From positions 1 through 43,748 of the IMG/VR virus record IMGVR_UViG_3300036846_000472: DNA of 43,748 bases; one strand, given 5' to 3'. This document shows positions 1 through 43,748 of the stretch, piece by piece. The position numbers were made by a program, and so were the translations under genes. The notes below the pieces were generated by a model. The model was not told where the DNA came from. It saw nothing but the letters and a program-made list of their open reading frames with translations, and made no database searches. This DNA is from a virus. Within the stretch, counting starts at the first letter, position 1. The number at the start of each line of letters is the position of its first letter.

Positions 1-49
1 GTGCTCCGCGAGAAAGGGCCGGAAAACGCGTGACCACGGAAATAGTTGT
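1..49. repeat. Terminal direct repeat, left copy
   Basis: These 49 bases recur at the right end (43700-43748) with one difference: G at 28 versus A at 43727. This is what a circular assembly of a cos, pac or circularised genome gives, so the unit length is about 43,699 bp. The variable base falls in the last codon of a short frame ending just before terS (Ala versus Thr), so it may be true population variation. Confidence 0.9.
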
Positions 50-578
50 GGACGTCGAGCGCCCGCGCTGCAAGGCGACCACACAGGCGGGGAAGCCGTG
101 CCGGAATCGGACGGTGCCGGGCTCCGAGCTCTGCGCGGCGCACCTCGGGCGCGTCGGTCGAACGACGAACCTGACGCCCGAGCTCGCGGAGCGGTTGACG
201 CTCATGCTCCGAAGCGGGACGTACCTGCCGATCGCGCTCAAGGCGGTCGCGGTGCCGCCCTCGACCTACCGCGACTGGATGCGGCGCGGTCGAAGTCAGA
301 AGGCGGAGGACGCGCCGTTCCGCGAGTTGCGCGAGCAGGTCGACCAGGCGCAGGCGGAGGCGGAGGTTCGGCTCGTCGCGGAAATCACGAGCGCGTCCCG
401 GGGTTCATGGCAGGCGGCGGCGTGGCTCCTTGAGCGGCTGGCGCCGACGCGCTACGGGAAGCCGTCCGTCCGGCTCCGGGAGCAGTCCCCGCCGGCGCCC
501 GAGGCAACCGAGTCCCCCGAGGACGACCCCTTCAACGAGGTAGATGAACTTGCCGAACGCCGTCGCACCCACTACTAA
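30..578 (+). CDS. terS: Terminase small subunit
   Basis: DNA-recognition subunit of the packaging motor. The 182-residue product starts with a small Cys/His cluster (Cys14, Cys23, Cys35, His38) often seen at the N-terminus of actinophage small terminases. A helix-turn-helix-like segment follows (about 48-88, with TYRDWMRRGR), then a helical region with the family-like stretch WLLERLAPTRYGK. The acidic, Pro-rich tail is probably disordered. The GTG start overlaps by 4 bases the stop of a short upstream frame (seen in the repeated copy at the window end). The 3' end overlaps terL by 35 bases, the usual TerS-TerL coupling. The family call rests on position and motifs; sequence similarity among small terminases is weak. 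Confidence 0.8.
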   Translation: MTTEIVVDVERPRCKATTQAGKPCRNRTVPGSELCAAHLGRVGRTTNLTPELAERLTLMLRSGTYLPIALKAVAVPPSTYRDWMRRGRSQKAEDAPFRELREQVDQAQAEAEVRLVAEITSASRGSWQAAAWLLERLAPTRYGKPSVRLREQSPPAPEATESPEDDPFNEVDELAERRRTHY

Positions 579-2004
579 CCTCGCCGCGTTCATCCGGTTC
601 GCCGGCGCGCTGACGCTCGACCAGGGCGGGCCGCTCGAGCTCGAGCCGTTCCAGCGATCCCTCCTCGCGGACTACTTCGCCGGCGTCCGGGAGACGCTCG
701 TCCTGCTGCCGAAGAAGAACGGCAAGACGACCCTCCTCGGCGCGCTGGCGCTCTTCCACCTGCTCGCGACCGACGACGCGGAGTGCGTGATCGGCGCCGC
801 GTCCCGCGACCAGGCCACGATCCTCTACGACCAGGCGGCGGGGTTCATCAGCCGGGACGAGCGACTCCAGCGGCGCATCCTGACCCGGCGCGGCTACCGC
901 GAGCTCCGCTCCCGGAAGGACGGCGGGCGCATCCGAGTGCTCGCCGCGGACGTCGATACCGCGGACGGCGTGATCCCGACGCTGGCGCTTGTGGATGAGC
1001 TTCACCGCCACAAGTCTGCCGACCTCTACGGAGTGTTCCGTGACGGGCTCGGGCCCCGGCACGGCCAGATGGTGACGATCAGCACCGCCGGCGACCACGA
1101 GCTCAGCCCGCTCGGGGAGATGCGGACCGCCGCGCGGAAGCTGCCGGGCCTGACGCGCGAGGGTCATCACCTCCACGTCAGGACGGAGGACGACTCCTTC
1201 GCGATGCACGAGTGGGCGCTGGAGAGCCACGAGGACACCGACGATATGCGGCTCGTGAAGGAGGTGAACCCGGCCTCCTGGCAGACGACCGACCTCCTCG
1301 CGCAGCGCCACACCTCCCCGTCGATGCTGCCGTGGCAGTGGGCGCGGTTCGCTTGTGGCGTCTGGGTCGGGGCGCAGGCCTGGTGGGTCAGGCCCGAGGA
1401 GTGGAACGAGTGCGAGGTGCCGGCGGTCGACGTCCTTGGTGAGCCGGTGCTCCGGGCCGGCGACCGGATCACGCTCGGGTTCGACGGCTCCCGCTACGGG
1501 GACGCAACCGCGCTCGTGGCCTGCCGGCTCGAGGACGGACTCCTCCAGGTGCTCGGCATCTGGGAGGCGCCCCGGGGCGTCCGGGAGTGGGAGGTGCCCG
1601 CCGGCGAGGTGGACGAAGCGATCGCGGAGGCGATGGAGGAGTACGCCGTCGTCCGCGGCTACTTCGACCCGCCCCTCTGGCAGTCCGAGATTGACGGGTG
1701 GGCGCGCGACTACGGCGACCCCGCGATCACGCGCTACCCGACCAACCGCTCCCGGTTCATGGGCGCGGTCGAGCGGTTCCGAACCGACCTGCTGGCGGAG
1801 GGCATCCCCCACGTCACCTCCGAGGTCCTCACCCGCCACGTCCTGAACGCGCAGATGCGCGCGGTGCGCGGCGGCTACTGGCTTGAGAAGGGCGCCGCCG
1901 CGGAACGGATCGACGCCGCGGTCGCCGCCGTCCTCGCTTACGAGGCCCGGTGCGATGCGATCGGCGCCTCCGAGCTCGACCGAGGGGAGTTCGCCTTCCT
2001 GTGA
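544..2004 (+). CDS. terL: Terminase large subunit
   Basis: ATPase and nuclease that cuts concatemers and drives DNA into the prohead. The 486-residue product has an ATPase half with Walker A LPKKNGKTTL near residues 55-64 and Walker B LVDELH near 148. The nuclease half has acidic residues in LGFDGSRYGDAT, YFDPPLW and a C-terminal DAAVAAVLA segment, matching the three-acid RNase H-like site of HK97-type large terminases. Length is normal. The start lies inside terS and the stop overlaps the portal GTG by 4 bases (GTGA), so the genes are translationally coupled. Confidence 0.96.
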   Translation: MNLPNAVAPTTNLAAFIRFAGALTLDQGGPLELEPFQRSLLADYFAGVRETLVLLPKKNGKTTLLGALALFHLLATDDAECVIGAASRDQATILYDQAAGFISRDERLQRRILTRRGYRELRSRKDGGRIRVLAADVDTADGVIPTLALVDELHRHKSADLYGVFRDGLGPRHGQMVTISTAGDHELSPLGEMRTAARKLPGLTREGHHLHVRTEDDSFAMHEWALESHEDTDDMRLVKEVNPASWQTTDLLAQRHTSPSMLPWQWARFACGVWVGAQAWWVRPEEWNECEVPAVDVLGEPVLRAGDRITLGFDGSRYGDATALVACRLEDGLLQVLGIWEAPRGVREWEVPAGEVDEAIAEAMEEYAVVRGYFDPPLWQSEIDGWARDYGDPAITRYPTNRSRFMGAVERFRTDLLAEGIPHVTSEVLTRHVLNAQMRAVRGGYWLEKGAAAERIDAAVAAVLAYEARCDAIGASELDRGEFAFL

Positions 2005-3509
2005 GCACGACGACCGTAGAACGGCTTCCGCGCGACGACCAGCGGACACCCGAGGACTGGCGGACCTTCCTGCTGCCGCAACTCGACGCCCGCGCGCTCG
2101 AGGCGGAGCTCTACGAGCTCTACTACGACGGGCGCCACCCGCTCCAGTTCGCCACCTCGAAGTTCCGGGAGGCGTTCGGCGCTCTCTTCGGCGCGTTCGC
2201 TGACAACTGGTGCCAGATCGTCGTTGACGCCGCCGTCGAGCGGCTCCGGATCGTCGGGTTCCGCACCTCGACCGCCGTCTCGGATCAGGCGTGGGAGCTC
2301 TGGCAGGAGAACGCCCTCGACGTCCAGAGCGTCATCGCGCACACGGAGGCGGGCAAGAACGGGCGCGCGTTCCTCCTGGTTGATCCGAACGACGGCGAGC
2401 CGCTCATCACCGTCGAACACGCGTCCCAGGTGATCGTCGCGCACGATCCGGCGAACCGTCAGAACCGGCTCGCGGCGCTCAAGCGCTGGCTCGGGGACGA
2501 CGGCTACCAATACCTCACGCTCTACCTGCCCGACCTCGTGCTCAAGTACGAGAGCGCCGACCCGATCGACGCGCCCCGGACGCAGATGGGGCGGGAGCCC
2601 GTCTGGGTCGCGCGGACCGGCGAGCCGGCGGAGGTCGCCAACCCGCTCGGCGTCGTCCCGGTGATCCCGCTGGAGAACAAGCCGGGCATCCTCGGCGTGG
2701 CTCACTCCGACCTGGAGCCGGCGATCCCGCTCCAGAACGCGATCAACAAGCTCTGCACCGACATGATCGTGACGTCGGAGTACGGCGCGTTCCCGCAGCG
2801 CGTCGTCACCGGCGTCGAGATTCCGAAGGACCCGACGACGGGCGCGCCGCTCGCGGACGCAGAGATGAAGGCGGCGATGAGCCGCGTCTGGGCGTTCAAG
2901 CCGCCCGACGCGCGGGTCACCGCCCTGCCGGCGGCGGACCTCAACAACTTTGTCAACGCCGTCGAGATGCTCGTCACGCACCTCGCCGCGCAGACGCGGA
3001 CGCCGCCTCACTACCTGCTGGCGAAGCTCGTGAACATGAGCGGGGACGCGCTCTCCGTCGCGGAGGCGGGGCTCGTCTCAAAGTGCAAGTCCAAGACGCT
3101 CTTCTTCTCCGACGCGTGGGAGGAGGCGATGAGCCTTGCGCTCCAGGCGTCCGGGGAGAAGACCGACCAGGCGGACGTCGAGGCGATCTGGCAGAGCCCC
3201 GAGCGGATCGCGCAGGGCCAGCTAGTCGACGCCGCTGTGAAGAAGCGGACGCTCGGCGTCCCGCTCCCGGTCATCTGGCTCGAGCTCGGCTATACGCCCG
3301 AGCAGGTCGCGGAGATGGAGAAGATCGCGGAGTCCGAGCGCGAGGCCGAGCTCGTTGCCGCCGCGCAGGCGCAGGCCGCGACCGCCCGCGAGATGTTGCA
3401 GTCCACTCCGACGTCCGACCTCGCCGCGAAGCCGACCGGCGAGCCGACGCCGGCGCCGGCGGGGTCCCCGACGACCGGATCGCCGTCACCACCACCTCAA
3501 CAGCAGTAA
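2001..3509 (+). CDS. Portal protein (SPP1 gp6-like)
   Basis: Dodecameric ring at the head vertex through which DNA passes. The 502-residue protein resembles the SPP1 gp6-like portal family of actinophages: an N-terminal clip/wing region, a central segment around VTSEYGAFPQR and a helical C-terminal crown region. It ends in a low-complexity Pro/Thr/Gln tail. GTG at 2001 was chosen because it overlaps the terL stop by 4 bases; an upstream in-frame ATG would run deep into terL. A scaffold gene follows after 12 bases, the typical order. Confidence 0.92.
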   Translation: MSTTTVERLPRDDQRTPEDWRTFLLPQLDARALEAELYELYYDGRHPLQFATSKFREAFGALFGAFADNWCQIVVDAAVERLRIVGFRTSTAVSDQAWELWQENALDVQSVIAHTEAGKNGRAFLLVDPNDGEPLITVEHASQVIVAHDPANRQNRLAALKRWLGDDGYQYLTLYLPDLVLKYESADPIDAPRTQMGREPVWVARTGEPAEVANPLGVVPVIPLENKPGILGVAHSDLEPAIPLQNAINKLCTDMIVTSEYGAFPQRVVTGVEIPKDPTTGAPLADAEMKAAMSRVWAFKPPDARVTALPAADLNNFVNAVEMLVTHLAAQTRTPPHYLLAKLVNMSGDALSVAEAGLVSKCKSKTLFFSDAWEEAMSLALQASGEKTDQADVEAIWQSPERIAQGQLVDAAVKKRTLGVPLPVIWLELGYTPEQVAEMEKIAESEREAELVAAAQAQAATAREMLQSTPTSDLAAKPTGEPTPAPAGSPTTGSPSPPPQQQ

Positions 3510-3521
3510 GGAGGGCATCAG

Positions 3522-4052
3522 ATGGAAGAGCCATCGCCCGCCGAGCCGACACCGGGCCAGGAGCCCGCAGCCGGCGAGGGCCAGGAGCCCGCAGGTACCG
3601 AAGGAACCCCGCCCCCGGAGGGCGAGGGCCGGACGTACACCGAGTCCTACGTCAAGCAGCTACGCCGGGAGAACGCCTCATCCCGGTCCCGGCTTGCGGA
3701 GGTGGAGGAAAGGCTCCAGTCCTTCGAGGATCGGGATAAGACCGAGCTCCAGCGCCTCACCGACGCCCACACCGCCGCCGAGCGCAAGGCCCAGGCAGCG
3801 GAGGAACGACTCCTCCGCTACGAGGTCGCCGCGGAGCGAGGCCTGGGCATGGCCGCAGCCGCCTTCCTTACCGGCACGACGCGGGAGGAAATCGAGTTGC
3901 GCGCCGAGGAGCTCGAGCGGTTGCTTGCCGAACAGGGACGCCTTCCCACCGCGGGATTCGACGGTGGAGCGCGGACACCCGTTCCAGAGCAGAAGACACC
4001 GGAGGACGCTCACAACGACCTCCTCCTTCGCTCTCTCGGTCGGGGCCGCTGA
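3522..4052 (+). CDS. Capsid scaffolding protein
   Basis: The 176-residue product has a Pro/Glu-rich disordered N-terminus (1-40) and then a long charged coiled coil (about 45-105), the usual build of phage scaffolds that template prohead assembly and are later removed. It lies between portal and major capsid genes and has a good ribosome site (AAGGAGG 7 bases before ATG). The C-terminus is basic (LLLRSLGRGR), as is common for the capsid-binding end. No protease gene is visible nearby, so the scaffold may leave intact or be cut by a host enzyme. Confidence 0.85.
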   Translation: MEEPSPAEPTPGQEPAAGEGQEPAGTEGTPPPEGEGRTYTESYVKQLRRENASSRSRLAEVEERLQSFEDRDKTELQRLTDAHTAAERKAQAAEERLLRYEVAAERGLGMAAAAFLTGTTREEIELRAEELERLLAEQGRLPTAGFDGGARTPVPEQKTPEDAHNDLLLRSLGRGR

Positions 4053-4092
4053 CCCTCGCCCGGCGTGAGCCGGGCCTCCGAGAAGAGGAGAG

Positions 4093-5028
4093 ATGGCGAA
4101 CAACATTCCGCTCGCTGAACAACCACCGCAAGCAGGTGGGTATCTACTCCCGCCTGAGCAGGGCGAGATTCTGACTCAGGCGATCCTGGTCGAGTCGGGC
4201 GCGATCGCGCTCGCCGGCGACAAGCGCGCGACGTCCGCGGTCAAGACGCAGTTTCCGATCTGGCTGGGCCAGCCCACCGCCGGCGCGGTCGGAGAGGGCG
4301 CGGACAAGCCGGTGACAGGCGCCGCGTTCGATATCACCTACATCAACGTCAAGAAGTTCGCCTCGATCGTCCTGTTCACGGACGAGATGCTGGAGGACGT
4401 CCAGAGCGGCGACCTCAACGTGCTCGTGGACTCGGGCGTCCGGACGGCGATCAACGACGTCGTGGACGCGAACGCGACGGGGCTCCAGAAGGGCAATCAG
4501 ATCACCGGCGTCTTCGACTCGATGCTCCGGAACACGACCGCGACCGTCGAGTACGACCAAACCAAGCCGGACGGCCTGCAGCTGGCCGTGTCGAACGCGA
4601 TGGGCGTACTGGAGGGCAACGGCTACGGCGACTCCTCCCAGATGGGCGTCCTCCTCGGGTTCGGCTTCGCCCAGGTCCTGCGGAACGCGCGCTCGACCCT
4701 CGACCCGTCGATGCCGATCTACGGCGTCGGCACTGGCCGCGACCCGCTCTACGGCCTGGCCTCGTTCGTGTCTACGAACGTAGACAACCCGGCTCACGCC
4801 GCGGGCGCCGGCGTCGTCATCGGGTTCGTCGCCTACCGCCCGAACCTGCACGTCCGCATCCGCAAGGACGTCACGCTCACCACCTCGAGCGAGGCGACCG
4901 TCAACGACGGCACGACCGACCGCAAGCTGTTCCAGGAGAACCTGACCGCAATCCGGTACGAGACGCGGCTCGCCTTCATGGCGCACGACATAAACCGCGC
5001 GGTCTGCGCGATCGTCAACACGGCCTAG
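4093..5028 (+). CDS. Major capsid protein (HK97 fold)
   Basis: A 311-residue product that forms the icosahedral shell. Its pattern fits the HK97-type Phage_capsid family of actinophages: an N-terminal arm, then a spine/peripheral region with KKFASIVLFTDEMLED, and a late region with LFQENLTAIRYETRLAF followed by a short end. There is no long N-terminal delta domain, consistent with the separate scaffold gene just upstream. The ribosome site is GAGAAGAGGAG before ATG. Whether the subunits cross-link cannot be judged from sequence. Confidence 0.93.
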   Translation: MANNIPLAEQPPQAGGYLLPPEQGEILTQAILVESGAIALAGDKRATSAVKTQFPIWLGQPTAGAVGEGADKPVTGAAFDITYINVKKFASIVLFTDEMLEDVQSGDLNVLVDSGVRTAINDVVDANATGLQKGNQITGVFDSMLRNTTATVEYDQTKPDGLQLAVSNAMGVLEGNGYGDSSQMGVLLGFGFAQVLRNARSTLDPSMPIYGVGTGRDPLYGLASFVSTNVDNPAHAAGAGVVIGFVAYRPNLHVRIRKDVTLTTSSEATVNDGTTDRKLFQENLTAIRYETRLAFMAHDINRAVCAIVNTA

Positions 5029-5042
5029 GAGAGGAGGAAACG

Positions 5043-5246
5043 ATGACCGAGGAAATCCAAGGCCCCGACCCGACCCTCTCGTCGGATGCCAACGACTCGA
5101 CCTATGCCGTCGTCACGGACGACGAGCCGCAGAACCCGCCGTCCGGGCACCGCGTCGAACAGACGCTCGGCAAGCCGTCCGGCTCGCCCACCGCGCCGGC
5201 GCCGGTAAAGAAGACGTCCACCTCGAGCTCGACGTCGAGCGCCTGA
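5043..5246 (+). CDS. Small head-region protein, function unknown
   Basis: A 67-residue product rich in Pro, Ser, Thr and Asp, with a Ser-rich end (STSSSTSSA). No fold or family is recognised. It has a good ribosome site (GAGAGGAGG) and lies between capsid and connector genes, where small decoration or head-fibre-like proteins often lie; that role is a guess from position only. Confidence 0.7.
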   Translation: MTEEIQGPDPTLSSDANDSTYAVVTDDEPQNPPSGHRVEQTLGKPSGSPTAPAPVKKTSTSSSTSSA

Positions 5247-5247
5247 G

Positions 5248-5487
5248 ATGCCCCTGCCCGACTACCCGCCCCCGATCGTCAGCGCGCCCCGGTGGGCGGG
5301 AGTCGGGCTACGGGCCGAGCTCGCGCAAGGATGGGCTCGGTTCCCGATGCCCGACTGGCCTGAGCGCTGGTGGCAGGAGAACTACGACCTCCTCTACGAG
5401 CCCGACGCGCCCGGGACGTGGCCGATGACCGACCGGATGATGCGCGTCCCCGGCTTCCCCTACCCGCCCGAGGTGCCGCCGCTATGA
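5248..5487 (+). CDS. Small head-region protein, function unknown
   Basis: A 79-residue product unusually rich in Pro and Trp (for example PDWPERWWQENYDLLYEP). The ATG is one base past the previous stop and the stop overlaps the next ATG (ATGA). No family is recognised. Proteins with this kind of Pro/Trp-rich make-up are found between capsid and connector genes in actinophages, but the role is unknown. A minor capsid or adaptor function is possible. Confidence 0.65.
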   Translation: MPLPDYPPPIVSAPRWAGVGLRAELAQGWARFPMPDWPERWWQENYDLLYEPDAPGTWPMTDRMMRVPGFPYPPEVPPL

Positions 5488-5972
5488 GCACACCTCCGCC
5501 CGACCCAGGCCGGCCAACCGTCGACCAAGTAGCTCTTCTCCTCCGCGCCCGGACGAAGGACTCCCAGGGCAACGAGGTTGGCACGTTCGACTCCGACACC
5601 CGCCCGACCGACGATCAAGTCGAGGAGCAGATCGACGCCGCGATGGGGCTCGTCGGCATCCGTGCGCCCTCTACGGCGAACATGACCTCGGAGCAGGTCA
5701 CCGCGTTCCAGGCGCTCGTCGCCTACCGCGCCGCGCTCCGGATCGAGAAGAGCTACTTCCCCGAGCAGGTCCGAACCGACCGCTCCGCCTACACCCAACT
5801 TCGGGAGGAGTACCTGGACGACCTCGCCGCGTTCCTGGAAGCGATGAGCAGCAGCGGCGCGAACGATCCCGGCTACGCCTACGACGTCCAGATGATGCCC
5901 GTCGGCTCCTGGACGTCGATCCCGAACTCCTGGATTCACATCAACGACCCTGACCTCGAGGAGCTCCCCTAG
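5484..5972 (+). CDS. Head-tail connector (adaptor) protein
   Basis: A 162-residue helical protein (for example TVDQVALLLRART and a middle ALVAYRAALRIEKSYFPEQ) in the position of the head completion adaptor that docks under the portal. The helical pattern with a conserved-looking FPEQ before the last helix fits gp6/gp15-type adaptors. The start is the ATG overlapping the upstream stop (ATGA); the frame is open further upstream but those starts are buried in the previous gene. Function is inferred from position and size. Confidence 0.72.
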   Translation: MSTPPPDPGRPTVDQVALLLRARTKDSQGNEVGTFDSDTRPTDDQVEEQIDAAMGLVGIRAPSTANMTSEQVTAFQALVAYRAALRIEKSYFPEQVRTDRSAYTQLREEYLDDLAAFLEAMSSSGANDPGYAYDVQMMPVGSWTSIPNSWIHINDPDLEELP

Positions 5973-6436
5973 TGCCGACCGCCCCGACGATGACCGTCTC
6001 CGTCGAAGGCGCCAGGGCAGCGCAGGAGCGCCTACAGCGGCTCGGGGAGCGCGGGGCGGACGTTCGCCCTACCCGCGCGCTCGTAACGCCCCTGTTCGCT
6101 TCTGACGAGCGCACACGGTTCGAGCTCGAGGGGCCCGGGTGGCCGGCGCTCGCGCAGTCGACGCGGGAGGTGAAGGCGCGCCTGAACCTCGACTCCCGCA
6201 TCCTCCGCGCGACGGGGCGGCTCTACGACTCCCTGACCTCCGGCGGCGTCGAGCTCGCGCTCCAGGACTCCCACGACTCCCTCCACTTCGGCACGGACGT
6301 CCCTTACGCGTTCTTCCATCAGTACGGCAAGGGCGTCCCGCGCCGCGAGGTGATCGAGCTCCGCCCGTCGACGCAGAACGCGATGGCGGACGTCGTGCAG
6401 GGCTACGTCGCCGGCGACCTCGTGGAGGAGCTATGA
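5972..6436 (+). CDS. Tail completion / virion morphogenesis protein (gpS-like)
   Basis: A 154-residue product with the signature FGTDVPYAFFHQYGKGVPRR followed by VIELRP. This matches the Phage_tail_S / virion morphogenesis family (P2 gpS, Mu gpG) and HK97 gp10-like proteins, which complete the head-tail joint. The GTG shares one base with the previous TAG stop. The protein is small and basic in the middle, as is normal for the family. Confidence 0.85.
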   Translation: MPTAPTMTVSVEGARAAQERLQRLGERGADVRPTRALVTPLFASDERTRFELEGPGWPALAQSTREVKARLNLDSRILRATGRLYDSLTSGGVELALQDSHDSLHFGTDVPYAFFHQYGKGVPRREVIELRPSTQNAMADVVQGYVAGDLVEEL

Positions 6437-7098
6437 GCTCGACGTTTCCGCCCGTCCTGAACCCCGACCCGGGCTCGATCTTCGGGCGGATCGTCGCCGG
6501 CTCCGACGTCGAGGATTGGTGCTCAGACCTCCTCAAGCGGTGGTTTTCGACCTACCTCTCCGAGGTCGAGCGCCAGCACGGCCTCCCCGAGCTCTTCTAC
6601 TCCCGCCCGCGCGCGTTCGTGCCGACCGTCAGCTTCGACAAGTGGCCCGAGGATCAGCTTCCCGCGCTCATGGTGAGCTCGACCGGAACCCCGCAGCCAC
6701 CGAAGCGGCTCGGGGACGGCACCTACCGAGCGTGGTGGCTCATGGGGCTCTACGTCGTGTGCTCCGCCCGGACGCAGGCGGAGTCGAAGGTGATGGCGCG
6801 CCACTACACCGCGGCGGTCCGCGACCTGTTCCTCCAGCGTCCCTCCCTCGACGGCCAGGCCAACGGCACGGACTGGGTTGACGAGGACTACCGCGACCTC
6901 ACCTACGACGACCTCCGATCGCTGAGCTCCGGGGCCGTCCATTTCATCGTGGAGGTCGAGAACGTCGCCTCCGCGAACGCCGGCCCGCTCTCCCCCGACT
7001 CCCCGAGCGACGACCCCTGGGCGCACTGGCCGACCGTCCAGACGCACGAGGAGACGGTCATCAACTACGGCACCGATCCACTACCCGAGGAGGACTGA
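6433..7098 (+). CDS. Tail terminator-like protein
   Basis: A 221-residue product immediately upstream of the sheath gene, the usual place of the tail terminator that caps tube and sheath. The core LPALMVSSTGTPQPPKR ... WWLMGLYVVCSARTQAESK ... HYTAAVRDLFLQRPSLDG has the alternating strand-helix pattern of terminators, in which a short helix followed by a long meander packs into a hexamer. The ATG overlaps the previous stop by 4 bases; the frame extends upstream but lacks a plausible start outside the previous gene. No direct family match is claimed. Confidence 0.7.
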   Translation: MSSTFPPVLNPDPGSIFGRIVAGSDVEDWCSDLLKRWFSTYLSEVERQHGLPELFYSRPRAFVPTVSFDKWPEDQLPALMVSSTGTPQPPKRLGDGTYRAWWLMGLYVVCSARTQAESKVMARHYTAAVRDLFLQRPSLDGQANGTDWVDEDYRDLTYDDLRSLSSGAVHFIVEVENVASANAGPLSPDSPSDDPWAHWPTVQTHEETVINYGTDPLPEED

Positions 7099-8396
7099 TG
7101 AGGCCAGGAGTCGACGTCATCTCGCGCGCGCTCCCGCCGCCGCGGACGCCGCCAACCGACACCGGAGTCGCGTTCGTGATCGGCCCGACCGCCAGCGGCG
7201 ATCAGGTCACGCTCACGCACTCGATGACCGAGTACGTCGCGCTCTGCGGCGGGCGCACCGCCCCCAACGAAGTCACCTACGACGCCGCGGACACCTACTT
7301 CCGCGAGGGCGGCAACATGCTCTACGTCGCCAGCACGACCCAGACGACCGGCGGGTTGACGGCGCCGCCGGCGGTCATCACGAAGGACCAGCTCGAGGCG
7401 ATGACCCGCGGCGAGCTCGACGTCTACGCCGCCGACCACGGCGTCGACCCGGAGGGGTACGGCACGAAGGCGGAGCTCCTCACTGCCCTCGAGGCGATCC
7501 CGGCGCCAGCGGCGGCGGACCCGGGGATCGGGCTCGCGCTTGCCGCTCTGAACGCCGACCTCGGGCCCGGGCAGGTCTTCCTCGCGGACCCGGTGCTCGC
7601 CGCGGACGTGGCGAATCAGAGCGCCGTGCTCGCCCACTGCGCCGCCTGCAACCGCGTCGGGCTCCTGTCGTGCGCCGACGGGGACGCCTCGAGCCTCCAG
7701 GCGGCAGCGACCGCGCTCCAGACGGACACGAACGCCCGCTATGGCGCGCTCTTCGCCCCGTCCGCGATCGTCCCGGGCGTCGTCGCCGGTACCACGCGCA
7801 CCGTCCCCTACGCCGCCGTCGAGGCGGGGATCATCGCCCGCAACGACGTCTCCTACAACCCGAACGTCCCCGCCGCCGGCGTCCTTGGGCAGGCGGTCTA
7901 CGCGCTCGACCTCAACGGGCGCTACTCCGACGCCGACTACGAGGCGCTGAACACCGCCGGCGTCGATATGGCGCGGCTCATCTACGGCGGCGTCCGCACC
8001 TACGGGTACCGCTCCCTCGTTGATCCGGACGCGACCCCCGAGTGGCTCGACTTCGGGAACGCCCGGCTCAACATGGCGATCGTTGCCCAGGCCTCCGCGA
8101 TCGGAGAGCGCTACGTCTTCGCCCAGATCGACGGGCGCGGACTGATGATCGCCCAGTTCGGCGGCGAGCTCACCGGCATGTTGGCGCCGATGTACGACGC
8201 CGGCGCGCTGTTCGGGGACACCCCGGAGGACGCGTTCTACGTCGACGTCGGGCCGAGCGTGAACACCCCGACGACGATCGCCAACCAGGAGCTCCACGCG
8301 GTCATCGGTGTCCGGATGAGCCCGTTCGCGGAGTGGGTCGTCATCGAAATCGTGAAGGTGGCCGTCAACGAGGCCCTACCGGCCATCGCGGCCTGA
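7098..8396 (+). CDS. Contractile tail sheath protein
   Basis: A 432-residue sheath protein whose contraction drives the tube into the host. It starts with the family-like RPGVDVISRALPPPR and ends with the typical C-terminal domain (LNMAIVAQASAIGERYVFAQID ... EWVVIEIVKVAVNEALPAI) that forms the interlaced sheath mesh. Residues about 94-134 (TKDQLEAMTRGELDVYA through KAELLTALEAI) look like a helix-extended-helix/SAP-type small domain placed between sheath domains, which is unusual. The next gene encodes the tube. This gene establishes the phage as a myovirus. Confidence 0.92.
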   Translation: MRPGVDVISRALPPPRTPPTDTGVAFVIGPTASGDQVTLTHSMTEYVALCGGRTAPNEVTYDAADTYFREGGNMLYVASTTQTTGGLTAPPAVITKDQLEAMTRGELDVYAADHGVDPEGYGTKAELLTALEAIPAPAAADPGIGLALAALNADLGPGQVFLADPVLAADVANQSAVLAHCAACNRVGLLSCADGDASSLQAAATALQTDTNARYGALFAPSAIVPGVVAGTTRTVPYAAVEAGIIARNDVSYNPNVPAAGVLGQAVYALDLNGRYSDADYEALNTAGVDMARLIYGGVRTYGYRSLVDPDATPEWLDFGNARLNMAIVAQASAIGERYVFAQIDGRGLMIAQFGGELTGMLAPMYDAGALFGDTPEDAFYVDVGPSVNTPTTIANQELHAVIGVRMSPFAEWVVIEIVKVAVNEALPAIAA

Positions 8397-8409
8397 AAGG
8401 AGGTAGATC

Positions 8410-8826
8410 GTGTCAGGCACACGGAAGGACATGTACGACGTCCGCGTCGTGATCGACGGGCGCAACTTCTTCACCTGGGACGTCCTCACCGGCGGGGAAA
8501 CCGACTCCACCGAGCTCACCTACAAGCCGGGCGCGATGGCGAACGCGATCAGCCTCGGCGGCTCGGTCACGGTCGGGCAGGTCATCCTCAACAAGAACTA
8601 CGACCTCCAGCGGGACACCGCCCAGATTCACTGGCTCCTCAGCCGCGTCGGCAAGGGAACCGTCGTGATCCACAAGCAACCGCTCGACGTCGACGGGAAC
8701 GTCTACGGCAAGCCGCTCGTCTACACCGGCATCCTCAAGCGGGTCACGCCGCCCGAGGTGGACGCGAACGCGACGGACGCCGCCCTGATCGAAATCGAGG
8801 TCACCCCGCAAGGCCTGGTGACGTGA
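8410..8826 (+). CDS. Tail tube protein
   Basis: A 138-residue product directly after the sheath, in the slot and size range of contractile tail tube proteins. The strand-rich pattern (VRVVIDGRNFFTWDVL, a long central loop, then ILKRVTPPEVDANATDAALIEIEV) fits the tube beta-barrel fold. The GTG start follows AAGGAGG by 7 bases. The stop overlaps the next gene. Confidence 0.87.
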   Translation: MSGTRKDMYDVRVVIDGRNFFTWDVLTGGETDSTELTYKPGAMANAISLGGSVTVGQVILNKNYDLQRDTAQIHWLLSRVGKGTVVIHKQPLDVDGNVYGKPLVYTGILKRVTPPEVDANATDAALIEIEVTPQGLVT

Positions 8827-9377
8827 TGGAAGCGGTGCACCCGTTCGAGGAGCCAGAGGAGGAGCCGACGCCGGCGCCAGCGCTCGACGTCGCGCCCGGC
8901 GGCTCCGTCCTCGACGCCGTCCGGAAGCGCCGAGAGGCACTCGCCGGCGAACGGCACTACGACCTCGAGGTTCCGGGCTACCGCGGATGCGTCGTCCTGC
9001 GATGCGGCCCGATCGACGGGGCGAAGCTCGCGCAGGTCCGCGAGCGGCAGATGCGCGCCGGCTCCGGAGGCGGAGCCGTGCTCGACTTCGCCTTCAACGC
9101 GGACCTCGTGATCGACTCCTGCCGGGAGGTACTCGCGCGCCGCCACCCGGACGACCCGCTGGAGACGATCGACCCGGACGGCGGCACGGTCCGGATCGAC
9201 GCGCACCTGGCGGAGCTCCTCGGCGTCCAGGCCACCCGCGCCCGGGACGTCCTGCTCGCGCTCTTCTCGCCGGCGCCCGCGCCCGAGGTCGCGATCGAGC
9301 GGGCCCAGATGGAGCTCTACCAGTGGAGCTCCGGCGCGGAAGGCGAAGTCGAGGAGGAGCTCCTGGGGGAATCGTAG
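8823..9377 (+). CDS. Tail assembly chaperone (G-type)
   Basis: A 184-residue acidic protein between tube and tape measure, where chaperones that coat the tape measure during tail assembly always lie. It begins with an acidic, Pro-rich stretch and ends with VEEELLGES. The start is GTG 8823 (4-base overlap with the tube stop) or the adjacent ATG 8826. A second product arises if ribosomes slip back one base at the G run 9365-9369 (see the next entry). Confidence 0.82.
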   Translation: MMEAVHPFEEPEEEPTPAPALDVAPGGSVLDAVRKRREALAGERHYDLEVPGYRGCVVLRCGPIDGAKLAQVRERQMRAGSGGGAVLDFAFNADLVIDSCREVLARRHPDDPLETIDPDGGTVRIDAHLAELLGVQATRARDVLLALFSPAPAPEVAIERAQMELYQWSSGAEGEVEEELLGES

Positions 9378-9529
9378 GCGGGGACGTCGTGACGCTCCTC
9401 GCCCATATGGGGCTCCTCGGCTTGCCCGTCGAGCGGTACATCACGACGTCCGACGCCCGGGAGCGGCTCCTGCTCCGGGCGGTCACGAACCGCGCCATCG
9501 GAATCGTCAACAAGCTCAACAAGGGGTAG
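8823..9529 (+). CDS. Tail assembly chaperone, frameshifted form (GT-type)
   Basis: A minus-one shift at 9365-9371 joins the upstream chaperone to a second frame, giving about 235 residues. The extension reads GGIVGGDVVTLLAHMGLLGL and continues to NKLNKG, ending 3 bases before the tape-measure GTG. It has no good start of its own (only in-frame GTG or ATG codons without a clear ribosome site), which supports translation by frameshift as in most long-tailed phages. The slip site CTG GGG GAA is not the textbook heptamer: glycyl-tRNA can slip from GGG to GGG, but the second codon re-pairs poorly. Confidence 0.7.
9365..9371 (+). promoter_or_regulatory. Candidate programmed -1 frameshift site
   Basis: Five G residues followed by AA (GGGGGAA) sit four codons before the chaperone stop at 9377. 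The position, the direction of shift needed and the open downstream frame all fit a programmed slip. The heptamer is atypical. Confidence 0.6.
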
Positions 9530-9532
9530 ACC

Positions 9533-11344
9533 GTGGCGCCAGCCTCAATCCTTGAGTTCGTCCTCCAGATGCGCAACGTCGGGACGTTCGTCGCGCAGGC
9601 GGAGGAGGCCTCGGCGGCGGTCGGGCACGTCGGCACCTCCGCGGAGACGGCAGGGAAGAAGGCCACTATCAGCGCCAAGGGCCTGCTCAAGTGGGCCGGG
9701 GGCGCGATGGCGATCTACGGCACCGTCCGGTTCCTCGACCACGCGATCAGCGCGACGGAGGAGCTCGCCAAGAACACCTACAAGCTCCAGCAGCAGACGG
9801 GGATGGACGCCGCGACCGCGTCCGAGTGGATCGCGCTCAACAAGGAGCGCGGGCTCTCCGCTCAGAAGTTCTCGATGGGGATGGCGACCCTCTCCAAGCA
9901 GATGGAGAAGGCGCGGGGAGGGGACGCCGCCGCCGCTCAGCAGATCGCGGAGTACCGCAAGCAGATCGACCTCGCCGCCGCCGCCGGCGGGGCGGACGCG
10001 CCGCGCCAGATCGCCAAGTTCTCCAGCGCGATCGACAAGGCGCAGCAGTCGAGCGAGAAGGCCCGGAAGGTGCTCGCCGGCCTGGGCATCCCTCTCTCCG
10101 ACATTCAGAAGGGGATGACGCCCGACGTCCTGATGCGCATCTCCGACGCGTTCAAGGCGATGAAGAACCCCGCGGAGCGCGCCGCGGACGCGCAACTCCT
10201 GTTCGGGCGATCCGGCAAGGAGCTCCTCCCCGTCCTCGCCCAGGGCCGGGAGGCGGTCCAGAAGATGCTCGACGCCCAGAAGGAGCAAGGGAACTACCTG
10301 ACCGAGAAGCAGGTCCAGGCGAACCTCAAGGCGATCCAGCAGCAGCGCGAGCTCTCCGCCGCCTTCCACGGACTCCAGACGCAGCTATCCCTCGCGCTCC
10401 TCCCGATCCTCCTCAAGCTCGGAAAGATGCTCATCGACGTCGCCAGCTTCCTTCGCCCGATCACGAGCCGCTCGTGGGCGCTCGCCCTCGTCATCGGCTC
10501 CCTGACCGGCGCGTTCGTCGCGTACAAGGCGGCGCTCATCGCCGCGTGGGTCTGGCAGAACCGCGAGATGCTCGCCGCGGTCAGCTTCGCCGTCGAGATG
10601 AAGGCGCTGACCGTCGCGACGTGGCTCTGGAACGCCGCGCAAGCCGCCGCCACGCTGGCGACCCAGGCCTGGACGGTCGCGATGAACCTTCTCAAGATCG
10701 CCTTCATCACGAACCCGATCGGGCTCATCATCCTCGCCGTTATTGCCCTCGGCGTAGCGTTCTATGAGGCGTATAAGCACGTCACGTTTTTCCGGAACGC
10801 AGTGAACGAGGCCCTCCATTACGTCCTCGTCGCCGCGCAGTTCGTCTGGAGCTGGATCAAGAAAAACTGGCCGCTCTTGGTCGGGATGCTTTTCGGGCCG
10901 TTCGGGATCGCCGCAGGCCTGATCTACCAGCACTTCTCCGCGGTCAAGACGTTCGTCCTCGGCGTCCTCGACGCGATCCGCGCCGGCATCCAGAGCCTCC
11001 TCCACTGGGTCAGCCGCATCCCGAAGGAGGTCGGCAACGCCGTGAAGAGCATCCCGGGCGTCGGAGCGGCGATCCACGTTGGCGGCGCAATCGGCGGCGC
11101 TGTCGGCTCCGCGTTCGGGCAGTACGGCGGCTCCGTCGGGCGCCCCGGCTCCTTCATCGTCGGGGAGCGCGGGCCCGAGCTCGTCTCCCTGCCCGCCGGC
11201 GCGCTCATCCGCCCGACACCCGACACCGCGAGCTCCGCCGGCCACGGCCAGGACCTCTACGTCACCGTCCCGGTCATGCTCGACCGGAAGGTGGTCGCCA
11301 AGGCCGTCGCGCGCGTCACCGCCGATCAGCTGGCCCGGAGGTAG
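9533..11344 (+). CDS. Tail tape measure protein
   Basis: A 603-residue protein that sets tail length and is threaded through the tube. The N-terminal half is helical and Ala/Gln/Lys-rich (coiled-coil-like, about 60-290). Hydrophobic segments follow near 290-310, 325-345, 385-410 and 440-465. The C-terminus holds a Gly-rich stretch and the frequent tape-measure ending motif FIVGERGPELVSLPAGALI. At roughly 0.15 nm per residue the tail would be about 90 nm, short for a myovirus. The start is GTG, three bases after the chaperone-extension stop. Confidence 0.93.
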   Translation: MAPASILEFVLQMRNVGTFVAQAEEASAAVGHVGTSAETAGKKATISAKGLLKWAGGAMAIYGTVRFLDHAISATEELAKNTYKLQQQTGMDAATASEWIALNKERGLSAQKFSMGMATLSKQMEKARGGDAAAAQQIAEYRKQIDLAAAAGGADAPRQIAKFSSAIDKAQQSSEKARKVLAGLGIPLSDIQKGMTPDVLMRISDAFKAMKNPAERAADAQLLFGRSGKELLPVLAQGREAVQKMLDAQKEQGNYLTEKQVQANLKAIQQQRELSAAFHGLQTQLSLALLPILLKLGKMLIDVASFLRPITSRSWALALVIGSLTGAFVAYKAALIAAWVWQNREMLAAVSFAVEMKALTVATWLWNAAQAAATLATQAWTVAMNLLKIAFITNPIGLIILAVIALGVAFYEAYKHVTFFRNAVNEALHYVLVAAQFVWSWIKKNWPLLVGMLFGPFGIAAGLIYQHFSAVKTFVLGVLDAIRAGIQSLLHWVSRIPKEVGNAVKSIPGVGAAIHVGGAIGGAVGSAFGQYGGSVGRPGSFIVGERGPELVSLPAGALIRPTPDTASSAGHGQDLYVTVPVMLDRKVVAKAVARVTADQLARR

Positions 11345-11346
11345 CG

Positions 11347-12081
11347 GTGCCCGCGAAGCCGAGCCTCGGGTGGGTCACGATCCGCTCCGTCGACCCGCCC
11401 GTCACGCTGACGCTCCGCCTCGGTGCGGACCGCCCGAACGTGACGCAGGGTTACGGCGGCTGGAACGAGGTCACGCGCCCGCAGCGCTCGACCCTGACCG
11501 TTTGGAGCGGGCTCCCCGCGCTCCGGATGGACCTGCCGCTCCTCCTCGACCGCTTCAAGTCCCAGGCCTCGATCGAGAGCCAGGTCGCCGCGCTCGAGCG
11601 GCTCGCCTCCCCGAGCTCATCGGACGGGTGGCCTCCCCGCGTCCGGTTCACGGCGCTCGGCGCGGCGGTGCCGCATCAGAGCCGCAACTGGGTCATCGAC
11701 TCCCTGACGTGGGGGGACGCCGAGATGAACCTCCGCGGCAACCGAACCCGCCAGCAGGTGACCGTCTCCCTCCTCGAATACATCGGGGACGTCCGCGCGG
11801 ATCAGAACTCCCCTTCCCAGCTTCAACGCCTCAAGGCGACCTCCACGAAAACGGCGCAGGGCGCCGCCCGCAAGCGCGTCGTCGCGTCCCGGGCTCGCGG
11901 CACGACGTTCCGCGGTTCGGCGCCCGGCACCGTGACCGTCGGGTTCGGGGAAGGAGACGACCTCCTCTCGATTGCCGCGAAAGAGCTCGGCGCGGCGTCC
12001 CGCTGGATGGAAATCGGGAAGCTCAACGGGATTCGTGACCCGCGGAACGTGAAGCCGGGCCAGGTGATCCGGCTCCCATGA
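11347..12081 (+). CDS. Baseplate/tail protein with C-terminal LysM
   Basis: A 244-residue product. The N-terminal 150 residues form a strand-rich tail domain (for example SLTWGDAEMNLRGNRTRQQVTVSLLEY), and the last 50 form a LysM-like module (VGFGEGDDLLSIAAKELG ... [22 protein letters not shown]). LysM-bearing proteins just after the tape measure (gp53/XkdP-like) link tube tip and hub in contractile tails. The start is GTG after GGAGG. The stop overlaps the hub ATG. Confidence 0.82.
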   Translation: MPAKPSLGWVTIRSVDPPVTLTLRLGADRPNVTQGYGGWNEVTRPQRSTLTVWSGLPALRMDLPLLLDRFKSQASIESQVAALERLASPSSSDGWPPRVRFTALGAAVPHQSRNWVIDSLTWGDAEMNLRGNRTRQQVTVSLLEYIGDVRADQNSPSQLQRLKATSTKTAQGAARKRVVASRARGTTFRGSAPGTVTVGFGEGDDLLSIAAKELGAASRWMEIGKLNGIRDPRNVKPGQVIRLP

Positions 12082-14024
12082 GCTCGCTCGCACTTGCCCG
12101 CGACACCGACGTCGGCGCCGTCGTCCTCGACGTCGTCCAGGGGATGCTCAACGTCCCCGGCGTCCGCGTGGACGCCCGCGTGATCGACGGGACGATCGAC
12201 CGGACGATCGACGGCTCCTCCACGCTCTCCCTGACCCTGGAGGACCCGCGGCGCGACCTCCTTCGCTCCGGCACGTTGTCCTACACCCTCGACCTCGAGG
12301 TCGACGGGCAGTGGTGGCGGCTCGTCCAGGTGTCGAAGAGCGGCGCCACGCTCGCGCTGACGTTCGAGGATCGGATCGTTTCGTGGCTCCGGCTCAACTG
12401 GAGCCCGCGGAAGGCGAGCTCGACCCAGATGACCCGCGCGGAGTTCATCCTCTCCCTCGTCCAGGAAATCAAGGCGGGCGGCGGCATCCCGTTCGTGTGC
12501 CCGCAGCTGCACGTCAAGCAGCCCGTAGCAATCGAGAGCTCGACCAACAAGGTCACGCCCGCGCAGCGCTCCGTCGCCCTCGGCCAGGGGCTCGCCGCCG
12601 GCCAGAAGCTCACGATCAAAGGCGCGCCGGCGAACGCCGACCAGCTAGCCAACGCCGAGCGCGTCCTGGACGTCGCCAACTCCCTCAAGGCGTCCGACCG
12701 CGCCACGGTTGCGCTCCTTGAAGCCTGCACGGTTGAGAGCCTCTTCACGAACCCGACGACGCCGAGCGCGGACGGGTACGGCTCCCGCGGCATCCTCCAG
12801 GTCCGCGACGTCACCGGCTCCGCGATGCACATCTCGAACACGGATATCGAGCAGTGCGCCAACGCGTTCCTCACGCGCGGATTCACCGGAGCCGGCGGCG
12901 CGATCGTCCTCGCCGCGAAGAACCCGTCCTGGACGACGGGCCAGGTCGCCCAGGCCGTCCAGGGCTCCGCCTACCCGGGCCGCTACGACCTCTACCTCCG
13001 CGAAGCGCTCACGATGCTCACGACCTACAAGGGCGAGCCCGCCGGCGCGAAGCAAACGACGTTCACGTCCACCGCGATCACGAAGGCGAACCCCGTCACC
13101 TACCAGCGCGGCGGCACGACCGGCGCCAAGGAGACGAGTTGGGACTGTATGCAACGGCTCGCCGGCGAAGTGAACTGGCGCTGTTTTGTGGTCGACGGGC
13201 GCCTCTACTACGCGAGCGAGACGACCCTGCTCCAGCAGAAGCCGCAACTCATCATCAGCGAGGACGTCCTCGGGATCGACGGGATCGACTTCGACATTGA
13301 CAACGGCAAGGAGAACTCCGACGTCACCATCACCGCGCGCGCCTCGAGGTGGGGCGTCGACCCGGGCTCCGTGGTCGAGCTCTACGACTGCGGCCCCGCG
13401 GACGGCAGGTGGCTCGTGAAGGAAGTGAGCCGCGGCCTGTTCGACGCGGAGGCGACGATCACGCTAAAGCGGGTCACGGTTCCGCTCCCGGAGAAGCCGG
13501 ACACGACCGCCACCGCGGCGACGAACGCATCGCAGCCGTTCGGGCAGACACCGGGCCTGGGGATGGCCGGCGGGAGCCCGGTCGCGCGCGCATGGGCGGC
13601 GGCAACCGCGATCACCGCGAAGCGCTACCCCTACGTCTGGGGCGGCGGACACGCCCACTGCGGAACGCCCGACCACGGCCAGAGCGGTCACGCCGACTCC
13701 GCCGGCACGATCGTCGTCGCAGGCGTCGGCTACGACTGTTCCGGCTCAACGTGCGCCGTGCTCGCCTCCGCGGAGATGGGCTACACCCTCGGCGCGCCCG
13801 CGGACGTCTCCGGGACGATCGCCGCGAAGTGGGGCGAGCCAGGCGAAGGCCAGTACCTCACCGTCTGGGCGAACCCGGATCACGTCTTCATGATCTTCCA
13901 CACCCCGCAGGGCGACAAGCACTTCGGGACAGGCTTCCTCGGGAAGTCCTGGAGCGGACCCGGGTTCTCCCCCGAGCTCCACACGACCGCCGGCTTCACG
14001 CCGCGCCACTGGAAGGGATCGTGA
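12078..14024 (+). CDS. Tail hub protein fused to lysozyme-like and NlpC/P60-like domains
   Basis: A 648-residue protein combining three jobs. The N-terminal part (1-160) and a later part (about 375-475, with [13 protein letters not shown] and [23 protein letters not shown]) fit the gpD/XkdQ-type hub that caps the tube. Between them (about 205-320) lies a lysozyme-like insertion with candidate acids Glu215/Glu220, [12 protein letters not shown] and [11 protein letters not shown]. The C-terminus (about 515-648) is NlpC/P60-like: [10 protein letters not shown], catalytic Cys554 in GYDCSGSTC and His602 in NPDHVFMIF. The enzyme domains would cut both glycan and peptide bonds during entry. Domain calls are motif-based. 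Confidence 0.83.
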
Positions 14025-15169
14025 CCGACACCTTCCCCGAGCTCATCCGTGCCGCCCAAGCCGAGAGCCCCGTCTCCGCCGTCCGCGCGACCATCGCGAA
14101 CACGCCGGCGGACGTCTCCTCCGACCTCTACGTCACCGTCCCCGCGTTCGACGGCGGGCGCCAAGTCTGGGGCCCCTGCCTCTGGGTCCCGTCAAACGGC
14201 ATCCCCGCGGAAGGCGACGAGTGCCTCCTCGTGCTTACGGAGGAGGACGGAAGGCCGTGGGCGATCACCTCCGCGCCCGTCTACGGGACGGGAGAGCAGG
14301 GTCCCCCGGGGCCCGTCGGGCCAGAAGGTCCTCCCGGTGACACCGGCCCGCCCGGTGGGCCAGGCCCGGCGGGCCCGCAGGGGCCGAAGGGCGATCAGGG
14401 CAACCAGGGGAACGTCGGGCCGGCGGGCCCGCAAGGAGGCGTCGGCCCGCAAGGGCCGAAGGGCGACCAGGGCGCCCAGGGCGTCCAGGGGCCGGTCGGG
14501 CCCGCAGGCGCCGGCATCCCGCAGCCCGTCGTCAACGGGCAGTGGGTCAAGGGCGTCGGAGGCGCCGCGGTCTGGGCCGCGATCACGCCCGCGGACGTTG
14601 GATTGCCGAAGATCACGACGAGCGCGTTCTCGGCAGGCCCACCGCCGGGGCCGAACAACGGCGACGTCTGGCGCGCGACGGGCGTTGACGGCACTGGCGC
14701 CGTGTGGTCGTTCGCGTACGACGCGGGGTCGTCGTCGGCGTACAAATGGGAGTTCATCGGCGGCACACCGATCACGGCGATCGGCGGCGCGGGCGGAGCG
14801 ATCAACGCGGGCTACGCGGTCGCCCCGCCGAACTGGTATTCGCCCGCCGCCGGGTACAACTACACGATCGCGAGGCCCGGCGACTACCGTCTTTGCGACG
14901 GTGTCGTGACGCTCGGGAGCGCGACGGGAGCGGCGTACGCGCTCGCGGGGTTCTTCAAGAACACCTCACCGCCGACGCTTCAATCGCACGTCCCGTTTAC
15001 CGCTCAGAGCATCGCGGCTGACGCGTCGGTCAGCATCGCCTGTCACGAGTGGATCTTCTCCGGTTGCGTTGCGGGTGATGTGGTCGGGATTGCTGTTGCG
15101 ACGGCGGCGAACGCGACGATCACGTTCAGTTCGGCCTCGCTGTCGGTGTATCCGAAGCGGATTTCCTAA
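14021..15169 (+). CDS. Baseplate spike-like protein with collagen repeat and C-terminal binding domain
   Basis: A 382-residue product. Residues 1-85 form a small strand-rich N-domain ([19 protein letters not shown] ... [18 protein letters not shown]) that resembles gpV-type OB folds of baseplate spikes. Residues about 91-165 are collagen-like Gly-X-Y triplets (around 25 triplets with one interruption). The remaining 215 residues are a strand-rich domain, probably trimeric and receptor-binding. The 3' part (about 14990-15170) uses more T-ending codons than its neighbours, a hint of recent exchange of the binding domain. GTG overlaps the hub stop by 4 bases. Confidence 0.75.
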
Positions 15170-15188
15170 CCCTGGAGAAGGAGGGTGA

Positions 15189-15383
15189 ATGAGGATCGAC
15201 ACGACCGTCACGTTGGACGACCCCGATGAGTCGTTCGCCTACACGCCCGACGCCGGAGCGGCTCAGGTGCTTGCCGCGCTCGGCGGCAACGCGACGAAGG
15301 ACACAAGCCACCTGACGGTCATCCAGCGAGCGACCGGCTCAGCGGGGACGCCGCCGCCGCCGCCGGAGGGCGCGCCGGCGTGA
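15189..15383 (+). CDS. Small baseplate-region protein, function unknown
   Basis: A 64-residue product with a strong ribosome site (AAGGAGG). It begins MRIDTTVTLDDPDESFAYTP and ends in a Pro-rich stretch. No family is recognised. It lies between the spike and the gp25-like gene, with a GTGA overlap to the latter, so co-expression with baseplate parts is clear while the role is not. Confidence 0.65.
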   Translation: MRIDTTVTLDDPDESFAYTPDAGAAQVLAALGGNATKDTSHLTVIQRATGSAGTPPPPPEGAPA

Positions 15384-15700
15384 CCGACGTCCCGCACTTC
15401 GCGATCCCGTTCCGGTTCGCCAACCCGCAGGTCGCCGTCAACGAGCAGGACTCGATCGAGGAGGTCGCGGACGCCTGCCTCGCGGTGCTCGTCTGCCCGG
15501 TCGGGTACCGCGTCGAGCTCCCGACGTTCGGGATTGACGACCCGACCTTCACCTCCCCGGGCCCCGACCTGGACGAGATACGCGCCGCGCTCGAGGTGTG
15601 GGAGCCGCGCGCATCAGCCGCGCTCTCCGAGTACCCCGACCTCCTGGACGACCTCATCAGCCGCGTCGAGCTCACCGTCCAGGTCAGAACGGAGGACTAG
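15380..15700 (+). CDS. Baseplate wedge protein (gp25/gpW-like)
   Basis: A 106-residue product matching the T4 gp25 / P2 gpW family, which starts sheath polymerisation on the baseplate. It begins with an IPFRFAN strand and has QDSIEEVADACLAVLVCPVGYRVELPTFGI, the family's helix followed by the R-x-x-P-x-x-G turn. The C-terminal strand pair has VELTVQVRTED. It lies just before the J-like gene, the standard W-J-I order. Confidence 0.9.
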   Translation: MTDVPHFAIPFRFANPQVAVNEQDSIEEVADACLAVLVCPVGYRVELPTFGIDDPTFTSPGPDLDEIRAALEVWEPRASAALSEYPDLLDDLISRVELTVQVRTED

Positions 15701-15703
15701 CCA

Positions 15704-16888
15704 ATGTCGAGCTACATTCCCGTCCCCGTCGACTCCGAGCCGACCGACCTCGCCGGCGCCGCGTTCGACTACCTCCAGGGGCAGGTTCCCGGATGGGAGC
15801 CCGCGAACGGCAACCTCGAATCGTGGCTCATCGAGGCGCTCTCACTCATCGCCGGCGAGCTCCGCGCGCTCACCGCGCTCGTCCCTGACGCGATCTTCGG
15901 CTACTACGGCGCCTCGATTCTCGGCCTGCCTCCCTACCCCGCGGTGCAGGCGAACGCGATGACGACCTGGACGATGGTCGACAACGCCGGCTACACGATC
16001 ACAGCCGGGACGGTCATCGCCGTCACGCCGCCGGCGTCCACGACCGGCTACGGGTTCACCGTCGACGCGGACGTCGTGATCCCCGCCGGCCAAACGGTCG
16101 CCGCCGGCGTCGAGTGCCACGCGCTCGAGGCGGGCGCCGCCGCGAGCGGGCTCACCGGGACCGTCCAGGTGATCGACTCCCTCGTGTTCGTCCAGGGCGT
16201 CACGCTCGACGGGCCAACGAGCGGCGGGCAGGACGCGGAGACGACCGACGCCTACCTCTCGCGCCTGAGCGCGCTTCTCACGCTCCTCACACCGCGCCCG
16301 ATCCTCCCGACCGACTTCGCCATCATCGCGCAGCGCGAAGTCGAGGGCGTCGGGCGCGCCGTGGCGATCGACCTCTACAACCCCGGCCCGCCGATCAACG
16401 CGAACTGTCCGCGGTGCGTCACCGTCGTCGTCGTCGGGCCGGACGGCCAGCCGGTCGCGCCCGAGGTCAAGACGGAGGTAGACGACCTCCTCCAGTCGGA
16501 GCGGGAAGTCAACTTCCTCGTGTTCGTCGCGGACCCGACCTACTCAACGATCGACGTCGCCACCACGTTCCACTCCTACGCCGGCTGGGACCCCGCCGCC
16601 GTCCAGGCGAGCGTCGTCACGGCGCTCCAGAACTACCTCAACCCGGCCAACTGGGGCGTCCCGCCGTTCGGGGACCCCTCGACGTCCTCCTGGATCAACC
16701 AGCCGAAGGTCCGCTACCTCGAGCTCGCGCAGGCGATCAACAACGTCGACGGCGTCCACTACATCGACACGCTCGCGTTCGGGCTCCACGGCGGCGCCCA
16801 GGGCCAGGCCGACGTGGTCATGGCCGGCGTGGCGCCCCTTCCCGAACCCGGCACGATCACCGCCGCCGCGACTCCGGAGACGATGTGA
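15704..16888 (+). CDS. Baseplate wedge protein J-like
   Basis: A 394-residue baseplate J-family protein. N-terminal YIPVPVDSEPTDLAGAAFDYL is followed by the family's long central beta domain (VTPPASTTGYGFTVDADVVIP, then LTGTVQVIDSLVFVQGVTLDGP) and GGQDAETTDAYLSRL, the typical G-G-x-D-x-E-T-D-x-x-Y/L helix. Residues near 320 to the end are less conserved. The stop overlaps the next GTG. Confidence 0.93.
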   Translation: MSSYIPVPVDSEPTDLAGAAFDYLQGQVPGWEPANGNLESWLIEALSLIAGELRALTALVPDAIFGYYGASILGLPPYPAVQANAMTTWTMVDNAGYTITAGTVIAVTPPASTTGYGFTVDADVVIPAGQTVAAGVECHALEAGAAASGLTGTVQVIDSLVFVQGVTLDGPTSGGQDAETTDAYLSRLSALLTLLTPRPILPTDFAIIAQREVEGVGRAVAIDLYNPGPPINANCPRCVTVVVVGPDGQPVAPEVKTEVDDLLQSEREVNFLVFVADPTYSTIDVATTFHSYAGWDPAAVQASVVTALQNYLNPANWGVPPFGDPSTSSWINQPKVRYLELAQAINNVDGVHYIDTLAFGLHGGAQGQADVVMAGVAPLPEPGTITAAATPETM

Positions 16889-17607
16889 CCGAGCTCGCGC
16901 GCGCCTACGCCGGGCTCAGCGCCGCCCGGAGCGACAGCGGGCCAGGCATCGCCGGCGGCTTCAACCTCGAGCCCCCCGAAGAGCTCGCGCCGCAACCGTT
17001 TGGCGGGCGCCTCTACCTCATGCTCGCGCCGCTCGGGCAGTACGACCCGCAGAACGCGTGGGCGCTCCTCACGTTCATCAACGCCGCGACCCAGGCGTTC
17101 GAGCAGGTCGAGGAATGGGTCCGCGACACGCCGGATGGGCCCGGGTGGTCGCTCCTCCTCGACGCCGCGAGATGCCCGCCGGAGGCGCTCGGGTGGCTCG
17201 CCCAGTTCGTCGGCGTCCGCCTGCTGCCCGGCGCGACCGACGACGCGAACCGCGCTCGGATCGTGGCGACCGACGGGTTCCACCGCGGGACGCTCTCCGC
17301 GATGGTCGCCGCCGCCCAGGCCACCCTCACCGGGCATCAATCCGTGTTCGTCACCGAGCGCGACAGCGCCGCCGCCGCCCCGGACTACGCCTACTACCTG
17401 ACCGTCCAGACCTACTCCTCTCAGACACCCGACCCGACCGCGACGAAGAACGCGCTCCTCGCCCAGAAGCCGGCGGGGATCGTCCTGACCTACACCGTCC
17501 TCGTCGGCCAGACCTACACGCAGGTCGACGCGAACTACGCGACCTACGCCGCCCTCAAGGCGGCATATCCGAACTACCAGGCCGTCTGGCAAGACACCCC
17601 GCCCTAG
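16885..17607 (+). CDS. Baseplate protein I-like
   Basis: A 240-residue product following J, in the place of P2 gpI-type tail proteins. Supporting pieces are RLYLMLAPLGQYD, LGWLAQFVGVRLLPG and FHRGTLSAMVAAAQATLTG, which recall the I family's helix plus R-G-T motif. The frame is open far upstream, but GTG 16885 (overlap GTGA with J) is the only start in keeping with the packing of the operon. Confidence 0.85.
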   Translation: MTELARAYAGLSAARSDSGPGIAGGFNLEPPEELAPQPFGGRLYLMLAPLGQYDPQNAWALLTFINAATQAFEQVEEWVRDTPDGPGWSLLLDAARCPPEALGWLAQFVGVRLLPGATDDANRARIVATDGFHRGTLSAMVAAAQATLTGHQSVFVTERDSAAAAPDYAYYLTVQTYSSQTPDPTATKNALLAQKPAGIVLTYTVLVGQTYTQVDANYATYAALKAAYPNYQAVWQDTPP

Positions 17608-17615
17608 GAGGCCGC

Positions 17616-18347
17616 ATGAAGACGACGCCGATCTACGCCCTGCCCTACCCGGACGAGACGGACTCCGCGGACGTCCCGCGTGACGTCCAGGCGCTCGCGC
17701 AGCGCGTCGAGGCCGTCCTGCCGAACGTCGGGATGCCTACCGGCGCCGGCGTCGATTGGTACGCCGCCGCGGCGCCCGCCGGGTTCCTACTCTGCGACGG
17801 CTCCGCCGTCAGCCGCGCGACCTACGCCGCCCTGTTCGCCGCGATCGGGACGATCTGGGGCGGCGGGGACGGCATCAACACGTTCAACCTCCCCGACACG
17901 CGCGGGCGCGTCCTCGTCGGGCTCGGAGCCCACGCGGACGTCGCCGCGCTCGGCCAGAACGAAGGATCGACGGCGCTCAACCGCAGGCCGAGGCACCCGC
18001 ACTCGCTTGCGGGCGCCCCCGGCGTTGGCAACCTCCAACTCCCCGACCACCAGCACTCCGTCAACGACCCAGGCCACTGGCACAACTTCACGTCGAACGA
18101 CTCCGGAGGCCCGAACGTCCCGCACTCAAGCGCGAGCCAAGACACGACCTACACGAGCTCGGGCGGCATCGGCGGGACCGCGGACGGCCCGGTTCGCTCC
18201 GCCGCGACCGGACTGAGCGTTGCGGGCGTGACGTCGCACCCCGGGATCAGCGGCGCCCCGACCGTCGGGACGCTCACCGTCGGCGTAGTGGGAAGCGCTC
18301 TCGACACGCCCGCCTACGTCGTCGCCGCGAAGGTCATCAAGACATGA
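17616..18347 (+). CDS. Tail collar/tip fibre protein (MdpB-like)
   Basis: A 243-residue product with the tail-collar signature GFLLCDGSAVSRATYAALFAAIG ... FNLPDTRGRVLVG (given here in part) and a His-rich tip (LPDHQHSVNDPGHWHNF), as in short tail fibre tips where histidines bind metal ions along the trimer axis. It probably contacts the host surface. The ribosome site is TAGGAGG and ATG 17616 is the chosen start. No separate fibre-assembly chaperone is seen. Confidence 0.88.
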   Translation: MKTTPIYALPYPDETDSADVPRDVQALAQRVEAVLPNVGMPTGAGVDWYAAAAPAGFLLCDGSAVSRATYAALFAAIGTIWGGGDGINTFNLPDTRGRVLVGLGAHADVAALGQNEGSTALNRRPRHPHSLAGAPGVGNLQLPDHQHSVNDPGHWHNFTSNDSGGPNVPHSSASQDTTYTSSGGIGGTADGPVRSAATGLSVAGVTSHPGISGAPTVGTLTVGVVGSALDTPAYVVAAKVIKT

Positions 18348-18601
18348 GCCGCGCCAAGGACACCGACCTACGGCTCGCCGTGCTCAAGGTGCTCGCCGGC
18401 CAGAGCCCCGGCTACTTCATCTTCCCGAACGCCGCCGCGTTCGCCGCCGAAGAGCTCGACCCCGAGGACGTCGCCGGCGCTCTCGCGGAGCTCCACGCCG
18501 AAGGGAAGCTCGAGCGCGAGCTCATCGTCGCCGGCGACCCGGACGACGACGGCGGAGCGATCCCCGGCGGCTACCGACTCAACCTGGAGGTCGAACCGTG
18601 A
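18344..18601 (+). CDS. Small winged-helix-like protein, function unknown
   Basis: An 85-residue product with a helical start (LRLAVLKVLAGQSPGYFIFP), a middle helix (EDVAGALAELHAEGKLEREL) and a final YRLNLEVEP strand, a pattern like a winged helix. ATGA overlap with the collar gene and a GTG overlap downstream put it in the late operon. It may be a small tail or regulatory protein; no family is claimed. Confidence 0.6.
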   Translation: MSRAKDTDLRLAVLKVLAGQSPGYFIFPNAAAFAAEELDPEDVAGALAELHAEGKLERELIVAGDPDDDGGAIPGGYRLNLEVEP

Positions 18602-18813
18602 TCCCGTCCAAGCACTTCCCTCGCGTCATCACCGCCGCGATTGACGAGCGGCTCGCCGCGCGCGGCATCGACGCCGACCTGTCGCTCGAGCGGTTCCTCG
18701 CGGGGCTCGGCGGCGTCAAGCGCCGCCGGTTACCCGACCTGCGACGGTGGCCTCCTCCCCCGCACCGGCGGCTGACCCCGATCCCGCTCGCCTACGTCTG
18801 GGGGAGCTCGTGA
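18598..18813 (+). CDS. Small basic late-operon protein, function unknown
   Basis: A 71-residue product with a basic, Pro-rich second half (KRRRLPDLRRWPPPPHRRL). It overlaps both neighbours by 4 bases. No family is recognised. Being directly upstream of the endolysin it is transcribed with lysis genes. Confidence 0.6.
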   Translation: MIPSKHFPRVITAAIDERLAARGIDADLSLERFLAGLGGVKRRRLPDLRRWPPPPHRRLTPIPLAYVWGSS

Positions 18814-19733
18814 CCGACTGGTGGGAGCATTCCTACAAGGGCGGGCCGATGGTCGCCGTCCCCGGGTTCCCGCGCCCGCTCTACCCGCCCGACGCCGCGG
18901 AGCAGGGCAAGACGCCGAGCGTCAACGGGCCCGACGTCGAGGCCTACAAGCGGACCGTCTGGCGCGCGGGCCGCTGGCAGGGCCCCGCTTCCGCGTTCGA
19001 CCGCGCCTACTCCAACGGCTTCGCGCACGGCAAGGGGGGCAACGTCGTGGACACCGGGATCGCGGGCGTCCAGCGACAGCAGGGGATCGACGCCTCCGGC
19101 TGGATCGGCAAGCAGACGTTCAACACGCTCCGGTCGATCCGCTGTCCGAAGGGCCCCCACGAGGGCGAGATGGCGATGGACGCGAACGCCGCGAACCTCA
19201 TCGCGCAGGCCTGGGAGCTCTACGCCGGCGAGGAGCCAGAGCCGCCCGCGAACATCGGGACGACCCGGCAGCGCGCGCTCGACGCAGCAATCGCGGACCT
19301 CGGCTACAAGGAGTCGCCGGCGGGCTCGAACCGAACCAACTACGGGGAGTGGTACGGCATGGACGGTCAGCCGTGGTGCGCGATGGCCGTCACCTACTGG
19401 CATGAGGTCGACGCCGGCGGCTCACCGAGCTTCGCGCGGAGCTCGAGCTACTCCTACGTCCCCTACATCGTCCAGGACGCCCGGAACAACCGGAACGGGC
19501 TCTCCGTCACGAGCTCGCCCGTCGCCGGCGACGTCGTCTGTTACGACTGGGGCTTCGACGGCACCTATGACCACGTCGGGCTCTTCGAGGCCTGGGCGCA
19601 GGGGTCCGCGTCGACGTTCACCGCGATCGAAGGGAACACCTCGCTCGACAACAACTCGAACGGCGGAGAGGTGATGCGCCGGACCCGGCGCGTCCCCGAC
19701 CAGGCGACCGTGTTCGTCCGCGTGGCGGAGTGA
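18810..19733 (+). CDS. Endolysin with peptidoglycan-binding and CHAP domains
   Basis: A 307-residue lysis enzyme. The N-terminal half ends in a peptidoglycan-binding-like helical module (VVDTGIAGVQRQQGIDASGW, IGKQTFNTLRS). The C-terminal half is a CHAP amidase/peptidase: LGYKESPAGSNRTNYGEWYG, catalytic Cys190 in GQPWCAMAVTYW and His255 in TYDHVGLFE, then AIEGNTS supplying the usual Glu/Asn. It has no signal peptide, so it needs the membrane protein downstream or a host route to reach the wall. GTG 18810 overlaps the previous stop. Confidence 0.9.
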   Translation: MTDWWEHSYKGGPMVAVPGFPRPLYPPDAAEQGKTPSVNGPDVEAYKRTVWRAGRWQGPASAFDRAYSNGFAHGKGGNVVDTGIAGVQRQQGIDASGWIGKQTFNTLRSIRCPKGPHEGEMAMDANAANLIAQAWELYAGEEPEPPANIGTTRQRALDAAIADLGYKESPAGSNRTNYGEWYGMDGQPWCAMAVTYWHEVDAGGSPSFARSSSYSYVPYIVQDARNNRNGLSVTSSPVAGDVVCYDWGFDGTYDHVGLFEAWAQGSASTFTAIEGNTSLDNNSNGGEVMRRTRRVPDQATVFVRVAE

Positions 19734-20008
19734 CCGGGGGACTGTTCAACGGCGACATTGGCCTCGGCGTCGTCATCGTCCTGGCCGTGGTCGCCATCGT
19801 TGCGATGGTGCTCCTCGCTCGGGCGATCCGCCGGGACTCGAACGTTCGTCTCACCCGCATCGGCTGGTTCGTGGAGCGGGAGCGCTACGAGACGGACGGG
19901 GAGGACGCGTGGCCCGAGCTCCTCCAGCCGCCCGGCGAGCGAACCCTTCCTCAGTGGCCCGACAAGGACACCGAGGTCAAGCCACCACCCACGAAGGAGG
20001 ACCAATGA
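19730..20008 (+). CDS. Candidate holin (single membrane segment)
   Basis: A 92-residue product with one clear membrane helix (about 10-34, IGLGVVIVLAVVAIVAMVLL), basic residues right after it and a long polar, acidic C-terminus. It lies right after the endolysin and overlaps it by 4 bases, so a holin or spanin-like role is the simplest reading. Topology N-out/C-in is suggested by the Arg-rich flank after the helix. Confidence 0.65.
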   Translation: MTGGLFNGDIGLGVVIVLAVVAIVAMVLLARAIRRDSNVRLTRIGWFVERERYETDGEDAWPELLQPPGERTLPQWPDKDTEVKPPPTKEDQ

Positions 20009-20259
20009 CGACGCAGGAGCAGGCCGAGCAGATCAAGGCCGACGTCGCCGCGCTGCAAGCCGCGAGCGCTGCCGCCGCGGATCAGATCGCCAACCTGACC
20101 GATCAGGTGCTCGAACTCCAGGAGGGCACGATCACCGACGATCAGATCACGAACCTGCACGACGCGCTCGCGGCAGTCACGGCGGAGCTCGTGGCCGCGG
20201 TCGAGTCATCGCAGGACGCGCTACAACCCCAACCCGAGCGAGGAGGAGAAGAGGCGTGA
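20005..20259 (+). CDS. Small coiled-coil protein of the lysis cassette
   Basis: An 84-residue product, almost wholly an Ala/Gln/Asp-rich helix with heptad spacing (EQAEQIKADVAALQAASAAA). It starts at an ATG after GAAGGAGG, overlaps its neighbours by 4 bases and lacks a membrane segment or signal. It could bind the holin candidate or be a small virion protein; no family is recognised. Confidence 0.6.
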   Translation: MTTQEQAEQIKADVAALQAASAAAADQIANLTDQVLELQEGTITDDQITNLHDALAAVTAELVAAVESSQDALQPQPERGGEEA

Positions 20260-20378
20260 ACGACGAGACGCGCGAGGACGAGCCCATGCCGGAGCCCGAC
20301 CCGGAGCCGGTTGGCGATCCGCCCGGCGAGCCCGGCGAGCCCGGCGATCCGCCGGCAGGAGACGAGGACGAGGAGTAG
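20256..20378 (+). CDS. Very acidic 40-residue protein
   Basis: A short product starting with GTG (after GGAGGAGAAG, overlapping the previous stop) that is nearly all Glu, Asp, Pro and Gly (PEPDPEPVGDPPGEPGEPG). It closes the late operon 35 bases before the terminator. Its function is unknown. The overlap and ribosome site support translation despite the low complexity. Confidence 0.5.
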   Translation: MNDETREDEPMPEPDPEPVGDPPGEPGEPGDPPAGDEDEE

Positions 20379-20412
20379 AGAACCTCGGGAGGGGCCGCAC
20401 CTCTCGACGGCA

Positions 20413-20460
20413 ACGGGCGCGCGAGGCCACCACCGCAGGGAGGCCTCCGCGCCCGTTTTT
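20413..20460 (+). terminator. Intrinsic terminator of the late operon
   Basis: ACGGGCGCG-C-GAGGCC (20413-20428) pairs with GGCCTC-CGCGCCCGT (20442-20456), leaving one bulged base and a 13-base loop, followed by TTTTT (20456-20460). It is a strong rho-independent terminator in the plus direction, separating the late operon from the convergent regulator gene. Confidence 0.9.
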
Positions 20461-21056
20461 CATGGCATCCCGCGGTCGACCCACCGCGCGAGCTCGCCCT
20501 CCAGAACCCGGTACCTGCCGCGCGACCCGAGGATGCGGAGCTCTCCCCGCTCGCTGGCCCGCTTGATGGTCGACGGGTGGACGTGCGCGTAGCGCCCCGC
20601 CTCCGGGAGCGTCATGAGGCGCGCCGAGTCTCGGTCAATCCGGCCTGGCGGGATCGGCGGCGCCGGCCACGCTCCCCCGGGCCCCTCCGGCCACCCGAAC
20701 GCGACGTGAAGAGGCTCCGACCCCCAGACGACCCGGGAGACGAACGAGTACGGGATACGGATGCCGTCCTTGGCGATCCAGGTGAGGTGACCGTGAAGCT
20801 CCCCGTCGAGCTCGAGCTCCTCCATCCACCCGTCCACGACCCCGAGCTCGGCGTTCTCCACCACGAGGGATCGGGCGGGGACGCCGGCGAGCTCCTGGGG
20901 CAGATATCCGAGCAGAGTGGTCAACTCATCGCTCACCGCTACGAACGTCGTATCGGCCAACGTGACCGCGAGGTAGGGACTGGCCTCTCCTCTGCCGGGT
21001 CGTTCCGCCGTCGCTGCCTCCCTTTCCCGAGCACACGACGCCGCAGTGGTCACCAC
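20460..21056 (-). CDS. PAS-domain helix-turn-helix regulator (candidate lysogeny switch / excisionase-type)
   Basis: A 198-residue protein. Residues about 36-123 fit a PAS sensor fold: VSDELTTLLGYLPQELAGVP (the N-x-x-x-x-x-L-G-Y-x-x-E-E-L-x-G helix), then LHGHLTWIAKDGIRIPYSF and a last strand. Residues about 147-195 are an excisionase/MerR-type winged HTH (LMTLPEAGRYAHVHPSTIKR, then YRVLEGELARWVD). PAS domains sense redox, light or ligands or mediate dimers; pairing one with this HTH in a phage is unusual. The gene is next to the integrase, has a GTG start, and is preceded by a palindrome and three 19-bp repeats. It is probably the repressor or integration-control protein, as no other repressor is seen. 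Confidence 0.75.
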   Translation of the reverse strand: MVTTAASCAREREAATAERPGRGEASPYLAVTLADTTFVAVSDELTTLLGYLPQELAGVPARSLVVENAELGVVDGWMEELELDGELHGHLTWIAKDGIRIPYSFVSRVVWGSEPLHVAFGWPEGPGGAWPAPPIPPGRIDRDSARLMTLPEAGRYAHVHPSTIKRASERGELRILGSRGRYRVLEGELARWVDRGMP

Positions 21057-21102
21057 CCTGCCATTTCACCGTCCTCTCATAATCCCCCGTTCGCGGAAGT
21101 TC

Positions 21103-21115
21103 CCGCTCTAAGCGG
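21103..21115. promoter_or_regulatory. 13-bp palindrome upstream of the PAS-HTH gene
   Basis: CCGCT-CTA-AGCGG lies 47 bases before the regulator start. A candidate operator for autoregulation, or a short hairpin: on the plus strand it is followed by ACTTTTC and could be a weak terminator. Confidence 0.4.
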
Positions 21116-21144
21116 ACTTTTCATCAGCCCCGATCCGACCTAAA

Positions 21145-21201
21145 GACGCGCACAACTGCACTGGACGCGCACAACTGCACTGGACGCGCACAACTGCACT
21201 C
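21145..21201. repeat. Three tandem 19-bp repeats (operator-like)
   Basis: GACGCGCACAACTGCACTG occurs three times head to tail (21145-21163, 21164-21182, 21183-21201), the last copy differing only in its final base. The 19-bp period would place copies nearly two helical turns apart, suited to cooperative protein binding. It lies between the PAS-HTH gene and the integrase, and its core recurs at 41859-41871. Confidence 0.9.
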
Positions 21202-21351
21202 GGCGCGGGGAACGCCCCCCCGCGAGCGGCGCTAGCATCCGCGGCTTCGAGAGGAGGCGACTCAGAAAATGGCTAGCGAGGCGTCCTGCTGCGGGAAGGT
21301 GAAGAGACGATGAGCGCCCAGTCAGACCTCGACCGGGCGCTCATGGAGTAC
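21202..21351. other. Leader region with a possible 14-codon ORF
   Basis: No established gene. ATG 21269 follows GGAGGCGACT and would encode the 14-residue MASEASCCGKVKRR (21269-21313). Its stop overlaps a second ATG at 21310 that opens an 80-codon frame running antisense into the integrase 3' end. The arrangement looks like a leader transcript driven from the repeat region, but translation is doubtful. An attachment site could also lie here, next to the integrase end. Confidence 0.35.
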
Positions 21352-22863
21352 CTATGCCGCGTCTACCCTCGGGCCCGCTTCGCTCCAGCGGAGCCGGGGA
21401 ACGAGGTCGATGAGCTCGGACGCCCTGGGCGCCGTCTCCACCCGCGCAAGGCGCCTCGCGTCCGGCGCCGTCAGGAGCTCGCTCCGGGCAGCGACGGGCT
21501 CCCTCCAACCGACCGCCCGGCGAACGACGACCGCGGCGAACACGAGGGATAGCCAGTGGCGCTTCTCGGCAACCGGGGCCTTCCGGAACACGTCCGGGTC
21601 GAGCTCGTCCGGGAGCTCGGCGCCACTGAGCTCGTTCTCGATCGCCCGGAGCCGGGACTTGGCCTGGCGGAGCTCCTCCTTCGCGTCCTCGACCTCCGCG
21701 TCCAGGATTTCCTTCACGTCCTCGTCGTCGTCATCGAGCTCGACGGCGCGGCGAAGGACCCGCTGGAGGCTCCCCTTCGCGCCGGCGACGTCCTCCTGGG
21801 CGTCCGCGAGGCGCGTGTCATCCGGGAAGGCGATGAAGTCGTGCAGGTGGCGCCGCTCGAACTCGTCCATCACGAGCGCCTCGAGCTCCTCGGCGTTCGC
21901 GCTCGCCGGCGCCGAGCACACCCCGCCGCGGACGTTCGTCTTGCATTGGTAGTACCCGCGCCCGGCGTTGCCGGCGCTCTGGCGGATGAACGGCATTGTC
22001 CGCCCGCAGGAGGAGCAGCGCACGAGCCCGGTGAGCAGGTGCTTCTCGCCGTCGGCGTAGCGCGTTCCCTTGACGCGGTTCGCCTTCTCCCAGAGCTCCC
22101 GGGTGACGATGGCCGGGTGGGCGTTCTCCTTGCGGTAGTCGCCGTGCACCGCGACTCCGGTGTAGACCTCCTTGACGATCACCTTGCGGATCGACTGCGG
22201 CGCCCAACGTGCTCCCGCCGACCGCATCGTGGTCCCCTCGTTCAACCGTGCCGCGATCCTTCCGTTCGACCAACCTGCCGCGCGCAGGTCGAAGATCAGG
22301 TGCACGACCTCCGCCTCCGCGGGCTCGACCACGAGCGCCTGGCCGGGCGCCGGCTTCCGGTACCCGTAGGCGGCGTTCAACGAGACACCCCGCTCCTGGA
22401 CGGCGCGCCGCTGAGCGGTGCGGAGCCCTTCCGCCTTCCGCTGGCGCTCGTCCTCGGCGTATGCGAGCCGAACCGTCGTGATGAGCCCGTTCTCGATCCG
22501 TCCGTCGGGCGTGAGAACCTGTCCGCCGTGCGCGGCGAACTCCCGCAGCATCCCGATCCCGCCCTCCGTGCTCCGCGAGAAGCGGTCCAGGTGCGGGACG
22601 ACGATCCCGGCGATCTGGCCGGCACGGAGCTCCGCGAGCGCCTGCTGGAAGAAGGGCCGGTCGAAGTTGCCGCCGGAGCGGTCCTCATCGACCAGGATTT
22701 CATCGAGGAGCGTGACCCCCTGGGCCCGCGCCACGTCTTGAATCGTCCGACGCTGTTCGTCGGGGGAGATGTAGGTGACGCCATCGCGTCCGCCTTTCTT
22801 GGACACGCGCCCGTAGCCCCGGTAGGGGCGGGAATCGCGCGTCTCGTGGATAAGTCCTGTCAT
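21352..22863 (-). CDS. int: Large serine integrase
   Basis: A 503-residue large serine recombinase that integrates the phage at a bacterial attachment site. The catalytic domain has GYGRVSKKGG with nucleophile Ser21, IVVPHLDRFSRSTEGG with its active-site arginines and LITTVRLAYAEDERQ. The recombinase domain follows (AAYGYRKPAPG ... SIRKVIVKEVYTGVAVHG). The zinc ribbon domain has CSSCGRTM ... YYQCKTNVRGGVC. It is followed by a coiled coil (about 350-420) that controls synapsis and direction. ATG 22863 was chosen over an upstream frame because GGAGG lies 6 bases before it. A phiC31 gp3-like protein at 27082 is the matching directionality factor. Confidence 0.95.
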   Translation of the reverse strand: MTGLIHETRDSRPYRGYGRVSKKGGRDGVTYISPDEQRRTIQDVARAQGVTLLDEILVDEDRSGGNFDRPFFQQALAELRAGQIAGIVVPHLDRFSRSTEGGIGMLREFAAHGGQVLTPDGRIENGLITTVRLAYAEDERQRKAEGLRTAQRRAVQERGVSLNAAYGYRKPAPGQALVVEPAEAEVVHLIFDLRAAGWSNGRIAARLNEGTTMRSAGARWAPQSIRKVIVKEVYTGVAVHGDYRKENAHPAIVTRELWEKANRVKGTRYADGEKHLLTGLVRCSSCGRTMPFIRQSAGNAGRGYYQCKTNVRGGVCSAPASANAEELEALVMDEFERRHLHDFIAFPDDTRLADAQEDVAGAKGSLQRVLRRAVELDDDDEDVKEILDAEVEDAKEELRQAKSRLRAIENELSGAELPDELDPDVFRKAPVAEKRHWLSLVFAAVVVRRAVGWREPVAARSELLTAPDARRLARVETAPRASELIDLVPRLRWSEAGPRVDAA

Positions 22864-22982
22864 CGGTCGCCTCCGAGTAGTGGTTACGCCTTCATGGTAA
22901 CAGATAACCCGCGCCCAACGGGTCGGGTTCGGCAGTACCACCACGGCGCTAGCCGTCTACTAGAGCCAGATCGGGGCCCGGC
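22864..22982. promoter_or_regulatory. Integrase upstream region with two inverted repeats
   Basis: Region between divergent genes. GTTAC-9 bases-GTAAC (22883-22901) lies just upstream of the integrase ribosome site. A wider imperfect palindrome covers 22906-22929 (AACCCG ... CGGGTT, 8 of 12 pairs), which fits either an operator or half of a serine-integrase attachment site. No convincing -35/-10 pair is seen. Confidence 0.4.
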
Positions 22983-23147
22983 TTGAGCTCGCTCGAGCTC
23001 GCCGTTCGGCTCGCCTGGCGCGCGTGGGGTCCCTACGCGAAGTTCACGCTCTGCCTCGGTTGCGCGACCGTCCGCTACTGCCGCGCGCCTAGAAGGCGGG
23101 GCCCTTGGTTCTGCGAGGACTGCTTCGACCAGGAGGTCGAGGCGTGA
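22983..23147 (+). CDS. Small zinc-ribbon-like protein
   Basis: A 54-residue product starting with TTG that shows two Cys pairs, LCLGCATVRYC and FCEDCFDQEVEA, as in a small zinc ribbon. The reading frame has coding-like codon use and its stop overlaps a GTG start. It is the first rightward gene after the integrase. The weak ribosome site and TTG start leave the exact start uncertain. Confidence 0.55.
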   Translation: MSSLELAVRLAWRAWGPYAKFTLCLGCATVRYCRAPRRRGPWFCEDCFDQEVEA

Positions 23148-23261
23148 CCGTGAGAGAGGTAGCGCCGTTCGCCTCCGAACCCATCGGCATCGGCGGCGCC
23201 CTCGTTCACGACCACGGCGTCGTCCGGGCGGCAAGCGTGGCGCTCACCGCTCGGGCGCGTC
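23144..23261 (+). other. Uncertain reading frame before the secreted lysozyme
   Basis: GTG 23144 overlaps the previous stop (GTGA), as at most gene joints in this phage, and opens the frame MTVREVAPFASEPIGIGGAL. The frame has no stop until 23947, but from 23262 another frame is clearly the real one. Either a small gene overlaps the lysozyme, or a frameshift lies here, or this is untranslated leader. Confidence 0.3.
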
Positions 23262-23636
23262 GTGGCCCTGTCCCCGAGCAAGGAGGGCGTTATCCGCTCC
23301 TACCTGCCCATCCTGGCGGCGCTCGTCGCCGTCGTCTCCTTGACGATCGTCCCGCCGGCGAGCGCCGGCAGCACGAGCCCCACGTTCCTGATGCGCGCGT
23401 TCCTGTGCATCCATCAGTACGAGGGGGCCTGGAACGATCCCGCCGCGCCCTACTACGGCGGGCTCCAGATGGACTGGGACTTCATGACGACCTACGGCGC
23501 GGACTACCTCCGCGCGTGGGGCACCGCCGACCATTGGCCTCCGTCGATCCAGATCGCGGTCGCCATCCGCGCCTACCTGTCGGGCAGAGGGTTCGACCCC
23601 TGGCCGAACACCGCCCGGAGGTGCGGACTTATCTGA
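23262..23636 (+). CDS. Secreted Rpf/transglycosylase-like lysozyme
   Basis: A 124-residue product with an N-terminal signal peptide (hydrophobic 14-30, cleavage likely after ASA near 35). A compact lysozyme-like domain follows: CIHQYEGAWNDP with candidate catalytic Glu54, PYYGGLQMDWDFMTTYG and a final WPNTARRCGLI. Cys49 and Cys121 probably form a disulfide. The domain resembles the resuscitation-promoting-factor/transglycosylase-like family of Actinobacteria that cuts peptidoglycan outside the cell. Placed next to the integrase and far from lysis genes, it looks like a prophage-expressed host-modifying gene. The start is GTG; AAGGAGG lies inside the frame, so a later non-standard start cannot be excluded. 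Confidence 0.75.
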   Translation: MALSPSKEGVIRSYLPILAALVAVVSLTIVPPASAGSTSPTFLMRAFLCIHQYEGAWNDPAAPYYGGLQMDWDFMTTYGADYLRAWGTADHWPPSIQIAVAIRAYLSGRGFDPWPNTARRCGLI

Positions 23637-23650
23637 GAGGAGGCAAGACC

Positions 23651-23947
23651 ATGCTGGACGCCCGGCGCGTATGCGAGTCGTTGGACGTCGACGCCCTGAC
23701 CCTCGCGGAAGTGTTCCGGAGGGAGGCCGCGCGGCTCCTCCGCGCATACGCCGTCGTGCTGGAATCCGCTTCGCCCCTGGACGACGACCACGCCATTCTC
23801 GGGGAGGCAACGCACTGGCTCCTCGCAGCGGCGGAGCTCGAGCGGGAAGCGAATCGGGAAGGTGACGGCGGCGACCCGCGATCCTCGGAGGCGACCTCAG
23901 ATGCGGCCACCGCCGTCGCCGGCAATCGTAGCGAGGCAGGCAGATGA
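23651..23947 (+). CDS. Helical protein of unknown function
   Basis: A 98-residue product with a strong ribosome site (GAGAGGAGG 9 bases before ATG). It is mainly helical and acidic (LTLAEVFRREAARLLRAYAV, then HAILGEATHWLLAAAELERE) with a Ser/Ala-rich end. No family is recognised. The stop overlaps the next ATG. Confidence 0.65.
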   Translation: MLDARRVCESLDVDALTLAEVFRREAARLLRAYAVVLESASPLDDDHAILGEATHWLLAAAELEREANREGDGGDPRSSEATSDAATAVAGNRSEAGR

Positions 23948-24141
23948 CCGGCCCGCGCACGTCCGCCGGCGAGCTCGTCTGCCAGGTCCGCGGATGCAGT
24001 GAGCCCGCGCAGCCCTGGGGCTACTGGACGCCGATCGGGGAGCTCGAGGTGGGCATCTACTTCTGCCGGCGCCACGAGCGCGACCTCGTCGGGGGAACGC
24101 GCGTCCCGGAGCCGGAACCCAACGGAGAGGAGGCGGCATGA
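23944..24141 (+). CDS. Small Cys/His zinc-binding protein
   Basis: A 65-residue product with CQVRGCSEPAQPWGYW and FCRRHERDLVGG. The C-x4-C ... C-x2-H pattern is a treble-clef-like zinc site, common in small actinophage proteins that bind DNA or nucleases. Overlaps with both neighbours indicate one operon. Confidence 0.65.
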   Translation: MTGPRTSAGELVCQVRGCSEPAQPWGYWTPIGELEVGIYFCRRHERDLVGGTRVPEPEPNGEEAA

Positions 24142-24512
24142 GCCCCACGATCGACTACACCGAGACGCTCGTCGTGACGCACTGCTGGTGCGGCATCTCG
24201 CTCGCGGTCCCGTCGAACCTCGAGGCCCACGCGCGCGAGCGCGACGGGTTCGCCATCTACTGCCCGATCGGTCACACGTTCGTCTACCGCGACAGCTACG
24301 AGAAGAAGCTCAAGGCGGAGCGCCAGCGGCACGAGGCGACCCGGGAGCTCCTCGCCGCGGAGGAGCGCTCCCATACCGCGACCCGCGGGCACCTGACCCG
24401 GCAGAAGAAGCGGGTCGCCGCCGGCGTCTGCCCCTGCTGCCATCGCCACTTCGAGAACCTCGAGCGGCACATGGGGTCGAAGCATCCCGACTTCGCGGGG
24501 ACGCCGGCATGA
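24138..24512 (+). CDS. Zinc-finger protein with C2H2 end
   Basis: A 124-residue product. The N-terminal part has HCWCGISLAVP and YCPIGHTFVY (a possible zinc pair), the middle is a basic coiled coil (about 60-95, LKAERQRHEATRELLAAEER), and the end is a classic finger (CPCCHRHFENLERHMGSKH). Similar proteins are frequent in actinophage early regions; they are assumed to bind DNA, but no function is established. Translationally coupled to both neighbours. Confidence 0.75.
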   Translation: MSPTIDYTETLVVTHCWCGISLAVPSNLEAHARERDGFAIYCPIGHTFVYRDSYEKKLKAERQRHEATRELLAAEERSHTATRGHLTRQKKRVAAGVCPCCHRHFENLERHMGSKHPDFAGTPA

Positions 24513-24727
24513 AGTGGCGCCTGTTCATCTGTTCCGACTGCGACTCCGACGAAGGCGTCCTGATCGAGCAGTGGCCCGACGACTACAACCATGACGCCGG
24601 CGCCCGCGCGACCGACTACTGCCCCGGATGCGGCAGCTACCTGTCGATGGTCGGGACGGGCGAGGTCGAGGTCGCCGGGCTCTCGCTCGTCCACCTCCAG
24701 CACCGAGAGCCGGCGGTGGAGTCGTGA
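24509..24727 (+). CDS. Small zinc-ribbon protein
   Basis: A 72-residue product with LFICSDCDSDE and DYCPGCGSYL, i.e. two C-x2-C knuckles typical of a zinc ribbon. It is the last of four small zinc proteins in a row before the nuclease genes. No specific family or partner is known. Confidence 0.65.
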   Translation: MKWRLFICSDCDSDEGVLIEQWPDDYNHDAGARATDYCPGCGSYLSMVGTGEVEVAGLSLVHLQHREPAVES

Positions 24728-25092
24728 GGTTCTTCGAGAACGAGCGCGCGTTCTCGACCTGGACGCTCCGGGAGGCGCGCCGGCGAGGCTGGCGGGCGGC
24801 GCAGATGGAGAACATGCGGGTCGTCCGGACGCCGAACGGGCCGCGCGCGATCCCCGCGAAGGACATAGCCGGCCTACCCGACCTCCTCCTGGTTCACCCG
24901 AAGCTCGGGCTCGTCTGGGCGGAGCTCAAGATGGACGGCGCGAAGCCGCCGAGCCCCGAACAGGTCGAGTGGCTCGTCGCGCTCCGGGAGGCGCGGGAGG
25001 CGGTCTACGTCTGGCGCCCCTCCGACCAGGACGAGATTCTCGACGTCCTCGACGGGCGCACCGTCGGGCTGTTCCAGATGGCGGGGATATGA
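24724..25092 (+). CDS. VRR-NUC domain nuclease
   Basis: A 122-residue protein matching the VRR-NUC family (PD-(D/E)XK fold), often Holliday-junction resolvase-like. The motif runs KDIAGLPDLLLVHP (Asp53), VWAELKMDGAKPPSPEQ (Glu67, Lys69, Gln80) and WLVALREAREAVYVWRPSD. The start overlaps the previous stop. It sits beside a RecB-like nuclease gene, making a recombination or genome-processing pair. Confidence 0.88.
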   Translation: MRFFENERAFSTWTLREARRRGWRAAQMENMRVVRTPNGPRAIPAKDIAGLPDLLLVHPKLGLVWAELKMDGAKPPSPEQVEWLVALREAREAVYVWRPSDQDEILDVLDGRTVGLFQMAGI

Positions 25093-25937
25093 CCACCGCG
25101 GCCAACCCGTTCCTGGACGACGCGCCGCAGGAGTCGCTCGCGCAGGTCGAGCGGCTCTGGAGCGTCACGACGCTCATCCGCAACGGGCTCCCGACAGGCG
25201 AGGGACTGATCCGGTGGGGCCTCAACCTCGTCGCGGCAGCGTCCCTCGACAAGCGCGCGACGATCGACGCGATGGTGAAGGACGAGGGCCGGGAGGCGAC
25301 GATCAAATGGCTCGCCGGCGAGCGCGACCGGGCAGGGCACAAGGCGCGGACCCGCGGCACGGACATTCACGCGATCGCGGAGAAGCGCTCCCTCGGGCTC
25401 GACCCGGGCCCGGTGCCCGCCGAGCTCGTCCCCTACGTCGAGCAGCTTGAGCGGTGGGAGCGGAAGTGGAAGCCGAAGCCGCTCATGGCGGAGGCGCCCG
25501 TCTACAACGTCGAGCACCGCTACGCGGGAACGCTGGACGGCATCTGGGAGGTCGGAGGCCGGCGCGTCGTCATCGACTACAAGACGACCGACAAGGGCCC
25601 CGACGCCTACTCCCGTCCGCCCTACCCGGAGGTCGCGCTCCAGTTGTGCGCCTACCGGCGGGCTCAGTGGGTCGGCGTCCTCTCGGAGCAGCGCTACGCG
25701 TCCGGGAAGCGCTACTACCTCTTCGACCCGACCGTCGCGCACGAGCCGATGCCCGAGGTCGACGGCGCGCTCTGCGTCGTCATCAGCCCCTACGACTGCT
25801 TCGCCGTCGCCGTCCGGACCGGCGAGGAGGTCTGGCGCGCGTTCCTCGCGGTCCAGGCCGCAGCCGCCTGGGAGCTCGGCGGCAACCAGGAGGCCTTCGG
25901 CGCCGTCCTGGACGCGCTCGAGCCGGAGGGGGAGTGA
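25089..25937 (+). CDS. RecB/Cas4-like PD-(D/E)XK exonuclease
   Basis: A 282-residue product in the RecB-like nuclease family. Key pieces are RGTDIHAIAEKR (His94), a basic/acidic helix through 130, YAGTLDGIWEVG (Asp150), RRVVIDYKTT (Asp163, Lys165) and EVALQLCAYRRAQ (Gln186, Tyr189). These are motifs I-III plus the Q-x-x-x-Y of the family. No cysteines for the Cas4 iron-sulfur cluster stand out. It probably degrades DNA ends for recombination in the early operon; a recombinase partner is not seen. Confidence 0.85.
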   Translation: MTTAANPFLDDAPQESLAQVERLWSVTTLIRNGLPTGEGLIRWGLNLVAAASLDKRATIDAMVKDEGREATIKWLAGERDRAGHKARTRGTDIHAIAEKRSLGLDPGPVPAELVPYVEQLERWERKWKPKPLMAEAPVYNVEHRYAGTLDGIWEVGGRRVVIDYKTTDKGPDAYSRPPYPEVALQLCAYRRAQWVGVLSEQRYASGKRYYLFDPTVAHEPMPEVDGALCVVISPYDCFAVAVRTGEEVWRAFLAVQAAAAWELGGNQEAFGAVLDALEPEGE

Positions 25938-26002
25938 CGTGGGTGGTCATCGCCTTGGTGACGCTCGTTCTCCTCGCTCTGGCCTGGGAGTCCAGAAGGT
26001 GA
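25934..26002 (+). CDS. 22-residue membrane peptide
   Basis: GTG overlaps the RecB stop and the stop overlaps the next GTG by 4 bases, so it fits the operon's overlap pattern exactly. The product is one hydrophobic helix (MTWVVIALVTLVLLALAWES) followed by two arginines. Such micro-proteins may act as membrane anchors; the function is unknown. Confidence 0.55.
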   Translation: MTWVVIALVTLVLLALAWESRR

Positions 26003-26265
26003 TCCCCTGCCGCTCCTGCGAGGCCGGCATCTTCTTCGCCGTCACGTCCAAGAACGGCGCGGCGATCCCGCTGGACGTCCGGCGGAGCGCCGAGGGGAAC
26101 ATCGTGCTCGTCGGCGCCGCAACCGACGGGAAGCCGCTCGCTCACGTTCTGACGTCGGCGGAGCTCGAGCTCGCCCGGACGCGCGGGACGCTCTCCCTCT
26201 TCACCACCCACCTCCAGACCTGCCCCGACGCCGCCAAGTGGCGGCAACCGAAAGGAGACGCATGA
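25999..26265 (+). CDS. Small zinc-binding phage protein
   Basis: An 88-residue product starting VIPCRSCEAGIFFAVTSKNG, with a C-x2-C near the start and His-x4-Cys near the end (FTTHLQTCPDAAKW), so one zinc site is likely. The opening is familiar from small proteins in actinophage early regions, but no function is established. GTG was chosen because of the GTGA overlap. Confidence 0.7.
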   Translation: MIPCRSCEAGIFFAVTSKNGAAIPLDVRRSAEGNIVLVGAATDGKPLAHVLTSAELELARTRGTLSLFTTHLQTCPDAAKWRQPKGDA

Positions 26266-26615
26266 ACCCCGCAGTCGAACTGGCCGAGGCCCCGCCGGAC
26301 GGAACCAGCGAGGGCCCCGACGCTGAGAAGGGCAAGCTCTTCGACGTCCCCCGCGTCCGCGTGATCGTTGACGAGACGGACCCGACCGTCATCAAGCTCG
26401 CCTTCTCCGGAAGCGTCGAGCTCGACCGGACGTCCGGCAAGGACGTCGCCTTCTACAACGACCTCGCCGCCGGCCAGGAGTGCGAGCTCGTGATCTACTG
26501 CCACGCCGCCGGCGCGACGATGCGCCACCGGCGGGACGCGGAAGGGGACGTCGACGCGATCGTCCAGACGAAGAGCCTCGTCGTGACCGGGCTGTTCCTG
26601 GAGCGCCCGGAGTAG
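26262..26615 (+). CDS. Strand-rich protein of unknown function
   Basis: A 117-residue product with an acidic N-terminus and a strand-rich core (RVRVIVDETDPTVIKLAFSG, then CELVIYCHAAGATMRHRRD). The ribosome site is AAAGGAG. In actinophages similar proteins lie near nuclease and replication genes; no function is known. The stop shares a base with the next GTG. Confidence 0.65.
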   Translation: MNPAVELAEAPPDGTSEGPDAEKGKLFDVPRVRVIVDETDPTVIKLAFSGSVELDRTSGKDVAFYNDLAAGQECELVIYCHAAGATMRHRRDAEGDVDAIVQTKSLVVTGLFLERPE

Positions 26616-27085
26616 TGATCGAGGTTCGGCTCACCGAGCTTGAGATGTGTCTCGCGGCGCACGTCGGCATCCTCCGTCACGTCCGCGCGCTCCGGGCGGG
26701 CCGGCGTGAGTCGCGCGGGCTCGGGGAGAACGGCGATCCGTGGGCGAAGCACATTCACGGCGCCGCTGGCGAGCTCGCCTACGCGAAGGTGTCGGGCAGG
26801 TATTGGAGCGGCGCCGGCGTCTCCTACGAGAACGACGACGACGTCTCCGGAGTCCAGGTCCGCTGCCGCGCTAAGCACACCTACGAGCTCTACGTCTGGC
26901 CCGACGATCCCGACGACGCGCTCTACGTCCTCGTGACCGGCGTGATGCCCGAGCTCCGCGTCCACGGAACGATCTTCGGCTTCGAGGCGAAGGCCTACGG
27001 GCGGTTCGGCTCCCACGTCCCGGGAGCCCACCCCGCCTACTTCCTGCGGCACGACCAACTCGACCCATTGGAGGCGACCGTATGA
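26615..27085 (+). CDS. Protein of unknown function, nuclease-fold-like
   Basis: A 156-residue product. HIHGAAGELAYAKVSGRYW followed by strands with VQVRCRAKHTYEL and LYVLVTGVMPELRVHG, and a late FGFEAKAYGRF, recalls PD-(D/E)XK-type folds with acid-x-K elements (GELAYAK, RAKH), but the match is loose. GTG 26615 shares one base with the upstream TAG. The next gene's ribosome site (GGAGGCGACC) lies in its 3' end. Confidence 0.6.
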   Translation: MIEVRLTELEMCLAAHVGILRHVRALRAGRRESRGLGENGDPWAKHIHGAAGELAYAKVSGRYWSGAGVSYENDDDVSGVQVRCRAKHTYELYVWPDDPDDALYVLVTGVMPELRVHGTIFGFEAKAYGRFGSHVPGAHPAYFLRHDQLDPLEATV

Positions 27086-28338
27086 GTCCTGTCCCGTTGA
27101 TCGACCTGCAACGCCGGCTGACGATCGTCGGCGCGATCCGCGCCGGCGGCGAGAAGCCGGAGCGCGGCGTCGGGAAGAAGCTCGAGGCCTGGCGCCTGAC
27201 GAGTCCGCGCCGCGAGCTCATCGAACAGGCCGCGGTGCTCTACGGCGGCGAACCGACCTCCTGGGCGAGCTCCGTCGGGGAGGAGTGGCAGACCTACACC
27301 GACGCGCCAGAGCTCCCCGTCCTCGTCATGCCGGGCTACTCGATCCGGCAGTCCTACGAGCTCTGGGAGGGCGCGACGAAGCGCTCCCGGCTCTGCGACG
27401 GGATCGAGGAGGACCTAACCGGCGGGCCGTGCATCTGCGCGGCGGAGGGCGTCGACCGATGCGACCTCTACACCCGGCTCGTCGTCTGCCTGCCCGAGCT
27501 CGACACCGTGCTCGGCTGGCGGCTCATCACCCGCGGCGCGAACGCCGCGCTCGAGCTTCCCACCATGCTCGCGCTCACCGAGGCGAAGTCGAACGGCAGG
27601 ACGTTCGTCCCGGCGAAGTTGCGGCTCGACCAGCGCCGGGGCGTCAAGGACGGCCAGACCGTCCGCTACGTCGTCCCGACGCTCGACCTCGGCATCGGCT
27701 ACCTCGCCCTCGCGCAGCCCAACGAGGGACGGGAGCTCCCGAGTGGGCCGACCCCAACCCCGGCCCAGAGGAGAGAGCCGACTGTCGAGCAGGCCCTTGC
27801 CGCCGTCGAAGCTCCCACCCCCGCAAGAGCCCAGGGGAGCCGCTCGGCGGCGGCGATGGGCTCACCTCCCGAGGAGCACGGCCCGCCCCCGGTCCCGCCC
27901 GACGCGGAGGCCGGCGGTCAGGCCGCGCCCGAGGCGGAGCCCGCGCCGGCGGAGCCCGCGGAGCAGCAGACGAAGAAGCTCACCGCGCCACAGTCGAAGA
28001 AGCTCGACGTCCTCGTCGGCAAGCTCCGCCCAGATCACCTGACCACGGAGAGCCTCTGGCAGTCGATCGCCGGTCTAAGGAACCTAGATCGTGACGTGAT
28101 GATCGAAGCGATCGGCGGGCGCGACGTCGACGGGATGCTCCACTGGGCGCCGCTCCGGGACTCCCTCTACCGCCCCGAGGCGATGCAGTTGATCGACTGG
28201 CTCGAGGTGAAGCTCGCGCGGGTGGAGGCCGCGGCGTCCACGCCGGCAGCGGAGCCCGAGCCCGTCAACACGCCGGAAGGCGACCCGGGGCCCGAGCAGG
28301 GCCCGATCCCCTACGACGAGTTCCCGCCGGGCTATTGA
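27082..28338 (+). CDS. phiC31 gp3-like recombination directionality factor
   Basis: A 418-residue protein. The N-terminal 215 residues fit the gp3-like directionality factor family that turns a large serine integrase towards excision: PLIDLQRRLTIVGAIRAGG, KKLEAWRLTSPRRELIEQAA, LYGGEPTSWAS, SYELWEG ... SRLCDG, GGPCICAAEGVDRCDLYTRL and WRLITRGANAALELP. Residues about 220-300 are a Pro/Ala linker. The remainder is a helical extension (TAPQSKKLDVLVGKLRPDHL onward) that may be a second module. Family membership is from remembered family patterns. A directionality factor far from the integrase, in the early operon, is the phiC31/BT1 arrangement. Confidence 0.78.
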   Translation: MSPVPLIDLQRRLTIVGAIRAGGEKPERGVGKKLEAWRLTSPRRELIEQAAVLYGGEPTSWASSVGEEWQTYTDAPELPVLVMPGYSIRQSYELWEGATKRSRLCDGIEEDLTGGPCICAAEGVDRCDLYTRLVVCLPELDTVLGWRLITRGANAALELPTMLALTEAKSNGRTFVPAKLRLDQRRGVKDGQTVRYVVPTLDLGIGYLALAQPNEGRELPSGPTPTPAQRREPTVEQALAAVEAPTPARAQGSRSAAAMGSPPEEHGPPPVPPDAEAGGQAAPEAEPAPAEPAEQQTKKLTAPQSKKLDVLVGKLRPDHLTTESLWQSIAGLRNLDRDVMIEAIGGRDVDGMLHWAPLRDSLYRPEAMQLIDWLEVKLARVEAAASTPAAEPEPVNTPEGDPGPEQGPIPYDEFPPGY

Positions 28339-28607
28339 TCGACGTCGACGCGACCCGGGCGCGAGCCCGCGACCTCTGGGCGTGGGCGGACGGCTACGAG
28401 GACACGAACGCCGGCCACGCAAGCCGCTGCCGGCTCGTTGCCCGGGACGTGCTCGATCTGGCGGAGGCGCTCGAGGCGGAGCAGGGCGCCCGGGTCGCGA
28501 TGCAGGAGAACTACCAGCGCTGCCTCGACCTCATCTCCTCCCGCGCCTACGAGCGGATGCTGGAGGCGCCCATCGTCCGCCCGAACGGAGTCAACCCGTT
28601 CGTATGA
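28335..28607 (+). CDS. Small helical protein of unknown function
   Basis: A 90-residue product from a TTG start (TTGA overlap with the previous stop). It is helical throughout (RARARDLWAWADGYEDTN, LVARDVLDLAEALEAEQGAR) and recalls short phage proteins with no known role. Confidence 0.6.
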   Translation: MIDVDATRARARDLWAWADGYEDTNAGHASRCRLVARDVLDLAEALEAEQGARVAMQENYQRCLDLISSRAYERMLEAPIVRPNGVNPFV

Positions 28608-29044
28608 GCGATGAGGCCCGCCACGAGTACCGCAGCGACAACCGCATCCTGTCGATCGTCGCGGCGCCTGCCGGATGGTGGGCGCTCACCCGTCGGGAGA
28701 AGGACGACGGCTACGACCCGACCACGAGCTCGATCTACGACGTCGCCTACGTCGAGCCGATCGCCGTGTTCGCGCTCATGGAGACGGTCGAGCGGCTCTG
28801 GAAGATCACCCCGGACCCGCTCCCCGACTATGAGGAGCACGAACGCTTCGAGGTCGAGGAGCCCGACGAGCCCGAGCCGACGTTCCCGCACACCTACGTC
28901 ATGCCCGTCCCCTGGCACTCGGGCGAGAGGTCGTTCCTCGGCGCCGACGAGCTCGACGTCCTCTCGACGCCCGACCTGATCGTGCACCCGCCCTTCGACC
29001 TGACGAGCCCCTGGGTGCGCGAGTTCTTCCAGCGCGAGCTATGA
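28604..29044 (+). CDS. Acidic protein of unknown function
   Basis: A 146-residue product with an N-terminal strand-rich region (NRILSIVAAPAGWWALTRRE) and an acidic middle (EEHERFEVEEPDEPEP). No family is recognised. It overlaps its neighbours by 4 bases and lies directly upstream of the replication ATPase, so a replication-linked role is possible. Confidence 0.65.
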   Translation: MSDEARHEYRSDNRILSIVAAPAGWWALTRREKDDGYDPTTSSIYDVAYVEPIAVFALMETVERLWKITPDPLPDYEEHERFEVEEPDEPEPTFPHTYVMPVPWHSGERSFLGADELDVLSTPDLIVHPPFDLTSPWVREFFQREL

Positions 29045-30324
29045 GCGACGAGGAGCCAACGATCCAGGAGCTCCAGGCGCTCGTCCGGGACGTGTTCGCC
29101 GGCGCCGCGGAGACGAACGGCTCCCGGGAGTGGAACGAGGTGATCCCCGACGAAGCGATCGTCTTTGAGCCGCTCCGCGCGTTCCTGGAGCGCGACCTCC
29201 CGCCCGCCGTCTCCCTCGTCGGGGAGGCGCGCGGCGGCACGAACCTCCTCCCGCAGTTCGGGTGGGTGATGCCGTGGGGCAGGGAAGGGTCGGGCAAGAC
29301 GAGCGTCCTCGTGGACCTCCTCTTCTACTGCTGTGCGGGCCTGGACTGGCTCGACTACGCCGTCCTCCGCCCGCTCCGGATCGTCGTCGTCGTCAACGAG
29401 GGCATCCCCGGCGGACTCCAGGACAAGCTCCGCCAGAAGGTCGAGGTCTGGGACGGGGACGTCGACCTCGTCCTGGACAACCTCTCCGTCTACGCGAGCC
29501 CCTGGGGTCGGTTCACGTTCCGCAACGAGCAGATGGTCGAACACGCCCGCGCCTACTGCACGGAGGTCGGGGCGGACTACTTCGCGCTCGACCCGCTCCA
29601 CACGCTCGGCACGACCGGCGCCGGCGCCCCGACCGAGACGGAGGAGTTCAAGCAACGGCTCCAGGACTTCGGCGTCTGGGACAACATCGGCGCGATCACC
29701 GCGCACCATGCCAACAAGGGCGGGATGGTGAGCGGCGACTGGGGACGCCACCCCGACACCGTGATCCACCTGGAGAAGGACGGCAAGAACCCGGCGACCC
29801 GCTGCACGATCGAAAAGGCCCGGCCCGCCGACCCGACGGAGCTCGGCGTCCCGTTCCTCCTCAACTGGAAGGTGGAGACGCTCGGGTACGAGAGGCAGGC
29901 GATTGACCTCATCCCGACGCTGCCGATCAGCGAGGTAGTCGAGGCGATCAAGGCGGCGCTGACCGAGCACGGCCCGCTCTCGAAGGGCAAGCTCGAGCAG
30001 CTTTCGGACGCCCCGGAGCGGCAGGTCCGCAAGGGCCTGGAGGCCGCTCTGAGGGCGCACGAGGTCGAAATCCGCAAGGAAGGCCGCGCGCACGTCGTTT
30101 ACCTTGCCGAGCAGCTTGCCGAGCAAACCGACCTGGACGAGCAAATCGGCATGGATACAGGCTCAGAGCTCGGCACGGAGGACTTGCCGAGCTTGCCGAG
30201 CAACGATTCTGGCCCCGAAGGCCGGACTATCTCGGCAAACCCTCCCCCCTCCCTAAAGGGAGGGGAGGGTTGCCGAGCTAAGGACGGGGCGCCCGACGAC
30301 GACGACGAAAATCCGTTCCTGTGA
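29041..30324 (+). CDS. RepA/RecA-like AAA replication ATPase
   Basis: A 427-residue protein of the AAA_25/RepA-like helicase group. Walker A is GREGSGKTS (80-88), Walker B YFALDPLHTLG (about 180-190), followed by AITAHHANKGG and the sensor region. After residue 300 comes a winged-helix-like domain (ISEVVEAIKAALTEHGPLSK, then APERQVRKGLEAALR). The last 65 residues are low complexity and overlap iteron-like repeats and a hairpin in the DNA (30104-30278), including the odd peptide NPPPSLKGGEG. No phage DNA polymerase or primase is seen, so this is probably the initiator/helicase loader that recruits host enzymes. Confidence 0.83.
   Translation: MSDEEPTIQELQALVRDVFAGAAETNGSREWNEVIPDEAIVFEPLRAFLERDLPPAVSLVGEARGGTNLLPQFGWVMPWGREGSGKTSVLVDLLFYCCAGLDWLDYAVLRPLRIVVVVNEGIPGGLQDKLRQKVEVWDGDVDLVLDNLSVYASPWGRFTFRNEQMVEHARAYCTEVGADYFALDPLHTLGTTGAGAPTETEEFKQRLQDFGVWDNIGAITAHHANKGGMVSGDWGRHPDTVIHLEKDGKNPATRCTIEKARPADPTELGVPFLLNWKVETLGYERQAIDLIPTLPISEVVEAIKAALTEHGPLSKGKLEQLSDAPERQVRKGLEAALRAHEVEIRKEGRAHVVYLAEQLAEQTDLDEQIGMDTGSELGTEDLPSLPSNDSGPEGRTISANPPPSLKGGEGCRAKDGAPDDDDENPFL
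30104..30278. repeat. Iteron-like repeats (TTGCCGAGC), candidate replication origin
   Basis: TTGCCGAGC occurs exactly at 30104-30112, 30116-30124, 30184-30192, 30193-30201 and 30270-30278. Two inverted copies match 8 of 9 bases (30168-30176 and 30230-30238). All lie in the 3' end of the replication ATPase gene, as the lambda origin lies inside gene O. Iterons for the encoded initiator are the favoured explanation. Confidence 0.6.
30231..30277. repeat. Large near-perfect hairpin inside the ATPase gene end
   Basis: CTCGGCAA followed by a C-rich arm, a TAAA loop and the mirrored G-rich arm ending TTGCCGAG form a stem of about 20 base pairs, with only three extra bases in the left arm. The translated peptide PPPSLKGGEG is typical of dispersed hairpin elements found in bacterial genomes, so an inserted repeat element is an alternative to an origin structure. 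Confidence 0.7.
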
Positions 30325-30776
30325 CCAGGCCGGCGCGCGTCCCCGTCGCACCGCTCAAGGCCCGCGCGCGCATCTGGACGGGCGCGATCCCCGGGACGCA
30401 CGAGCCCGGCTTCCGCGAGGCGCCGATCGTCCAGTACGAGACGCCCGAGCTCATCCGCCAGATGGCCCACGGCGACGACCTCGAGCTCAAGCTCTACGCG
30501 TTCCGGATGGGCGAGTGCAACGTCCTCCTCGGCCACGAGCCCGCGAACGGCGGGCCGCTCCGCTGGCACCTGACCATCTCCTGCCCGGACCGCCACCCGA
30601 CCTGGGATGAGGTCAAGACGGCGAAGTACCGGCTCACCGGCCCGGACGTCCCGATGGCGATGTTCCTCCCGCCCGCGTCCGAGTACGTCAACGAGCGGCA
30701 AGACCACGTGTTCCAACTCTGGGAGCTCCTCGACGGCGAGGCCCGGGACGCCTGGACGGTAGGAGGAGGCGCGTGA
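30321..30776 (+). CDS. DUF7694-like protein of unknown function
   Basis: A 151-residue product. The C-terminal half (RWHLTISCPDRHPTWDEVK, then YRLTGPDVPMAMFLPPASEY and HVFQLWEL) matches a small domain common in phages of Gram-positive hosts (DUF7694 as I recall it), whose role is unknown. It overlaps its neighbours by 4 bases. Confidence 0.7.
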   Translation: MTRPARVPVAPLKARARIWTGAIPGTHEPGFREAPIVQYETPELIRQMAHGDDLELKLYAFRMGECNVLLGHEPANGGPLRWHLTISCPDRHPTWDEVKTAKYRLTGPDVPMAMFLPPASEYVNERQDHVFQLWELLDGEARDAWTVGGGA

Positions 30777-31303
30777 ACGGCGAACCCGCGAGCGGATGGT
30801 CGAGTCCCGGATCGAGCGCGTCACCGTCGACGCCCGTCTCCAGTGGCACATCTCCCGGTGGAAGCGATGGCGGAAGTTCGGCTGGCAAGTCCAGGCCCTT
30901 GTCGCCCGGGATGAGTCCCACGTCATCGCTCTCGCGTATCGCACCCGGGCGCAGCCGCCACCTCGTCTACGTCGAGAGCGCGCAGGCGATCCGCCGGCGC
31001 CACGAGGCGCGGATCGCAGCAGACGCGCCGCCGGCACCTGACGCGACCCCCGAGCTCGAGCGCGCCTACCGGGCGCTCCAGCTGCACTGGCTCCGGACGA
31101 TCCCCGGGTACCGCGCGGAGGCCCGGCAGCGGGTCGCCGCGACCGCTCGAGCGGCGGAGCAGAAGGCGCGCCGGTTTGAGATTGCGGACGGCCTGGAGCT
31201 CGCGCGGCCCCGGTACGTCGCCAACGCCGGCGCCGTCCGACCGGCGATCGACCCGCGCGCCGTCCAACGCGGGCTCCGCGAGCTCCTGGAGGCGGACGCG
31301 TGA
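30773..31303 (+). CDS. Protein of unknown function, apparently split by frameshifts
   Basis: GTG 30773 has an ideal ribosome site (AGGAGGAGG) and overlaps the previous stop, but its frame first reads Ser/Pro/Gly-rich sequence unlike a real protein. From about 30796 to 30945 the next frame reads a plausible protein (VESRIERVTVDARLQWHISR, continuing to VIALAYRTR). From about 30947 the first frame takes over well (GRSRHLVYVESAQAIRRRHE to the end). A +1 shift at ACCCGGG (30943-30949) restores one continuous protein of about 170 residues. It is either programmed frameshifting, two compensating indels or an assembly error. No family is recognised; the C-terminal half is basic and helical. Confidence 0.5.
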   Translation: MNGEPASGWSSPGSSASPSTPVSSGTSPGGSDGGSSAGKSRPLSPGMSPTSSLSRIAPGRSRHLVYVESAQAIRRRHEARIAADAPPAPDATPELERAYRALQLHWLRTIPGYRAEARQRVAATARAAEQKARRFEIADGLELARPRYVANAGAVRPAIDPRAVQRGLRELLEADA

Positions 31304-31430
31304 TCCGCGCCTGTTCGTCAGCCGAACGCGGTACGCTTCGACGCTACGGCGACCTCCCTTACGGCGGAACTCCCCGAGCGGCACGGCAAGGCGAGGCCGA
31401 CGCATCATCCAGCCCCGAAGGGAAGGGAAC
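31304..31430 (+). promoter_or_regulatory. Short intergenic gap, possible promoter
   Basis: One of few true gaps in the early operon. It holds the motif GGTACGCT at 31330-31337, shared with TGTACGCT at 33633-33640 just before queD. A short frame from GTG 31300 crosses it but has poor protein character. Promoter assignment is tentative. Confidence 0.3.
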
Positions 31431-31898
31431 ATGAGCGCCACGACCGATACCACTCAGAACGTCCGGGCGGAGCTTGCCGCGCTCGGAGAGCCGCTCCGCC
31501 AGCAGATCAAGGAGCTCGACAAGACGATCGCTGCCCGGCGGGCGGAGCTCGATGAGATGACCAACACGAGGCGAGACGCCGCGAAGGCGTTGAGCTTCAT
31601 CGACCCGACCTTCGAGCCCAAGGCGAAGCCGGGCCCGAAGGCGAAGCCGCCGACGAGCGGCTACGCGAACGGCACCTACGGCGTCTCCCCGCCGACGCTC
31701 GCCTCGATCCGCGAGTGGCTCACCGAGCACGTCAACGGCGGCACGTTCACCGGCACGTCGCTCATGGAGGCCGGCTTCAACATCGCGTCCCTGCCGACGC
31801 TCCGGAACGCGCTCAACGCGTTCCACGACGAAGGGTTCATCGCCCTTGACCATCGGAGCAAGGGCGGCGGGAAGGTCTACAAGCTGGCGAGGGCCTGA
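31431..31898 (+). CDS. Coiled-coil and winged-helix DNA-binding protein
   Basis: A 155-residue product. An N-terminal coiled coil (about 12-50, LGEPLRQQIKELDKTIAARR) is followed by a basic linker (PKAKPGPKAKPP) and a winged-helix-like domain (LASIREWLTEHVNGGTFTGT, LRNALNAFHDEGFIALDH, GGKVYKLARA). This arrangement suits a dimeric regulator. The ribosome site is GAAGGGAAGGG. Two more small helix-turn-helix-like proteins follow. Confidence 0.72.
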   Translation: MSATTDTTQNVRAELAALGEPLRQQIKELDKTIAARRAELDEMTNTRRDAAKALSFIDPTFEPKAKPGPKAKPPTSGYANGTYGVSPPTLASIREWLTEHVNGGTFTGTSLMEAGFNIASLPTLRNALNAFHDEGFIALDHRSKGGGKVYKLARA

Positions 31899-32326
31899 TG
31901 GCGGGCAAGCACCTGACCCTGTACGACTTCCGCGACCTCGACCTGATGCTCAAGCTGGACGAGACGGCGGGCGCGAGCGGGGCGACGACCCAGGAGCTCG
32001 CGGAGTCGCTCGGCATGGAGGACGACCGGCAGGCGGTCGGGATGCGCGCCGCCTGGATGCGCCGGTACGGCATGTTCGACTTCGATGAGGAGCGGCGGCT
32101 CTGGACGCTCTCCTCCGGTGGGGAGCGGGTCGTCGCCGCGAAGCTCCGCGCCGCGCAGGCCAAGACGATCGACACCGTTCCCGACGAGTCCCTGATCGAC
32201 GTGATGGCGCACGTCACGAGCCGCTACCGGCTCGGGGACCCGATCATGGCGACGATGATCCGGAGGGAGTTCGCGTTCGGGACGAACCCGCGCTCCGCCG
32301 CCTACAACGGGCACCGCCGGCGATGA
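31898..32326 (+). CDS. Winged-helix-like regulatory protein
   Basis: A 142-residue product. LMLKLDETAGASGATTQELA, SLGMEDDRQAVGMRAAWMRR and DEERRLWTLSSGGERVVAAK read like a winged helix with a beta wing. The C-terminal IMATMIRREFAFGTNPRS may be a second helical element. It is a phage transcription regulator candidate; the target is unknown. Confidence 0.65.
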   Translation: MAGKHLTLYDFRDLDLMLKLDETAGASGATTQELAESLGMEDDRQAVGMRAAWMRRYGMFDFDEERRLWTLSSGGERVVAAKLRAAQAKTIDTVPDESLIDVMAHVTSRYRLGDPIMATMIRREFAFGTNPRSAAYNGHRRR

Positions 32327-32523
32327 GCGGCGACCCCGAAGTGATGGCGGAGCTCGCCGCGATCCGCGAGAGCCTCGCGCGGCTGGAGGCTCGCGCCGAG
32401 GAGCAGGCCCGCTTCCGGAAGGACGCTCTCGACGTCGCGCTCGAGTGGCTCCGGACGACTCACGAAGCCTGGCGCGCGATGCTCGCGGAGTGGGAAGCGC
32501 GGGCGCCGAAGGCGCACCCATGA
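32323..32523 (+). CDS. Small coiled-coil protein
   Basis: A 66-residue product that is one long charged helix (AELAAIRESLARLEARAEEQ). It is coupled to both neighbours by ATGA overlaps. It may be an oligomerising partner of the preceding protein. No family is recognised. Confidence 0.6.
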   Translation: MSGDPEVMAELAAIRESLARLEARAEEQARFRKDALDVALEWLRTTHEAWRAMLAEWEARAPKAHP

Positions 32524-33056
32524 GCGACCCGTTCGACCCGTCGCCGGCGCGCCGCGGGTTCGACCTCCTCGTCGCGCTCCACCCGCACCTCGACGTCGTG
32601 AAGGTCGAGTGGGGCGATCCCGACCAGGAGGAGGTTTGGGGCGACGATGCCGTCTGGACGCCGTGGGTTCTCGTGCACCTCGGGCAGCGCGGGGAGCAGC
32701 AGTCCTCGATCCAGCGGGAGCGGTGGGCGATCTGGCCGTTCGCGATCTGGAAGCTCACCGGCGCCGTCCACTCGATCGACACGAACGGCGCGGTCAGCGA
32801 CGACCCGCTCATTGAGCCCGAGCCGGACGACGACCGGGACGGAGCCCGAATGTGGGATCGGGGAGCGATCGCCGGGCTCGGGGTCGCGATGAAGGCGCTC
32901 GTCAACCGCGCCGGCGGGCGCGTCACGGTCACCGGGGAGGAGCTCGAGGAGGCCGCGACCCGCCGCGCGAAGGTGAGCTACGACGAGCAGGCGATGACCG
33001 TCGAGCTCGTCGCCGGGCGTCCGCCGGACGTTCCGCGATGGGCGGCGGATGCCTGA
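32520..33056 (+). CDS. Protein of unknown function
   Basis: A 178-residue product with a strand-helix mix (DLLVALHPHLDVVKVEWGDP, VWTPWVLVHLGQRGEQQ, FAIWKLTGAVHSIDTNGAV). Proteins with this pattern occur in other actinophage early regions, without known function. The ATG overlaps the previous stop. Confidence 0.65.
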   Translation: MSDPFDPSPARRGFDLLVALHPHLDVVKVEWGDPDQEEVWGDDAVWTPWVLVHLGQRGEQQSSIQRERWAIWPFAIWKLTGAVHSIDTNGAVSDDPLIEPEPDDDRDGARMWDRGAIAGLGVAMKALVNRAGGRVTVTGEELEEAATRRAKVSYDEQAMTVELVAGRPPDVPRWAADA

Positions 33057-33273
33057 CTACCACTACCACGCGAACCACATCTCCGCGCCGGCCCGCGGCT
33101 CGAAGCGGGCGGCGCTCAAGGACGCGCGTGACCTCCACGTCGGGCCAGACAACTTCGCGGAGCGCGTCGACGGCAGCGTCGTGACCGGCGAGCTGGTCCG
33201 GGAGCACGGCGTCGAGTTCCCGCTCATCGTCAGGTGCTACCGCGACTGCCGGATCGTCAAGTCCATGCCGTGA
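33049..33273 (+). CDS. Small His-rich protein of unknown function
   Basis: A 74-residue product with an opening YHYHANHIS and a later VRCYRDCRIVK, so a metal site is possible. It overlaps the previous gene by 8 bases and the next by 4. Confidence 0.6.
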   Translation: MPDYHYHANHISAPARGSKRAALKDARDLHVGPDNFAERVDGSVVTGELVREHGVEFPLIVRCYRDCRIVKSMP

Positions 33274-33623
33274 GAGTGCTCGTCTGCGGGTCGCGCGGCT
33301 GGAGCAACGCCGAAGCGATCCGCTGGAGGCTTGCCGGCCTGGCCGCTGGCTCCGTCGTCATCAGCGGCGGCGCCGCCGGCGCAGACACGCTCGCTGACCA
33401 GGCCGCGCGCGAGCTCGGGCTCGCCTCGATCGTCTACCGGGCGAACTGGAAGCGGGACGGCAAGCGCGCCGGCGTCCTCCGGAACCTCCTGATGCTCGAC
33501 TCCGAACCCGCGCTCGTCATCGCGTTCTGGGACGGCACCTCGCCGGGCACCAAGCACACGATCGAGGAGGCCCGCAAGCGGGGCATCGAGCTCGAAATCT
33601 GGGGGCCCGGAGAGGAACGTTAG
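33270..33623 (+). CDS. SLOG-family (DUF2493/YspA-like) nucleotide-binding protein
   Basis: A 117-residue Rossmann-like protein of the SLOG superfamily. VLVCGSRGWSN and VVISGGAAGADTLADQAARE are the two nucleotide-binding glycine loops, with MLDSEPALVIAFWDGTSPGT forming the acidic third loop. Such proteins bind nucleotides or their sugar parts and include possible hydrolases or ligand sensors. It lies 25 bases before the deazaguanine operon and overlaps the gene before it, so a link to base metabolism or nucleotide signalling can be suggested only from context. Confidence 0.82.
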   Translation: MRVLVCGSRGWSNAEAIRWRLAGLAAGSVVISGGAAGADTLADQAARELGLASIVYRANWKRDGKRAGVLRNLLMLDSEPALVIAFWDGTSPGTKHTIEEARKRGIELEIWGPGEER

Positions 33624-33648
33624 ACCACCGTCTGTACGCTCACGGTCG

Positions 33649-34023
33649 ATGCCCACCCGCATCGGCAAACAGTTCCGGTTCGAGGCCGCTCACCACCTCC
33701 CGGATCACGACGGGAAGTGCCGGCGCCCGCACGGCCACTCATACCGGGTCGAGGTGACGCTCGCCGGCGACCTCGAGGACGCCGGCCCGAAGAACGGGAT
33801 GGTGCACGACTTCTCCGACGTCTCGCGGTTCTGGAAGCACGAGCTCGAGCCGCACCTCGACCACCAGGACCTCAACCTCACGCTCGCGGACGACTGCGAC
33901 CCGCCGACCGCGGAGCTCATCGCGCGCTACCTCTACCGGCGGTTCATGGGCGAGCTCGGGGATGACGTCGAACGCGTCCGAGTCTGGGAGACGGAAAGCT
34001 CGTGGGCGGAGTACCCGGCATGA
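33649..34023 (+). CDS. queD: QueD-like 6-carboxytetrahydropterin synthase
   Basis: A 124-residue protein of the PTPS/QueD family, converting dihydroneopterin triphosphate to 6-carboxy-tetrahydropterin in deazaguanine synthesis. FEAAHHL with His15, then CRRPHGHSY with active-site Cys24 and zinc ligands His28 and His30. The later LDHQDLN carries the catalytic Asp-His pair and ETESSW the substrate Glu. Length is normal for QueD. It starts the deazaguanine operon, which runs queD-queE-folE-parB-dpdA. Confidence 0.93.
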   Translation: MPTRIGKQFRFEAAHHLPDHDGKCRRPHGHSYRVEVTLAGDLEDAGPKNGMVHDFSDVSRFWKHELEPHLDHQDLNLTLADDCDPPTAELIARYLYRRFMGELGDDVERVRVWETESSWAEYPA

Positions 34024-34754
34024 GCGCGGTCGCGAAGAAGTCGAAGCTCCTGCCCGTCGTTGAAGTGTTCGGCCCGACGATCCAGGGCGAAGGATGGCTC
34101 GCCGGCGCGCCCACCTATTTCGTCCGGCTCGGGGGATGCGACTGGCGCTGTTCGTGGTGCGACTCCCTCCACGCGGTCCTGCCCGAGGAGGTGCGGAAGG
34201 CGGAGCGCCTGGCGGAGGAGGACATACTCATGCGCCTCAACCCCGACGACGCCGAGTGGGTCACCCTCTCCGGCGGCAACCCCGCGCTCCACGACCTCCG
34301 CCCGCTCGTCCACGACCTCCACCGATGGGGGATGAAGGTCGCCGTCGAGACGCAGGGATCGCGGTGGGCTCGCTGGTTCGAGGACGTCGACCACCTCACC
34401 GTCAGCCCGAAGCCTCCGAGCTCCGGGATGGCCGGCGAGGAGGAGCGCGTCCAGGTCGACGCGTTCATGAGCGAGCTCCGCGTCACCCACGAGCTCGCCG
34501 CGTCCCTCAAGATCGTCGTGTTCGACTACCCCGACCTCGAGTGGGCGCTCTGGGTCGCGGACCGCTTCCGGTGGCTCCCGTTCTACATCTCCTCCGGAAC
34601 CCGGTCGCTCGAACAGGAGCCGCTCGAGGCAACCGCGGAGCGCTACCGACAGGTCTGCGAGTGGGTCGCGAAGGCGGGGACGACGGCGAGCCGCCGCGCC
34701 CGCGTCCTCCCGCAGCTACACGTCATCGCATGGGGCCATTCACGCGGCGTATGA
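34020..34754 (+). CDS. queE: QueE-like 7-carboxy-7-deazaguanine synthase
   Basis: A 244-residue radical SAM enzyme that turns 6-carboxy-tetrahydropterin into 7-carboxy-7-deazaguanine (CDG). PTIQGEGWLAGAPTYFVRLG is the family start; the iron-sulfur motif CDWRCSWCD (Cys40, Cys44, Cys47) binds the cluster, followed by LSGGNPAL and VAVETQGSRW, then VSPKPPS. The spacing C-x3-C-x2-C is the usual radical SAM form. ATG 34020 overlaps the queD stop by 4 bases. Confidence 0.94.
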   Translation: MSAVAKKSKLLPVVEVFGPTIQGEGWLAGAPTYFVRLGGCDWRCSWCDSLHAVLPEEVRKAERLAEEDILMRLNPDDAEWVTLSGGNPALHDLRPLVHDLHRWGMKVAVETQGSRWARWFEDVDHLTVSPKPPSSGMAGEEERVQVDAFMSELRVTHELAASLKIVVFDYPDLEWALWVADRFRWLPFYISSGTRSLEQEPLEATAERYRQVCEWVAKAGTTASRRARVLPQLHVIAWGHSRGV

Positions 34755-35341
34755 GCACCCTCGCGCCGATGCTGACGGAGAGCTCGCTCGCCGCCCTAGA
34801 GGACGCCTACCGGGTGATCCTCGCCGCGGCGCTCCACGGCCACGAGGACTACGACGGGATCGCGTCGACGCCGCAGCGCGCCGCGCTCGCGCTCCTGGAG
34901 CTCACCGCCGGCTACGACGTCTCGATCCCGGAGCTCTTCACGACGTTCGAGCGCGACGGCTACGACGAGATGATCGTGGAGCGAGGCATCCCGTTCACCT
35001 CCCTCTGCGAGCACCACCTCCTCCCGTTCACCGGCACCGTCGCGGTCGCCTACGTCCCCGCCGATCGGATCGTCGGGCTCTCAAAGCTCGCGCGGCTCGT
35101 GGACGCCTACGCCCGCCGTCTCCAGGTACAGGAGCGGATGACCGTCCAGATCGCCGGCGCGATCACCGAGCACCTCCACCCGATCGGAGTCGCGGTCGTC
35201 GCGGAGGCCTCGCACTCCTGCATGGCCTGTCGCGGCGCCCGGGTCAGCGGCGTCACCGCGGTCACCTCCGCGCTGTTCGGGTCGCTCCGCTACGACCCCG
35301 CCGCGCGCGCGGAGACGCTCGCCCTGATGGGCATCCGGTGA
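34751..35341 (+). CDS. folE: GTP cyclohydrolase I
   Basis: A 196-residue FolE that makes dihydroneopterin triphosphate from GTP, the first step of the deazaguanine route. SLCEHHLLPFTG (Cys86, His89), VGLSKLARLVDAYARRLQVQ and HSCMACRGARVSG (Cys157 or Cys160) give the zinc site and substrate pocket of the type I enzyme. Length is typical. It is in the operon with queD and queE, so all enzymes from GTP to CDG are phage-encoded. Confidence 0.95.
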   Translation: MSTLAPMLTESSLAALEDAYRVILAAALHGHEDYDGIASTPQRAALALLELTAGYDVSIPELFTTFERDGYDEMIVERGIPFTSLCEHHLLPFTGTVAVAYVPADRIVGLSKLARLVDAYARRLQVQERMTVQIAGAITEHLHPIGVAVVAEASHSCMACRGARVSGVTAVTSALFGSLRYDPAARAETLALMGIR

Positions 35342-36090
35342 ACGCCGCCGGCGTCGTCTCCGAGGTCAAGCAGGTCCCGATCGCGGAGCTCGTCCCGTGG
35401 GACCGCAACCCGCGGAGCATCACGAACGCCGCGCTCGCCGCGCTCGTCCGCTCCCTCGAGGCGGACCCGTCGATGATGCAGGCGCGCCCCGTGATCGCCC
35501 TGCTCGACGGGCGCGTGATCGCCGGCAACCAGCGGCTCCGTGCCGCCGCGCAACTCGGGTGGACGACCGTCCCCGCGGTCTACGTCGACCTGGACGAGCA
35601 GCGCGCGACGACCTGGGCGCTCCGGGACAACAACCCCTACGGCGACTGGGAGGAGGAGAGCCTCGCCACGCTCCTCGCGGAGCTCGCCGCGGACGACGAG
35701 GCGCTCCTGGCGCTCACCGGGTTCTCAGATGACGACCTCCAGGCGCTCCTCCACGCCGGCGACGGAGACGGCATCACCGACCGCGGCACGATCCTCGAGC
35801 TCGCGGACGTCTCGATCGGGGACCCGACCCACCGCCCGGAGAAGGGAGAGCTCTGGAACGTCGGGCCCCACGTCCTCGTCATCGCCGGCGTCTACGACGG
35901 GTGGCCGGCCTGGGCGCCGCTCCTCCAGGAAGGCGACCTCCTCGTGCCCTACCCGACCCCGACGCTCCCGCTCACCGAGCGCGCAGACGTGAACCGGCTC
36001 GTCCTCGTCCAGCCTGACCCGTGGCTCGCCGGCCACCTCCTCGACAAGTACGCCGCCGTCCGAGGGGCCGAGACGATCGCCCGGCGATGA
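35338..36090 (+). CDS. ParB-like protein with degenerate methylase-like end (DpdB-like candidate)
   Basis: A 250-residue protein. Residues about 10-100 are a ParB/sulfiredoxin-like nuclease fold: VPIAELVPWDRNPRSI, the family box GRVIAGNQRLRAA and a YVDLDEQRA strand. Residues about 170-245 (EKGELWNVGPHVLVIAGVYD, LLVPYPTPTLPL, VQPDPWLAGHLLDKY) look like a DNA methylase tail that has lost its catalytic DPPY motif. In known bacterial dpd systems DpdB has a ParB/sulfiredoxin-like domain and works with DpdA. A similar guide or ATPase role here is inferred from the 4-base overlap with dpdA; the protein could also be an ordinary ParB-like accessory. Confidence 0.75.
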   Translation: MNAAGVVSEVKQVPIAELVPWDRNPRSITNAALAALVRSLEADPSMMQARPVIALLDGRVIAGNQRLRAAAQLGWTTVPAVYVDLDEQRATTWALRDNNPYGDWEEESLATLLAELAADDEALLALTGFSDDDLQALLHAGDGDGITDRGTILELADVSIGDPTHRPEKGELWNVGPHVLVIAGVYDGWPAWAPLLQEGDLLVPYPTPTLPLTERADVNRLVLVQPDPWLAGHLLDKYAAVRGAETIARR

Positions 36091-37064
36091 CCACGCCGAG
36101 GCGGAAGGCGACCGGCGGCGGCAGGTTCGACCCCGACGAGGACCTCATCTACTTCCTCGCGGGGCACAACATCGCGGAAATCGCGGAGACGCACATCTGG
36201 AACCTCGTCGCCGTCGACCAACTCACGAGCGGGCCCGGGACCGACTTCCACACGACGCAGGGCCGCGACCTGACCGAGCTCGAGGTGCGCCTGAACGCCG
36301 GCAACCTCGTGCTCCTCGACTCCGGCATCTTCGGGCTCGCGCAGCGTCACCGGCAGAAGCATCCCGATATGGCGCTCCACGACGTCCTCTCCCTGCCGCC
36401 CGAAGCGATCGAAGGGTTCGACTGGCTCTGGGACACCTACGTCACGATCGCGCGCCGGTTCGAGTCCGACCTCTGGGGCTACATCGAGCTCGACCAGGGA
36501 GGCCCGGAGAACAAGCGGCGGATGCGCCGGCGCCTGGAGAAGCTCGGGCTCAGACCGATGCCCGTCTACCACCCGATCAACGACGGGTGGGACTACTTCG
36601 ATGAGCTCGCGCGGGAGTACGACCGGATCGCGGTCGGCAACGTCGTCCACGCGAACCTCAACCAGCGCCGCCACCTCTGCGCGACCCTCTGGGAACGCCG
36701 CCGGCGCTACCCGCACCTCTGGATTCACCTCCTCGGGTTCACGCTCAACGAGGTTGTCACCGTCTACCCGACGTCCTCCTGCGACTCGAGCTCCTGGGTC
36801 TACGCGATCCGGTACGGCGCCCAGAACTCACCCGGAGCTCATGCGATGGGGGACGCGTTCGGCAAGTTCACGACCGGGCTCAGCTACGACCCCGACCTCG
36901 ACCGGCTCGCGCCAGGCGGGCAACGCCGCGGCGTCCACTTCCTCGCCTCCGAAGCGTTCTTCATGCAACGGACGATGCGGGAGCAGCTAGTCGACGTCCG
37001 CCGGCTCTTCGGCGCCGACGCCCTGCTGCCGGCACCCGACCCACGAGAAGGAGTCCGCACATGA
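36087..37064 (+). CDS. dpdA: DpdA-like DNA-guanine transglycosylase
   Basis: A 325-residue protein of the TGT-like DpdA group that swaps guanine in DNA for a 7-deazaguanine base. It keeps the two acids of the TGT mechanism: LVLLDSGIFG with Asp78 (as in the TGT motif DSGGF) and SSCDSSSWVYA with Asp233 as nucleophile candidate. WGYIELDQGG, RPMPVYHPIND and IHLLGFTLNE fit the barrel strands. The TGT zinc site (C-x-C-x2-C) is absent, as in DpdA proteins acting on DNA. It is part of the phage deazaguanine operon. Which of the DpdA subgroups it belongs to cannot be settled by eye. Confidence 0.88.
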   Translation: MTTPRRKATGGGRFDPDEDLIYFLAGHNIAEIAETHIWNLVAVDQLTSGPGTDFHTTQGRDLTELEVRLNAGNLVLLDSGIFGLAQRHRQKHPDMALHDVLSLPPEAIEGFDWLWDTYVTIARRFESDLWGYIELDQGGPENKRRMRRRLEKLGLRPMPVYHPINDGWDYFDELAREYDRIAVGNVVHANLNQRRHLCATLWERRRRYPHLWIHLLGFTLNEVVTVYPTSSCDSSSWVYAIRYGAQNSPGAHAMGDAFGKFTTGLSYDPDLDRLAPGGQRRGVHFLASEAFFMQRTMREQLVDVRRLFGADALLPAPDPREGVRT

Positions 37065-37480
37065 TCCGCACGATCAGCGTCGGCCCGATCCCGATCTTCT
37101 TCACGAACGTCAACCGCCCGATGGGGCTCCGCGCCCACTCCCACTCCGGCGCGGTCACCGTCGTCTACGAGACGACCGGGCGGCACGGCTACCCGAGCTT
37201 CGCCACGACCAACGACGCGCTCGAGGCGCGCGTCCTGGAGCTCACGCGGGAAGTGTTCAAGGACGCGACCAACGAGGACGTGCTCGACCGGCTCTGGGAG
37301 CACCTCGACGGGTTCGTCGCGCCCGAGTGGGAGGAGTGGGGCGGGGACTACCACCTCCACGCCCTGCACCTGGACGTCGTCGGCGTCCACGACGACATAG
37401 GGCACGACGACTCCACCACCCGGTACTCGATCAGCCACGACGAGGCGCCGGCGCGTGAGGGCCCTGTTACGGATTCTTGA
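37061..37480 (+). CDS. Unknown protein closing the deazaguanine operon
   Basis: A 139-residue product whose ATG overlaps the dpdA stop by 4 bases. It contains His-rich pieces (LRAHSHSGAV and WGGDYHLHALHLDVV) that could hold a metal ion, a central helix (ALEARVLELTREVFKDATNE) and an acidic end. I do not recognise the family. Its position suggests it helps in base tailoring, for example change of the 7-carboxy group, or in regulation of insertion. Nothing in the sequence proves an enzyme. Confidence 0.65.
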   Translation: MIRTISVGPIPIFFTNVNRPMGLRAHSHSGAVTVVYETTGRHGYPSFATTNDALEARVLELTREVFKDATNEDVLDRLWEHLDGFVAPEWEEWGGDYHLHALHLDVVGVHDDIGHDDSTTRYSISHDEAPAREGPVTDS

Positions 37481-37505
37481 ACACTGCATGAGGCCTGCCT
37501 AATCC
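37477..37505 (+). promoter_or_regulatory. Candidate promoter
   Basis: TTGAAC at 37477-37482 with CCTAAT at 37498-37503 (15-base spacer) or TAATCC at 37500-37505 (17-base spacer) lies in an unusually AT-rich gap between the deazaguanine operon and the basic DNA-binding protein gene. It is the best -35/-10-like pair here, though neither hexamer is perfect. Confidence 0.4.
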
Positions 37506-37556
37506 TCCGGAGCCACCCTTGAAGAAGTGAACCAACCGATCAAGGAGGCGACCGAA

Positions 37557-38105
37557 GTGACCAGTTCAGAAGCAATCGTGAAGGTGCTCACCGGCTCACG
37601 CAAGACGTGGACGGCAGTCGAAATCACCGAGGCGGGGCTCCCGCTGACGACCGGGCTCGGCGGCAAGGACCCGAGGCACACCTTCTACATGAACCTCTAC
37701 AAGGAGGCGAAGCGCCCCGACGGGCTCGTCATCCGGTACGAGAAGGACGGCAAGACGCTCTTCAAGCTCAACCCGAAGCGCCGCGAGGTCAAGCCGCGTG
37801 GAGCGAAGCCGGCGGCGCCGGCGAAGGCGACCCCGCGCAAGCGCGGCGGGAAGGTCAAGTCGGACGAGCAGGTCGCGGCGGAGGTCGGCGCGGAGGTCGC
37901 GTCGGCGCTCCTCGGCAAGCCCGCGAAGAAGGCGACCCCGCGTAAGCGCGGTGCCGCCCGGACGCCGGCGCAGGTCGAGGCCGCGAAGGACGCCGCGAGC
38001 GAGCTCCTGGAGCGCGCCGCGGAGGCGGACACACCGGAGCAGGCCGCGACCCTCGAGGCCGCTGCCGCGAAGATCGAGGCTCAGGCCTTCGGGGAGGACG
38101 CTTGA
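37557..38105 (+). CDS. Basic winged-helix and tail DNA-binding protein (nucleoid-like)
   Basis: A 182-residue protein. The N-terminal 75 residues look like a winged helix (SEAIVKVLTGSRKTWTAVEI, PRHTFYMNLYKEAKRPDGLV, GKTLFKLNPKRREV). A Lys/Arg/Ala-rich region follows with the near-repeat KATPRKRGGK and KATPRKRGAA, which may contact the DNA backbone, and an acidic helical end. GTG 37557 was preferred over the upstream GTG 37527 because AAGGAGG lies 8 bases before it. It may compact or silence DNA, modified or not; no family is claimed. Confidence 0.65.
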   Translation: MTSSEAIVKVLTGSRKTWTAVEITEAGLPLTTGLGGKDPRHTFYMNLYKEAKRPDGLVIRYEKDGKTLFKLNPKRREVKPRGAKPAAPAKATPRKRGGKVKSDEQVAAEVGAEVASALLGKPAKKATPRKRGAARTPAQVEAAKDAASELLERAAEADTPEQAATLEAAAAKIEAQAFGEDA

Positions 38106-38446
38106 TGGCGCTCCTCGCAGGCCAGCCCAACGTCGGGGACGGGATCACCGTCTGCGGGTGGAGCGACCGTCAGGCCTACACCGTCGAGGCCCTCATCGGC
38201 TCGACCGCGTTCGTCGCCCGACGGGACAAGGCGACCCGCACGAACCAGGCGGACGACGTCGTGATCCCGGGCGGGTTCGCCGCTCACGTCCAGCACCCCA
38301 AGGGCCAGCAGTGGAGCTACGAGGCCGACCCCGACGGCGCGACCATCAAGGTCACCCGCCGCAAGGACGGCTACTGGAAGCCCGTCGGGAGCGACACCCG
38401 GCCCGTCCACCACGGACGTTACGAGCACTACGACTACAACTTCTGA
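38105..38446 (+). CDS. Protein of unknown function
   Basis: A 113-residue product starting at the ATG next to an in-frame TTG. GDGITVCGWSDRQAYTVEAL, AFVARRDKATRTNQADDVVI and VTRRKDGYWKPVG give a strand-rich pattern like small phage SH3-type or RNA-binding folds, but no family is claimed. GGGGAGG lies 8 bases before the ATG. Confidence 0.6.
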   Translation: MALLAGQPNVGDGITVCGWSDRQAYTVEALIGSTAFVARRDKATRTNQADDVVIPGGFAAHVQHPKGQQWSYEADPDGATIKVTRRKDGYWKPVGSDTRPVHHGRYEHYDYNF

Positions 38447-38456
38447 GCCGCGTACT

Positions 38457-38505
38457 GCGGGGGCCCGACCGAGAGGCCGGGCGCCCCGGAGCACACGCTC
38501 CGCGA
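38457..38505 (+). other. Two stem-loops after the basic-protein gene pair
   Basis: GGGGC-CCG pairs with CGGGC-GCCCC (one bulge), and GGAGC-ACAC-GCTCC follows. There is no T run, so factor-independent termination is unlikely; transcript stabilisation or attenuation before the membrane protein gene is possible. Confidence 0.4.
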
Positions 38506-38530
38506 TCCAAACTCAACTAGGAGGCGACCC

Positions 38531-38830
38531 ATGCACCAAGCAATCCTCACCGCCGCGAGCAACGGCTCGGGCGGAGCAGCGACAGGACTCTTCATCTGGG
38601 CGGCGATCTACGTCGGCGCCGTCATCGCTGCCGTCAAGATCGGCAACCGTAAGAACCGGAACGGGTGGCCCTACGGCCTACTCCTCGGCTGGCTCGGCGT
38701 CATCATCCTGGCGCTCCGCTCCACGGAGGGCGCGCCGGCGCCGGCCCCCGTCAACCCCGAGCTCATGGACGCGCTCCGCGAGCTCCAGGAGCGGCGCGCA
38801 GCTGACGTGCCGGCGGAGCAGCGGGCATGA
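38531..38830 (+). CDS. Membrane protein, superinfection-immunity-like
   Basis: A 99-residue protein with two membrane helices (about 19-38 and 47-66). The second is preceded by KNRNGWPYGLLLGWLGVIIL, which resembles the superinfection immunity (Imm-type) family in which a G-W-x-x-G-L-L-x-G-W-x-G motif leads the second helix. A polar helix follows. Such proteins block entry of related phages in a lysogen. GGAGGCGACC gives a good ribosome site. The family call is by motif only. Confidence 0.65.
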   Translation: MHQAILTAASNGSGGAATGLFIWAAIYVGAVIAAVKIGNRKNRNGWPYGLLLGWLGVIILALRSTEGAPAPAPVNPELMDALRELQERRAADVPAEQRA

Positions 38831-39132
38831 GGCTCACGATCCTGACCGCGCTCGCGGTCATCACCCTCGCCGTCGCCGGCGCCGCGCAAGCGACGAACGT
38901 CTGGCCCACCTCGTTCACCCGGGCCCAGGTGGCCGGGTGCATGAAGGTCCAGACCCACGGCACGAACAACAGCCCCGTCACCTGCGGGCGGTACGTTCGC
39001 CAGCTACAGGAGCGGCTTACCTACGCCCAGGCCCTCCGGCTCGAGCGCGCGCTCGACAACGGCACGGTCCCGCCGGCGAACCTGCTGGCGAAGCTCAACG
39101 CGGCGATCGCCGCCACGAAGCGCGGGCAGTGA
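38827..39132 (+). CDS. Secreted protein of unknown function
   Basis: A 101-residue product with a clear signal peptide (MRLTILTALAVITLAVAGAA, cleavage near AQA) and two cysteines (AGCMKVQ, VTCGRY) that can form a disulfide outside the cell. The mature part is helical and basic. It is coupled to the immunity-like membrane gene by a 4-base overlap, making a pair of surface or periplasm-directed proteins likely made by the lysogen. Confidence 0.65.
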   Translation: MRLTILTALAVITLAVAGAAQATNVWPTSFTRAQVAGCMKVQTHGTNNSPVTCGRYVRQLQERLTYAQALRLERALDNGTVPPANLLAKLNAAIAATKRGQ

Positions 39133-39320
39133 TGAGCAAGCTCCAGGACTGGCTCAACCGGCCCGCCCGGAAGCCACCGACCCGGGAGGAGGTGCTCGCC
39201 GCGTTCCCCGAGCTCGCGCGCAAGCACGGCATCAACGTCCCGCCGCCCGAGGCCTGGTCAACCGACGTGAAGCCGAAGAACCGCGACGGCTCAGAGCTCG
39301 AGCTCGACAACCCGAACTGA
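39132..39320 (+). CDS. Small protein of unknown function
   Basis: A 62-residue product starting at the ATG that overlaps the previous stop (TGATG). It contains a helix (PTREEVLAAFPELARKHGIN) and an acidic, disordered end. No family is recognised. It is the last gene before a terminator. Confidence 0.6.
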   Translation: MSKLQDWLNRPARKPPTREEVLAAFPELARKHGINVPPPEAWSTDVKPKNRDGSELELDNPN

Positions 39321-39333
39321 GCCCCGCCACGAG

Positions 39334-39361
39334 GAAGCCGCCCCTTACTCCGGGCGGCTTC
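39334..39361 (+). terminator. Candidate intrinsic terminator
   Basis: GAAGCCGCCC (39334-39343) pairs with GGGCGGCTTC (39352-39361), a perfect 10-base-pair stem. What follows is only moderately T/C-rich (GCTCTCTTCGG). It separates the rightward genes from the convergent minus-strand cluster and could serve both directions. Confidence 0.65.
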
Positions 39362-39418
39362 GCTCTCTTCGGTGCCGGAAGCGCTGACAGCGCGTGTGCC
39401 GTCCGCGGGCTCGCTCCC

Positions 39419-39703
39419 CTATTCCTCGTCCCACCCGAGCTCTCGCTCCTCGCTGTAGTGGAGCGCAGCGCGCTCGAGCTCCGCGTCGTAGTCGATGCCC
39501 ACCGCGCGGCAGTAGTGGCCGAGGTCGCAGATCAGGTCACCCACCATCGTCACCGCGTCCGTCTCCACGGTCACCCGCTCCCCGTCCAGGCCGGCGTCGA
39601 CGTCCGGCGCGCCGAGCTCCTCGGGCGTCCGCCGGTTGTAGGTGAGCTCCGTGAACGCGGCGATCGCTTCCCGCGCCGCCTTCGCCCGATCCGTGTTCGT
39701 CAT
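39419..39703 (-). CDS. Small acidic protein, minus-strand cluster gene 7
   Basis: A 94-residue product from ATG 39703 with an ideal ribosome site (GAAGGAGG). It is helical and acidic in its second half (DLICDLGHYCRAVGIDYDAE, then EERELGWDEE), resembling small MazG/NTP-pyrophosphohydrolase-like helices (DLICDLGHYC) only faintly. No firm family. It is the last gene of the leftward cluster. Confidence 0.65.
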   Translation of the reverse strand: MTNTDRAKAAREAIAAFTELTYNRRTPEELGAPDVDAGLDGERVTVETDAVTMVGDLICDLGHYCRAVGIDYDAELERAALHYSEERELGWDEE

Positions 39704-39978
39704 CGCTCCTCCTTCTCCGGGTGGTACCGATCGACCGCCTCCGCGACGATCGCGCGCAAGCGCTCCGCCGCCTCCCTGCCCGCCTTGCCGAGGAGCTCGA
39801 GCTCGCCGGCGGAGACGAGGTGGCTCTCCCGCCACTCGAGGAACTCCTCCCGGTCGCTCAGGTCCGCGCGCCCGAAGTCGACGTCGTGGATCACGACCTC
39901 GGGCCCGAACCGGATGAACTCGTTGGAGAAGTCCGGGTCGCGCAGGACGATGATGATCGGCACCTCGCCGGCGCTCAT
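39700..39978 (-). CDS. Small protein of unknown function, minus-strand cluster gene 6
   Basis: A 92-residue product: strands with GEVPIIIVLRDPDFSNEFIR and VVIHDVDFGRADLSDREEFL, then a helix. Overlaps link it to both neighbours. No family is recognised. The acidic surface is typical for this cluster. Confidence 0.65.
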   Translation of the reverse strand: MSAGEVPIIIVLRDPDFSNEFIRFGPEVVIHDVDFGRADLSDREEFLEWRESHLVSAGELELLGKAGREAAERLRAIVAEAVDRYHPEKEER

Positions 39979-40409
39979 GCGACCTCGATCCCGACCGCGA
40001 CCGCGGACTCGATCAGGGAGTCCGGGTACGCGCTCCGGTCGTACTCACCATCCGCGACCCGGATGAACCTGACCGTCCCGCCCCATCCCGACTCCAGGTC
40101 GGGCCCGACGAGGATCGCCTCGACCGGCTCAGCCTCCCCCTCGAGGATCAGCGTGACCGCGTAGTTCGGGAGCAGCCCGACCACGTTCCAGAACGCGTCC
40201 GTCGACGCCTCGCCCGGGAACGAGAGCCACGGCGCCGCCGGCCCCTCGTCCTTCCCCGGGTTCGGCTCCACCGTCAGGTCGTCCAGGAGCTCAGTCGTCG
40301 CCGCCGTCCGCCACCGGACAACCGCGAGGCCCTCGTCCTCGTCAAGGCTCTCGACGTCCCCGAGGATCGCGGACGACCCCTCGCAGTAGACGACGTCTCC
40401 GACCTTCAC
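39975..40409 (-). CDS. Acidic protein of unknown function, minus-strand cluster gene 5
   Basis: A 144-residue strongly acidic product. An N-terminal SH3-like strand set (KVGDVVYCEGSSAILGDVES, GLAVVRWRTAAT) is followed by a strand-rich domain (YAVTLILEGEAEPVEAILVG, GGTVRFIRVADGEYDR). GTG 40409 was chosen because it overlaps the upstream stop by 4 bases; the frame extends further upstream with Arg/Pro-rich shadow sequence. No family is recognised. Confidence 0.65.
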   Translation of the reverse strand: MKVGDVVYCEGSSAILGDVESLDEDEGLAVVRWRTAATTELLDDLTVEPNPGKDEGPAAPWLSFPGEASTDAFWNVVGLLPNYAVTLILEGEAEPVEAILVGPDLESGWGGTVRFIRVADGEYDRSAYPDSLIESAVAVGIEVA

Positions 40410-40612
40410 GACGGCACCTCCATCAGGAGCGGGCGCTGCCCGAGGCTCTTCACGCTCCGCGGGTAGGGGAGCGCCTCGACCCGGACGTCGACGCCGTGGC
40501 GGTCGGAGAGCCACCGCTGGAACGTCGCGCGCGCCGCCGCCGGGTTCTGGGCGACGACGACGATCGAGTACGCCTTGAACCGACACGCGTAGAGCCAGGC
40601 GTCAACGATCAC
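40406..40612 (-). CDS. Small protein of unknown function, minus-strand cluster gene 4
   Basis: A 68-residue product: VIVDAWLYACRFKAYSIVVV, AARATFQRWLSDRHGVDVRV. One strand, helix, strand unit with a hydrophobic core. GTG 40612 overlaps the upstream gene by 11 bases; the earlier in-frame start would add an Arg-rich stretch inside that gene. No family is recognised. Confidence 0.6.
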   Translation of the reverse strand: MIVDAWLYACRFKAYSIVVVAQNPAAARATFQRWLSDRHGVDVRVEALPYPRSVKSLGQRPLLMEVPS

Positions 40613-40871
40613 GGCGCACCTCCTCCGCCGGCGCATCCGCCGGCACGAGCCACTCGTGGATCGGGCAGGTGTCGCCGGAGTGGTCGTAGAGCGCCGGCGA
40701 CCCGTCCTCGTTCCAGCCGTCCGCTACGCCCGAGCACTCCAGGCCGAGCTCGGCGCCGATCCGCGTCTCCGCGTCGATCAGCAGGTAGCGGTGGGGCGTG
40801 AGCGCCATGAGCTCATCAAGTAGCTGGAGCCGGCGCAGCGCGAGCCCGAGGTTCGACTCCGCCGCGCTCAC
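40602..40871 (-). CDS. Small protein of unknown function, minus-strand cluster gene 3
   Basis: An 89-residue product with a helical N-terminus (GLALRRLQLLDELMALTPHR), strands and a Cys/His tail (YDHSGDTCPIHEW). The GTG start overlaps the upstream stop. A metal site is possible from the C-P-I-H piece. No family is recognised. Confidence 0.6.
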   Translation of the reverse strand: MSAAESNLGLALRRLQLLDELMALTPHRYLLIDAETRIGAELGLECSGVADGWNEDGSPALYDHSGDTCPIHEWLVPADAPAEEVRRDR

Positions 40872-41455
40872 GACGGGAACCCTTCCGGGAGCTCGCCGTC
40901 GTTCGCCGGGATCGCCCGCTCGACGTCGTCAACGAGCCGGCCAAACGGGTCGTAGTCGTAGGCGGCGTCCATCCCCTCCTCCGCCTGTTCCGGGGAGTAG
41001 CCGCGGGCGATCAGCGTCCCGTAGACCAGTTGCGCGACCGGGTCGCCCGGGTAGAGGAGCTCCGCCCGCGCGTCGACGCCGGGCTCGACCGCGTCCACTG
41101 CCTCGTCAAGCAGGTCGAGCGCCCGGTCGATCGCGTCGGACGCGTCACGGTAGGCGTCCGCGTCGTCGCCCTCCGCGTCGGTCGCCGCGTAGACGTCCGA
41201 GCGTTCGGCCAGGTGCCGCCCGAGGATCGTCAACGTCCGCGCCGCTGTCGCCCGCGTCTCCGTCGACGGGTTCAGCGCCTCGATGATCGCGTCCAGCCGG
41301 GCCACCGCGTAGTCCACCGCGTCCCGCGCGGAGTGCGGGAACCCGAGCGCCTCCGGATCGGTCAGGGCTGTCCTCGCCTCCGACGCCCAGGTGTCGAGCA
41401 TCGTCGTCACCTTGCCGGGCTCACCGAATCGCCGGCTCGCGCGCCGCGCGGTCAT
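40868..41455 (-). CDS. Acidic helical protein of unknown function, minus-strand cluster gene 2
   Basis: A 195-residue product, largely helical and very acidic in its middle and end (AERSDVYAATDAEGDDADAY, AIDRALDLLDEAVDAVEPGV, DYDPFGRLVDDVERAIPAND). The basic first 15 residues are typical of the overlapping start; an internal ATG 18 codons in is an alternative. An acidic surface could mimic DNA, as in several phage anti-restriction proteins, but no homology supports this. Start ATG overlaps the upstream stop. Confidence 0.62.
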   Translation of the reverse strand: MTARRASRRFGEPGKVTTMLDTWASEARTALTDPEALGFPHSARDAVDYAVARLDAIIEALNPSTETRATAARTLTILGRHLAERSDVYAATDAEGDDADAYRDASDAIDRALDLLDEAVDAVEPGVDARAELLYPGDPVAQLVYGTLIARGYSPEQAEEGMDAAYDYDPFGRLVDDVERAIPANDGELPEGFPS

Positions 41456-41805
41456 TCGTCTCCACCTCCCACGCGCGCGGTGAGCTCAGAGGCCCACGAG
41501 CTCAGGACGCCGGCGTCAAGCCGGCCCAGGTCGTAGTTCAAGAACGTGCCGAACGCGCCCAGGACGTCGATCATCGCGTCCGAGGCGAGCGCGTCCGATG
41601 CCCAGTCGATCGGGCCGTCGACGTACGCCTGGAGCCCGTCCGCCAGCGCAAGGATCGCCGTCTCCGCTGGCTGGCCGAACCGGCCATCAAGGTAGTCCCC
41701 CACCGCCGCCAGGTGACCGCGCCTCCAGGGCGCATCAACCGACGTTGAAGGGAAGTTCTCGCTCGGCCTGGGTAGCAGCCGAAGCGCCGGATACTCGTCA
41801 CTCAA
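41452..41805 (-). CDS. Acidic protein of unknown function, minus-strand cluster gene 1
   Basis: A 117-residue product that begins the leftward cluster. TTG 41805 was chosen because GGAGGCGACC lies directly before it with GGAGG 5 bases away; ATG 41817 in the same frame is an alternative. It has helices with SDEYPALRLLPRPSENF, PAETAILALADGLQAYVDGP and FGTFLNYDLGRLDAGVLSSW. No family is recognised. The promoter is expected in the divergent region 41806-41901. Confidence 0.6.
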   Translation of the reverse strand: MSDEYPALRLLPRPSENFPSTSVDAPWRRGHLAAVGDYLDGRFGQPAETAILALADGLQAYVDGPIDWASDALASDAMIDVLGAFGTFLNYDLGRLDAGVLSSWASELTARVGGGDE

Positions 41806-41901
41806 GGTCGCCTCCATTCGTTGACAGGTACGTGGCAAATGGTACTTCCGGCCCCCCTGAGTACAGTTGTGATCGTGGACCGCGGGAGGCGCGCGACAAC
41901 C
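41806..41901. promoter_or_regulatory. Divergent promoter/operator region
   Basis: Lies between a leftward and a rightward operon. A perfect -35 hexamer TTGACA is at 41821-41826 on the plus strand, with TACTTC at 41843-41848 as a weak -10 (16-base spacer). GTAC occurs three times (41828, 41842, 41861). On the minus strand CACAACTGTACTC (41859-41871) matches 12 of 13 bases of the third copy of the 19-bp repeats near the PAS-HTH gene, so the same regulator may bind here. Confidence 0.55.
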
Positions 41902-42147
41902 ATGCGGCAGGCAGGCTACGAGGACGGGCTCGACGGCAGGCCGGCGGCGTTCCTCGAGCTCGACTACCAGCGCGGATGGCGCCGAGGCGTCAGCCAACGA
42001 CCGGGAGGGATCATGGCGAAGAGAGGGACAGCGAACTTCGGCGGCAAGAAGGCCCCGCCGTTCAAGAAGAAGGGCGCCGCACCGAAGGCGCCGGCGAAGC
42101 GCGCCGCCGCACCGAAGGCGCCGGCGAAGCGCGGCAAGGGGAAGTGA
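41902..42147 (+). CDS. Small basic protein with a possible second internal start
   Basis: From ATG 41902 (GGGAGG 12 bases upstream) 81 residues: first a short module AGYEDGLDGRPAAFLELDYQ followed by RGWRRG, familiar from small phage proteins; then a Lys/Ala/Pro-rich tail with the repeat PKAPAKRAAAPKAPAKRGKG. An internal in-frame ATG at 42013 has a better ribosome site (GGGAGGG 5 bases before) and would make only the 44-residue basic tail, so one gene may give two products. Binding to nucleic acid is likely from charge alone. Confidence 0.55.
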   Translation: MRQAGYEDGLDGRPAAFLELDYQRGWRRGVSQRPGGIMAKRGTANFGGKKAPPFKKKGAAPKAPAKRAAAPKAPAKRGKGK

Positions 42148-42151
42148 GCTC

Positions 42152-42451
42152 CTGAGCGTCGACGCGATCCGGTTACTCCACTCCCGGAGTGAGCTCGGCT
42201 ACACCAACCGGGTCGCGCAGGCGCTTCCCGAGGAGCCCGAGGCCGTCAGCGAAGCCGAACAGCGCTCCCTCACCCGGCAGGTGCACCGCGCGAAGGTCGC
42301 GCGCGACCAGCAGGCGATCCGCTCGTTCGCCGCCGGCGTCGAGCTCGAGCTCCGCGCGCTCGAGGACGCCCACCTCGAACCCAACCTCGCCGGCGACATA
42401 CGCGCGATCCGCCGCGTCGTAGATCGGATGAGGGGCAAGCTCGAAGGGTAG
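42152..42451 (+). CDS. Helical protein with apparent CTG start
   Basis: A 99-residue reading frame of good protein character (SVDAIRLLHSRSELGYTNRV, SEAEQRSLTRQVHRAKVARD, LELRALEDAHLEPNLAGDIR) with no ATG, GTG or TTG at its N-terminus. The first usable codon is CTG 42152, 4 bases after the previous stop, with a weak GGGAAGTGAG upstream. The length and clean helices suggest a real gene that automatic callers would miss or start late. Function unknown. Confidence 0.5.
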   Translation: MSVDAIRLLHSRSELGYTNRVAQALPEEPEAVSEAEQRSLTRQVHRAKVARDQQAIRSFAAGVELELRALEDAHLEPNLAGDIRAIRRVVDRMRGKLEG

Positions 42452-42557
42452 GGAGTAGGCTTCGGTTCGAGCCCGAGACGGTTCCGCCCCATATCCGCGG
42501 ACACGCACGTTGCTGTAGTCGACGTACGCCCTCGGGCCGATCGAGAAGGAGGCCCAG
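42452..42557 (+). other. Short intergenic region
   Basis: Holds a tRNA T-arm-like stem-loop (TTCGG-TTCGAGC-CCGAG, near 42461-42477) without any matching acceptor, D or anticodon arm, and a possible promoter element before the next gene (TTGCTG near 42511, GTACGC near 42523). Neither is convincing. Confidence 0.3.
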
Positions 42558-42809
42558 ATGGCTCTCACCGCGAAGCAGCGCAAGAAGCTCCCGAGCTCGG
42601 CGTTCGTCTACCCGAGCGTCCGGAAGTACCCGGTCCCCACGAAGGCGCAGGCGCGCAAGGCCGGCATCAGCGAGAAGCAGCGCATCCGGATTCACCGCGC
42701 CGCCAAGTCCTACGCCGCCCGCAAGTCAACGATGGGAACGCCGGCGAAGGTCAACGCCGTCGTCCACCGCCGCGGCCCACTCAAGCCGAGCGGGAGGAAG
42801 CGCAAGTGA
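42558..42809 (+). CDS. Small basic protein (DUF6582-like)
   Basis: An 83-residue basic protein with KLPSSAFVYPSVRKYPVPTK near the start, a pattern seen in short proteins and domains of actinophages (resembling DUF6582 as I recall it), and a helix-rich basic end. The ribosome site is AAGGAGG. It may bind nucleic acid. It begins a row of small genes before the HNH gene. Confidence 0.65.
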   Translation: MALTAKQRKKLPSSAFVYPSVRKYPVPTKAQARKAGISEKQRIRIHRAAKSYAARKSTMGTPAKVNAVVHRRGPLKPSGRKRK

Positions 42810-42907
42810 CCGTCCCCGGCGCCAAGGTCAGCATCCGAGTCAGCGACGTCGCGCTCGTCGTGATCGCCGTGTTCGTCGCGCTCGCCTACTTCTACGGGTG
42901 GGGATGA
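42806..42907 (+). CDS. 33-residue membrane protein
   Basis: GTG overlaps the previous stop and the stop overlaps the next ATG by 4 bases. The product is a short polar start and one membrane helix (SDVALVVIAVFVALAYFYGW). Function unknown; the tight overlaps argue it is real. Confidence 0.5.
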   Translation: MTVPGAKVSIRVSDVALVVIAVFVALAYFYGWG

Positions 42908-43089
42908 GCACCGTCCACGTCTACCCCGTCAACGACGCGATCGAGCACAACCGGGAAGGCGACGACTGCATCTGCGGGCCCGACACCGAGTACGTCGAGA
43001 ACGGCGGGAAGCTCATCGTCCACCACGCCCTCGACGGGCGCGAGTTCGCGGAACGCGGAGAGCCGCTCCCACAGGAGGCGGGTCAGTGA
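42904..43089 (+). CDS. Small phage protein with Cys pair
   Basis: A 61-residue product: VHVYPVNDAIEHNREGDDCI, then ENGGKLIVHHALDGREF. This Cys-x-Cys and H-H pattern is common in small actinophage proteins of unknown function and may bind metal. ATG 42904 overlaps the previous stop, which favours it over the GTG two codons upstream. Confidence 0.65.
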   Translation: MSTVHVYPVNDAIEHNREGDDCICGPDTEYVENGGKLIVHHALDGREFAERGEPLPQEAGQ

Positions 43090-43235
43090 CGCGCTTCGAG
43101 TGGGGCGCCAACGCATACGTCGACCACGAGGACTTCGATGACCGGAAGCCGAGCCCCGATCATCTGCGCCGTCTGGGGATGCGCCAACGCCGCCGTCTCA
43201 AGGGATGGACGATGCGACTCGCATCGCCGGCGTGA
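43086..43235 (+). CDS. Small protein overlapping the HNH gene
   Basis: A 49-residue frame from GTG (4-base overlap with the previous stop): TRFEWGANAYVDHEDFDDRK, then a basic end. It overlaps the HNH gene by 98 bases in another frame. The first 17 codons read well, and the rest may be shadow, so it could be a translational lead-in to the HNH gene. Confidence 0.4.
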   Translation: MTRFEWGANAYVDHEDFDDRKPSPDHLRRLGMRQRRRLKGWTMRLASPA

Positions 43236-43431
43236 AGGCGCGCGATGGCGCCAGCAGGCCAGGCGGGTCGTCGCTCGAGCGCATGGAGTCTGCGAGCTCT
43301 GCGGCAGGCGAAGCGCCAGGCTCTCGGCACACCACGTCCGCCCGCTCATCCTCGGCGGTGCGGAGCAGGTGACCGACGACGAGCTCCTCGCTGCCTGCCC
43401 CACATGCCAGAGAGGCGAGCAACCAGGGTGA
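43138..43431 (+). CDS. HNH-like endonuclease near the terminase
   Basis: A 97-residue protein. An N-terminal Cys/His site (ICAVWGCANA, GRCDSHRRR) precedes the HNH domain: CELCG (Cys52, Cys55), LSAHHVRPLILGG (His65, His66) and LLAACPTCQRGEQ (Cys87, Cys90). Zinc knuckles are intact, but the usual Asn and last His are replaced (Glu82 or near, Gln91), so activity is uncertain. On the circle it lies just before terS, the common HNH-TerS-TerL order in HK97-type cos phages where HNH proteins aid packaging. Confidence 0.8.
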   Translation: MTGSRAPIICAVWGCANAAVSRDGRCDSHRRREGARWRQQARRVVARAHGVCELCGRRSARLSAHHVRPLILGGAEQVTDDELLAACPTCQRGEQPG

Positions 43432-43442
43432 CCGAGTAGGGC

Positions 43443-43589
43443 ATGAGCGGCAAGCCCGGGCTCGTCCAGGTAGGCCAGCGCGAAGGCGCCGTCCCACTGC
43501 GGTACGCGGCCATCTGGCTCCTGCTGATGCTGGGGCTCTGGGCGGTCGTGGGTGTGGTGCTCTACGTCGTCGTGACTACCATCGCCTGA
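43443..43589 (+). CDS. 48-residue membrane protein
   Basis: A polar N-terminus (SGKPGLVQVGQREGAVPLRY) and one hydrophobic helix (AAIWLLLMLGLWAVVGVVLY) running to the end. No strong ribosome site. It fills the gap between the HNH gene and the packaging region. Function unknown. Confidence 0.5.
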   Translation: MSGKPGLVQVGQREGAVPLRYAAIWLLLMLGLWAVVGVVLYVVVTTIA

Positions 43590-43728
43590 CCTAAGCCGGC
43601 CCTGAGCCCATCAAGGCAACGCCGCCGGCTTTGCCGCCGCAGGCAACGCGCGCGGGTACGGGGTGGGACCCGATCGCGCTCGAAGTGCCGTGGGAGCTAG
43701 TGCTCCGCGAGAAAGGGCCGGAAAACAC
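43590..43728. promoter_or_regulatory. Gap before terS, candidate packaging (cos) region
   Basis: The gap between the membrane-protein gene and terS contains a repeated AGGCAACG (43614 and 43641) around a GC-rich inverted segment (GCCGGC-TTT-GCCGCC). HNH-type phages usually have their cos site just before terS, so this is the best place for it. It is an inference from position; no cut site can be read. Confidence 0.35.
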
Positions 43729-43732
43729 GTGA
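43631..43732 (+). CDS. Possible short ORF leading into terS
   Basis: A 33-residue frame from TTG 43631 with natural-looking protein at its end (DPIALEVPWELVLREKGPEN) and a stop overlapping the terS GTG by 4 bases. There is no ribosome site. The single-base difference between the end repeats changes its last residue. Possibly a coupling ORF, possibly chance. Confidence 0.3.
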   Translation: MPPQATRAGTGWDPIALEVPWELVLREKGPENT

Positions 43733-43748
43733 CCACGGAAATAGTTGT
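43700..43748. repeat. Terminal direct repeat, right copy
   Basis: Second copy of bases 1-49, with A instead of G at 43727. The terS GTG is at 43729-43731, matching position 30 at the left end, so the genome joins here. Confidence 0.9.

Follow-up and report, generated by a model that had tools for sequence, protein, structure and literature searches.

The IMG/VR record IMGVR_UViG_3300036846_000472 is 43,748 bp long, and the window analyzed here is the entire record. Its two ends carry a direct repeat (Table 1), and the phage genome is probably complete or near complete. Because the repeats agree at 48 of 49 positions, absence of a gene from the window comes close to absence from the phage, and a fragment artefact was rejected as the cause of missing genes. 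By the similarity of its portal and terminase, the virus is an actinophage. Genes for a tail sheath and a serine integrase are also present. Positions 33649-37480 hold an operon in the order QueD, QueE, FolE, ParB-like gene, DpdA and a last gene, here called X. All five junctions are 4-nt overlaps, which agrees with the six coupled genes of an earlier description made from the nucleotide letters (hereafter the sequence-only reading). A SLOG/YAcAr gene at 33249-33623 was considered as a part of the system and rejected, since it is absent from every other locus.

Table 1. Terminal repeats and operon genes of the phage record, with the evidence for each assignment.
Feature	Position	Strand	Evidence
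Left terminal direct repeat	1..49		48/49 identical to 43700-43748
Right terminal direct repeat	43700..43748		48/49 identical to 1-49
QueD, 6-carboxytetrahydropterin synthase, 124 aa	33649..34023	+	PF01242 E 1.9e-34; TIGR03367 over cut-off
QueE	34020..34754	+	TIGR03365 233.5 bits, cut-off 206.1; phrog_2076 E 1.6e-41
FolE, GTP cyclohydrolase I, 196 aa	34751..35341	+	PF01227 E 1.8e-58; TIGR00063 over cut-off
ParB-N domain protein, GTG start, 250 aa	35338..36090	+	PF02195 E 1.2e-7
DpdA, DNA guanine transglycosylase, 325 aa	36087..37064	+	phrog_887 E 9e-23
X, predicted QueD-like T-fold protein in the QueC slot, 139 aa	37061..37480	+	alignment, AF2, Foldseek, slot pattern

The first three genes form the set that makes 7-carboxy-7-deazaguanine (CDG), and all of them score above their NCBIfam equivalog cut-offs (QueD with 93.2 on TIGR03367 against 89.25, FolE with 183.5 on TIGR00063 against 181.6), so that their earlier description as intact holds. 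In alignment, the window QueD retains the zinc ligands His15/28/30 as well as Cys24, Asp71-His72 and Glu114. CDG is the end point of the established FolE-QueD-QueE pathway (PMC13329287). DpdA was matched to phrog_887, a TGT-like family of phages, and had no Pfam TGT match and no matches of note among PDB sequences. The protein has two cysteines only and no CxCxxC motif, hence is a homolog without the tRNA-type zinc site, as had been read from the sequence. The DSG and CDSSS aspartates conserved among DpdA relatives are kept in the alignment. The phylogeny proposed earlier as a check, here a quick-method tree of DpdAs only, groups the window protein with phage DpdAs, in a lineage that carries a second small family, Y. 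The ParB-like protein is similar over residues 8-182 to the methyltransferase-annotated phrog_498, and ParB is present in 64 of 71 related loci. A role as DNA-targeting partner of DpdA is probable. The operon described in the sequence-only reading is confirmed, with two corrections: the ParB-like gene has to be counted among the conserved set, and the supposedly unknown last gene belongs to a conserved family.

Searches of the whole record returned no match for QueC (PF06508, with positive controls), YhhQ (PF02592) or UbiD (PF01977), and the sole match for QueF (PF14489) is below cut-off and falls on FolE. The operon lacks, through QueC, the mark of the preQ0 (Rosebush/CAjan) subtype, through YhhQ that of the preQ0 salvage subtype and through QueF that of the preQ1/archaeosine (G+) subtype. 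Neither QueC nor QueF is detected in the near-complete genome, in line with the earlier claim. The proposal that the phage has a DNA 7-deazaguanine operon ending at CDG, without a QueC of its own, is likewise sustained by gene content, cut-offs and the whole-record search.

X has no match of note in Pfam, PHROGs or NCBIfam (the PHROGs scan gave weak matches only) and none among PDB sequences. Five Mycobacterium phages (Bipper, Cracklewink, Typha, Hilltopfarm and Nadezda) encode homologs with 51-52% identity. Further homologs lie on 19 viral contigs, at 36-76%, and on a single Streptomyces contig, at 71%. Wherever the context of a homolog is readable, it is a deazaguanine operon. Of 22 loci counted, 20 have X as the next known gene 3' of DpdA, the exceptions being a cut contig (L072) and a rearranged locus (L077). 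X could be an unrelated passenger or regulator in an operon that does not modify DNA. This is extremely unlikely given the restriction of X to deazaguanine operons across all searches, its position beside DpdA and the intact state of all key enzymes. The gp73 proteins of Gordonia phages Frokostdame/Yeezy were rejected as distant relatives of X, being replication-initiation-like and without a match to the X profile.

The predicted structure of X points to the T-fold superfamily. An alignment-based AF2 model reached a pLDDT of 86.5 and a pTM of 0.80, and was used instead of a model made without alignment (pLDDT 46). The topology is b-b-a-a-b-b, corresponding to the b2-a2-b2 arrangement of T-fold enzymes. 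Among the 42 top-ranked PDB matches from Foldseek, nearly all are solved T-fold proteins (PTPS, QueD, dihydroneopterin aldolase FolB and urate oxidase), with TM to target up to 0.65. The best E is 2.3e-3 and none is below 1e-3, so the fold is called from the uniformity of the match list. Across an alignment of 20 sequences the residues N16, N18, H26, H28, T50, T70, N71, E72, D111, H115 and T120 are invariant, and cysteine is absent from X. Judging by strand order in the model, H26xH28 would correspond to H28xH30 of QueD and T70-N-E72 to T87-A-E89, with N16/N18 likely standing at the place of the first zinc histidine. The X model thus shares with QueD/PTPS the fold, an HxH starting strand 2 and a TxE starting helix 2. 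Unlike QueD, X has an Asn in place of His15, which makes metal binding by X uncertain because this is the third zinc ligand. X itself does not qualify as a QueD, as it has no cysteine nucleophile (Cys24), no Asp-His dyad (Asp71-His72) and no profile match to QueD.

Y corresponds to phrog_17812, a family of 110-125 aa and unannotated function located 3' of DpdA. With no fewer than 592 viral loci, it is far commoner than X. In profile comparison, Y aligns with QueD along its length (hhalign probability 86.5, E 4.6e-6). It keeps the first zinc histidine and the HxH (H..HxH), and has lost the nucleophile cysteine. Phages with Y, such as Acidovorax phage ACP17 and Cellulophaga phage phiST, resemble the window phage in having a small T-fold-type protein in a QueC-less deazaguanine operon. 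Y also sits in this slot, next to DpdAs of the lineage to which the window protein belongs, but profile comparison finds no sequence link between the two families (hhalign probability 0.7-1.4).

X takes the exact slot of QueC, and X, Y and QueC are mutually exchanged. The QueC-bearing actinophages Godines, StAugustine, PenguinLover67, Finch and Sonali have the order ParB-DpdA-QueC-QueD-QueE-FolE, with small extra genes in StAugustine (between ParB and DpdA) and Finch. Phages with X, including Bipper and Nadezda, have the order ParB-DpdA-X-QueD-QueE-FolE, these two with one additional small gene after ParB. Among 49 viral loci fetched by the window DpdA alone, 45 have Y after DpdA, three have QueC at that place and one has the preQ0 transporter YhhQ, and X, Y and QueC never occur two together. 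If relatedness is ignored, the probability that the three QueC genes all fall among the four loci without Y is 2.2e-4. An HMM profile search of all open frames of 172 loci, a set that includes overlapping fetches of one record and fragments and hence gives counts that are not independent, found X in 24, Y in 133 and both in none. None of 50 further records selected by Y had QueC over cut-off, nor did any of 9 sequenced Y phages (controls CAjan and 9g positive), and QueC was absent from all X phage and viral records tested. The last gene, left as a loose end in the sequence-only reading, is instead a conserved family with a T-fold model that stands in the QueC slot and is exchanged with Y.

The pairing of X with the window DpdA reflects a transfer. 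In the quick-method tree, the DpdAs of the window and of locus L078 fall inside the Y lineage, apart from those of other X loci. The window DpdA is 48-53% identical over 229-288 aa to Y-type DpdAs (loci L017, L019, L020 and L032) and about 30% identical over about 126 aa to the X-type DpdAs of L051 and similar loci. X of the window and of L051 are 72% identical, with QueD, QueE and FolE at 35-48% and both QueD and QueE at the lower end, 35%, so X moved alone onto a Y-type DpdA. Within the X lineage, the two proteins diverge together (L051 against L059: X 78%, DpdA 70%), so the pairing in the window is not explained by slow evolution of X. QueC also occurs at separate places within the Y lineage. 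As one DpdA lineage pairs with X, Y or QueC, the tree suggests that X and Y perform a job alternative to that of QueC.

The sequence-only reading had allowed for a host that supplies QueC, in which case the phage DNA would carry preQ0 and X would be an accessory. Of the 81 Streptomyces genomes that were sampled, 11 do have a full-length QueC. However, mycobacteria carry none of the queuosine genes (PMC6884629), yet the same QueC-less, X-bearing operon is found in phages of Mycobacterium smegmatis. The Streptomyces genome that itself carries an X operon has no full-length QueC, only a partial match of 68 positions. X or Y and QueC never occur together in the records tested, and the X records tested encode no preQ0 transporter. 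Supply of QueC by the host is thus disfavored and, in our estimate, very unlikely.

From the computed gene content, the absence of QueC, the slot exchange and the T-fold model of X, we infer a route in which FolE, QueD and QueE convert GTP to CDG. The T-fold pocket of X, of the pterin/purine type, would then bind CDG, and X would most likely strip the carboxyl group with the aid of a metal bound at the HxH pair and of H115, D111 or a similar acid. The product, 7-deazaguanine, would be inserted by DpdA in exchange for guanine to give dDG in the phage DNA, and the modified guanine would shield this DNA from host restriction. We propose that X, a predicted T-fold protein resembling QueD, acts on CDG in place of QueC, most likely as a decarboxylase yielding 7-deazaguanine, and assign this reading a probability of about 0.5. 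The lack of a cysteine and of a recognized ATP-binding domain makes QueC-type and QueF-type chemistry unlikely for X. Decarboxylation was favored because few other reactions at a carboxylate are open to a small T-fold protein that lacks both an ATP site and cysteine. For Streptomyces tubercidin synthesis, a CDG-derived decarboxylation has been proposed on the ribotide and assigned to a UbiD enzyme (PMC6112128), which we count against a decarboxylase role of X. The broader proposal made earlier, that the last gene processes CDG, gains from the QueC slot and the T-fold model, and X probably does so.

A pure CDG-binding or delivery role of X fits the same facts. The main rival to decarboxylation is the direct insertion of CDG (giving dCDG), with X and Y as non-catalytic partners that bind CDG and either deliver the acid to DpdA or determine which base this enzyme accepts. 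Their position directly 3' of DpdA and the retention of a T-fold pocket without the catalytic cysteine of QueD would suit such partners, and a 2019 survey proposed CDG for Bipper. QueC-type operons need no partner of this kind, though, and with one DpdA lineage using QueC, X or Y, a partner needed only for CDG has to be assumed. The invariant polar residues of X are, in addition, typical of an active site, and we regard insertion of CDG as a tentative and somewhat unlikely alternative. In the QueF family, T-fold enzymes work on the 7-substituent of deazaguanines. X might produce another 7-substituent from CDG (an amide, a conjugate or a later DNA modification), the base being neither CDG nor 7-deazaguanine. 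Such an outcome seems unlikely for a protein without the cysteine of QueF chemistry and without a recognizable ATP site for amide formation. It is also unlikely that X represents a new T-fold family, independent of QueC and Y, whose product is a derivative at the CDG 7-position undescribed in DNA, neither dDG nor dCDG. Compared with these alternatives, decarboxylation of CDG by X remains our preferred reading. If true, X would be a small decarboxylase outside the UbiD family, built on a fold known from pterin chemistry.

Bases derived from CDG in QueC-less phages have a close parallel, as dDG and dCDG were reportedly described in phages by Cui et al. 2023 (NAR) along with a predicted decarboxylase, DpdL. 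DpdL may be Y, or possibly X. DpdA systems are already established, as is their role against restriction (PMC6884629). Hutinet et al. 2019 noted that Bipper lacks only QueC and is possibly modified with CDG (PMC6884629), so that calling such an actinophage unusual, as the first description did, was an overstatement. The Bipper group has ParB, DpdA, X, QueD, QueE and FolE and lacks QueC, as in the window. It differs in the order of the genes, in a DpdA from another deep lineage and in the divergence of X noted above. Rosebush-type preQ0 operons (Godines and others) share the gene set and the coupling around DpdA, but have QueC where X stands. The base dPreQ0 has been measured in Rosebush DNA (PMC6884629). 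As far as checked, family X, its predicted T-fold and the strict slot exchange of X, Y and QueC appear to be new, as does a phage combining a Y-type DpdA with X. A missing-gene puzzle thus becomes a testable claim, namely that a defined but uncharacterized family of 139 aa, with a common sister family in the same slot, does the step of QueC. If X decarboxylates CDG, the DNA base of hundreds of phages would become predictable from gene order through the slot rule (X, Y, QueC or YhhQ). The isolated Mycobacterium smegmatis phages Bipper, Typha and Nadezda carry X and make the system experimentally accessible.

Y (phrog_17812), a second small QueD-like family in the QueC position, is very common in viral contigs, with at least 592 confirmed viral loci. 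Five Y-type operons carry a phosphoribosyltransferase-like gene adjoining QueE, called by eye from the motif VVDDIYxTG. This gene is reminiscent of TubE, which serves as the CDG phosphoribosyltransferase when tubercidin is made. In Acidovorax phage ACP17 (L079), a glycosyltransferase-like gene (weak match) immediately precedes Y, making a glycosylated deazaguanine conceivable in this phage.

DpdA is doubled in tandem ahead of X, the predicted T-fold protein, in four X operons. The paired proteins may form a heterodimer, as eukaryotic TGT does. ParB genes occur together with DpdA in 64 of 71 related loci. Residues 8-182 of the window's ParB-like protein match a methyltransferase-annotated family, and its C-terminal part resembles, by eye, a decayed methyltransferase. 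The YAcAr/SLOG-domain gene upstream of the operon showed no conservation across the related operons compared. The window phage combines tail sheath and large serine integrase genes in one genome; it is probably temperate and also carries the DNA-modification operon.

Coordinates of genes in the window and in related deazaguanine loci (L-numbers)
Feature	Location	Remark
Phosphoribosyltransferase-like	L002:2736-3263	
Phosphoribosyltransferase-like	L011:4639-5037	
Phosphoribosyltransferase-like	L022:3723-4109	
Phosphoribosyltransferase-like	L023:3678-4061	
Phosphoribosyltransferase-like	L048:12283-12720	
Glycosyltransferase-like	L079:4963-5988	
Tandem DpdA pair	L052:132-1810	
Tandem DpdA pair	L059:3973-5774	
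Tandem DpdA pair	L063:2552-4308	
Tandem DpdA pair	L068:6011-7791	
ParB-like	window:35338-36090	
YAcAr/SLOG-domain	window:33249-33623	25 nt upstream of QueD
Large serine integrase	window:21352-22944	- strand
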